Shown piece by piece: positions 1 through 37,473 of a stretch of 37,473 nucleotides of DNA; positions within the stretch are counted from its first letter, which is position 1; each line of letters begins with the position of its first letter. The notes beneath the pieces were generated by a model that ran no database searches, was not told the DNA's origin, and saw nothing but the letters and a program-made list of their open reading frames with translations. This stretch comes from a virus. Location: positions 1 to 37,473 of the IMG/VR virus record IMGVR_UViG_3300032073_000082, one strand, 5' to 3'. Position numbers and translations under genes: made by a program.

Positions 1-186
1 TGCATCATGGTCGTATTGATTGTCTTCGGTTTTAGGTGTATTATGCAAAGCCCTTCTTGTAACGTCAATACCCTCGATTAAAACATTTAAGTTTTTCATC
101 ATCTCTTTCATACTGCCCGCATCTATTCTTTGTTTTATTACAGTAGTTTCTTTACTTAAGTTCTTAAGTATATTTTCCCAACTCAT
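1..186 (-). CDS. Small protein with W-x-x-[IV]-L-K N-terminus, C-terminus outside window
   Basis: The frame is open from an ATG at 186 down to base 1, so the C-terminus is missing. The protein starts MSWENILKNLSKE and continues as a soluble, helix-prone chain. A GTGATTACA stretch just upstream of the ATG is a reasonable archaeal Shine-Dalgarno site. Its first ten residues resemble those of the next four minus-strand genes (Trp, then an acidic or aromatic residue, then Ile/Leu-Lys). Function unknown; its position among late-type minus-strand genes suggests a virion or assembly role, which is inference. Confidence 0.6.
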   Translation of the reverse strand, partial: MSWENILKNLSKETTVIKQRIDAGSMKEMMKNLNVLIEGIDVTRRALHNTPKTEDNQYDHDA

Positions 187-191
187 TGTAA

Positions 192-461
192 TCACTTCTG
201 CGAGAACTTCTTTCCGGTAGGAACGTGTTGTTTCCCCTTTTTAGTTCCTTCTCTTTTTTTTCTATCTTGATATTTCAATCTAGACTTAGAGGTTTTCTTA
301 TAAGTTCCCTTTGGCATATACCTACCCTTAGTTTTAGACTTAGGAGTTTTGCCTTTTTCTTTTGCACTATGTTGTTCGGCACTACCCCACTCTTCATTAG
401 TCCAATTCTGTAAATCTCTTTGAGTTTTGGCCTTAGCCTTTAGCATATCAAACCAATTCAT
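192..461 (-). CDS. Very basic small protein, W-F-x-x-L-K N-terminus
   Basis: 89 residues, extremely rich in Lys, Arg, Ser and Thr, with almost no hydrophobic core after residue 30. It starts MNWFDMLKAKAK, and a Trp-rich patch (NWTNEEWG) precedes a basic tail containing SKTKGRYMPKG. GAGGGGAG lies upstream of the ATG at 461. Composition suggests a DNA-binding or internal virion protein. The pattern of an N-terminal W-F-x-x-L-K tag followed by a basic tail is shared with its neighbours. Family not recognised. Confidence 0.7.
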   Translation of the reverse strand: MNWFDMLKAKAKTQRDLQNWTNEEWGSAEQHSAKEKGKTPKSKTKGRYMPKGTYKKTSKSRLKYQDRKKREGTKKGKQHVPTGKKFSQK

Positions 462-735
462 AGTCTCCCCTCGGATTCAACCAATCTCTTTTCTTACCTT
501 CTGCTGTAATTTCATGCCAAATGTAGCCATTAACTGTTCCTATATTATCTCCAATCCATTCTAATAATTCATCTTCAATATCTTCTTGTGTAAAATCTTC
601 TTCAATACCTAATTCTTTAGCAGTAAGAAAAGCATTTACAGTAATATCCTCGTAGGGTTCATCTTCGGTGGAATAAGATTCGATTACAAAAACTCGTTCT
701 TGTTTTTTAACAATTTCAAACCAACTACTAATCAC
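448..735 (-). CDS. Acidic small protein, S-W-F-E-I-V-K N-terminus
   Basis: About 95 residues. The frame opens at GTG 747, but GTG 735 is preferred: it sits just after an AGGTGGTG ribosome site, overlaps the upstream stop, and gives MISSWFEIVKKQE, matching the N-terminal motif of the adjacent genes. The body is acidic (EDEPYEDI, EEDFTQEDIEDELLEW) and ends with a Trp-rich segment around WLNPRGDYELV. It overlaps the 192-461 gene by 14 bases, as expected for coupled translation. Function unknown. Confidence 0.65.
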   Translation of the reverse strand: MISSWFEIVKKQERVFVIESYSTEDEPYEDITVNAFLTAKELGIEEDFTQEDIEDELLEWIGDNIGTVNGYIWHEITAEGKKRDWLNPRGDYELV

Positions 736-931
736 GATAACCACCACCTGCTTTTTTGTAAGCGGCGGCGAGCATTTGTGCTTTTCTTGCAGACCATTGA
801 CCTGCTGCTCCTCCTTTACTACCTGCTTTAATTCTTTGAAACTGTTTTTTTCTCATCGTTGGCTTAGTATAATTACCTGCTGAATTAACAGTAGATTTCT
901 TTTTCTTCTTAAGAACTTCAAACCAAGTCAT
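728..931 (-). CDS. Small basic protein, M-T-W-F-E-V-L-K N-terminus
   Basis: 67 residues from the ATG at 931; an in-frame GTG at 943 is possible but would displace the shared N-terminal motif. After MTWFEVLKKKKKS comes a basic, Gly-rich segment with KAGSKGGAAGQWSARKAQ and a GGGY ending. This style of short Gly/Lys protein is familiar from marine phages and viruses, but I cannot assign a function. It overlaps the next gene downstream, indicating a polycistronic minus-strand unit. Confidence 0.65.
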   Translation of the reverse strand: MTWFEVLKKKKKSTVNSAGNYTKPTMRKKQFQRIKAGSKGGAAGQWSARKAQMLAAAYKKAGGGYRD

Positions 932-1111
932 GCTAATATTCACTTGTAAAAGACCTAAGTTTAATATCCTTCCGTTTTTACTAATTTTGTGGGTAATAAA
1001 ATGTTTTACCTAACGAAAAGTGAAAAATGTGGTGGAATTTTTTTACCACTAGCGCCCGTTTTTTTTTTAATTTACTACCATAACCGTAATAAGGATACTA
1101 TTATTAAAAAA

Positions 1112-1348
1112 TTAAGGAGCATAAAAGGGTTTAACCCATCTATTGCAACTAGTGCAGCGTTTATTGTCCCATTCTCCTGATGCGAAGTTTAAATGTCCCT
1201 TACAATAAGGACAGTAAGGCCGTTTTCTTTTACTAACGTTATCAAGAGCAGGTTTTTTATGTGTTTTTGTATCTTTTTTATTGTTTTTACTGATGTGGGG
1301 GCTAAGATTCTTAATTATGGAGAACCACAGGCCGTCAGATAGTGCCAT
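1112..1348 (-). CDS. Small zinc-ribbon protein with shared N-terminal motif
   Basis: 78 residues from the ATG at 1348. The N-terminus MALSDGLWFSIIKNL carries the W-F-x-[IV]-[IL]-K motif of this gene group. The C-terminal half has C-P-Y-C and C-T-S-C about 16 residues apart, a classic zinc ribbon. The linker between them is Lys/Asn-rich. It is the most upstream gene of the minus-strand group. No enzymatic motif is visible; a nucleic-acid or protein-binding role is inferred only from the ribbon. Confidence 0.65.
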   Translation of the reverse strand: MALSDGLWFSIIKNLSPHISKNNKKDTKTHKKPALDNVSKRKRPYCPYCKGHLNFASGEWDNKRCTSCNRWVKPFYAP

Positions 1349-1424
1349 TAGCCCGCCTAAAACACTAATGTTAATTAAATTAACGATAAAAAATAAAAAA
1401 TAAAAAAAAAATTTGCAAACAAAG

Positions 1425-1468
1425 CATATGGTTGGAGACCTGATTTGATGTCAATAGTACCATATGGT
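1425..1468. repeat. First two CATATGGT copies
   Basis: CATATGGTTG at 1425-1434 and ACCATATGGT at 1459-1468 lie only 34 bp apart. The second copy is followed at once by the dyad GCATCATTAATGATGC, inside a GGTAGC/GCTACC stem. CCTGAT and ATCAGG further out could close a larger structure. These copies do not show the clear cassette-type inverted repeats seen from 1575 onward. Confidence 0.55.
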
Positions 1469-1512
1469 AGCATCATTAATGATGCGCTACCACATCAGGA
1501 GGTGCTATTCGT

Positions 1513-1545
1513 GGACGAAGACGAAGAAGAAGAACAAGAGTAAGT
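1513..1545 (+). CDS. Micro-ORF for an acidic decapeptide
   Basis: A GTG start follows AGGAGGTG, a near-perfect Shine-Dalgarno, at a spacing of about six bases. It opens a frame for V-D-E-D-E-E-E-E-Q-E and stop. A competing basic frame from the ATG at about 1480 overlaps it. The similarity to the poly-Glu micro-ORF at 2302-2346, which also has a perfect Shine-Dalgarno, is the main argument that it is real. It could be a leader peptide, a tiny acidic effector or chance. Confidence 0.35.
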
Positions 1546-1611
1546 AAATTACTCATGTGTAAGTCGCCCACCACACCATATGGTTGTAAGTGTAACTTTG
1601 AGGAACGAAAC

Positions 1612-1688
1612 CCCCAACTGAACAGTTTTTTTATTCTACTTACTATCAAAATCCGGCTTCGTAGTTAGAACTAAGCGTGTTCAGGCTT
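1612..1688 (+). terminator. Two hairpin/T-tract signals
   Basis: AACTGAACAGTT followed by seven T, and further on CTAAGC-loop-GCTTAG followed by ATTTTT, both read in plus orientation. They lie between the plus-strand micro-ORF at 1513 and the convergent minus-strand gene at 1702, a sensible place for transcription to stop. The first has a very small loop, so it may act only as a U-tract. Confidence 0.45.
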
Positions 1689-1701
1689 AGATTTTTGTCA
1701 A

Positions 1702-1989
1702 TCACTCAGCCAAAGAAAAAGTCTTATTATTGACTAATTTTCTGACTTGAGTTATTGAGGTTATATCGTGGGGTGTTTTCATACGCAAATATTTCAAAAA
1801 ATATCTGTTAGTTGTTTGGCTGTAAAAATTCCAACAATCGAAAAGAGTAACATCTCCTTCAAGGTCAATTTCTGCAATTTTAGTTTCATATGAATAAAAT
1901 GCACAAGTGCCGTTCTGATAATATCTTATTTCTTGGTTTGGTACTGTTCGACCTGTTCTACCTCTCATATTTTCGCTTCTAAAATCCAT
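1702..1989 (-). CDS. Small conserved viral protein (DUF8033-like pattern)
   Basis: 95 residues. The segment CAFYSYETKIAEIDLEGDVTL followed by FYSQTTNRYFLKYLR resembles a small phage/archaeal virus family with the pattern T-x-I-A-x-I-x-x-x-G-x-V-x-L then Y-S-x-T-T-x-R-Y-x-x-x-F-L. I link it to DUF8033-type proteins from memory only. The C-terminal NNKTFSLAE is also typical of that pattern. It abuts the preceding gene (stop/start at 1989/1990). Function unknown. Confidence 0.65.
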   Translation of the reverse strand: MDFRSENMRGRTGRTVPNQEIRYYQNGTCAFYSYETKIAEIDLEGDVTLFDCWNFYSQTTNRYFLKYLRMKTPHDITSITQVRKLVNNKTFSLAE

Positions 1990-2154
1990 TTAAATCAACC
2001 TCAATACTTTACCGTCTTGTATCCATGTTGCTACAATCGCATTCTTTTCCTTATCTGAATAATAATTAGATAAGGTTAATACACGAATTGCAATTTCATT
2101 GTTTTTCGTTTTTCCTACTAGCATTCCTCTCAAGGCTCTTGGTCTGTTCGACAT
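1990..2154 (-). CDS. Small hypothetical protein of cassette I
   Basis: 54 residues from the ATG at 2154 (MSNRPRALRG). The frame stays open to an ATG at 2211 inside the CATATGG palindrome, but that start would run through the cassette end repeat. Leaders of the neighbouring cassettes have a T-rich element followed by ATG, which here points to 2154. Content is a short beta-rich chain (EIAIRVLTLSNYY, IVATWIQDGKVLRLI). Function unknown. Confidence 0.5.
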   Translation of the reverse strand: MSNRPRALRGMLVGKTKNNEIAIRVLTLSNYYSDKEKNAIVATWIQDGKVLRLI

Positions 2155-2252
2155 ATTATTAAGGATAATAAAACAATATGGGGTATGATTCCCAAAGTTA
2201 ATCATTACCATATGGTTGTGTACGTCAGTGGAACTTTGAGGAACTTAGTACA

Positions 2253-2286
2253 GATAACCCGATGGCCTTTCGACCAAAGGGCTACC
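2253..2286 (-). ncRNA. Stem-loop with GAAA tetraloop downstream of the micro-ORF
   Basis: On the minus strand GGTAGCCC pairs with GGGTTATC (two G-U wobbles) and, nested inside, TGGTC-GAAA-GGCCA forms a GNRA-capped hairpin. On the plus strand the wobbles become A-C mismatches, so the strand of the RNA is the minus strand, the same as the micro-ORF upstream. It could be a 3' end structure or part of a larger RNA. Confidence 0.5.
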
Positions 2287-2301
2287 ACACAAATTTTGGG
2301 T

Positions 2302-2346
2302 TTAATTCTCTTCTTCTTCTTCTTCTTCACTATAAATGTAAGTCAT
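2302..2346 (-). CDS. Micro-ORF for a poly-glutamate peptide
   Basis: ATG at 2346 is preceded by AAGGAGGT with an eight-base gap, the strongest ribosome site in this region. The product is MTYIYSEEEEEEEN, 14 residues, half of them Glu from GAA repeats. A TATATA-like stretch near 2381 could be the promoter. Function unknown; candidates are a translated leader that senses translation, or a small acidic decoy peptide. Its mate is at 1513-1545. Confidence 0.45.
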   Translation of the reverse strand: MTYIYSEEEEEEEN

Positions 2347-2442
2347 GGTAGCATACCTCCTTGATACTATACCTTTGACAAAAGAGTATATAGGGATTAC
2401 ACAAAGTTTCATACCATATGGTTGTACATACACTTTGTCGTG

Positions 2443-2768
2443 TACAACTTCATTTCTGAAAGTTAATACCAATAGGACTTCAAGGGATAATTAACGGTAA
2501 AACATATAGAATATGTTCAGAGTTAACTGATAAATTACTGTTTTCCATGTATAACCGTTTGACTTATTGGTAGAGTATTGGTTTACTAAGCGAAAAGGCT
2601 CTAATCTAGAATAGCCTACATACTTTTCAATACATCAATCTCGAATCCTCAGTTCTAAGTTATACACTCGGATTTGTGCCTTAAGGTCACGTTTCCTGTG
2701 AGAGTATAATTATCTCTATCCGCCCTATTGGTGTTGTTCGTTTCGCGTTGAACTTACGCTTGGGAATT
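2443..2768. other. Gene-free, inverted-repeat-rich stretch in cassette III
   Basis: No credible ORF. Short complementary pairs are frequent: GTTAAT/ATTAAC, AACGGT/ACCGTT enclosing ACATA/TATGT, GTATTG/CAATAC enclosing AGGCT/AGCCT, GAATCC/GGATTT, GTGCCTT/AAGGTCAC and AGAG/CTCT. This density suggests a structured RNA of about 300 nt, but I cannot match it to a known family or decide the strand. Confidence 0.35.
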
Positions 2769-2990
2769 TTACATTTGATTTAATGCATCAAGATAAGTCT
2801 TGAGAACATTAAGTGCTTTACCTGTTTCTTCAACTACTTCAGAAGCAGAATCGCCTCTAATTTTAAGAGACTTTACAATATAAACATGATTTGAACCCGA
2901 CTTAGATTGTGATATTTCAATCTCGTAGGGATAACTCAAGTTTAGTATTTGGTCGGGGTTTGTTGTTTGTACTAGTGGGTCGTTTGACAT
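2769..2990 (-). CDS. Small hypothetical protein of cassette III
   Basis: 73 residues from the ATG at 2990 (MSNDPLVQTT). A longer frame reaches across the palindrome into the opposite gene and is unlikely. The sequence predicts a beta-beta-alpha fold: YEIEISQSKS, VYIVKSLKIRGDSA and a long C-terminal helix. The latter resembles the small phage proteins with a V-x-V-x-I-x-G-x-S pattern, function unknown. It diverges from the gene at 3149 with the ACCATATGGT element between them. Confidence 0.6.
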   Translation of the reverse strand: MSNDPLVQTTNPDQILNLSYPYEIEISQSKSGSNHVYIVKSLKIRGDSASEVVEETGKALNVLKTYLDALNQM

Positions 2991-3104
2991 ACTACTAGTA
3001 TTGCCAAACAGTAAGTAGGGTAGCACGACAAAGTGTATGCTACCATATGGTTGGAAGTATACTTTGTAAACGAAACCATATACTGTTTTTTCATCATTAT
3101 ATAT

Positions 3105-3127
3105 GTGAGAGGGCGGTATAACCCAAT
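3105..3127 (+). repeat. Leader half of gene-flanking stem, cassette IV
   Basis: GTGAGAGGG, CGG and ACCCAAT in this leader are complementary to ATTGGGT, CCG and CCCTCTCAC at 3607-3631. The two halves would bring the start and stop regions of the gene together, with one single-base bulge and a small internal loop. The cassette V equivalent differs in sequence and length, but the differences are compensated. Confidence 0.75.
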
Positions 3128-3148
3128 AATATACAGGATGTAAATAAT

Positions 3149-3607
3149 ATGACAGAAAAATTAGAATTAGAAGATAAAATTGACTTAATGACAACATGGA
3201 TTGAAAGTGAAGATGTTCAAGGACATGATAGGGCTGGTTGGATAACTAACTGTTGGACTTTCGCTATGGAAGAATATGAAGATACAGGTGTTAAATCTAC
3301 GGTAAGTACCACAATTTCGCAGATTTCTAAAGCAGCAAAAAGATATCAAATTGAAGGATATCCGATTGCTTCAAGAACTTCATCAAACATGACACAAGAA
3401 ATGACTGATTTAATTGCATCGCATGGAAATTTCCTTGATAATATGGTTCAAGCCTTTGAATCATTACCTGAGAACCATGTAATACACTCGAAAAAATCAG
3501 AAGCAAGACCGGACAGAAGATATGCTGACGCTAAGGATTGGAGAAATCATTGGTTGAAGATTATAACTGATAAAGTAAAAGAAGAGGCTAAGGAGGCTAC
3601 TCAATAA
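3149..3607 (+). CDS. Cassette gene, paralogue A
   Basis: 152 residues, ATG at 3149 after CAGGATG. Together with the next gene it forms a paralogous pair that I do not recognise. Shared blocks are W-T-F-A at about 36-39, SKAAKRY, YP-[IL]-ASR, MTQEM, SLPENH and KKS-x-ARPDRRY near 115-125, followed by W-x-x-H-W-L. The ARPDRRY block is the most conserved and most likely functional. Mostly helical, soluble, no signal peptide. The mRNA ends would pair (3105-3127 with 3607-3631). Confidence 0.75.
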   Translation: MTEKLELEDKIDLMTTWIESEDVQGHDRAGWITNCWTFAMEEYEDTGVKSTVSTTISQISKAAKRYQIEGYPIASRTSSNMTQEMTDLIASHGNFLDNMVQAFESLPENHVIHSKKSEARPDRRYADAKDWRNHWLKIITDKVKEEAKEATQ

Positions 3608-3631
3608 TTGGGTAGTCTCCGTCCCTCTCAC
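3607..3631 (+). repeat. Trailer half of gene-flanking stem, cassette IV
   Basis: ATTGGGT begins with the last base of the stop codon and is followed by CCGTCCCTCTCAC. It is complementary to the leader at 3105-3127, with one extra T bulged between CCG and CCC. Confidence 0.75.
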
Positions 3632-3724
3632 AAATGGGGACGCTAACAAAAGCACCGCTTCATACCATATGGTTGGAAGGTTGCTTTGCTAACGAAACCA
3701 CATACTGTTTTTCTGACTGTATTA

Positions 3725-3747
3725 GTGCAAGAGGGTGGTAATCCCAA
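3725..3747 (+). repeat. Leader half of gene-flanking stem, cassette V
   Basis: Compared with cassette IV, this arm gains CA and changes C to T (GTGCAAGAGGGTGG against GTGAGAGGGCGG). The trailer arm at 4239-4253 gains TG and changes G to A, so pairing is kept. This is compensatory change in both substitution and length. Confidence 0.75.
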
Positions 3748-3768
3748 AATATACAGGAAGTAAAAATT

Positions 3769-4227
3769 ATGACAGAACAAATTGAATTACAAAATAAAAT
3801 AGATAAAATAACAACTTGGTTAGAAACAGAAGAAATGGTTAATCACGAAAAAGGTGCTTGGTTAAATAATTCTTGGACTTTCGCCATTGAAGAATATAAT
3901 GAAACTCAAACTAAGAGTGTAGTTACACAAACTATTTCACAGATGTCAAAGGCTGCTAAAAGATATAACATAGCATCTTATCCTTTGGCTTCTAGGTCTA
4001 CTTCAAGCATGACGCAAGAAATGCAAGATTTAGTCTTGGCTCATCAGCCTTTCGTAGATGCTATGTGTGTAGCGTTCGATTCACTACCAGAAAATCATGC
4101 AATACGTTCAAAGAAATCTACTGCACGACCGGATAGGAGATATCTTAACACAAATGATTGGAAACAACACTGGCTCGATTATATTATTAGTAATATAAAA
4201 GAAGACGCAAAGGAGAGTACTCAATAA
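3769..4227 (+). CDS. Cassette gene, paralogue B
   Basis: 152 residues, roughly half identical to the protein encoded at 3149-3607, with the same MTE start, W-T-F-A block, SKAAKRY, YPLASR, MTQEM, SLPENH and ARPDRRY blocks. ATG at 3769 follows CAGGAAG with the same spacing as in paralogue A. The pair most likely arose by duplication of the whole cassette, since leader and trailer are homologous too. Function unknown. Possibly a regulator or binding protein of the repeat array, which is only inference from location. Confidence 0.75.
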   Translation: MTEQIELQNKIDKITTWLETEEMVNHEKGAWLNNSWTFAIEEYNETQTKSVVTQTISQMSKAAKRYNIASYPLASRSTSSMTQEMQDLVLAHQPFVDAMCVAFDSLPENHAIRSKKSTARPDRRYLNTNDWKQHWLDYIISNIKEDAKESTQ

Positions 4228-4253
4228 TTGGGTACTCTCCTACCCTCTTGCAC
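4228..4253 (+). repeat. Trailer half of gene-flanking stem, cassette V
   Basis: TTGGG directly after the stop codon, then CCTACCCTCTTGCAC, complementary to the leader at 3725-3747 with one bulged T. Confidence 0.75.
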
Positions 4254-4724
4254 ATGGGGTTTCAATTAGCAAAGCCAATTTCATACCATATGGTTGTAGG
4301 TCTTAGACACACTAAGAATAGTAAATGAAAATCATGTACTTTATGGTGGGGCGGTCGGCTTATATACGGTTTCGGGAATCCGATGATGAAAAGGGGAAAT
4401 GGTTTCATTTGCCCGAATGTATTCTATTCATCACATAAAGATACTATCTTAGTAGGAAATACATATTACTACCTATTATCAACAACATTTCAATGACTTA
4501 TATCTTAGTTTCTATATAGTATAGTATATTATACCAATATAGATACATTATAAGATATAATATAATAGATATAGTAAGCACGTTTGAGACATTTAGTTAA
4601 TTCTCGTTGTTTCTTGCTATTTCTTATCTCATTTGAGAATGAGAAACGTGAGAAAAGTGGGAAATTAGAATAATTTTAGATATAATTATTATTATTCTCA
4701 TATTATCATAATTATATTATACTA

Positions 4725-4767
<43 letters not shown>

Positions 4768-5387
4768 GGAGAGCATGAGAAAATGAGAAAATAATAAAAA
4801 GGCACTATAATGTGCCATTCCAAGTAAATATCAAACATTGCCTCTCTCAAATGAGTGAGAAGTGCTTGAGAATTACATCACACTCACACATAAGGATAGT
4901 CTCGTAAATCTAGGACTTAAAACTACTGAAACAGGTATAGCATTATTCCCTCAGTAGCAGAGAGTGTTAGTTGACCTTGTGGGAATTAGGGGTTTTTTAC
5001 AGTAATAAGAACCGAGTAAAATAGTTAGAATGTTCTTAGCGGAATGTTCTTTCTATACAACTCAGAAGAAGATGCAGAAGTTTGCATTAGAAGAACCAAA
5101 CACAACAGTTGAGATTCAATCAATTGAATATCAAGTAGCGAAAAATGACCTTCGGGTAGTGAAGTAGTGAAAGACTTTCTAGAGAGAATTAATTCTTAGT
5201 AGGCTTGGGAAATCTAAAAAATGCTTTCTTTGGAAAAGGTATTTCTAAAGAACTAAGCGCAATAATGATGAAAGCAATTTTAGTCATGGTCTTTCGAGGC
5301 TATGCATTTGTAAGTAATATTAGTAGTCGGCATGAGCAGTAAAACATCATTGGTAACATATGACTAACGTTATCGTACCACCTTCGT

Positions 5388-5418
5388 GTAAAGCGGCATA
5401 GCACGTTTTTTCTTTCCC
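5388..5418 (+). terminator. Hairpin with T-tract
   Basis: CGTG, a 13-base loop containing AGCGGCATAG, CACG, then six T. It resembles a terminator for any transcript coming from the region upstream, but the stem is short. Confidence 0.35.
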
Positions 5419-5464
5419 CTTTCAAACTCAAAATATCCTGTATGGTTTACTGCCCTACAAAAAT

Positions 5465-5650
5465 GGGCTTGTCTTAACTGTCATTAAGGCAAGTCCTACA
5501 TACTCAACGATTCTTGTCTTACTACCTTCGGAACTAGAATACAAGAATCTTTATGAGTTAGGTTTTAGATAATAATAAATTGGAAATTCGTTCTCTGTTC
5601 GGTAACGTGTTGACATCTCCTATCTAGTCGTGTGGTGCGACCCAATTTCC
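5465..5650 (+). ncRNA. Cluster of three stems, candidate structured RNA or leader
   Basis: Stem 1 pairs 5465-5477 with 5484-5496 over 13 positions, including two G-U wobbles that are valid only on the plus strand. Stem 2 pairs ATTCTTGT and flanks (5502-5517) with ACAAGAAT (5541-5558). Stem 3 pairs GGAAATT (5582) with AATTTCC (5644) and encloses GTT-CGGT-AAC and GTCG-loop-CGAC hairpins as a three-way junction. It ends 50 bases before the helicase ATG. No known riboswitch or ribozyme core is recognised. Confidence 0.5.
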
Positions 5651-5699
5651 CTAACTATCACATTCCCAAATATAACAATAATAAAAAGAGGAAATAAAA

Positions 5700-7139
5700 A
5701 TGAAAATAAAAGGAACAAATGAACAAGAAGAAATATGGAAAGAAATGACTTACGGTGATTCTCACATGATGGTCTATGCAGGTGCAGGTACGGGTAAAAC
5801 CTTTACAATCGTAAATGGTGCTGAACACGTTGTCGGTAGAAAATGCTTTTTAGCATTTAACAAAGCAATCGCAACAGAATTAGCAAACCAATTACCTGAT
5901 GATTGTGAAGCAAAAACGTTTCACAGTTTAGGACTTGCAGCGATTAAATCAGAGAGAAGAAACTGTAAAATTGATAATAAGAAAACATACAAGATTGTAG
6001 AAAACTTACTTGGTAAGAAATTTAAATCAAAGACACAATTGGTTAAACTAGTTAGTCTAATTAAATCATCAATGGTTGAATGGGATGATAGAGAATCAAT
6101 TATCTCAATTATGCAAGAATACAATATCGAGTTCGATGGTGTATTAGAAATGAATAATGCTTTGAAGTACTTACCTACAATTAAGAATAATTGTATGGAT
6201 TTATCAGTAGTTGACTTCGATGATATGATTTGGCTACCTGTCGAATTAGATATGAATGTCAAACATTATGATGTAGTCTTTGTTGATGAAGCACAAGATT
6301 TCAATGAAGTCCAAAGACAATTAATTTTGAAGACTTGTAATGGTGGACGAATGATTGTAGTTGGAGACCCTAAACAAGCAATCTATGGATTCAGAGGTGC
6401 TGATTCAGCATCAATGAAATTATTCCAAGATACATTATCTGAATCTCCTAGAGGTGTAAAAGAGTTTACTCTTAGCATTACTTGGAGATGTCCTAAGACA
6501 GTAGTTGCAGAAGCAAATCGTTTCTTTAGTGATTACTCATGTAGAGAGGATGCAGAAGAAGGTGAAGTAAATGTTAATGTAGCCTTTGACCCTAAAGTTG
6601 GTGATATGGTTTTATGTAGAACAAATGCTCCACTAATCCAAAACTGTTTCCAATTAATTTCAGAAGGAATACCTGCCTTTGTATTGGGTAGAGATATTGG
6701 TTACAGTCTGCAATTATTAGTTGGTAAGGTAACTAAGAATAACGATATGTTAGTATCTGATTTCTTACCATTGCTTAACAAACATATTGAATATCAAATG
6801 GATGTATTCAGAAAAGCAGATAAAGAAAGATTAGTTCAATCTCTTGATGATAAGAGACAATGTATTACTTATCTAACTAGAAATGCAAATACCGTTCAAG
6901 GTATTCTTGATAACATCAAAGCAATCTTTGGTGATGGAAAGAAACGTGGTGTTATCTTTGCTACTATTCACAAAGCAAAGGGATTAGAAAAAGATAACAT
7001 TTGGATTCTAGAGCCTCAACTTATGCCTCATCCTATGGCTAAATCTGATGCAGACAAACAACAAGAGACTAACCTTTGTTATGTGGCAATCACAAGAGCA
7101 AAGAAGACTTTGAATTATGTAGGTGAAAGAATTGGTTAA
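5700..7139 (+). CDS. SF1A (UvrD/PcrA-like) DNA helicase
   Basis: 479 residues, shorter than bacterial UvrD (about 720), but with all main motifs: Walker A GAGTGKT at 28-34, motif Ia around TFHSLG, motif II DEAQD at 196-200, motif III GDPKQAIYGFRG at 222-233, TWRCP, motif V ATIHKAKGLE, and motif VI VAITRAKK at 462-469. The predicted 2B and 1B insertions are reduced. It should unwind DNA 3' to 5' during repair, recombination or replication restart. A GAGG ribosome site precedes the ATG. First gene of the long plus-strand operon. Confidence 0.9.
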   Translation: MKIKGTNEQEEIWKEMTYGDSHMMVYAGAGTGKTFTIVNGAEHVVGRKCFLAFNKAIATELANQLPDDCEAKTFHSLGLAAIKSERRNCKIDNKKTYKIVENLLGKKFKSKTQLVKLVSLIKSSMVEWDDRESIISIMQEYNIEFDGVLEMNNALKYLPTIKNNCMDLSVVDFDDMIWLPVELDMNVKHYDVVFVDEAQDFNEVQRQLILKTCNGGRMIVVGDPKQAIYGFRGADSASMKLFQDTLSESPRGVKEFTLSITWRCPKTVVAEANRFFSDYSCREDAEEGEVNVNVAFDPKVGDMVLCRTNAPLIQNCFQLISEGIPAFVLGRDIGYSLQLLVGKVTKNNDMLVSDFLPLLNKHIEYQMDVFRKADKERLVQSLDDKRQCITYLTRNANTVQGILDNIKAIFGDGKKRGVIFATIHKAKGLEKDNIWILEPQLMPHPMAKSDADKQQETNLCYVAITRAKKTLNYVGERIG

Positions 7140-7323
7140 ATGTGAAGAATGCAATGACAGAGGAATTATAGCAGTACAGCAAGCAGAAGGCGGTATTGAA
7201 ATAGAACCATGCATACCTTGTAATATGGAAGATTATGTTGAGTATATTGAGTCTCTTGTTGATAGAGATTTACATCATGATTTTTTTAGGAAACACGGTA
7301 TTGACGAAGAGGGGGTTGAGTAA
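7123..7323 (+). CDS. Small CxxC zinc-finger protein
   Basis: 66 residues from a GTG at 7123 that overlaps the end of the helicase gene by 17 bases. C-E-E-C-N-D-R-G and C-I-P-C form a DnaJ-type zinc knuckle in the first 35 residues; the rest is an acidic helix. Translational coupling to the helicase suggests it may be an accessory factor. Its stop codon lies in a terminator-like stem. Confidence 0.65.
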   Translation: MKELVKCEECNDRGIIAVQQAEGGIEIEPCIPCNMEDYVEYIESLVDRDLHHDFFRKHGIDEEGVE

Positions 7324-7363
7324 GTTGAGTAAAATCTTAACTTACTCTTCCCTACTTTTTTTT
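7318..7363 (+). terminator. Hairpin plus T8 after the helicase pair
   Basis: GAGTAAGTT at 7318-7326 pairs with AACTTACTC at 7339-7347, followed after eight bases by eight T. The stop codon of the preceding gene is inside the left arm. This would end or attenuate transcription before the gene at 7381. Confidence 0.6.
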
Positions 7364-7380
7364 GGTTTGGAGGATTTTGA

Positions 7381-7956
7381 ATGAACATATTTATTTTATC
7401 AGAAGATGCAGAAGAATGTGCTAAGATGATGTGCAACAAACACGTTGTTAAAATGCCAACAGAAAGTTTACAAATGTTATCAACAATAGCAGACCATTTG
7501 GGATATGAAAATGTACCATTCAAACCTGTAATGTTAAATCACCCCTGTACTATTTGGGCTAGAGAAAGTAAACAAAACTTTTCTTTCTTGTTAACCCACA
7601 CTAAGGCTTTATGTGATGAATACACTCTTAGATATGGAAAAATACATAAGGTTCAAGATTTATTATTATTATACAATGTCCTATGGATTAAAGTTCTCAA
7701 TGATTTACCCGACATCGGTTTAACGCCTTTCGCAATAGCAATATCAGAAGATATGTCTTGTAGAAAAACAGAAGGTTTCGATGATATGTCCATAGTAGGA
7801 AAATATCGCCAATATTATTTAGATGATAAATGGCATTTAGGAGATTGGAAAACTAGTCCTCCTTCTTGGTGGCCTGAGAACCATGTAGAAAACAAACGTG
7901 CAGAAGTAAAACTTTTGTGTTCAAATATAATAAAAAGAATGAGGAAATTACAATGA
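7381..7956 (+). CDS. Conserved phage/virus protein, MNIF...KHVVKM family
   Basis: 191 residues after a strong GGAGG. The N-terminus MNIFILSEDAEECAKMMCNK and the following HVVKMPTESLQML, then LNHPCTIWARES, the EYTLRYGK block and a PSWWPENH ending define a family I recognise from many phages (D-K-H-V-V-K-M, N-H-P-C-x-x-W, R-Y-G-K-x-H). Some relatives have been labelled pyrimidine-dimer glycosylase, a label I cannot confirm. Conserved His, Cys and Trp residues suggest an enzyme. It overlaps the next start by ATGA. Confidence 0.7.
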   Translation: MNIFILSEDAEECAKMMCNKHVVKMPTESLQMLSTIADHLGYENVPFKPVMLNHPCTIWARESKQNFSFLLTHTKALCDEYTLRYGKIHKVQDLLLLYNVLWIKVLNDLPDIGLTPFAIAISEDMSCRKTEGFDDMSIVGKYRQYYLDDKWHLGDWKTSPPSWWPENHVENKRAEVKLLCSNIIKRMRKLQ

Positions 7957-8252
7957 GATTTAAAAATGTTAAACACGCAGAATATGAAATAATAAGAGCG
8001 ATAATTCACAATCCTAACAATGAAAACTTTATTGTTTCAATTGAAAAGGTTAGAGAAAAGGGTATCCCAAAAGGAGATAGTGTGGCTGAAAAACGCTTTG
8101 CTAAAGCAGCAGCAAACATTATTTCTATTTTAAGAAATCTTCAAGGTAGTAGGTTATCATCACTACCGGAAGAACATATGGACTATGGACTTACATTAGA
8201 ACAGATGATTAAAGAAAATCAAAGGAGAAATAAAAATGGATATAATAAATGA
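7953..8252 (+). CDS. Small helical hypothetical protein
   Basis: 99 residues from the ATG at 7953, which overlaps the upstream stop (ATGA) and follows GAGG. An in-frame ATG at 7917 lies inside the previous gene and is less likely. Basic N-terminal half (HAEYEIIRAII, EKVREKGIPKGDS), then AAANIISILRNLQ and a Gln/Lys-rich tail. Possibly a small nucleic-acid-binding protein. No family recognised. Confidence 0.65.
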   Translation: MRFKNVKHAEYEIIRAIIHNPNNENFIVSIEKVREKGIPKGDSVAEKRFAKAAANIISILRNLQGSRLSSLPEEHMDYGLTLEQMIKENQRRNKNGYNK

Positions 8253-8424
8253 AATAAAAAATGGAAAACAGATACTAATATTACGAGACCCGATACCTAA
8301 AGGTAAATTAGGTATATCGTTTGTCTTCGATGATGATAAAAGGTTCAACGGAAAATTAGATATGACAAAACATAAGAATTTAATTCTTGCTATTGCGAAA
8401 GCATTTCAAGAGGAAGAGGAATAA
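8236..8424 (+). CDS. Small hypothetical protein
   Basis: 62 residues after AGGAG, overlapping the previous gene by 17 bases. Two beta strands (KQILILRDPIP, LGISFVFDDD) are followed by an acidic C-terminal helix ending EEEE. No family recognised. Confidence 0.6.
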   Translation: MDIINEIKNGKQILILRDPIPKGKLGISFVFDDDKRFNGKLDMTKHKNLILAIAKAFQEEEE

Positions 8425-8426
8425 AA

Positions 8427-8543
8427 ATGAATATAATTGTAGAAAAATGTATAAAATGTAATAAAATTAGAAAAATTTGGAGTAATGAAAACGGCTTTCA
8501 ATGTAAGAAATGTTTTGACCCCAAACCTACTCGGAGTGATTGA
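8427..8543 (+). CDS. Micro zinc-ribbon protein
   Basis: 38 residues starting right after the previous stop: C-I-K-C-N-K near residues 8-13 and C-K-K-C at 26-29, then FDPKPTRSD. The spacing is a minimal zinc ribbon. AGAGGA precedes the ATG. It is one of at least ten tiny cysteine-pair proteins in this operon. Confidence 0.55.
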   Translation: MNIIVEKCIKCNKIRKIWSNENGFQCKKCFDPKPTRSD

Positions 8544-8544
8544 G

Positions 8545-8841
8545 TTGTCAATCATGGTTGAAGATTTTAGTAGAAAACATTACGCAAGATTTACAAATGG
8601 TGTAGTTTGTTTGGACGATGTTCAAGCATTTACTTGGAGTAAACTAAAACCTAGTGATGATTTAACTAAGTTTATCTATCCTACTACTAAATCAGGAGAT
8701 GTCTATAAAATAGTTATTTTCCTCAAAGGAGGACAGAATTTTATAACAGCAACAAGTCCTAAGAATCTAACAAAGGTCATTAATAGATTCAAAGAACAAA
8801 AAACCCTTCTTGGAGAAGATGAACTATGGGAAGAGGAATGA
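8545..8841 (+). CDS. Small beta-rich hypothetical protein
   Basis: The frame opens at 8485 inside the zinc-ribbon gene. The TTG at 8545 is preferred because GGAGTGA lies five bases upstream and the start sits just past the upstream stop; ATG 8554 is the alternative. About 98 residues with alternating strands (HYARFTNGVVCLDD, DVYKIVIFLKGG, NFITATS) and a basic helix before an acidic end. Fold suggests a small ssDNA- or protein-binding domain, unproven. Confidence 0.55.
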   Translation: MSIMVEDFSRKHYARFTNGVVCLDDVQAFTWSKLKPSDDLTKFIYPTTKSGDVYKIVIFLKGGQNFITATSPKNLTKVINRFKEQKTLLGEDELWEEE

Positions 8842-9035
8842 CCGAAGAATTAATACAAAATCTAGAAGCAATGAAACACCACTACAATAAATTAGTAGAG
8901 GCTTATGAAAAACTCCCTCATCTATCCATGATGAGAAGAGTAATTCTAGATGATGCACTTACAGTAATAGGTGCAACAATGGATGGTGTAGTTAATGAAT
9001 TAAGAGACTACACTGATATGTATAAGGAAGAATAA
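8838..9035 (+). CDS. Small helical hypothetical protein
   Basis: 65 residues from the ATG at 8838, overlapping the upstream stop (ATGA) behind GAAGAGGA. All-alpha: LIQNLEAMKHHYNKLVEAY and RRVILDDALTVIGATMDG. Short helical bundle or dimerisation domain; function unknown. Confidence 0.6.
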   Translation: MTEELIQNLEAMKHHYNKLVEAYEKLPHLSMMRRVILDDALTVIGATMDGVVNELRDYTDMYKEE

Positions 9036-9037
9036 AA

Positions 9038-9265
9038 ATGGAAAATATAGAAATGAAAAAATGGAGAGAAAGCCAAAACTACGAGATAGGACACATAGGT
9101 TGGTCTGTTTTAGGTGGTAAATGGTATCAAGTAAAAGTCATCGGTAGGGAATATTACCCTCTAACGAATAATTTTAGAAGACATATTGTAAAAATATTAA
9201 ATATGGATTATACATTTAAGAGAATAACGATTTACACAAGAAAAGAAAAGGAGGAATTAAAATGA
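9038..9265 (+). CDS. Small hypothetical protein
   Basis: 75 residues, starting two bases after the previous stop. IGWSVLGGKWYQVKVIG suggests an SH3-like beta barrel; the C-terminus is very basic (KEKEELK). It overlaps the following ATG by four bases. No family recognised. Confidence 0.6.
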   Translation: MENIEMKKWRESQNYEIGHIGWSVLGGKWYQVKVIGREYYPLTNNFRRHIVKILNMDYTFKRITIYTRKEKEELK

Positions 9266-9525
9266 GTATAGAAGAAAGAAAAAGAAGAAATAGAGAACTA
9301 AAAAGGAAAGCCCCAATACCCGATGGTATTGAAGATTTGAGAGGTATTACTTGGAGAAATAAATATAACTCCACTGTAATCACTATCTCACAAAGCACAA
9401 CTACCGATACAGGTAATGTGTTTTGGTTAGCAGATGTAGGCGGAGTTTATTCTACACACGATTTAAACAATCACTGGAATAGATTATCAGATTTAGGAAC
9501 AGAAATGTTAGAACAGGAGGAATAA
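9262..9525 (+). CDS. Small hypothetical protein
   Basis: 87 residues behind AGGAGG. Basic N-terminus (EERKRRNRELKRKAPIP), then a Ser/Thr-rich beta region (NSTVITISQSTTTD, VFWLADVGGVYS) and an acidic tail. The charged N-terminus could contact DNA. No family recognised. Confidence 0.6.
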   Translation: MSIEERKRRNRELKRKAPIPDGIEDLRGITWRNKYNSTVITISQSTTTDTGNVFWLADVGGVYSTHDLNNHWNRLSDLGTEMLEQEE

Positions 9526-9527
9526 AT

Positions 9528-9758
9528 ATGGAAAGAAATGTAGAATTTAGAATGGTGAATGATGATGAGATGCCTCCGTTAGTAATAACGATGAATGAGG
9601 ATGATGAAGTTAAGGTTGTATTAAACCAAAATCATTTGATTTGGTTATCATTAAATCGTAAAACAATCGGTGGTTTACCCGAAGCATTGTATAAGAATAT
9701 AGATATGTTACTAGATGGTTTTCTTAGAGAACAACGTCAAAATGAGAGGATGGAATAA
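9528..9758 (+). CDS. Small hypothetical protein
   Basis: 76 residues; MPPLVITMNEDDEVKVVLNQNH followed by two helices. The style recalls small phage proteins with an I-x-x-x-x-x-x-x-V-x-x-N-x-x-H-x-I-W-L core. Its last base is the first base of the next start codon (TAATG). Confidence 0.6.
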   Translation: MERNVEFRMVNDDEMPPLVITMNEDDEVKVVLNQNHLIWLSLNRKTIGGLPEALYKNIDMLLDGFLREQRQNERME

Positions 9759-10765
9759 TGGTTACTTATAGTAGATTAACTAACAAGTTACTAGAATTAT
9801 CTAATTCCGATGACTACGAAGAAGCAAAGAAAGAATGGAGAATTACAGGAAATGTTTGGAGAGAATCTTCTAGTGGAAGAACAAGGAATCATGTTTCAGG
9901 ACATCCTAATTCTTGTCTTTGTGGGCATGATATCGTTTATCATTTTGAAATTGAGAATACTGAAAATGGAACATTAGAGATTGTGGGTTCAACCTGTATT
10001 AACAATTGGATGGTTCTTCGACATATGGAAGAGAAATTAAAAATTGATAGAAGAACTATTACTGAAAAGATGATTGAAGAATGGAAGCAAACTGCTGTTC
10101 AAACTTTAATCAAAGACGCTTGGTGGGAAGAAAACGGAGAGATGTTTAAAAGATTATTTAATAATATAAAGGATTTTGATTTGAGAATTAATGTCAAGAA
10201 AACAGGTAAAACATATTGGGACGAAACTTTGAAAGAATATAGACCAGAAACTTTTATCCGTAAAAGTGGTAATGGTTTTGATATAACAGACCCTCAATAT
10301 GAAATGGCCTCTATTGTTTGGAGATGGAATCATCCCGACAATAATAAAAAACAGAGAGACTCTAAAAGAGGAACACCGAATGATAAACTTATGGGAGATT
10401 TATTTTTCTTTAATTCTAAACTATCTGAAATAAAACAACGGATTCTTAAAGAAGATGAAAAAGATTCTTCTAGGATTCAAGAACTTAATATGTTAGAAAA
10501 ACACATCCGTGATGCAGTTATTCAAACTAATGAAGAAGATATTAATCAATTGCAATTCCTACAAGGTTGCAGATACTTCGGCATTAGACCATTTACAACA
10601 GGCGAAGCCCAAAATAATTGGGAAAGAAGATTTCTAAGAGATATGAGAAGAAGAGTTGTTAGAATGGAGAGACCTTCGCCTAAACAATGCGATAGTCTTA
10701 TTAATATATTACAGAGACGTAATGATGTTCTCTTAGGAGATGATGAGGTGCATGAAAATGGCTAA
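9758..10765 (+). CDS. Zinc-site protein with CxCGH...GSxC motif
   Basis: 335 residues. Near residue 53 it has C-L-C-G-H-D-I, then IENTENGTLEIVGSTCINN. This C-x-C-G-H ... V-G-S-x-C-I pattern occurs in a phage protein family that I know only by its motif; it probably binds one zinc. The middle is long, charged and helical. The C-terminal part (KQCDSLINILQRRND) resembles a short helical repeat found with the same motif in other phages. Probably a nucleic-acid-binding protein; function not established. Confidence 0.65.
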   Translation: MVTYSRLTNKLLELSNSDDYEEAKKEWRITGNVWRESSSGRTRNHVSGHPNSCLCGHDIVYHFEIENTENGTLEIVGSTCINNWMVLRHMEEKLKIDRRTITEKMIEEWKQTAVQTLIKDAWWEENGEMFKRLFNNIKDFDLRINVKKTGKTYWDETLKEYRPETFIRKSGNGFDITDPQYEMASIVWRWNHPDNNKKQRDSKRGTPNDKLMGDLFFFNSKLSEIKQRILKEDEKDSSRIQELNMLEKHIRDAVIQTNEEDINQLQFLQGCRYFGIRPFTTGEAQNNWERRFLRDMRRRVVRMERPSPKQCDSLINILQRRNDVLLGDDEVHENG

Positions 10766-11018
10766 AAAGAAAGAAAAGAAAGAAGAAAAACAACCGGAAA
10801 TAACTAGCGAGCAGATTATTGAGAGTATGAGAGGAGATTATGCAAATCTTTTATCATACGCTCAAAATCTTGAGAAAACAATTCGAGACTTCCGTCAAAA
10901 GATAGAAGTTTATGAAGCAATGCAAATACAATTGCTTGGTGATAAGAAAGAGTTAAAATCTTACATCTCACAATTAGAAACAACATTGCAGCAACAAAGA
11001 CAATCAACACAGTCTTGA
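10758..11018 (+). CDS. Small coiled-coil protein
   Basis: 86 residues. ATG 10758 lies seven bases after GAGGTG; ATGs at 10752 and 10740 are too close to or upstream of it. After a Lys/Glu-rich head it is one long heptad-patterned helix (residues 25-80, LEKTIRDFRQKIEVYEAMQ onward), somewhat like a prefoldin or scaffold coiled coil. Function unknown. Confidence 0.65.
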   Translation: MAKKKEKKEEKQPEITSEQIIESMRGDYANLLSYAQNLEKTIRDFRQKIEVYEAMQIQLLGDKKELKSYISQLETTLQQQRQSTQS

Positions 11019-11054
11019 ACATAGTTGAAACAAAAAAAAAAGGAAGTAATAAAA

Positions 11055-11258
11055 ATGAAATTGAGAATAATGAATGAAACAGGACATACTGATTTAGATG
11101 TTAATGCATCTGAAATGATTGAACAGTTGGCAGAACACCCAACCCATTGGGTATATGTTGACGGAGACATGGTTAGCCGTGAATCTGTTAACGATATTAA
11201 TTGGGATGATGTTGAATCTGTCAATCTAGTACAAGCAATAGTTGGCGGAAACCAATAA
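11055..11258 (+). CDS. ThiS/SAMP-like ubiquitin-fold protein ending GG-NQ
   Basis: 67 residues from the ATG at 11055 after AGGA. The order fits a beta-grasp fold: beta hairpin KLRIMNETGHTDLDV, helix SEMIEQLAEHP, strand WVYVDGDMVSR, a loop DDVESV and the last strand NLVQAIVGG. The stretch V-D-G-D-M-V-S-R through A-I-V-G-G lines up by eye with ThiS/MoaD/SAMP proteins (V-N-G-x-x-V-P-R ... A-I-x-G-G). Gly64-Gly65 are followed by Asn-Gln, so a protease would have to expose the diglycine. An E1-like and a JAMM gene lie 3.4-4.4 kb downstream. Alternatives: a sulfur carrier, or a tail-assembly beta-grasp protein. Confidence 0.72.
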   Translation: MKLRIMNETGHTDLDVNASEMIEQLAEHPTHWVYVDGDMVSRESVNDINWDDVESVNLVQAIVGGNQ

Positions 11259-11361
11259 GTCAGTCAAGATGTCTTATATCTTATCTTACCATAGAATATA
11301 ATGTCTATCGGTAATTACTATATGTTAATGTTAGTAGTCCCAATAACGGGAGATGTTATCA

Positions 11362-11390
11362 GATAGGTGGGAAGCCTATCAAAAAAAAAA
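11362..11390. promoter_or_regulatory. Hairpin and A10 upstream of the zinc-finger gene
   Basis: GATAGG at 11362 pairs with CCTATC at 11375 around a seven-base loop, followed by ten A and then the GGATGG ribosome site of the gene at 11404. The 145-bp gap after the ubiquitin-like gene is one of the few real spacers in the operon, so a promoter or processing signal is possible. Confidence 0.35.
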
Positions 11391-11403
11391 GGATGGAATA
11401 AAA

Positions 11404-11607
11404 ATGAAATGTAGAAATTGTAATAAAAAACTAGGAACAAGAAATCATACCGCAAGGAAAAATTCTACAACTAATTTATGTTTTTCTTGTGTGCGTAATC
11501 CACCAATGGAAGAAAGGTGTAAGGGCATTACAAGTAAAAATGAAAAATGTAAAATTAGAAAATATAGAGGTAGTGATTACTGTAAAATACACATGAAAAA
11601 AAAGTGA
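11404..11607 (+). CDS. Double zinc-finger small protein (DUF5763-like end)
   Basis: 67 residues. First pair C-R-N-C ... C-F-S-C; second module C-K-G-I-T, C-K and YCKIH, matching the C-x-x-x-T-x-x-x-x-x-C ... Y-C-x-x-H pattern of the DUF5763-type zinc motif, from memory. Start chosen at the ATG after GGATGG; the frame also extends upstream to 11353 through the hairpin, which is unlikely. Basic overall, so nucleic-acid binding is likely. Confidence 0.65.
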   Translation: MKCRNCNKKLGTRNHTARKNSTTNLCFSCVRNPPMEERCKGITSKNEKCKIRKYRGSDYCKIHMKKK

Positions 11608-11613
11608 AGAATA

Positions 11614-11931
11614 ATGGATTATTACAACAAGAATAAACCCGATGAAGAATATGTTCTTCTTTGTAGTAAAGATTTACTAAACACAATAAAAGGTGCGGGT
11701 AATAAAAGAGACCTTTGGTATTCCTTTTGGAGAAGGAAGACTAAAAAAATATCATATAAATTATTATGGTATAGCATAGTTAGTCATATTATTAATGGCA
11801 ACTCAACAATCAAAACAGTAGAAGAATTACGTGATTTTATCTACTATTCAACAAAACAAATTAAAAATAACAAAGAAAACAAATGGAGAGAAAAAAATGA
11901 AAATAAAAATAATAATACCCACAGTAGGTGA
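11614..11931 (+). CDS. Basic hypothetical protein
   Basis: 105 residues, rich in Lys, Asn, Trp and Tyr (RDLWYSFWRRKTKKISYK). The last 35 bases overlap the next gene in another frame, and the Asn/Lys-rich tail there probably reflects that overlap. No family recognised. Confidence 0.55.
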   Translation: MDYYNKNKPDEEYVLLCSKDLLNTIKGAGNKRDLWYSFWRRKTKKISYKLLWYSIVSHIINGNSTIKTVEELRDFIYYSTKQIKNNKENKWREKNENKNNNTHSR

Positions 11932-13267
11932 TGGAGGCAACACTTCAACATCGAGTTTCCTACTCAGAATATCCAATAACCAAAAGAAATTGTATAAACA
12001 ATTATTTACTGGAACAGTAGATAAAAAGGCAACTGAAATAAAACGGTTATCAATCGAACCTACCCCTAGTAAACTATATGGTTCTGATAGAGTTATTATT
12101 AGAACACCCAAAAACATGAATCATAGGGGTGAACATATAATTAATTGCGACAGAATTAGGATGAATCAAGTTAAAGAGGGAATAGACCCTATTTTAGAAA
12201 CAGTTTCTAAAAAAATACAAAACAACTTTTTTCCCACAAAAGATTACGATAACGATAAAGTAGACTTTATGAATAGTATTACCTTCAAATATTTTGACGG
12301 TAACGTTCGTATAATTTATGGAAGAACCAACAAGAGATATTATATCAATACTTTACCTAGAAATAAAGCAGATATTGTCAAGGCAATCAGTAAAGTAATT
12401 CTAAGGGCTTCACTTTCAAGAAGTTCGGTTCAATTGCGTGAGTATTTAAGAAAGGTTACTACCTTTCCTCATAATGTTCTGTATGCTTTAGAAAACAGGA
12501 CACCTTATCATTTTTTAGATGAGTTCCGTAAGACTGATGTTGTTATTAACACGAAACTAATAAGTGATAAAGAATGTGTATTAGAAATATCTGATAGCAC
12601 TTGGGGTGTAATATCAACTAAAGAATTAAGCACTTTCATTGACTACTATAAGTTCGGTAAGAAAAGAAGTAAGAAATGGAATATAGGTGTAACCAACGAG
12701 TTTCTTTGGACTGAATTGATGGGTAGTCCACCGACTAGAACAGAATTAGAAAAAATGAAACAGTGGTTATTGCAACATAGAACTTCTAATATTATAGAAG
12801 ATAGAGCAACTAAATTATTGTTCGACATTGCGGCTGAAACTCCTCAACTTGATTTCGTGCAATTCAGAAATCCTAAGAATAAAGCACTGTTCGTTCATGG
12901 AAAATATTCTGATTGGGTTATTACTTATACAGGAGACGGTATGAAAAGAGGTAATCAAGACGTTAACACACATCAAGTAGTAGGATTCAGTCAAGAAAAA
13001 GGCAATTGGCACGGTATGAAACTTTCAGGTTCTATTTGTATTGACAATGTTTCTAAGGGTGCTAGTATCGGAGACCAACTAACAGCGAGGGCATTAGCAT
13101 TAATCAATGAAGACATAGCGGCACATCATCTTTACACAATTAAACCGTTAATAACAGAAGATTTAAGAAATGGTGTTAAAGTAATGCCGAGATTAGACAG
13201 GAGTAAATTAAATGCGTGGAGTCAAAGAAAGTGTAATGAATATTTACAAAAAAAGGAGAATAAATAA
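11897..13267 (+). CDS. Large protein of unknown family; possible E2-like C-terminal part
   Basis: 456 residues from ATG 11897 (GGAGAG upstream); an in-frame ATG at 11831 lies inside the previous gene. The N-terminal two thirds match nothing I recognise. Near the C-terminus, LSGSICIDN with Cys381, preceded by H-G-M and followed by a long helix LTARALALINEDI, resembles the G-x-I-C-L-D active-site region of ubiquitin E2 enzymes and the helix after it. The gene lies between a ubiquitin-like gene and E1/JAMM genes, so an E2 role is worth testing, but motif evidence alone is weak and an HPN motif is not visible. Confidence 0.6.
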   Translation: MKIKIIIPTVGDGGNTSTSSFLLRISNNQKKLYKQLFTGTVDKKATEIKRLSIEPTPSKLYGSDRVIIRTPKNMNHRGEHIINCDRIRMNQVKEGIDPILETVSKKIQNNFFPTKDYDNDKVDFMNSITFKYFDGNVRIIYGRTNKRYYINTLPRNKADIVKAISKVILRASLSRSSVQLREYLRKVTTFPHNVLYALENRTPYHFLDEFRKTDVVINTKLISDKECVLEISDSTWGVISTKELSTFIDYYKFGKKRSKKWNIGVTNEFLWTELMGSPPTRTELEKMKQWLLQHRTSNIIEDRATKLLFDIAAETPQLDFVQFRNPKNKALFVHGKYSDWVITYTGDGMKRGNQDVNTHQVVGFSQEKGNWHGMKLSGSICIDNVSKGASIGDQLTARALALINEDIAAHHLYTIKPLITEDLRNGVKVMPRLDRSKLNAWSQRKCNEYLQKKENK

Positions 13268-13354
13268 ATGAAAATATGTAATAAATGTAATAAAGAATTA
13301 GGAGACCTACGGGTTAAAGACGGCGATTGTTGTAGAATAGTGGTGATGAAATGA
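13268..13354 (+). CDS. Micro zinc-ribbon protein, coupled to TFB
   Basis: 28 residues: C-N-K-C near the start and a C-C pair near residue 21. It begins directly after the previous stop behind AAAGGAG, and its stop overlaps the TFB start (ATGA). Possibly only a coupling ORF, but the cysteine spacing argues for a folded zinc peptide. Confidence 0.45.
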   Translation: MKICNKCNKELGDLRVKDGDCCRIVVMK

Positions 13355-14349
13355 AATGTTCAGAATGTAATTCTATTACTACAACCTTCGATGAAAGAAT
13401 GGGTGAAACTATTTGTTCTGATTGTGGGTTAATATTATCAATAAACGTGTTTGAAGAAACTAGTGTATCAGTCAGAAGTAGTAACACAGGAAACGCATTT
13501 GGTAATCCCTTTTCTAAAACCCGCGATGCCGACTTTAACGGATTGGGTTCAATAATTGGAAGACAAGATATTACAAACAGGAAGACCTTCTCTTTATTTG
13601 AAGAACAAAAAAGGACTGATTATGATTCATCAACATACAACTTTAGGTTATCTGCAAGTATATTTTTATCTTATTATAATGGTAAAAACTTACTTGCAGA
13701 AGCAACAAGGAAATATAAAACTATGAAAGAAGAACATTTAGTAAGAGGACTACCAATAGAAAACGTAGCGGCGGGAATAGTTTATTATGTGTTAAAAGAC
13801 AAGGGAATATCTGTTTCCTTGAAAGAATTTTCAAGACAGAGTAAAATACCTATTAAAAATATAGTAAGGACATCCAAAAGAGCCAAGAAGAAGTTCGGCT
13901 GTACTGATTTCAATTTTATAAATATAGATAATATAATAACTGAAACCATAGAACGTATTCGTGTTAGGCAGCAAGAAACAATAACAAGATATAATAAAAC
14001 ACATAAAAATAGTCCTCAAGGATATAAAACTTATAGAAACAACAGAACTAGTTTTGAAGACATACAAGGGGACTTAAGACAGGATTGTTATAGATTTGCT
14101 GAGTATGTTAAAAGATGTTATGATTTGTTTGATGAGACATTAACTAAAAGCGATATAATAGCGTCAATGTGGGTAGTATCTCAAATTTACAACTCACAAA
14201 GTATCACAACTGCTGCACTTTCCGAGTGTGGTGGTTTTAGTGAAGTAACACTAAGAGATAAAAGAAAGAGAATCTGTTCTAATCTAAAATTAGATATAGA
14301 CAAGATTAAATTATATACTATTAATAATATAATAGACGGAGTAAGATAA
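13351..14349 (+). CDS. tfb: Transcription initiation factor TFB (TFIIB homologue)
   Basis: 332 residues. N-terminal zinc ribbon C3-x2-C6 ... C22-x2-C25 with the typical S-D-C-G-L. A B-finger/linker-like segment with RTSSNTG-type sequence follows, then two cyclin-like helical repeats, the first around GLPIENVAAGIVYYVLKDKG. Host TFB recruits RNA polymerase to TATA-bound TBP. A viral copy, divergent in the second repeat, would direct host polymerase to viral promoters with different BRE preference. It sits among the ubiquitin-like/E1/JAMM genes. Confidence 0.85.
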   Translation: MKCSECNSITTTFDERMGETICSDCGLILSINVFEETSVSVRSSNTGNAFGNPFSKTRDADFNGLGSIIGRQDITNRKTFSLFEEQKRTDYDSSTYNFRLSASIFLSYYNGKNLLAEATRKYKTMKEEHLVRGLPIENVAAGIVYYVLKDKGISVSLKEFSRQSKIPIKNIVRTSKRAKKKFGCTDFNFINIDNIITETIERIRVRQQETITRYNKTHKNSPQGYKTYRNNRTSFEDIQGDLRQDCYRFAEYVKRCYDLFDETLTKSDIIASMWVVSQIYNSQSITTAALSECGGFSEVTLRDKRKRICSNLKLDIDKIKLYTINNIIDGVR

Positions 14350-14350
14350 A

Positions 14351-14635
14351 ATGATAAGAAGAAAAATGACAATGGAAACAACAACAGGAAGAACTACAAT
14401 AGATATTAATTATTGTACTGCTTTCTCTATAAGAGAAATAACAAAGAAAGGAGTCTTGTCTAAGGCAAAGTATGAATTAGATATTCATATGCAAAGTGGT
14501 ACTATTTTTACCGCTACTGTTACAGATAAAGAACTACTAATCTTTACAAACTTATGGGAAACAGAACGAGAATATCACTTGTCTCTTTCTGAAACAGAAC
14601 CAAAAGAAATATATGAAAAAGAGGAATTAGAATGA
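14351..14635 (+). CDS. Small hypothetical protein
   Basis: 94 residues; a beta-rich core (STFS-like INYCTAFSIREI, YELDIHMQSGTIFTATV) and an acidic C-terminal tail. It starts one base after TFB and overlaps the E1-like start by four bases, so it is cotranslated with both. No family recognised. Confidence 0.6.
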   Translation: MIRRKMTMETTTGRTTIDINYCTAFSIREITKKGVLSKAKYELDIHMQSGTIFTATVTDKELLIFTNLWETEREYHLSLSETEPKEIYEKEELE

Positions 14636-15261
14636 AAACAAAGAAATTAAAACAAAGAAAATTATTGATAATTGGAGCAGGTGGAATAGGTAGTTACCTA
14701 GCATCTTTCCTAGAAAGAATTAGCGAAGGAAGACAGGCATTGTATGATATTACAATTTACGATGATGATAAGGTAGAAGAAAAGAACCTATCCTATCAAA
14801 ACTTTAGTGTAGAAGATATTGGTAAAGCCAAAGTAAAAGTGCTTGGTAACAAAATAGGAATACAACCTGCAATAACAGACACAAGAGAACATCAAGTACT
14901 TACAGCAAAACAATTAACTGAAAAGAAATATGATTTAGTTGTTTGTTGTGTAGATAATTTAGCAGCAAGAAAACTAATGTATAAAGTAGGTCATGGTGAA
15001 GACAGTCCTGTTAAGTGGTTAGACCTTAGAGCGCAAGGTAGGAACGGAGTATTGATTTCCTACAAAGTCAATCCAATTCTAATACCCGATTTACTTGTCG
15101 GCGCTGAAGGTTCATTCAGTTGTCAAGGTGGCGATTGGGATGGTTCGGCTAAAGATATTAGTACTATGCATATTGCCATAGCGGGTATTGCGACACAGTG
15201 GATTCAACGTTGGTTCAATGATAATAATGACGTAGCAGACAAAATGGTGGTGAATGTATGA
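14632..15261 (+). CDS. E1-like adenylyltransferase (ThiF/MoeB/UbaA family)
   Basis: 209 residues, a minimal version of the family (usually 240-270). GAGGIGS at 15-21 is the nucleotide loop. D-D-D-K-V-E-E-K-N-L (44-53) matches the D-x-D-x-V-x-x-x-N-L ATP/Mg site. Lys in GKAKVKVL and Asp in CCVDNLAARK complete the active site. Cys164 in F-S-C-Q-G-G is the best candidate for the thioester Cys. No zinc CxxC pairs are seen. It should adenylate the C-terminal Gly of a ubiquitin-fold partner, most obviously the protein at 11055. Alternative: sulfur transfer. Confidence 0.85.
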   Translation: MKTKKLKQRKLLIIGAGGIGSYLASFLERISEGRQALYDITIYDDDKVEEKNLSYQNFSVEDIGKAKVKVLGNKIGIQPAITDTREHQVLTAKQLTEKKYDLVVCCVDNLAARKLMYKVGHGEDSPVKWLDLRAQGRNGVLISYKVNPILIPDLLVGAEGSFSCQGGDWDGSAKDISTMHIAIAGIATQWIQRWFNDNNDVADKMVVNV

Positions 15262-15500
15262 GTAAAGAAGACACAGAAATAGATGATTTAATAGAAGAAG
15301 ATGTAGGAAACATAGTTAATGTAATATCAACAGATGGTTTCTATAAACAAGCAGAAATTGTAGAGGTATGTTGTCCTGTTTGTCTTGAAAAGTTCTTAGG
15401 AACTAAAAGACACGCAGGTGGTTTCATAGCCGGACATAGAGCATTCCATGAGTTTGAGAACTCTCAAGACTTTATGGTAGAACAAATGGGAGGAATATAA
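15258..15500 (+). CDS. C2H2-type zinc-finger protein between E1 and JAMM genes
   Basis: 80 residues. C-C-P-V-C-L-E-K-F near 38-46, then GHRAFHEF gives a C-x2-C ... H-x3-H site. The N-terminus is acidic. Coupled by overlap to the E1-like gene and followed three bases later by the JAMM gene. The protein ends M-G-G-I. It could be a substrate adaptor or E3-like factor, but only location suggests this. Confidence 0.6.
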   Translation: MSKEDTEIDDLIEEDVGNIVNVISTDGFYKQAEIVEVCCPVCLEKFLGTKRHAGGFIAGHRAFHEFENSQDFMVEQMGGI

Positions 15501-15502
15501 AA

Positions 15503-16075
15503 ATGAAAGAAGAAATAAAAGAAGAAATAAATAATGAAGAAAATGAAAAGGCAATGGAAGAGTTTGATTGGAAACAACATATTAGAGATGTTTACTCTGA
15601 TATGCTAAAAACCGAAGGCGGTGTTAATTTTATTAGACCGTGTGCAGATACAGAAATGTTCTTATCCGCTATTTGGAAGATGTCTGATGAAGTATTAGAG
15701 GGAATGGAAGTACAAGTAGTAATAGACGATAAAGATGATTTGTATATTAGTAGCGGAACACCTGCCTTTGTATCCTTTGAAGGACATGAAGACGAACTAG
15801 TAAATGGCGCACCAATGAGAATACCGATTAAGAGTTGGATTCATACTCATCCTTTCGGTGAAGCATACTTAAGCAGTACAGATTGGAGAACTGTTAACAC
15901 ATGGCAACCTATAATGAAGAGTGCAGTAGTATTAGGGGATAATCAATACCTAGCGGTTAACATGAATAATGAACAATACGAAGAAGGGACTTATTCTGCA
16001 AAGAAAGTTTTCTATGGTTTACTACAACAAACAGTTTTTGACGATATAGAACCTACAACGGGTGGTGAAGAGTAA
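15503..16075 (+). CDS. JAMM/JAB-domain metalloprotease
   Basis: 190 residues. The zinc signature is present: His114-Thr-His116-Pro, then Ser124-x-x-Asp127 in WIHTHPFGEAYLSSTDW, matching H-x-H-P-x(6)-x-S-x-x-D. The upstream catalytic Glu is probably in the 84-100 region but is not certain. An acidic N-terminal 40 residues precede the domain. JAMM enzymes cut after Gly-Gly of ubiquitin-fold proteins; here a natural substrate is the GG-NQ end of the protein at 11055 and its conjugates. Compare HvJAMM1 in archaeal SAMPylation. Phage-tail JAB proteins are the main alternative, but this copy is far from tail genes and next to an E1. Confidence 0.85.
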   Translation: MKEEIKEEINNEENEKAMEEFDWKQHIRDVYSDMLKTEGGVNFIRPCADTEMFLSAIWKMSDEVLEGMEVQVVIDDKDDLYISSGTPAFVSFEGHEDELVNGAPMRIPIKSWIHTHPFGEAYLSSTDWRTVNTWQPIMKSAVVLGDNQYLAVNMNNEQYEEGTYSAKKVFYGLLQQTVFDDIEPTTGGEE

Positions 16076-16384
16076 ATGGAGAATAAAGAATTAGTTGAAT
16101 ATTCAAATAACGTTGCAAAAGCAGTAAAGTCTCTTGTCAAAGATAACAAGGAGTTATTAGACTTAGTATGTTATATGCGAAAGTTACTAGATGAATGTCT
16201 TCACGAAAATAAAGAAGGAGATTTAGTTATGTTAACTAATGACGACAAGAAGTTATCTAGAGCCTTTGAAATTATGATGTTAGTTCAACATGAAAAAGAT
16301 TTAGAGAAGGAAAGAAAAGAACAACTTAAAGAGCATTTTGGTAATCCGAAAGGCGAGCAACTAGGGTTGGGTGCGTTTAAATGA
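16076..16384 (+). CDS. Small helical hypothetical protein
   Basis: 102 residues, nearly all helix (VAKAVKSLVKDNKELLDLVCYM, then charged EKERKEQLKEHFG). It starts at the base after the JAMM stop and overlaps the lipoprotein start. No family recognised. Confidence 0.6.
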   Translation: MENKELVEYSNNVAKAVKSLVKDNKELLDLVCYMRKLLDECLHENKEGDLVMLTNDDKKLSRAFEIMMLVQHEKDLEKERKEQLKEHFGNPKGEQLGLGAFK

Positions 16385-16845
16385 ATATGGAAAATAGCAG
16401 ACAAACAACATTGAAAGAATTTGGATTAGTATTTTTGGTAGCAGTAATGTTATCAGGATGTGCGGGAGAAATTATTCCCGACCCTCCTTCGGATGATGAT
16501 AGAGTTATTCCTAACTCTTCTACATTAGAAGGTTCATTTACTGTATTAGTTGGAGACAACAATTCAACTACTCCTGTAATTATGTTGGGTAATTCAACAA
16601 CATGGTTAGAAGTAATCAGTTGTAATTATACCGCAACACATCTAAGTTTTACAGTGGATAATAATACTGTATCTTTCCATAACTATACCTTTGAAGTTGG
16701 AGGTTATGTTTCACAAGGAAACACAGTTTGGTCTAATGGCTACGCTCCATCAATCGGTTCAGTAGAACTATACTTCTCGGATTTTACATATGATATAACA
16801 ATTAATTATACTATTACATATAGGGAATGGAGAGGAACAGAGTGA
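16381..16845 (+). CDS. Predicted surface lipoprotein rich in N-glycosylation sequons
   Basis: 154 residues. A signal peptide (hydrophobic FGLVFLVAVML) ends in the lipobox L-S-G-C with Cys27. The mature part is beta-rich with about eight N-x-S/T sequons (NSS, NNS, NST, NYT, NNT), far above chance. It would be lipid-anchored outside the host membrane and probably N-glycosylated by the archaeal host. Candidate roles are superinfection exclusion, receptor masking or membrane remodelling. It sits in the early-type operon, not with virion genes. Confidence 0.7.
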   Translation: MNMENSRQTTLKEFGLVFLVAVMLSGCAGEIIPDPPSDDDRVIPNSSTLEGSFTVLVGDNNSTTPVIMLGNSTTWLEVISCNYTATHLSFTVDNNTVSFHNYTFEVGGYVSQGNTVWSNGYAPSIGSVELYFSDFTYDITINYTITYREWRGTE

Positions 16846-16925
16846 GTGGCTGTCTTTATTGTGAAGATACTGTTTATCGGCATGGTTTTTGTTACGAATG
16901 TTATTGTAGGGAAAAGGGCTTCTGA
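16842..16925 (+). CDS. Micro zinc-ribbon protein
   Basis: 27 residues from GTG 16842, overlapping the lipoprotein stop and ending on the next start (TGATG). C-L-Y-C and C-Y-E-C-Y-C form a compact cysteine cluster. AGAGGAACAGA precedes it. Confidence 0.5.
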   Translation: MSGCLYCEDTVYRHGFCYECYCREKGF

Positions 16926-17329
16926 TGGTTAAACACAAGGCGGTTACTATTCAGTTCCCTGCCCCACTACCTGCTGAAATACTATGTCCTATTTGTGAAG
17001 GAAATAAATGTAAAGTTTGTGATATGACAGGCAAGATGAAAATGGTAGTTGATGCTAAAGTCCCAATACAAAGAAATCTAATAGTAAAATATGTTTCTAA
17101 TCATTTAGAATCTATTGCATTAGAATTATCTAGAAACTATGGTCTAGTGCCGGAAGTAAATACCGAAGAAGTATTTGAGTGTGATGAAAAAAGACAATAT
17201 GAAATTGTAAAGATAAGTAGTTTAGGTGGGGTCATTTGGATTGCCAATAGATTAGATGATTTAGAATCACCTAGATATTTCACTACAAAGAAAGAACTTA
17301 CTAGATTTAAGGAAGGTTGGTTTACATGA
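16925..17329 (+). CDS. DnaJ-like zinc-knuckle protein
   Basis: 134 residues. C-P-I-C-E-G-N-K-C-K-V-C-D-M-T-G at about 21-36 is a DnaJ-type CxxCxGx(n)CxxC knuckle. The rest is an alpha/beta domain without a motif I know (LVPEVNTEEVFECDEKRQ, WIANRLDDLESPRYF). It overlaps the next start by ATGA. Confidence 0.6.
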   Translation: MVKHKAVTIQFPAPLPAEILCPICEGNKCKVCDMTGKMKMVVDAKVPIQRNLIVKYVSNHLESIALELSRNYGLVPEVNTEEVFECDEKRQYEIVKISSLGGVIWIANRLDDLESPRYFTTKKELTRFKEGWFT

Positions 17330-17556
17330 GTGATGATATGGATATTATAGCGAGAGTTCCTCGCAATGCTACTACTGAACTACTAATCAAAACAGGTGAG
17401 TTTTGGAAAGTAGAAGTCGTAGATGTAAGATGGTATTCAGATGGAAAGCCAACAAGAAAAGGAGTTAGAATAAATATGGAAGAATTACCTACGTTAATTA
17501 AAGCGTTGGAAAAAATAAATAATAAAAATGAGGCGAATAAGGATGAGTCTAATTAG
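17326..17556 (+). CDS. PC4-like ssDNA-binding/transcription coactivator protein
   Basis: 76 residues from ATG 17326. E-F-W-K-V-E-V-V-D-V-R-W-Y, then DGKPTRKGVRINMEELPTL and a terminal helix follow the PC4/Sub1/YdbC pattern (four curved strands ending in K-G-[IV]-x-[LI] and a dimerisation helix). Members bind ssDNA and can stimulate transcription or polymerase processivity. Its location between TFB and ligase fits either job. Confidence 0.6.
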   Translation: MSDDMDIIARVPRNATTELLIKTGEFWKVEVVDVRWYSDGKPTRKGVRINMEELPTLIKALEKINNKNEANKDESN

Positions 17557-19072
17557 ATTTGCAAGAATGTGTGAAGCATTAGAATTACAAAACAGTACAA
17601 CAAACAAAATTAGAATAATAGACGAATCTCTTAGTTCGTTTACTAATCCTAAAATTGTTATTGATATACTCAGTCTTAATTTAGAAGTTAATTCTATTGG
17701 AAATAAACGTGCAGTAACTTGGATAGCAAACGCTTTAGAATTATTTGATTCAGAGGTTAAAGAAGAAGAAGAAATGTGGGGAGATATAGGAGAAGGGATG
17801 TATCAGTTCCTCCCTAATGGGAAAGAAAGTAATTACACCATTAAGCAATTGTATTCTCTATTAACGTTAGACTGTTCCAGTATTAATAGTGATTCTTATA
17901 CTCTTTTTGCTGAGTCAGTTAATAATATGTCTAGTTTAGAAATAAAATGGTTCATTCGTTATTGGTTAAGGACTCCTAGAAATAATGTTTCTAATTCTAC
18001 TGTGATTAAAGCAGTAAAAAGAAGATTTCCTAATCAAAGAGTAGAATATTTATCTTCTATACAACCTGTTTCTACTGTTTTTCAGTTTTTAGAACAAGGA
18101 AAACAACCACCAACTAGCATTCAAACAGGAATGTTCCTAAAACCCTCTTTAGCAAAACCGTATTCTAATAATCTACCAACAAATTATATTTTAGATGTTA
18201 AGTATGACGGTAATAGATATCAAATACACAAAAATAAATCTGATGTATTAATTTTTAATAGGAAAGGTAAGATAGTAAGTAATCAGTTTCCCGATGTAGT
18301 AGAACAAGTTAAAAAATTTAACGCCAGTACTTGCATTTTAGATACCGAGATATATCCTGTCATTAAAAATGGTAGCATAGACCCCGCACCACATAAGAAA
18401 ATGGCCGCTAGGGTTCACGCTAAAGATAAACAAGAAGCCATGCTTAAATGCCCTGTTAAAATGGTTATATTCGATATAATACAATACATGGGATTCCTGT
18501 TAATTGATGAACCATATGAAAAACGTCTTATTCATCTGAAAGATTTTCCCATTGAAAATAGAGTGTGGTCTTTTTCCAAAGGAACTACAATTGAAGCAGC
18601 CTATAACACATCTATTAACAGTGGTTTTGAAGGTATTATGATAAAAGATTTAGATTCAAAATATAAAAGTGGTAGAAGTAATAATATTCTGAAACACAAA
18701 CCGCCTAGAATCGAATTAGATTTAGTAATAACTTCTGCTAAGTATGGTGAAGGTAGAAGGTCGGGTTGGTTTGGTTCTTTTGGTATATCCGCCAAAACTG
18801 AAAATGGTTATCAAAGTGTAGGTAATGTTGGTAGTGGTTTATCTGATGGAGATTTACTGTATTTAACAACAGAACTTAGAAAAATAATTGATAAATATTC
18901 TTCTGATGTTTACCATGTTTTACCTAGAATAGTTTTAGAAGTTAAATGTGATTTAATATCACAGGATTCTCATGGTAACTATGGCTTGAGATTCCCTAGA
19001 GTAGTTAGAATTAGGAATGACAAACATCCATACAACTGTAACACAATAGAAGATATAAAAAATATGATATAG
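17543..19072 (+). CDS. lig: ATP-dependent DNA ligase
   Basis: About 509 residues from ATG 17543. The N-terminal 180 residues are a DNA-binding-like helical domain. Motif I is Lys220-Tyr-Asp-Gly with Arg225 (VKYDGNR); then LDTEIYP, FDIIQYM, motif IV GFEGIMIK and motif V LKHKP-type Lys. A C-terminal OB domain follows. It seals nicks using ATP and completes Okazaki-fragment joining with the viral polymerase and clamp. Length is typical of archaeal LigI-type enzymes, slightly short. Confidence 0.9.
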   Translation: MSLIRFARMCEALELQNSTTNKIRIIDESLSSFTNPKIVIDILSLNLEVNSIGNKRAVTWIANALELFDSEVKEEEEMWGDIGEGMYQFLPNGKESNYTIKQLYSLLTLDCSSINSDSYTLFAESVNNMSSLEIKWFIRYWLRTPRNNVSNSTVIKAVKRRFPNQRVEYLSSIQPVSTVFQFLEQGKQPPTSIQTGMFLKPSLAKPYSNNLPTNYILDVKYDGNRYQIHKNKSDVLIFNRKGKIVSNQFPDVVEQVKKFNASTCILDTEIYPVIKNGSIDPAPHKKMAARVHAKDKQEAMLKCPVKMVIFDIIQYMGFLLIDEPYEKRLIHLKDFPIENRVWSFSKGTTIEAAYNTSINSGFEGIMIKDLDSKYKSGRSNNILKHKPPRIELDLVITSAKYGEGRRSGWFGSFGISAKTENGYQSVGNVGSGLSDGDLLYLTTELRKIIDKYSSDVYHVLPRIVLEVKCDLISQDSHGNYGLRFPRVVRIRNDKHPYNCNTIEDIKNMI

Positions 19073-19079
19073 AAAATAC

Positions 19080-19105
19080 GATAGGTAAAATATTAATTAC
19101 CTATT
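19080..19105 (+). terminator. Stem-loop after ligase
   Basis: ATAGGTAA pairs with TTACCTAT around an eight-base AT loop in the 48-bp gap between ligase and the next gene. No T-tract follows, so it may be an RNA-processing or stability element instead. Confidence 0.4.
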
Positions 19106-19120
19106 GCACAAGGGATTGAT

Positions 19121-19522
19121 ATGCTAGACCGTAATATTGTTCTCGGTGTTTGTTCTGTAATAGCAAAGCCGACTGTATCAATTATCAAAGCGGAAAGGTA
19201 TAGTTTAGGTTATAGAGTAAAATTATCAATAGTCTTTAGGAGTAACGGTGGAAGATTACAGGCACTACACCGTTGCTTCTTACAAAATAATATTCAAAGT
19301 AAATATAAAATATCTGAGTCTAAAAATAGACAAAGACCTATATTAACAATAAGTAAGTTAGAAGATATTGACAGATTTATGAAGACGTATGATATGTCTT
19401 CCGTATCTTTTGACAACAATTGGGATGTCTTTAAAGAAGTTAAGGACATAGTAGATACTAACCAACACAAGACGATGAAGGGTCTTGATGAAATACTAGA
19501 ATTGAAGGGGTATCTAATATGA
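19121..19522 (+). CDS. LAGLIDADG-fold-like small protein
   Basis: 133 residues. The order N-I-V-L-G-V ... YSLGYRVKLSIVFRSN, LQALHRCFLQNNI, then RPILTISKLEDIDRF resembles a single LAGLIDADG domain (beta strands, then L-L-x-x-L, then I-x-x-x-x-x-x-L). The acidic LAGLIDADG catalytic motif itself is not seen. It may therefore be a DNA-binding derivative. Weak call. Confidence 0.5.
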   Translation: MLDRNIVLGVCSVIAKPTVSIIKAERYSLGYRVKLSIVFRSNGGRLQALHRCFLQNNIQSKYKISESKNRQRPILTISKLEDIDRFMKTYDMSSVSFDNNWDVFKEVKDIVDTNQHKTMKGLDEILELKGYLI

Positions 19523-19863
19523 AAAAGAAAGAAGAAATGTGTCCTAGATGTGATTTAAGACTTACTAAAAATGGCAAACACATTTGCGAAATGTGCAACC
19601 TTTCAATTCTAGAAAACAAACCTGTTAATTCAATTGACGATACAGAAATATTAGGATACCACATACATCAAATTCTTTGGGAAGGATGTCAAGATTGTGG
19701 TAATAATAATTTTCACTGTGATGCAGGTGTTGTAGAAGAAAACAATTTGAAGTGGTACATAATACAAGTGCAATGTCAAAAATGTGATGTTAATTATGAA
19801 CAAATAATGGAAGTGAGAATGAATGAGTCTAATAAAAATAAGCAAAGAACACACGAAGAGTAA
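19519..19863 (+). CDS. Two-ribbon zinc protein
   Basis: 114 residues. C-P-R-C ... C-E-M-C in the first 32 residues and C-Q-D-C ... C-Q-K-C in the second half suggest two zinc ribbons; the C-terminal tail is basic and polar. It overlaps its neighbours at both ends (four bases upstream, 41 bases downstream). Possibly a transcription-elongation-type or nucleic-acid-binding protein. Confidence 0.6.
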   Translation: MKKKEEMCPRCDLRLTKNGKHICEMCNLSILENKPVNSIDDTEILGYHIHQILWEGCQDCGNNNFHCDAGVVEENNLKWYIIQVQCQKCDVNYEQIMEVRMNESNKNKQRTHEE

Positions 19864-20674
19864 ACCAATAATAGTACTAGGCAATACAAAAATGGATAAA
19901 ATGAAAAGGGCTATGTCCTTTGTATCCGATAGTCCCATAGTCATGTATGCTAACGAATATAACATAACCGATAACTTTAGTATCCCTAAAGATGTAGGTA
20001 TTATTATTGACGAGATGCATTACAAACCTAATACTGATTTAATAAGAAGAACAGTATTAGAATACGCAGGTCAAGTTGTATTAATTACTGATAGTAAAAA
20101 GGCAGTACCAACTTCTTTGTATAACCTATGTGATATGAAAAGACCAACAGAAAAGTTAGATGTTCTAAACATATCTCCTAGAGCAGACGAACCTATCAAT
20201 TATGATTTAGATATGTTCACTTTAGTTAGAGAGTATCTAACTAATAGAGATAGAGATGATGTTGCTACTAAATTAAGGATGAACAAACCCGCAGATAATC
20301 AAATACTATCTTGGATTATCCCAAACATAAATCCAAACAAAATAGCATTCATTGATAATAATGTGAAAAGACGTTGGGATAGTTCTTACTTTTATGAGTT
20401 ATTAGCATATTCTCATAATGGTAAACTAAGTGCTAAGATGGTAATGCCTTCTAGAAGAAAATATTCTAAGTTAGGTAGTATTGCTAGTAGGTTAGGACTA
20501 AGAAGACATGAAACTTATCTTCTCAATGATTTATTGAAAGATGATAAGTTCAAAAAATATGCAATGACTAAGTTAGATAATTCAGAATGTAGGTTATTGA
20601 AACTTGGAGAAAAAAGAAAAATAGAAACAAAGAAGGTAGTATTACCTTCACCCACTTTAGATAAGTGGTTATAA
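19823..20674 (+). CDS. Divergent P-loop/AAA+-like protein with PIP-box end, clamp-loader candidate
   Basis: 283 residues. PIIVLGNTKMDK occupies the place of Walker A but lacks G-K-[ST]. IIIDEMH looks like a Walker B and VLITDSKK like a sensor strand. The C-terminus PTLDKWL is a plausible PCNA-binding (PIP) box. A helix-rich C-terminal half precedes it. Position two genes before RFC small subunit and the PIP box suggest a degenerate large clamp-loader subunit; no sequence family is recognised directly. Confidence 0.55.
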   Translation: MSLIKISKEHTKSKPIIVLGNTKMDKMKRAMSFVSDSPIVMYANEYNITDNFSIPKDVGIIIDEMHYKPNTDLIRRTVLEYAGQVVLITDSKKAVPTSLYNLCDMKRPTEKLDVLNISPRADEPINYDLDMFTLVREYLTNRDRDDVATKLRMNKPADNQILSWIIPNINPNKIAFIDNNVKRRWDSSYFYELLAYSHNGKLSAKMVMPSRRKYSKLGSIASRLGLRRHETYLLNDLLKDDKFKKYAMTKLDNSECRLLKLGEKRKIETKKVVLPSPTLDKWL

Positions 20675-20692
20675 AAATAAAGAGGAATAAAA

Positions 20693-20866
20693 ATGAGAAA
20701 ACAATTGAATGATAGAAAATATAAACGAAGAATGGATAAAATGTTAGATTTATTAGAGAAACAAAATGAACTGTTTCTAAAACTAACAAATGAACTACCT
20801 GTCTTACAAGCAGAAGTTAATCGACTTAAATCTAAATTATTATTATTAAAAGGAGAGGAAGAGTAA
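20693..20866 (+). CDS. Small coiled-coil protein
   Basis: 57 residues after AGAGGA. Basic head (RKYKRRMDKM) then a leucine-heptad helix (LDLLEKQNELFLKL ... VNRLKSKLLLL). Its stop overlaps the next ATG (TAATG). Too short to classify. Confidence 0.55.
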   Translation: MRKQLNDRKYKRRMDKMLDLLEKQNELFLKLTNELPVLQAEVNRLKSKLLLLKGEEE

Positions 20867-21168
20867 TGGTGGGAAGATTAAAAGTTGTAAATCCCTTACA
20901 GTGTGTTATTTGTCTAAAGAACATAGAACATAAAATGTTAGATGGTAAAGTTTACACTACAAGTGGAAACAATGCCGCACCAATTGCAGAAGGAAGATGT
21001 TGTGATTTCTGTGATTGTGTAATAGTAATACCTTCTAGGATAGGAGACCTGTTTGACAATCCTATTGATGTTATTACTTACGGTCTAAGAACCTATAAAG
21101 AAAGAATGGCTAAAGATAAAGCCAACGGTATCACAACTAAAAGTTTGAAACAGAGGGCGATACAATGA
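20866..21168 (+). CDS. Zinc-binding small protein
   Basis: 100 residues. C-V-I-C at 13-16 and C-C-D-F-C-D-C at about 44-50 form a cysteine cluster, followed by a helical basic tail. Ends overlapping the RFC start. Similar two-CxxC proteins are common in phages, without known function. Confidence 0.6.
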   Translation: MVGRLKVVNPLQCVICLKNIEHKMLDGKVYTTSGNNAAPIAEGRCCDFCDCVIVIPSRIGDLFDNPIDVITYGLRTYKERMAKDKANGITTKSLKQRAIQ

Positions 21169-22085
21169 GTGAATTATGGACTGAAAAATATAGACCAACA
21201 AGACTTAATGAAATAATAGGACAGACTAATTTTGTATTAGATGCAGAACATTGGGTTGCCAATAAAGAAATGCCTAATGTTTTATTGTACGGTGTAGCGG
21301 GTGTAGGTAAAACTGCTGCTGCTATTTCCTTAGCAAACGGAATACTAGAAGATAATAGAAAGAATAACTTCTTTGAGATTAATGCTTCTGATGATAGGAA
21401 GTTAGAGACAGTAAGAAATAGAATCAAAGAGATTGCTTCTACTAAAAGAATTGGTGATGTTCCCTTTAAGATTATTTTACTAGATGAGATGGATGGTATG
21501 ACTAAAGATGCACAAAATGCATTGAAGAGAATTATGGAAAGGTATGCTGATAATTGTAGGTTCATCATTACTTGTAATGATAGACATAAAATTATTAATC
21601 CTTTAATGTCAAGATGTGCTAACTATAATTTTAAGCGTCTTAACAATAAAGACATGAAATACATATTGTGCGAAATCTTGTCAAAAGAGAACATAAATAC
21701 ACATTCAGAAGAGGAATTAGATAAGTTTATTATATATTTACAAGGGGACTTAAGACGAGGGTTGAATGAATTACAGGCTTCATCGGCAAGTAAACGAACT
21801 CTCCAATATCAAATAGACATGAATATGAAACCATACTCTGAAATTATAACAATGATAAATGAAAATAACTATGAAAATGCTTTAGAGAAGGTGCATAAAT
21901 TGATTTACGATTCAACAGACATGAAGACTGTATGTATTAATTTACATACAACAATTCTAGAAACTGAAAGTGATTCTAGTTACAAGTTCAAAATGCTTCG
22001 TATAATTGGCGAAACAGAATGGCGCAGTAATAACATGAATCCTAAAGTCTTGGCATCTTGGATGGTAGGACAGATGATAAAATGA
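21165..22085 (+). CDS. rfcS: Replication factor C small subunit (clamp loader)
   Basis: 306 residues. Starts W-T-E-K-Y-R-P; Walker A GVAGVGKT at 43-50; RFC box with NASDDR; Walker B LLDEMD at 105-110; sensor 1 ITCND; and the arginine finger Ser149-Arg150-Cys151. The C-terminal collar is present. As in archaea, it should load the PCNA-like clamp at 24792 onto primer ends with ATP. Only this canonical subunit is visible; the protein at 19823 may be its partner. Confidence 0.92.
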   Translation: MSELWTEKYRPTRLNEIIGQTNFVLDAEHWVANKEMPNVLLYGVAGVGKTAAAISLANGILEDNRKNNFFEINASDDRKLETVRNRIKEIASTKRIGDVPFKIILLDEMDGMTKDAQNALKRIMERYADNCRFIITCNDRHKIINPLMSRCANYNFKRLNNKDMKYILCEILSKENINTHSEEELDKFIIYLQGDLRRGLNELQASSASKRTLQYQIDMNMKPYSEIITMINENNYENALEKVHKLIYDSTDMKTVCINLHTTILETESDSSYKFKMLRIIGETEWRSNNMNPKVLASWMVGQMIK

Positions 22086-22165
22086 TAGAGTTACTTTTGG
22101 TGTTGATTGGATTGAGAATATTAATTAAAATGTTAGATAGTAACAGGGGGAGAAGAAGATGGTAA
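22082..22165 (+). CDS. Micro membrane peptide
   Basis: 27 residues overlapping the RFC stop and the next start. MIELLLVLIGLRILIKML is one membrane-spanning helix, followed by the basic end SNRGRRRW. Possibly a small membrane partner of the EF-hand protein downstream. Confidence 0.4.
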   Translation: MIELLLVLIGLRILIKMLDSNRGRRRW

Positions 22166-22401
22166 AAAGATTCTTTGACTTTAATAAAGATGGAGTTGTT
22201 GACAAAGATGACTTTGAACATCTCATACTTAGATATGAGATAATCGTGTTAGGTGGTATAGCACTAATTATACTACCAATATTAAACACGTTAAATTACA
22301 TTAGTGTAGATTCCAATTTCTTTTGGGTGCTTTGCGGGTTAGTAATGGCAGCCGAAGGATTGGTTGAAATAAAATACGAAAGGAAAAAAAGGAGAAAATA
22401 A
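22159..22401 (+). CDS. Membrane protein with an EF-hand calcium loop
   Basis: 80 residues. D7-F-N9-K-D11-G-V-V-D15-K-D-D18 is a textbook EF-hand loop (Asp at 1, Asn at 3, Asp at 5, Gly at 6, acidic at 12). Two membrane helices follow at about 28-44 and 53-67, then a very basic tail. A dockerin-like single EF loop is the alternative. Marine calcium could be sensed or used for structure. Confidence 0.65.
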   Translation: MVKRFFDFNKDGVVDKDDFEHLILRYEIIVLGGIALIILPILNTLNYISVDSNFFWVLCGLVMAAEGLVEIKYERKKRRK

Positions 22402-22402
22402 T

Positions 22403-23629
22403 ATGAATGAAGAAATGAAAAATGAAATAATGAAAGCAGCAGAACTGCTCGGTTTATCCGAGTCAGATGCTATGAGTAAGTTCGAGGACATATGTACCAA
22501 GAACAATCTCGATGCATCTAAAGAACCTCTATTGGCTAGAGGACTTTGGCGACAATATTTTAGTAGTGCTAGAAACATACTAAATCGCGAAAAGACACAA
22601 ACCAATACGAACAATTCTTTCTATAAGAAAGCATTTGGGTTCTTTGTATCGCTAAATGATGCAGTAGATATAATGGCATTGGATAGAGATAGAGTAGTAA
22701 AAGAGTACAATAGAGATAGTGATTTAACTTACTCTCTTGGAAAAATTGCAATCTTTGCACAAATAGAAGACGGAAAGTTTGAAGGAAGAATGATGAGAGA
22801 CAATGAAGAAAGAGTCAAAGTTATGGAAGCATTACCTGAAAACAATGTAGCATTAGATAACGGTCTATTCTTAGTACCGCTAAATACTAATGACGCAGCA
22901 TGGAACAAAAAGAACTACGGAAAACCTACACCTGTTTCAGAGTGGAGAAGAACCGGAGTTTTCATCGGTGAAGTTGACGGAAGAATGGGAGCATTCGCTT
23001 TTAGTTACAAAGGCGAATCATCTCTTACTTTTACACCTAATACTTTTGAATGGGTACACTTTGATGCGTTCTTTATGAACGAAGATTACAGTACTATCTT
23101 TGGTGGTAAATCTAGAACAATGGAGTCTTTAATTCTTAACAATGATTTAGCAGAAGAAGACGATAGAAAGAGAGTACCATTCGGTTCTGTACAAGATATA
23201 ATTATGGAATACTGTACTGAAAATTACAGCCCATTAGTTGACTTAGAACAGGCTCATAGTAATGCTGCATCTAGACCATACAAGCAGCGTTATGTTGTTA
23301 CTGATGGTACAGTTACTAGTATTAATATGACACCAACAGGTAACGGTAATAGAATCATTAACATTGATGATTTAACTACTGAGTTTAATTTTGATAATGA
23401 TGGTTTTACAGCAACTACTTGTTGGATTCCATCTTCTTTAGTAATTGATTTTGGTATCGGTTCAGAAGTTATTATAGTTGGTAGAACAAGTCAGGGAACA
23501 GATGACGAAGGCGCATTAAGACCTGTAACAATTAATGTTAGTGGTATCTATGTTATTAGTGCTAGAGGCGGAAGTCCTGAATTAATCGAACACGTTGAAT
23601 CAGAAGAAGACGATTGGTTCTTTGACTGA
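22403..23629 (+). CDS. RPA/SSB-like single-stranded DNA-binding protein
   Basis: 408 residues. The C-terminal 120 residues look like an OB fold (YVVTDGTVTSINMTPTG, IPSSLVIDFGIGSEVIIVG). The very end, ESEEDDWFFD, is the acidic tail with aromatics typical of bacterial and phage SSBs that recruit partners. The N-terminal helical part (SESDAMSKFEDICTKNN) and central beta domain may be a second OB fold. Located between clamp loader and RecA-like genes. Domain assignment is by eye. Confidence 0.65.
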   Translation: MNEEMKNEIMKAAELLGLSESDAMSKFEDICTKNNLDASKEPLLARGLWRQYFSSARNILNREKTQTNTNNSFYKKAFGFFVSLNDAVDIMALDRDRVVKEYNRDSDLTYSLGKIAIFAQIEDGKFEGRMMRDNEERVKVMEALPENNVALDNGLFLVPLNTNDAAWNKKNYGKPTPVSEWRRTGVFIGEVDGRMGAFAFSYKGESSLTFTPNTFEWVHFDAFFMNEDYSTIFGGKSRTMESLILNNDLAEEDDRKRVPFGSVQDIIMEYCTENYSPLVDLEQAHSNAASRPYKQRYVVTDGTVTSINMTPTGNGNRIINIDDLTTEFNFDNDGFTATTCWIPSSLVIDFGIGSEVIIVGRTSQGTDDEGALRPVTINVSGIYVISARGGSPELIEHVESEEDDWFFD

Positions 23630-23667
23630 TTATGTAAAAGTGTAGTCATGCACATATTGTTGGCTAT

Positions 23668-23694
23668 AAGGGTGCAATACCCTTTAAATTAAAA
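23668..23694 (+). terminator. Stem-loop after the SSB-like gene
   Basis: AAGGGT-GCAAT-ACCCTT followed by TAAATTAAAAGGAG. A clean six-base-pair stem in one of the few spacers. It could terminate or process the upstream mRNA. Confidence 0.5.
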
Positions 23695-23706
23695 GGAGAA
23701 TATAAA

Positions 23707-23919
23707 ATGAAAGAATATGAAATAATAAATGCAACAGTAATTAAGGGAAGTAGTTATTGGTTTAATGTAAGTAAGGTTGACTTTACTACTAGAAAACTAA
23801 ATGACATTACAGGACAATATTGGGTTAAGTTCCATTTCTCTTCCGGTAAAGAAATAAGAATAGTAGTAGAAGAAGAAGATTTAGATGAACTAGTAAATAT
23901 CTTTGATTATCTATTATAA
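23707..23919 (+). CDS. Small hypothetical protein
   Basis: 70 residues after AAAAGGAG; beta strands YWVKFHFSSGKEIRIVV and a C-terminal acidic helix DLDELVNIFDYLL. No family recognised. Confidence 0.6.
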   Translation: MKEYEIINATVIKGSSYWFNVSKVDFTTRKLNDITGQYWVKFHFSSGKEIRIVVEEEDLDELVNIFDYLL

Positions 23920-23936
23920 TATAAATGGTGATAAGA

Positions 23937-24776
23937 ATGACAATGAGTTATGAAGAAAGAAAGAAAATAATAATGCAACAAATACAAGACAGAATGAAGA
24001 GAGAAAAAGAGTTCCTTCTATTAGGAATAACAGGTAATCCCAAAGTCGGTAAATCCGGTTTAGCAATGGATTGTAGAACAGAAGAAGAAATTAAGAAAGG
24101 TATGACAGTAGAAATACTAGACCTAGATGACGGTTCTACTGCTACTTGGGATTCTGCATGGAATAGAGATGAGAACATAAGAGTGTTCGTACCTAATATT
24201 TGGAATGAAGATGGTTCAATGAATTGGGATGAAACATTCCACAACTGTTCTACTTGGATTAAAATGTTAGAAGAACAAATTAAAGAAGGAAACGTAAAGG
24301 CTGTAATTTTAGATGGTGTAGATAAAATCTACGAAGGTTCTAGTGATGTACTTCGTAAATCGTTAGTAAAAAATGCAGCAAGAAGCGGTTCTGTAATACA
24401 GGATTCAGATACAGTAAGAGTAAGTCCGTTAGATTGGAAAGTTAGAAATAAGATTTATGATAGAATCATTAATCCTTTTGTAGCATTAAGAACTAATAGG
24501 TTTCTTATTACACATATGAAACCTGTTTACGAAGGTATAGGCGCACCAATTGCAGTAGGAGAAACTCCCGATTGGTACAAAACTACACCACATAAACTAT
24601 TACAAATAGTAAACATAAAAGAACAAAAGTTAGGAAAGAAAACTACCTACATGGCGACACTAACTGCTAGTAAAACTAATTCCAAAATGGTAGGTAAAAA
24701 ATGGCCTGTATTCGTATTAGAAGAAACAGGAAATCAATGGAATGGAATACCTGAATTAAAGACAGGTGAATTATAA
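23937..24776 (+). CDS. RecA-fold ATPase (Sak4/RadA-like recombinase candidate)
   Basis: 279 residues from ATG 23937, four bases after GGTGAT. Walker A GNPKVGKS at 33-40, Walker B AVILDGVD near 122-128. The order and size resemble phage Sak4-type single-strand annealing ATPases and RadA core proteins. It lacks the N-terminal HhH domain of full RadA. Next to SSB, clamp and PolB, a role in recombination-dependent replication is likely. Confidence 0.7.
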   Translation: MTMSYEERKKIIMQQIQDRMKREKEFLLLGITGNPKVGKSGLAMDCRTEEEIKKGMTVEILDLDDGSTATWDSAWNRDENIRVFVPNIWNEDGSMNWDETFHNCSTWIKMLEEQIKEGNVKAVILDGVDKIYEGSSDVLRKSLVKNAARSGSVIQDSDTVRVSPLDWKVRNKIYDRIINPFVALRTNRFLITHMKPVYEGIGAPIAVGETPDWYKTTPHKLLQIVNIKEQKLGKKTTYMATLTASKTNSKMVGKKWPVFVLEETGNQWNGIPELKTGEL

Positions 24777-24791
24777 TGGAGATAAATAACA

Positions 24792-25565
24792 ATGAAAATA
24801 ATAATAGAAGCAAAGGAACTGAGTAAATTAATAGAAAGTGTAGCATTAAAGGGAAAATACTTCGATGGTGGAGAATCTAAAAATGGTATGTTATCAGCAC
24901 ACGCATATTTAGTAGTCAATGAAAACACACTACAAATATGGAATGCCGACAATACTACCATTTGTGGGTTGAAGCAAGACTTAGAAGAGTCTACTCATGC
25001 CGATACTGAAAGTGGTTCAGCCGTAGTTGATATCAAGAAGACTGTTAAATACTTAAAGGGATTTACAGGGTTGGTTACAATTGAAGCAAATGATTTCTTG
25101 TACATTAGTAATGAGTCATCAAACGCTACTTTACCATTAGTAGTTGAACATAGCCATCAGCCTATGATTGATATGTTAATTGAGTTTGAAAAGACAGTAA
25201 GAGATGTTAATGTAACATTCCCTACGTTTAGAAGAACTACCTTTGAAACTAAACTACACGTTCTAAGTGATGTCTTAACAGCCGCTACAAAGGGCTGTGA
25301 TGTAATCAATACCGCTAGATATAAGTTTGATTATAATAACAATATATTAAAAATGTCATCTATTAAAACAGATTTAGATAAATATGAGACTACGGTAATA
25401 ACATTAACTAGAGATGGCGAACCATCAACCGTAGAGTTTACAGGTTTCTTTCACGGATTTTTTGACTTAACGGCAGTTAATATTTATTTGAAAGACGACT
25501 CTCCTGTTTTATTTGTGTCGCCTAATAGAATATTATTGAAAGCACCTTACATGGATAGGAGTTAA
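24792..25565 (+). CDS. pcn: PCNA-like sliding clamp
   Basis: 257 residues, close to archaeal PCNA (about 247). Two-fold repeated alpha/beta pattern; AVVDIKKTVKYLKGFTG and VTIEANDFLYISN correspond to the first domain end, and SPVLFVSPNRILLKAPYM to the C-terminal strand pair (L-x-F-x-A-P-x-x-related). Divergent in the interdomain connector. Directly upstream of PolB, with RFC 3 kb earlier. The C-terminal A-P-Y-M supports the call. Confidence 0.75.
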   Translation: MKIIIEAKELSKLIESVALKGKYFDGGESKNGMLSAHAYLVVNENTLQIWNADNTTICGLKQDLEESTHADTESGSAVVDIKKTVKYLKGFTGLVTIEANDFLYISNESSNATLPLVVEHSHQPMIDMLIEFEKTVRDVNVTFPTFRRTTFETKLHVLSDVLTAATKGCDVINTARYKFDYNNNILKMSSIKTDLDKYETTVITLTRDGEPSTVEFTGFFHGFFDLTAVNIYLKDDSPVLFVSPNRILLKAPYMDRS

Positions 25566-25569
25566 GAGT

Positions 25570-27270
25570 ATGATAATTAATGAAATTAAAAATGGCATTG
25601 GTTTAGTTTGGAGAGATGAAAACAATAACAGACTACAAGAAACTGTTTCTTTGAAAGACTACAAACATTACTTTTTCATTAAGGCTACGTCAACTAGACA
25701 TAATAATTTGTTAGTTAAAGACAACAATACAAGAGGCAAGTTTCAAGTTGACCTGTCTTATGAATTAGGAGATTGGGTTTCACTAGAAGGTGAATCTTTA
25801 GTAAAAGTTTCGTGGGGAACTAAATCTCCTAGTCTTAGGTATCAGATTAGAGAGAAGTTAGAAGAGTTAGGAGTTGACTCATACGAAGCAGATATACCAC
25901 ATCATTATCGGTATGCTGTTGATGAGTTAAGTTCTATTCCCGATTATAAAATGCGTAAGTGTTTTTGGGATATGGAGTGGATGCAAGGCGGAGAACATGA
26001 TGGTAAGATTACCTGTATAGTAATATACGATAGTTACGATGATGAGTATAGTGTATTCGCTTGGTTTCCTAACTTAGAGCAGAAACTTAGTATGGAGTTC
26101 CTTTACAAATTAAGAAGGAATTATAACTTAAAAATATTCAAGTCAGAAGAATCTATGCTTGACAACTTCTTAACATATTTTATTCAGAAGAGACCGGATA
26201 TGTTAATCTCATGGTTCGGATGGAAATTCGACTTACCTAAACTAATAGAGAGAAATAGTGCCTACAATATTGATTCAAGAATGTTATCTCCTTTTAATGA
26301 AGTAAGAGGGGTTTCTTGGAAGGATAACAAAGTTAAGATATATCCTAAACAAGTAAACGGGTCTTCTCCTATAACACAACCAATTAAGGGAGTGATTACA
26401 GTAGCATTAGATTTAGTTTTTGAAAGACAGTGGAATGATTCACAAAGAGGAACATTACCTTCTATGGCTTTAGATTATATTTCTGAATCTGTTTTAGGCG
26501 ATAAGAAATTAGTTAGTGAAAAGTTTCCTGATAAAAATGAGTTCTTTGCTAGAGGTTGGTTAGAAGATACTGAAACATATCTAGAGTATGCGATAAAGGA
26601 TGTTGAGTTAATCAAAAGAATTGATGATGAGAACCACTGTATTGATTCAGTTTTAGCATTACAGAAATTACTTATTGCTCCTTTTGATGCTTGCTTCTAT
26701 GCAAGTAATATGGGTGGAATATATTTTATGCGTAACGCTAATTGGAAAGCACCAACAGGAAAGAAAGGTGAGAAGGTTAACTACGATGGAGCAATGATAT
26801 ACAATCCATTAACAGAAGGCACAAATGGAAGATATGACAACGTAGCCGCGTTTGATTTCGCTTCTCTATATCCTTCAATGATTATTTCACGGAACATTTC
26901 ATGGGAATCTAAATCAAAACTTCCAACAGAGTTTGCAGTTAACTTAGCAATACCTAGAGATTTTAGTGAAGTGAAGGAAGAGAAGATGTTGTATTACAAT
27001 ACTGATAAATTAGGACTATTACCTAAGTCTCTTATTGAACTTAAAGCATTAAGAAACGAATACAAAAAGAATATGAAAGAAGCAACAACCAAAGATGATA
27101 AGATTAAATGGAATAATAATCAAATGGCGGTCAAGAGATTGATGGCTTCATTTTACGGCATCACCGCGTATCAAGGATTTGGTTGGGCTGATATAGACCT
27201 AGCCGCTAGTATTACTGCTAGTGCTAGAGAGGCTATTAGATTAGCCGCATTTAAAGCGAGGGAATTATAA
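25570..27270 (+). CDS. polB: Family B DNA polymerase, N-terminal part (split gene)
   Basis: 566 residues covering exonuclease, motif A and motif B. Exo I Asp134-x-Glu136 (FWDMEW); Exo II Asp221, where the usual Asn of N-G-x-x-F-D is Phe216; Exo III Tyr339-x3-Asp343. Motif A DFASLYPSMI at 428-437; motif B KRLMASFYG at 521-529, with Ala instead of the common Asn. It ends FKAREL, just where motif C should follow, and motif C lies in the gene at 27611. The two parts presumably assemble into one enzyme. Confidence 0.92.
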   Translation: MIINEIKNGIGLVWRDENNNRLQETVSLKDYKHYFFIKATSTRHNNLLVKDNNTRGKFQVDLSYELGDWVSLEGESLVKVSWGTKSPSLRYQIREKLEELGVDSYEADIPHHYRYAVDELSSIPDYKMRKCFWDMEWMQGGEHDGKITCIVIYDSYDDEYSVFAWFPNLEQKLSMEFLYKLRRNYNLKIFKSEESMLDNFLTYFIQKRPDMLISWFGWKFDLPKLIERNSAYNIDSRMLSPFNEVRGVSWKDNKVKIYPKQVNGSSPITQPIKGVITVALDLVFERQWNDSQRGTLPSMALDYISESVLGDKKLVSEKFPDKNEFFARGWLEDTETYLEYAIKDVELIKRIDDENHCIDSVLALQKLLIAPFDACFYASNMGGIYFMRNANWKAPTGKKGEKVNYDGAMIYNPLTEGTNGRYDNVAAFDFASLYPSMIISRNISWESKSKLPTEFAVNLAIPRDFSEVKEEKMLYYNTDKLGLLPKSLIELKALRNEYKKNMKEATTKDDKIKWNNNQMAVKRLMASFYGITAYQGFGWADIDLAASITASAREAIRLAAFKAREL

Positions 27271-27614
27271 TGAGTAAAAGATGGAAGAAAAGAGTTAATC
27301 AAAACAATAAAGATACAATGAAATTATCAGAATTAATAGCATTTATGATGAGTAAATATCCTATGACCGAAGAAGAACACAACGCAATATTAAATTGGGA
27401 AGAGTTCAACATTAATATAGAAAGGCAGACTACAACAGAAGAACAAGCAAAGCAGACATTTTCAATAGAAGCGATTGCAGGTGTTACTGCTACCTTTCAT
27501 CTTTGGCTCTTAGGAAGAGTAAAAGATAGGTGGGAATCAGAAGATTGGGATTTAGATAAAGCACCCCATGCTATTACTGTTAATGCTAAAGTGGATTGGA
27601 GTAATGACATATGA
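27270..27614 (+). CDS. Small gene between the two PolB halves
   Basis: 114 residues. Start overlaps the PolB-N stop (TAATG) and stop overlaps the PolB-C start (ATGA), so it fits exactly into the split. Basic N-terminus, then helices and VTATFHLWLLGRVKDRW. No intein, HNH, GIY-YIG or LAGLIDADG motif seen. It could be a subunit that bridges the polymerase halves or a passenger. Function unknown. Confidence 0.65.
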   Translation: MSKRWKKRVNQNNKDTMKLSELIAFMMSKYPMTEEEHNAILNWEEFNINIERQTTTEEQAKQTFSIEAIAGVTATFHLWLLGRVKDRWESEDWDLDKAPHAITVNAKVDWSNDI

Positions 27615-28537
27615 AAGTAGTTTACGGACATACTGATTCAATTTATGTTCAGTGTGATGATATAGAAAAAGCAAAGAACGTTTGTAGTGAAATTAACGAC
27701 CATGTTAGGAAATCATTTCCTAATCTATTAGGTTTAGATGAACACCCTGTTACTTTAGAGTTTGAAAAGTATTACAAATCACTAGGAGTAGGTGCAACAA
27801 AGAATAGAAATGCAGGTTTAATAACTTGGAAGGATGGAGAATATCTTGAAGAAGACGAGTTTGTTCTTACAGGTTTCTCTGCTAAAAGAGTTGCACAAAC
27901 AAAACTAGCGAAGGAAACACAAATGAAAGTATTGCGAATGTGGGTTGATGGAGTTGAAGAAGAAGTAGTCTCTAGTTACTTACATGGTTTATTTAATACT
28001 GTTATTTCCGGCGATATAGAATTATCAATGCTTACTAACAGAACTAGATTTCGTGAAGAAAGATTCAAGGTGAAATGTATGGGTGAATGTAAAAAAATGA
28101 AATGGGGAAAAGTTTTCTCACTATCAGAAATCATTGAGAATATTGCAGAACACCGCAGTAATTTTTCTAGCGATAAGTGGAAGTGTTGCAATAAACCTAA
28201 TCTTAGAACATTACAAGATAAGAAACCCACAATCGGTTCGGGTATAGAAGGGGTATTGTATTACAACTCTTTTAATGAAGTGCAAATAGATGACTCTTAT
28301 CTTTATATTAAAATTAAAGATAACACCACTACATACATACACCCACTTACACAAGAAGATACAATTCCTTCTTGGGTTTCAGTTAGACATGAATCAGAAC
28401 TATCTCACTTTACTCCCGATTATTTACATTATGCTTATCAAGTAGTTAGTAAGGCAGAACCTATCTACAACGCAATGGGGTGGAATATAGATAATATTAC
28501 TAAAAGTAGGAATCAAGATTTGGGGGATTGGTTTTGA
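27611..28537 (+). CDS. polB: Family B DNA polymerase, C-terminal part (split gene)
   Basis: 308 residues starting MKVVYGHTDSIYVQ, motif C with the catalytic Asp of H-T-D-S, then the palm end and thumb (LTGFSAKRVAQTKLAKETQ corresponds to the usual G-x-E-x-x-R-x-D-x-x). An insertion with C-x3-C (KCMGECKK) and C-C (KWKCCNKP) could bind zinc. The last residues NQDLGDWF resemble a PIP box for the clamp. Together with 25570-27270 it makes a full-length polymerase. Confidence 0.9.
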   Translation: MKVVYGHTDSIYVQCDDIEKAKNVCSEINDHVRKSFPNLLGLDEHPVTLEFEKYYKSLGVGATKNRNAGLITWKDGEYLEEDEFVLTGFSAKRVAQTKLAKETQMKVLRMWVDGVEEEVVSSYLHGLFNTVISGDIELSMLTNRTRFREERFKVKCMGECKKMKWGKVFSLSEIIENIAEHRSNFSSDKWKCCNKPNLRTLQDKKPTIGSGIEGVLYYNSFNEVQIDDSYLYIKIKDNTTTYIHPLTQEDTIPSWVSVRHESELSHFTPDYLHYAYQVVSKAEPIYNAMGWNIDNITKSRNQDLGDWF

Positions 28538-28938
28538 GATTATCTTGGTCTATGAAAAGAAGAATAGAAAGATGGAAAATTAGACACGCTAAAATAAACG
28601 AATGGATTGTATTTTACAAAGAAGAAATAACAAAAGATTATAACAGAATGAAAGGTTTTTTACAGAAACTAAATAAAAAAAAGGTTAAAAAAATGAAAAT
28701 GGATAAAAATAAAAAAGAAACTATGTTCTTTGACTCAAAAGAATATATAGGATTAACAGTAAATAAAGGTGAAATTAAACTTATAGAAAAACCACCTTTA
28801 AGTTTTTATTCTTTTAAAGATGAAGAAACAATAGCACCAACATGGTCTCCACATGACAAAAATTGTGATTGTGAAGATTGTTTAGAAACGTTATTAAACA
28901 CGTTAAAGTTTAAATTTGATACGGAGAATGATGAATAA
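28534..28938 (+). CDS. Small basic protein with Cys cluster
   Basis: 134 residues if TTG 28534 is used, which overlaps the PolB stop and lies about seven bases after TGGGGGA; ATG 28552 is the alternative. Highly basic helix first, then a small beta domain (EYIGLTVNKGEIKLIE) and H-D-K-N-C-D-C-E-D-C near the end, a possible metal site. No family recognised. Confidence 0.6.
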   Translation: MRLSWSMKRRIERWKIRHAKINEWIVFYKEEITKDYNRMKGFLQKLNKKKVKKMKMDKNKKETMFFDSKEYIGLTVNKGEIKLIEKPPLSFYSFKDEETIAPTWSPHDKNCDCEDCLETLLNTLKFKFDTENDE

Positions 28939-29834
28939 TGAAAATACAAAAGAAAGAAGGATTTGATAGGGATTTTACTTATCAATGGAATGCAGATTGG
29001 AAAGAAGAAGATACTGATAAACCTATATTGAAGATAACTAAATCTTCTGTGGGACAGTTTGATTGGTGTCCTAAGAAATATGAGTTTGGATATATAGATA
29101 GAAAACCGCAAGATACTTCAGAAGCAATGCACAATGGAACATTAGTTCACAACGCATTGGAGGAATTTTACAATGTTTTTGATATTAAGAAAGCAGAAAC
29201 TATGGATAATAAAGAAGTAACAGAATATATGTTTAGTCTATTTCCTATTGATAATATGTCTGAAATGTATGAAACCTTATCTATTAACGAAGCACAACGT
29301 TTTATGGTTGCTAAAGAAGATAAAACTTTAGAAGAGTTTCTTCCTGTAATCAATGAAGTTACATTAGATGCACAAATTACAATTAACAGAGCAAACTATC
29401 CAAAGTTCCCATTGAAGAGAGATTATGTTATTCATTTACAGGGGATAATAGATAGAATGTTTGTTGATAAGAATGGCTACATTCCTATGGAGTTAAAGAC
29501 AGGCGCATGGAAAGAGTATAAGAAAACTATGATGAGAAAAGAAATGGCTTATTATAAGTTAATATTTGATAATTGTCCTATCGAACAATTAGAAGCAATC
29601 GGTCTTAATCGTGAAAAACAAATAACACATTGGGGTTGGAGATACCCTGCCTCTAATCTTATATATGTGGAAGAACAGAAAAAGTCTAGCCATAAAGCAC
29701 TTATGAGAAGTATAGTAAAATTACTAAAGGCGTATGAAGATAAATCATTCCCAACAAAATACAATGCTAGAACTTGTTCATATTGTAGTTACTTAGATAT
29801 TTGTGATGGTGGAGCAGATGAGGGGTGGTTATAA
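28938..29834 (+). CDS. Cas4/RecB-like nuclease with 4Fe-4S cluster
   Basis: 298 residues. His71 in LVHNALEEF, Asp172 in GIIDRMF, Glu185-Leu-Lys187 in ELKTG and a Q/E-x3-Y-like MAYYKL helix form the PD-(D/E)XK site. Cys44 with Cys280, Cys283 and Cys289 matches the Fe-S cluster arrangement of Cas4/AddB-type nucleases. No Cas1, Cas2 or CRISPR array is in the window, so it is a replication/recombination or DNA-end-processing nuclease. Confidence 0.85.
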   Translation: MKIQKKEGFDRDFTYQWNADWKEEDTDKPILKITKSSVGQFDWCPKKYEFGYIDRKPQDTSEAMHNGTLVHNALEEFYNVFDIKKAETMDNKEVTEYMFSLFPIDNMSEMYETLSINEAQRFMVAKEDKTLEEFLPVINEVTLDAQITINRANYPKFPLKRDYVIHLQGIIDRMFVDKNGYIPMELKTGAWKEYKKTMMRKEMAYYKLIFDNCPIEQLEAIGLNREKQITHWGWRYPASNLIYVEEQKKSSHKALMRSIVKLLKAYEDKSFPTKYNARTCSYCSYLDICDGGADEGWL

Positions 29835-30064
29835 TGGTAGAAGTTATTATTTGGACGGCTACTTGGTGTGCGCCCTGCAAAGGACTTAAGACTTGGACGG
29901 ATGTACATTTTCCCTTTGTGATATACAAAGATATAGAAAAAGACGTAGCCCCATTTGAGATTAAATCAGTACCGACAATGCAAGTAGGTCAAGTGTTTAT
30001 AGCAAATGTTTCAACAATAAAACAATATTTATCTAAAAGGGGGAATCAAATTAATGGAAGTTAA
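29834..30064 (+). CDS. Thioredoxin/glutaredoxin-like protein
   Basis: 76 residues from ATG 29834. WTATWCAPCKGL gives a C12-x-x-C15 redox site and SVPTM a cis-proline. Short, glutaredoxin-sized. Reduces disulfides, or supports a ribonucleotide reductase not seen here. Its start overlaps the nuclease stop. Confidence 0.85.
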   Translation: MVEVIIWTATWCAPCKGLKTWTDVHFPFVIYKDIEKDVAPFEIKSVPTMQVGQVFIANVSTIKQYLSKRGNQINGS

Positions 30065-30326
30065 ATGGATTTATCATAATGGTATTAGAGTTCTAGCATT
30101 AGTAGTCAATGATAACGACCCATATGAATTTTGTGAAAATTGTGGTAAGAAACATTATTCTCATCCTAAATTAGCAATCAAAGAAGACAAAGATTGGTGC
30201 GGGGATTGTAATGATGAATATTTTAAAAAACATATGTCTGATGCAGAATTAGGAATGTGGACTATATATGAAATGGAAAGAAATAGAGCAGTAGTAGTAG
30301 TAAGAGAGTTGGATGTAAATGAGTAA
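30054..30326 (+). CDS. Zinc-ribbon small protein
   Basis: 90 residues; C-E-N-C-G-K and C-G-D-C about 22 residues apart. Overlaps the thioredoxin gene by 11 bases. C-terminal part helical then a beta strand (AVVVVREL). No family recognised. Confidence 0.6.
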   Translation: MEVKWIYHNGIRVLALVVNDNDPYEFCENCGKKHYSHPKLAIKEDKDWCGDCNDEYFKKHMSDAELGMWTIYEMERNRAVVVVRELDVNE

Positions 30327-30504
30327 GATAGAAGATATAGTAATTAAAAAAATAGAAGCAAGAGCAGAAATTGGAGAACGTAAATATAATACAACAATGG
30401 AAAGAGTTGACTTGACAAGAAAAGCATGGTTAATCCATGCACAGGAAGAGGCTTTAGACCTAGCAATTTATTTACAGAAGTTGATAATGTTGGAGGAAGA
30501 GTAA
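30319..30504 (+). CDS. Short MazG-like/EExxD helical protein
   Basis: 61 residues. I-E-A-R-A-E-I-G-E-R-K-Y-N-T-T-M, then HAQEEALDLAIYLQKL: the R-x-x-x-G-x-x-K-Y ... E-E-x-x-D-x-x-x-Y-L pattern occurs in phage MazG-like NTP pyrophosphohydrolase-related proteins. Only half the usual metal site is seen; a dimer could complete it. Confidence 0.6.
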   Translation: MSKIEDIVIKKIEARAEIGERKYNTTMERVDLTRKAWLIHAQEEALDLAIYLQKLIMLEEE

Positions 30505-30596
30505 TGAAAAACAGTTGGTCTTTAAAAATAATATATTTTATAGGTAAAGTATCTACTATGATTAGTAGATTTAATAGCAACAGGTGGAGAAAATGA
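30504..30596 (+). CDS. Micro-ORF, basic amphipathic peptide
   Basis: 30 residues (MKNSWSLKIIYFIGKV...), starting on the previous stop (TAATG) behind GGAGGAAGAG and overlapping the next start. Hydrophobic middle and basic end; may be a membrane-associated peptide. Confidence 0.35.
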   Translation: MKNSWSLKIIYFIGKVSTMISRFNSNRWRK

Positions 30597-30652
30597 AGTG
30601 GAAAGAATACTTTAGAAGAAAGAAAGAATACAAAGAGAGGTATAAAAAATGA
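30593..30652 (+). CDS. Micro-ORF, highly basic peptide
   Basis: 19 residues, MKWKEYFRRKKEYKERYKK, behind AGGTGGAG and overlapping both neighbours by ATGA. Coupled overlap is the only support; may be a translation bridge. Confidence 0.3.
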   Translation: MKWKEYFRRKKEYKERYKK

Positions 30653-31041
30653 AAGATAAAGTTGAAAAAATATTAAGTTCTAGAGAATGGACTTTTGCTG
30701 ATTTAACTAATATGAATCAGTTAGTAAAAAACTTTTCAGAAGAAATATATACACAGTTAGATGCTAAGGAAAAACTAACTATTGTATGGGAAGAAGATAT
30801 ATATAGAAATGTAAAAAGTTCTAACATACAGTCATTCGGAAGTTTCTTCCAAATGTTAGTAATAGAACAAATACAAATACAAGTAGCAAGTACATTACAA
30901 GAACAATTACTTACAGCGAATGTAAACTTTAGTAATAATAAAAATAAGGAGGAAGAAAACAATGTTGTTTCCGAGGGAAGTTTGGGCGGGAAGCCACTTA
31001 AAGAACGCACCGCAGATGAAAAGAAAGATAGTGAAGAATAA
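30649..31041 (+). CDS. Hypothetical helical protein overlapping the primase gene
   Basis: 130 residues. Helical body (TNMNQLVKNFSEEIYTQLD, SFFQMLVIEQIQIQVASTL) and an Asn/Lys/Glu-rich disordered tail. The last 80 bases overlap the primase in another frame, which explains the low-complexity tail. Placement suggests a primase accessory subunit, unproven. Confidence 0.6.
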   Translation: MKDKVEKILSSREWTFADLTNMNQLVKNFSEEIYTQLDAKEKLTIVWEEDIYRNVKSSNIQSFGSFFQMLVIEQIQIQVASTLQEQLLTANVNFSNNKNKEEENNVVSEGSLGGKPLKERTADEKKDSEE

Positions 31042-31963
31042 GAAAGAGTTTATTGATTGGGTTAATATTTACAATGGAAGAATGAATTGTTATACAACAG
31101 TTTATGATTTTGAAGTTGTGAATGATAATACTAAAATAGATTCTTCGGTTGTTCTTGACAGAATGTTTCTAGATTTTGATGCACATGATGAACCTTTAGA
31201 AAACGCACATAGAGATTTTATGAGCGTTGGAAAGAAACTATCGTCATTGAATATAATGTTCAATGCTTATTTTAGCGGGAAAGGTTTTCATATCATTGCA
31301 CACGGAGAGCGAGTTAATGATATTAGATGCATTCAACAGTATTATACCGAATTGGCTAAAGACCATCCTACACTTGATAGAACAGGTATTCAAACTAATA
31401 GGTTAAGGAGAGTTCCCAATACTTTGAATCTAAGTAGTGGTAAAGAAAACAATCACTACTTTTGTACTCCACTAGACTTTGCTTCTTTAGAAGAAGTTTC
31501 TATGTATGATATATTAGTTATGGCTAAACATAGAAACCCCATGATAACAACGGGAACAGAAAGAATTGTATTTCCTACCGTGAAACCAATTCACTTGGCA
31601 GATATTGAAATAGAGATACCAAAACCTATCGGAACATTACCAATCATACCCTGTTTGCATAATGCGATTATGGTCGAGAACCCTAGTCATTATGCTAGAG
31701 TTTACTTGGTTCAATGGTATAGAGACTTACTTACATTAGGAGAAAGAAAAGTTTCTTTGGAACAACAAAAGGAAGTATCTGAATTGATTATGACAGAGTT
31801 AGCAACAATAGCAGGTCATCCTGAAGTATGGTTAGATTGGGATTACAATAAGACTAAGAAATATGTTAGTGGAATTGTATCCAAAGGTTATCATGCAGTT
31901 GGTTGTGGGTCGTTAATTACACAAGGATATTGTGTAGGAAAATGTTGGAGGTATCACGAATGA
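30962..31963 (+). CDS. Archaeo-eukaryotic (AEP) primase
   Basis: 333 residues. AAGGAGG precedes the ATG. Catalytic Asp71-x-Asp73 in FLDFDAH, then S105-G-K-G-F-H110 (the S-G-x-G-x-H motif) define an AEP primase. Near the C-terminus Cys315, Cys324 and Cys328 (VGCGSL, GYCVGKCWRY) make a metal-binding cluster, reminiscent of a PriL or PriCT-type domain. Makes primers for viral replication. Confidence 0.85.
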   Translation: MLFPREVWAGSHLKNAPQMKRKIVKNKKEFIDWVNIYNGRMNCYTTVYDFEVVNDNTKIDSSVVLDRMFLDFDAHDEPLENAHRDFMSVGKKLSSLNIMFNAYFSGKGFHIIAHGERVNDIRCIQQYYTELAKDHPTLDRTGIQTNRLRRVPNTLNLSSGKENNHYFCTPLDFASLEEVSMYDILVMAKHRNPMITTGTERIVFPTVKPIHLADIEIEIPKPIGTLPIIPCLHNAIMVENPSHYARVYLVQWYRDLLTLGERKVSLEQQKEVSELIMTELATIAGHPEVWLDWDYNKTKKYVSGIVSKGYHAVGCGSLITQGYCVGKCWRYHE

Positions 31964-32658
31964 AATTATTAATAGATAGTAGAGAAAACTCGGAACTAAC
32001 AGAGAGAGTAATAGAAAAAGCCCAAAGTCTAAACGTGCCGTTTGAAAAACAGTGGCTAGAAATTGGCGACTATGTTTTCAATGACGTTTGTTTTGAGGCC
32101 AAATCTTCTTTTGATTTTATTCAATCTATTGTAAATAAAAGATTGTGGAATCAATTAGATAATATGGATAGAGCATATGTAAATAATTTAGTTATTGTTT
32201 ACGGTTCATTTGAAGATGGTTTTCGTAAGCATTTAGAACACATAAAAACTAGCATGAATAAAACAGCACAAAGAGTTATTCTTAGAAAGAAGTTCTTTGG
32301 TTCGATGAGTAAGATAATATTAGATACTGATTGTAGTATTATTTGGGTTAGAGATGCATTAACAGCCGCAGAATTAATTGCAGTTGTTTGTAAAATGCAA
32401 CCACATGATAGGGAAGTATATGTTCCTAGAATTGTGAAACAGAAAAAAATTAGCACTACTGATTTAAGAGTGGATGTATTATCTACAATTAAAGGAGTAA
32501 GTGATAAAAAGGCTAAACTTTTGATAAAGAAGTTTGGTTCTATAATGGAAATAGGAGAGTCATCTTCTTTAGAATTATGTAAGATAGACGGTATTGGCGG
32601 AGTATTAGCAAACCGTATTATTGATACTTTAAATTCAGAAGACAAAATACAAATATAG
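31960..32658 (+). CDS. XPF/ERCC4-family structure-specific nuclease
   Basis: 232 residues from ATG 31960 after GGAGG; a longer in-frame ORF from 31903 lies within primase. LLIDSREN (Asp6), EIGDYVF (Asp37) and E46-A-K48 make the ERCC4 catalytic site; the usual E-R-K is E-A-K. A C-terminal (HhH)2 domain is visible (TIKGVSDKKAKLLIKKFG and CKIDGIGGVLANRI). Like Hef/Mus81 it should cut branched DNA at forks or flaps. Confidence 0.85.
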   Translation: MKLLIDSRENSELTERVIEKAQSLNVPFEKQWLEIGDYVFNDVCFEAKSSFDFIQSIVNKRLWNQLDNMDRAYVNNLVIVYGSFEDGFRKHLEHIKTSMNKTAQRVILRKKFFGSMSKIILDTDCSIIWVRDALTAAELIAVVCKMQPHDREVYVPRIVKQKKISTTDLRVDVLSTIKGVSDKKAKLLIKKFGSIMEIGESSSLELCKIDGIGGVLANRIIDTLNSEDKIQI

Positions 32659-32670
32659 GAGAAAAGAAAA

Positions 32671-34245
32671 ATGAAAAATATTGATAATAATTTTAATGAA
32701 GATGAATTACTAGAAGAGGCAATGAGGAATCAGTTTAATGAAACGAAAAATACAACATTAAGGCTACCAAAAATAGTTGAAGAATATGCAGATAGTGCAA
32801 TAGAGGTATCTAGAAATAATAGAGTACCTGCAATATTATCAGCCTATTCCTTACTAGGACAGATTTGTAAAGAAATGGTTTATGTTCCAAAAGGAAGAGG
32901 TACAGAAGATGTTAGAGTTCACATTATTTGGCTACAAACAAGTGGTTCGGGTAAAAGTGAAATGTATAATTTTACAGGTAGAATAGCGCAGTATGTTTTT
33001 GATATCATTAATGGTAGACATAGAGACAACGTTGAAGCAGAAACAGCAGGTGAAAGACATAATAGATTTTCTATTCATGCTGTTAAGTCAACAACAGACG
33101 CGGCACTTATCGGTAAAATGAAAATGGAAGATGTTACTATTACTGATGATGACGGCAACACTACATACGAACAAATACCTAAACAACTATTTGGTGGTTT
33201 GGAAGGTGATGGTCTTTGTGTGTATGATGAGTTCGAGTATTCGGGTGTTTTCAAACCTACGCAACATAAACAAGAAGTTGTAATGTATTTGAATACACTA
33301 ATGAATACTCTAGCAGGTCAAAATTATAGAATAACAAAACAATTAGCAGAAGGTGGAGAAATGTATTGTGATAGCAGACGTTCTATTTACGCTACATCCT
33401 ATATTCCTAAAACACTAACTAGTGTTATAGCAGAAACAGGACTACTGCAACGTTGTTTAATCTATATCAGAGAAGTTCCTATAAGTGAACAGAATGCTGT
33501 AAGAGAAACATTGAGTAATGATTATGGTAGAATTATAGATACTCAAACACCAATCAATAAGTTTGGTGATGCCTTTGTGGAAATCTATGAATGTCTTAAA
33601 GAGAAGTATGATTCTGTTCCATTGGAAGTTAATGATAATATGTCAGAAGAACAGATTAGAGAAGCAGAAGTAATCAGAAGAAAGAAAGTAATCACGTTTT
33701 CTAAAGGTGTAAACGATACAATAACAAACGAGACAATTAAGTTTCAGAACTTTGTACATGATAGCCGACCTGCTGTAATTGAGATAGCAAATAATTTTAT
33801 TACTAGAATGCAAGTAAGTATGGTTAGACTAGCAGTTCTTTCTTGTATTGCAGAAGCACCTAAATTACCAAAGAAAGATAGATTCAAACTAACTAGTAAA
33901 CACGTTTTACAAGCATCTCATGTAACCCAACAATGTTATAAATCTCTTGTATTGTGGTTAGATTCAGCCCTAAGAGCCGAAAGACTATCTTCTGCCAAGA
34001 AACAAAAGTTAGATGTATTTACAAAAGAGTATAAAAAATTAGTAGAAAATGGAAAATCAGTAAGCATAGAAGGACAGACAGGAGAGTGGATAAATAAATC
34101 TGTACTATTAGAAACAGTAAGATTAGTAACCAATGCATCACCTGCAACAGTATATAGGAACTACAAATCTAATAAGGAGTATTTTGACGAAATAAGACAC
34201 AACAAAACTAGATTTGTAAATATAAAAAGGAGAGGAATAAAATGA
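32671..34245 (+). CDS. DUF3987-like P-loop protein, replicative helicase candidate
   Basis: 524 residues. Walker A SGSGKS at 91-96, Walker B CVYDEFE at 183-189. The layout (helical N-terminus with an AILSAYSLLGQI-type segment before the P-loop) resembles DUF3987/phage primase-helicase C-terminal proteins. The C-terminus ends in a winged-helix-like segment (KSVLLETVRLVTN, TVYRNYKSN). It follows primase and ERCC4 genes and no MCM is seen in the window, so it could be the replicative helicase. Confidence 0.7.
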   Translation: MKNIDNNFNEDELLEEAMRNQFNETKNTTLRLPKIVEEYADSAIEVSRNNRVPAILSAYSLLGQICKEMVYVPKGRGTEDVRVHIIWLQTSGSGKSEMYNFTGRIAQYVFDIINGRHRDNVEAETAGERHNRFSIHAVKSTTDAALIGKMKMEDVTITDDDGNTTYEQIPKQLFGGLEGDGLCVYDEFEYSGVFKPTQHKQEVVMYLNTLMNTLAGQNYRITKQLAEGGEMYCDSRRSIYATSYIPKTLTSVIAETGLLQRCLIYIREVPISEQNAVRETLSNDYGRIIDTQTPINKFGDAFVEIYECLKEKYDSVPLEVNDNMSEEQIREAEVIRRKKVITFSKGVNDTITNETIKFQNFVHDSRPAVIEIANNFITRMQVSMVRLAVLSCIAEAPKLPKKDRFKLTSKHVLQASHVTQQCYKSLVLWLDSALRAERLSSAKKQKLDVFTKEYKKLVENGKSVSIEGQTGEWINKSVLLETVRLVTNASPATVYRNYKSNKEYFDEIRHNKTRFVNIKRRGIK

Positions 34246-34487
34246 GTAATAAAACATATGAACATACATTTCAAATGTATAATGTAAAAGATGGCCCGAA
34301 AGTAATGATTGAAGCACTAAACACGTTAGGACAACAAGGTTGGGCTTTAAGCACAGTAATGAATATAGGAACTGATAGATTAATCGCTTTCTTAGTAAGA
34401 GATACAACTAAAGAAGCACCTAATCCACAAAAAGCAGACCAAGATAAAATTACTGCTTTGTGGTCTGCAACAGGTGATGAAGAGTGA
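34242..34487 (+). CDS. DUF4177-like small protein
   Basis: 81 residues. Y-E-H-T-F-x-x-Y-x-V and then MIEALNTLGQQGWALSTV ... LIAFLVRD match the DUF4177 pattern (Y-E-x-x-x-V ... L-N-x-x-G-x-x-G-W-x-x). Function of that family is unknown. The acidic C-terminus is low complexity. Confidence 0.65.
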   Translation: MSNKTYEHTFQMYNVKDGPKVMIEALNTLGQQGWALSTVMNIGTDRLIAFLVRDTTKEAPNPQKADQDKITALWSATGDEE

Positions 34488-34606
34488 AAAGAAAACAATA
34501 TAAAAAAATAATGAAAATGTTTTCACATATTAAAGTTGTAAGAAATTTGACTGATGAAGAAAAAGAAGACGAGTTGGAGTTGGAGTTTTATGACAGTGAT
34601 TGCTAA
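34484..34606 (+). CDS. Small charged protein
   Basis: 40 residues from GTG 34484, overlapping the upstream stop. Basic first half (KRKQYKKIMKMF), acidic second half (EEKEDELELEF). An internal ATG at 34511 is an alternative start. Coupling is the main support. Confidence 0.4.
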   Translation: MKRKQYKKIMKMFSHIKVVRNLTDEEKEDELELEFYDSDC

Positions 34607-35201
34607 GAACGTTTTAGCAATTGATTTAGAAACAAAAAATATGTCTCACGAAATTGGTGGTTGGGAAAACACCCATATGTTTCAAGTATCAACTGTTTGT
34701 ACTTGGGATGGAGATGTAGGAACTATCTATATTGACAAATCAGTGGACGATTTGAAAAAATCTAACGTAATTATCAAACCATTATCAGAATTAAAATTCG
34801 ATTTAGAAAAACATTTTGATAATGGTGGAAAATTACTAGGTCATAATATACGAAACTTCGATTTACCTGTTTTGAAAAACGCAATGGATATTTATTGTAT
34901 CAGAAAATACCTAGATAATCCTGAATCATATATTGATACTAGCGCAATACTTTCTAAAGAATACGGTGAAAGATATTCTCTTTCTAATTTAGTTCAACAT
35001 ACACTTGGTTCTGATAAATTAATGGATAGTGCAGATGCACCAAAGATTTGGAAAACAGGAGGCTACTCTCAAGTCGCTGAATATTGTTTGAAAGATTGTG
35101 AATTAGTTTATGATTTGTGGAAACACGGTGTTGAGAACCAAATAGTTAAAGGCTTCTCCCTTGAAGAAGCAATTGAGAAAGATTTGGAGGTGATGTGGTA
35201 A
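34590..35201 (+). CDS. DEDDy 3'-5' exonuclease
   Basis: 203 residues from ATG 34590 after GGAG. Asp12-x-Glu14 (AIDLET), His85-Asn86 with Phe90-Asp91 (GHNIRNFD) and Tyr165-x3-Asp169 (YCLKDC) give the complete DEDDy set. A stand-alone proofreading-type nuclease like those related to the PolB exonuclease domain. Its Exo II is canonical, whereas that of the split PolB is altered. Confidence 0.85.
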   Translation: MTVIAKNVLAIDLETKNMSHEIGGWENTHMFQVSTVCTWDGDVGTIYIDKSVDDLKKSNVIIKPLSELKFDLEKHFDNGGKLLGHNIRNFDLPVLKNAMDIYCIRKYLDNPESYIDTSAILSKEYGERYSLSNLVQHTLGSDKLMDSADAPKIWKTGGYSQVAEYCLKDCELVYDLWKHGVENQIVKGFSLEEAIEKDLEVMW

Positions 35202-35362
35202 TGGCTTTAAGTGCAACATCTATTGCTATTTGGATTGTTTTTATAATTATGATTTCATTATTATTTTTTGCAGCCTTTGGTAATAGTAAATATTCAGAAG
35301 ATACTATTGAAGAGTATATGACGAACCTAATAAATGAGGAACAAAAACGTGGCTCTAGTTGA
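35201..35362 (+). CDS. Small single-pass membrane protein
   Basis: 53 residues starting on the exonuclease stop (TAATG). ATSIAIWIVFIIMISLLFF is a membrane helix with a short outer end; a charged tail (YSEDTIEEYM) follows. It overlaps the next gene by 14 bases. Function unknown. Confidence 0.55.
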   Translation: MALSATSIAIWIVFIIMISLLFFAAFGNSKYSEDTIEEYMTNLINEEQKRGSS

Positions 35363-35486
35363 GGTATGTAACTTCTGTAAAGAAGAGACTATACCAAGAC
35401 GGATTCGTGGGGTCTATGTTGGTAGTCTTGATGAAATCAAGATTTGGCAATGTAGAAAATGTAAGGCTTTGTGGTCGAATAATTAA
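35349..35486 (+). CDS. Small zinc-ribbon protein closing the operon
   Basis: 45 residues from GTG 35349 (GAGG upstream). C-N-F-C and C-R-K-C-K make a minimal ribbon. Last gene before the terminator. Confidence 0.55.
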   Translation: MALVEVCNFCKEETIPRRIRGVYVGSLDEIKIWQCRKCKALWSNN

Positions 35487-35493
35487 TTTTATT

Positions 35494-35519
35494 CGGCCAT
35501 GAGGCCGCTTTTTTTTTTT
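35494..35519 (+). terminator. Strong hairpin/T-tract terminator of the long operon
   Basis: CGGCC-ATGA-GGCCG at 35494-35507, then C and 11 T, in an otherwise AT-rich setting. Ends the roughly 30-kb plus-strand gene array. A weaker TATTCTTA/TAAGAATA stem with a T-run follows at about 35550-35580. Confidence 0.8.
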
Positions 35520-35598
35520 ATTTTTTTAAGTATTTTTTTTTTAATTAGTATTCTTATATTTTTAAGAATAGTATTTTTTTTGTAAAGAGCAATTCTGA

Positions 35599-35608
35599 GA
35601 GTATATAA
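35599..35608 (+). promoter_or_regulatory. TATA-box-like promoter
   Basis: GAGTATATAAACTG at about 35597-35610 is a good archaeal TATA box. It lies about 100 bases upstream of GTG 35705 in the gap after the terminators, where a new promoter is needed. The transcription start should fall near 35625-35635. Confidence 0.5.
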
Positions 35609-35704
35609 ACTGTGCAGAATTTGTATTTTAACATAAAAAATACCGCAATGTAAATTAACTACTTGGTGTTAGAACTACACTAGAGTGAAGCGGGTTTGTC
35701 AACA

Positions 35705-35872
35705 GTGGAAATCAATCAATCAATTATAGAAGGTTTAACCCACTTAGATTTAGACTTCGCTATGTTTTTTGTAAATACTTTTTTTGTAATCGTATCATTA
35801 CAAATAACTCACTTATTTTATGTATTATGGGAGGAAAAAAGATATGAAAGAAAGAACACATCACAATGGTAA
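35705..35872 (+). CDS. Small membrane protein
   Basis: 55 residues from GTG 35705. MFFVNTFFVIVSLQITHLFYVL is a membrane segment between a polar head and a basic tail. It overlaps the next gene. No family recognised. Confidence 0.45.
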   Translation: MEINQSIIEGLTHLDLDFAMFFVNTFFVIVSLQITHLFYVLWEEKRYERKNTSQW

Positions 35873-35927
35873 ATGTAAGTGGATGACCGATTTTATGGAG
35901 TCATTGAAAGATATAGAAGTTGAGTAA
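35844..35927 (+). CDS. Micro-ORF behind strong Shine-Dalgarno
   Basis: 27 residues (MKERTHHNGKCKWM...), preceded by GGGAGGAAAAAAGAT. His/Cys residues could bind a metal, but it is too short to judge. Confidence 0.4.
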   Translation: MKERTHHNGKCKWMTDFMESLKDIEVE

Positions 35928-35928
35928 A

Positions 35929-36057
35929 ATGAATGAAGATTATTGGGAAGCACAAATAGAAGGTTTTGAAAATCAATTCAAGAAACCAATTTGGAGAGAC
36001 TACTTAGAAACTCAACGTAAGTTATTAGATGAAGTATTTTCTTTAGGTTTAGATTAA
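35929..36057 (+). CDS. Small hypothetical protein
   Basis: 42 residues, MNEDYWEAQIEGFENQFKKP onward, helical and acidic. Starts one base after the previous stop; its last nine bases overlap the end of the convergent minus-strand gene. Confidence 0.45.
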   Translation: MNEDYWEAQIEGFENQFKKPIWRDYLETQRKLLDEVFSLGLD

Positions 36058-36336
36058 CCACTCAGGTAAAACCGGAAAATTATCTGCCGCTTCATTAGCC
36101 CCCGTAGATTCATCATCTACATCAAAGTAGTCTGTAATATCTCTCCACGCTTGTCTATATTCTAACAACTCTTGTTGTTGTTCAGTAGTATATAATGCAA
36201 ATCTATCTGTTAACATAAATTGGTCTGTAAAAACTAAAAATGCTTCTCTCTCATGTCCAACGGCTTGCCAAGTCCAATCTTCTTCTTCTACATGAGTAAC
36301 ATTACCGTCACCGTCTTGAAATACTTGTTCTCTCAT
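36049..36336 (-). CDS. Tail-fibre assembly chaperone-like protein
   Basis: 95 residues from ATG 36336 after GGGTGAT; GTG 36345 is also open. The C-terminal half has YRQAWRDITDYF and then NFPVLPEWL, the Y-R-x-x-[LW]-R-D-I ... F-P-x-x-P pattern of phage tail-assembly chaperone/XkdW-like proteins found next to fibre genes. It follows the fibre-like gene with overlapping stop/start. Confidence 0.65.
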   Translation of the reverse strand: MREQVFQDGDGNVTHVEEEDWTWQAVGHEREAFLVFTDQFMLTDRFALYTTEQQQELLEYRQAWRDITDYFDVDDESTGANEAADNFPVLPEWLI

Positions 36337-36341
36337 TTTAA

Positions 36342-37070
36342 TCACCCGAATGTATTTATCACCCTTACATTAACCCACGGAATAGCACCTATTTGGTCTG
36401 TAATATCATTTAATACTGATGATTGGTTACTAGTGCTTGTAGATGTCTGCGTAATCAATGTGTTAGCACTTTCACCGAAACTACCTATTTCTCTTAACAC
36501 ACTACAATAGACATCATTTTGATTATCCTCAAAATAGTGTGGTAAAGTAGACGCAGGTTTACAGTATAAATTAGTAGTATTACTATCAGCCCAAACTAAA
36601 CCTATGAAGTACCAAGTTTTTTCATCCATTTCATAAGTCTGATTAGCATTACCTGCGGCATTCTTTAATTGTGCTAGTATTGGGCTTGTTGATGTAAAAG
36701 TTATTGATGTCTGAGCCACCAAATTGTCGGGGTAAGGCGCACCACCAACAGCCGCTTTAGAATCATAAACTCCTATTTTCATAGTTGCATTACTGTTTGC
36801 GGTTGATGCTCTCATTGAAATATAATCTATTGTTCCTCCTTGATAAGACCACATTGGAATCATAGAAACATAATTCATAGCAGTACACGCATTGAATGTT
36901 TGAGTCCTTATACCCATCATTCTTGAAGGAACTCTATACTTTACCGTACCAAAAGCAGATATTCCATTTACTGATGCTCCATAATGGTCATTCTTAGTTG
37001 CTCCTCCACCACCTGTTCCATCATCTACTGTACCATCACTCTTTCTTCTTCTGAATGCTTGTCTACCCAT
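36342..37070 (-). CDS. Virion surface/fibre-like protein
   Basis: 242 residues. Basic head MGRQAFRRRK, then a Gly-rich linker with DGTVDDGTGGGG, then a beta-sandwich-like domain (TIDYISMRASTANSNATMKIGVYDS; YFIGLVWADSNTTNLYCKP) resembling receptor-binding or jelly-roll tips. GAGGTGAT precedes the ATG. Followed by the chaperone-like gene, it is probably a tail fibre or spike component; exact homology not recognised. Confidence 0.6.
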   Translation of the reverse strand: MGRQAFRRRKSDGTVDDGTGGGGATKNDHYGASVNGISAFGTVKYRVPSRMMGIRTQTFNACTAMNYVSMIPMWSYQGGTIDYISMRASTANSNATMKIGVYDSKAAVGGAPYPDNLVAQTSITFTSTSPILAQLKNAAGNANQTYEMDEKTWYFIGLVWADSNTTNLYCKPASTLPHYFEDNQNDVYCSVLREIGSFGESANTLITQTSTSTSNQSSVLNDITDQIGAIPWVNVRVINTFG

Positions 37071-37081
37071 TTTTAATCACC

Positions 37082-37473
37082 TCATGGATGGCATACTGCG
37101 TGTATGCTCCCTGCAATATTCGCTGTTGAACCTTGCGTATTTTTAAATCTTATGCGGATATTACTACTATTAATATCAACTTCTATTTCACCTATTGGTG
37201 CAGCACCATCATAAATAATACCGTATTCTGTAAAGTTAGCGGCTGAACCATCATAATGGCACATAACATCCATTGTTTGTACTTCATTGTTTGAAGAGTC
37301 TGTAATATGAACTGATGCTTTAACTGCCTTAAAGTTAGCATGAGGTACTGCTAGTAATGTAATATAGTTATTATTAGCAGTACTTGTTGCACCCACTACA
37401 TTACCTAATGTTTTAATTCCGCTAGGATTATGAGTTAAACCACCGTAACCGCCTGTACCATCTACTGATACTA
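37082..37473 (-). CDS. Virion surface-like protein, N-terminus outside window
   Basis: The frame is open to the window edge, so the start is missing; a GTG at 37396 is internal. The visible part begins VSVDGTGGYGG, a Gly-rich linker like that of the next gene, followed by a Thr/Asn-rich beta domain (TANNNYITLLAVPHANFKAV, IGEIEVDINSSNIRIRFKN). Probably another fibre or decoration protein. Ends 11 bases before the next gene. Confidence 0.6.
   Translation of the reverse strand, partial: VSVDGTGGYGGLTHNPSGIKTLGNVVGATSTANNNYITLLAVPHANFKAVKASVHITDSSNNEVQTMDVMCHYDGSAANFTEYGIIYDGAAPIGEIEVDINSSNIRIRFKNTQGSTANIAGSIHAVCHP

What the first reader, a model, noticed from the sequence alone, without database searches (positions are those of the whole stretch)
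11055..16075. Viral ubiquitin-like conjugation module: Ubl, E1-like and JAMM protease
Seen: a ThiS/SAMP-like beta-grasp protein with C-terminal Gly-Gly, a ThiF/UbaA-like E1 with G-x-G-G-I-G and D-x-D-x-V-E-x-x-N-L, and a JAMM protease with H-T-H-P-x(7)-S-x-x-D, all within 5 kb of one operon. Known: archaea run SAMPylation with UbaA and HvJAMM1; bacterial CBASS and Bil operons use E1/E2/JAB sets in defence. Inference: the virus carries its own tagging and untagging system, to modify host or virion proteins or to counter host conjugation. Interleaving with TFB suggests it may target transcription.
Basis: partly seen in the sequence, partly recalled or inferred. Interest (0 to 1): 0.92.

Follow-up and report, generated by a model that had tools for sequence, protein, structure and literature searches.

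The report
Archaeal virus ubiquitin-like tagging module
Viruses of abundant marine archaea carry a conserved set of genes for a ubiquitin-like protein tag, the enzyme that activates it, a protease that trims or removes it and a probable transfer protein, and about half of the sampled host species carry their own, related version, some with tandem 'polyubiquitin-like' tag genes.

Summary
The 67-aa protein (11055-11258) is a predicted ubiquitin-like beta-grasp. The ThiF/E1 (14632-15261) keeps its adenylation motifs plus an invariant Cys aligned with the canonical E1 Cys. The JAMM protease (15503-16075) keeps E/H/H/S/D. In related virus contigs that span the region, all 72 loci found through Ubl carry Ubl, ORF 11894-13267, TFB, E1 and JAMM, and all 49 found through JAMM carry the last four in the same order. 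All 102 distinct viral Ubls end in GG plus 0-4 residues. ORF 11894-13267 is a fourth core component whose C-terminal domain has one invariant Cys: a candidate transfer (E2/E3-like) enzyme, but no fold or profile match to known E2s was found. Second, hosts have a chromosomal counterpart: in 116 Poseidoniales-order genomes, E1, JAMM and Ubl each occur in 55 and the Cys domain in 60, nearly always together, with tandem poly-Ubl genes, Ubl-Ubl-E1 and E1-JAMM fusions. Viral and host E1s form separate clades; one host operon carries a virus-type JAMM. Best reading: a reversible Ubl-conjugation cascade kept by the virus under purifying selection. Substrates and activity are untested; 'targets transcription' is unsupported beyond gene order.

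The parts
11055..11258 (+). Ubiquitin-like modifier, 67 aa, ends VGG-NQ (two residues beyond Gly-Gly)
   Evidence: homologous to host Ubls
11894..13267 (+). 457-aa fourth core component; C-terminal domain (about residues 297-412) with invariant Cys382 in G-x-I-C-I-D; candidate E2/E3-like transfer protein
   Evidence: helix, four strands, Cys, helices; host vs virus profile E 2.9e-12; no E2 match
13351..14349 (+). Diverged transcription factor B (Zn ribbon plus weak TFIIB repeat); constant neighbour, role in the system not shown
14351..14635 (+). 94-aa ORF, stop overlaps the E1 start; present in only some relatives and in varying position
14632..15261 (+). Stand-alone E1/ThiF-like activating enzyme, GxGGIG, DxDxVExxNL, invariant Cys164 aligned with the canonical E1 catalytic Cys; lacks the Zn CxxC pairs
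15258..15500 (+). 80-aa CxxC...HxxxH zinc-finger-like protein, overlaps the E1 stop; found in 93 of 111 sequences of the first set
15503..16075 (+). JAMM/MPN+ metalloprotease, E69, H114, H116, S124, D127 invariant; AMSH-like
16925..17329 (+). 134-aa CPIC...CxxC protein, near-constant downstream neighbour of the module; relation to it unknown

Best explanation
The module is a virus-encoded, reversible ubiquitin-like conjugation cascade. The JAMM protease trims the 0-4 residue tail from the Ubl to expose Gly-Gly (and later removes the tag). The E1 adenylates the Ubl and loads it on its own Cys164. The protein of ORF 11894-13267 probably takes the Ubl on its invariant Cys382 and passes it to substrate lysines. 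It is a divergent relative of a chromosomal system of the Poseidoniales hosts, so the virus either runs its own tag in parallel or redirects the host tag. Shown here: gene identities of Ubl, E1 and JAMM, active-site conservation, strict co-occurrence and gene order, homology with the host system, natural fusions among the parts, purifying selection. Inferred: that conjugation takes place, that ORF 11894-13267 is the transfer enzyme, and when in infection it acts. Unknown: the substrates.
For: Fold and motifs. Co-occurrence in viruses: 72/72 and 49/49 spanning loci; 15 of 16 PolB-selected virus records of at least 54 kb carry the E1, the other having PolB about 4 kb from its end. Purifying selection: dN/dS 0.04-0.19 for Ubl, E1 and JAMM. 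Host counterpart: E1, JAMM and Ubl each in 55 of 116 genomes, 49 with all three and 56 with none, Fisher p 5e-21 to 5e-28 (the p-values ignore relatedness of the genomes); Cys domain in 54 of the 55 E1 genomes, p 5e-25. Fusions Ubl-Ubl-E1 and E1-JAMM. Tandem Ubls separated by short linkers after VGG, as in polyubiquitin precursors that need a protease. Compact operon Cys-protein, Ubl, E1, JAMM in hosts. A host operon with a virus-type JAMM.
Against: No biochemistry. The candidate transfer protein has no detectable similarity to canonical archaeal E2 profiles (hhalign probability 0.1-0.2), to any Pfam E2 or, as a whole-chain model, to solved E2 structures. The E1 lacks the conserved Arg of NLxRQ found in canonical E1s (Tyr or His instead). 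A Ubl, E1 and JAMM with a short Ubl tail also describes sulfur-carrier systems.
Confidence: 0.7

Rival explanations
1. Sulfur-carrier module: the JAMM exposes the Ubl Gly-Gly, the E1 makes a thiocarboxylate, and the sulfur goes to a cofactor, tRNA or nucleotide, as in QbsE/QbsD/QbsC, PdtH/G/F or CysO/Mec.
For: Same three parts as the siderophore and cysteine-synthase operons tabulated in PMC1779556 (rows 4a-4d); E1 has ThiF/MoeB-like hits; host poly-Ubl weakly matches ThiS and SAMP1 models. The short-tail precedent of QbsE is from my own knowledge.
Against: No sulfur-donor, rhodanese or target biosynthetic gene among the larger ORFs scanned; the E1 lacks the Zn CxxC pairs of the MoeB/ThiF-type rows aligned with it; tandem poly-Ubl genes and a strictly co-occurring Cys-domain family in hosts fit conjugation better.
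Confidence: 0.13
2. Counter-system: the host Poseidoniales Ubl system is antiviral (like Bil or type II CBASS) and the viral parts exist to sabotage it: the JAMM strips host tags and the viral Ubl and E1 act as decoys.
For: Homologous host system patchy, in 47% of sampled species, as defence systems often are; one host operon has a virus-type JAMM, so parts may be exchangeable; Borg elements carry many AMSH-like deSAMPylases suggested to counter host tagging (PMC12660748).
Against: A saboteur needs no intact E1, Ubl with Gly-Gly and Cys-protein, yet all are kept together in every spanning locus with catalytic residues invariant. Viral E1s form one clade apart from host E1s (SH-aLRT 99), not recent copies.
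Confidence: 0.15
3. Virion morphogenesis: Ubl and JAMM serve tail assembly like lambda gpI and gpK.
For: Lambda-type phages pair a Ubl with a JAB peptidase in tail assembly (PMC1779556); a host poly-Ubl matches Lambda_tail_I at 5e-5.
Against: The genes sit in the replication and transcription block next to TFB, ligase, RFC and PolB, no NlpC domain was found, an E1 is present, and hosts have the same system on their chromosomes.
Confidence: 0.02

Closest known systems
Bacterial BilABCD / Bub operons (Ubl, E2, JAB protease, E1)
   Same: Ubl, E1 and JAMM in one locus; E1 domain similarity to BilD (2.6e-8) and CBASS E1-E2 (1.6e-12) in PADLOC
   Different: Single-domain E1 of 209 aa, single short Ubl, no recognisable E2; carried by archaeal viruses and Poseidoniales; JAMM and Ubl match no PADLOC model
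Bacterial poly-Ubl systems (type 6e of Iyer, Burroughs and Aravind 2006)
   Same: Tandem Ubl proteins, E1-JAB fusions and an E2-like partner in the bacterial set; hosts here have tandem Ubls and E1-JAMM fusions
   Different: No Pfam match of the Ubls to known prokaryotic ubiquitin families; virus version has a single Ubl and separate E1 and JAMM
Archaeal SAMPylation (SAMP, UbaA, HvJAMM1)
   Same: Ubl with Gly-Gly, single E1, JAMM desampylase; no canonical E2
   Different: E1 scores 40 bits against a 450-bit cut-off for UbaA; lacks Zn CxxC pairs; six of eight host genomes searched hold a further, diverged E1/ThiF match besides this one
PRTRC system
   Same: Best NCBIfam hit of the E1 is PRTRC_ThiF (4.9e-18)
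   Different: 65 bits against a 144.75-bit cut-off; no other PRTRC protein matched
Borg JAMM/AMSH-like deSAMPylases
   Same: AMSH-like JAMM on an extrachromosomal archaeal element (PMC12660748)
   Different: Borgs are described there with proteases and SAMP; here Ubl, E1, JAMM and a Cys-protein form one conserved module in tailed viruses

Membership tests
JAMM/MPN+ metalloproteases | Glu, HxHP, x(6), S, xx, D active site | tested here: met
   E69, H114, H116, S124, D127 invariant in 32 diverse members; E, H, H, S, D also invariant with hosts added
JAMM/MPN+ metalloproteases | Profile similarity to known members | tested here: met
   hmmsearch to AMSH-LP 2e-5; a virus-type JAMM in L392 hits Prok-JAB 2.1e-5, just under the cut-off
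E1/ThiF superfamily | ThiF Rossmann domain with adenylation motifs | tested here: met
   Pfam ThiF 68 bits, cut-off 28; motifs invariant
E1/ThiF superfamily | Conserved catalytic Cys | tested here: met
   Cys164 invariant and in the column of the canonical E1 Cys; activity not tested
Ubiquitin-like beta-grasp modifiers | Beta-grasp fold | tested here: met
   AF2 model and Foldseek hits to ubiquitin; predicted only, Foldseek E above 0.001
Ubiquitin-like beta-grasp modifiers | C-terminal Gly-Gly, free or exposable | tested here: met
   102 of 102 distinct viral Ubls end GG plus 0-4 residues
BilABCD / type II CBASS | E2 with UBC fold in the locus | tested here: inconclusive
   ORF 11894-13267 has a fitting order of elements around an invariant Cys but no profile or fold match
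BilABCD / type II CBASS | Antiphage effect | not testable with these tools
   needs experiments
SAMP/UbaA | UbaA-type E1 (NF047750) | tested here: not met
   40 bits, cut-off 450
PRTRC system | PRTRC ThiF and partner proteins over cut-off | tested here: not met
   65 bits, cut-off 144.75; partners not matched
E2 ubiquitin-conjugating enzymes | Sequence or structural similarity to the UBC fold | tested here: not met
   hhalign probability 0.1-0.2 against archaeal UQ_con; Foldseek shows no E2 among the 50 listed; the C-terminal domain alone was not searched by structure
Sulfur-carrier (QbsE/CysO type) | Rhodanese, sulfur donor or target pathway in the locus | tested here: not met
   none among the larger ORFs scanned; the window is a fragment, so genes elsewhere are not excluded

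The most novel reading that the evidence does not exclude
Magroviruses and their Poseidoniales hosts share a previously undescribed archaeal ubiquitin-type system with polyubiquitin-like precursors, an E1, a JAMM protease and a transfer enzyme of a new family (invariant Cys in V-x-G-x-S-G ... I-C-I ... G-D ... L-x-N-D) that stands in for canonical E2, and the virus runs its own complete cascade with it.
Probability: 0.45. Interest if true: 0.93.

Novelty: new variant of a known kind. Interest (0 to 1): 0.85.

Why it matters
Bacterial viruses with single ubiquitin-related parts and bacterial defence operons with whole cascades are known, but I found no report of an archaeal virus group with a conserved Ubl-E1-JAMM module, nor of its chromosomal counterpart with tandem Ubl genes in Poseidoniales, which are among the most abundant marine archaea. 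It gives a natural pair of viral and host tagging systems, a possible new transfer-enzyme family, and a route to ask whether ubiquitin-like tagging in archaea is part of virus takeover or of defence.

Tried and rejected
E2 identity of ORF 11894-13267: Pfam, NCBIfam, PADLOC, PDB profile search, Foldseek and hhalign against archaeal E2s all negative; kept only as a candidate. Filing as PRTRC, SAMP/UbaA or Bil: defining features not met or inconclusive. GenBank phages: no Ubl or JAMM match; the E1 only matches ThiF-like genes, mostly of Bacteroides crAss-type phages, over the Rossmann part. Named magroviruses ON649702 and OR863078 are not in the collections, so their annotation could not be compared. 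Philosof 2017 and Prabhu 2025, two main magrovirus gene surveys, are not held, so prior annotation there cannot be excluded. A Prok-E2_B search rang nowhere, controls included, so no bacterial E2 comparison was made. A search for a Ubl next to E1 in the L281-type host operons found none; such genomes (for example G007) carry it elsewhere.
Full report
What is there. The window is a 37,473-bp IMG/VR virus record. Its + strand carries a replication and transcription block: UvrD-like helicase, RFC-like AAA protein, split family-B polymerase, PD-(D/E)XK and ERCC4 nucleases, ATP-dependent ligase, TFB. This set matches the magroviruses of Poseidoniales as described by ICTV (PMC10768690). Inside it lie a 67-aa Ubl (11055-11258), a 457-aa ORF (11894-13267), TFB (13351-14349), an E1 (14632-15261) and a JAMM protease (15503-16075), with overlapping or abutting starts and stops from TFB to JAMM.

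Identity of the three proteins. E1: Pfam ThiF, 68 bits against a 28-bit cut-off; its profile hits MccB, Cap2, UBA5, MoeB and E1 structures. In an alignment with canonical E1s, the invariant Cys164 of S-C-Q falls in the column of the catalytic Cys, while the Zn CxxC pairs are absent and the NLxRQ Arg is Tyr (virus) or mostly His (host). JAMM: no Pfam hit from the single sequence, but E69, H114, H116, S124 and D127 are invariant and the profile reaches AMSH-like proteases at 2e-5. Ubl: an alignment of 39 relatives gives an AF2 model of mean pLDDT 85.6 with two strands, a helix, two strands, a short helix and a last strand; the listed Foldseek hits are nearly all ubiquitin, NEDD8 and SUMO chains, with probability about 0.8-0.99, although no E-value is below 0.001. 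The tail is GG plus 0-4 residues in 102 of 102 distinct viral sequences.

Conservation in viruses. Scans of IMG/VR found relatives at 288 (JAMM), 354 (E1, profile) and 201 (Ubl, profile) stretches, of which the best 80 each were kept. In Ubl-anchored loci with at least 8.5 kb downstream, 72 of 72 have all five genes; in JAMM-anchored loci with at least 7.6 kb upstream, 49 of 49 have E1, TFB and the 457-aa ORF and 47 a detectable Ubl, all in one order. Of 16 records of at least 54 kb chosen by another marker (PolB), 15 have the E1; the exception carries PolB about 4 kb from its end. dN/dS against near relatives is 0.04-0.19 for Ubl, E1 and JAMM; TFB is less constrained, 0.16-0.36.

The fourth component. 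ORF 11894-13267 (start taken at 11894) lies between Ubl and TFB in every spanning locus. Its C-terminal domain holds one invariant Cys (382) in G-x-I-C-I-D followed by G-D-Q. In the AF2 model (pLDDT 85.5) the domain runs helix, four strands, Cys loop, helices, the order of elements of the UBC fold by my own reading. No search confirms this: Pfam, PDB profiles, Foldseek of the whole chain and hhalign to archaeal E2s are negative. I therefore call it a candidate transfer enzyme only.

The host counterpart. A genome scan with the viral E1 profile found diverged E1-JAMM pairs in Poseidoniales contigs, several between genes that look like housekeeping genes such as enolase and ribonucleotide reductase (my reading of the translations), as compact operons Cys-domain protein, Ubl, E1, JAMM. 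In one draw of 116 genomes of the order, E1 (E at most 1e-20), JAMM and Ubl each occur in 55; 49 have all three and 56 have none (Fisher p 5e-21 to 5e-28, without correction for relatedness). The Cys domain occurs in 60, including 54 of the 55 with E1, usually as two or three matches per genome in frames of about 230-850 aa. One carrier contig is 2.06 Mb long, which speaks against mis-binned virus. That the order is Poseidoniales is inferred from record titles of loci in it. Many hosts have head-to-tail Ubls in one ORF (two to four, most ending GLVGG or similar, with short spacers; a few end in AG), and natural fusions Ubl-Ubl-E1 and E1-JAMM occur. Canonical E2 (UQ_con) was not found in the carriers G001, G007, G010 and G013, though it occurs in 40 of 145 genomes of the phylum.

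Relationship. Viral E1s form one clade (SH-aLRT 99) and host E1s another (91); this is a quick tree and the root is weak, so direction of transfer is open. The JAMM tree agrees except that one host operon (L392) carries a JAMM inside the virus clade, next to a host-type E1 and Ubl: gene exchange between virus and host, or a mis-assembly. A third lineage in Methanoperedens and Aenigmatarchaeota contigs has a large protein ending in the same Cys domain directly upstream of the E1 (hhalign against the host domain E 6.5e-7, probability 92; against the viral domain not significant) and a small Gly-Gly-ending protein downstream, with no JAMM motif seen on the held DNA. So Cys-domain protein, E1 and a Gly-Gly-ending small protein look like the core and JAMM a frequent partner.

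Mechanism. The most economical reading is a reversible conjugation cascade, with JAMM for maturation and removal, E1 for activation and the Cys-domain protein for transfer. The sulfur-carrier reading is disfavoured by absent sulfur genes, absent Zn CxxC pairs, tandem Ubls and the Cys-domain family. The pure-sabotage reading is disfavoured because complete catalytic parts are always kept. The substrates are unknown. In an archaeon, a TATA-binding protein is reported to be tagged with a Ubl and degraded (PMC4895103, abstract), so a transcription link is possible, but TFB adjacency alone does not show it.

Novelty. Prokaryotic Ubl-E1-JAB systems are a known kind (PMC1779556; PMC11354881), so this is a new variant, on archaeal tailed viruses and with a host counterpart. 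Searches of the open literature found no mention, but two key magrovirus surveys could not be read. One marine group II single cell was reported to have other ubiquitin-system parts, a UCH protease and RING proteins (PMC4327156).

Limits.

Noticed in passing
L408-L423, e.g. L408:1326-2177 (G086:C25): Host genes with two to four head-to-tail Ubl domains separated by short spacers, a polyubiquitin-like precursor in Poseidoniales.
   Followed up: partly
L392:3599-4099: Virus-type JAMM gene inside a host-type Ubl-E1 operon, suggesting virus-host gene exchange.
   Followed up: partly
L270:6894-9833, L275:6863-10056, L306:6839-10146: Third E1 lineage in Aenigmatarchaeota and Methanoperedens contigs: about 700-aa protein with the same Cys domain, E1, then a small protein ending in GG.
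   Followed up: partly
L299:271-8203: Thalassarchaeum MAG contig with two Ubls, three Cys-domain proteins, a TFB, an AAA ATPase and an E1 in a row.
   Followed up: partly
25570-27270 and 27611-28537: Family-B DNA polymerase split into two ORFs with a small ORF between, as named for magroviruses by ICTV.
   Followed up: no
3149-3607 and 3769-4227: Two tandem paralogous 152-aa ORFs of unknown function.
   Followed up: no
7381-7956: Pyrimidine dimer DNA glycosylase-like gene (Pfam Pyr_excise 3.6e-10) in the virus.
   Followed up: no
hits H2-H40 (crAss-type phages): Bacteroides crAss-type phages carry ThiF/E1-like genes annotated as thiamine biosynthesis protein.
   Followed up: no
L281:10163-10396 and equivalents: Conserved 77-80 aa protein directly downstream of host E1-JAMM pairs, no Pfam family.
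   Followed up: no
phylum draw (e.g. L398, L400, L403): Canonical E2 (UQ_con) genes in 40 of 145 genomes of the same archaeal phylum, apparently in genomes other than the carriers of this system.
   Followed up: no
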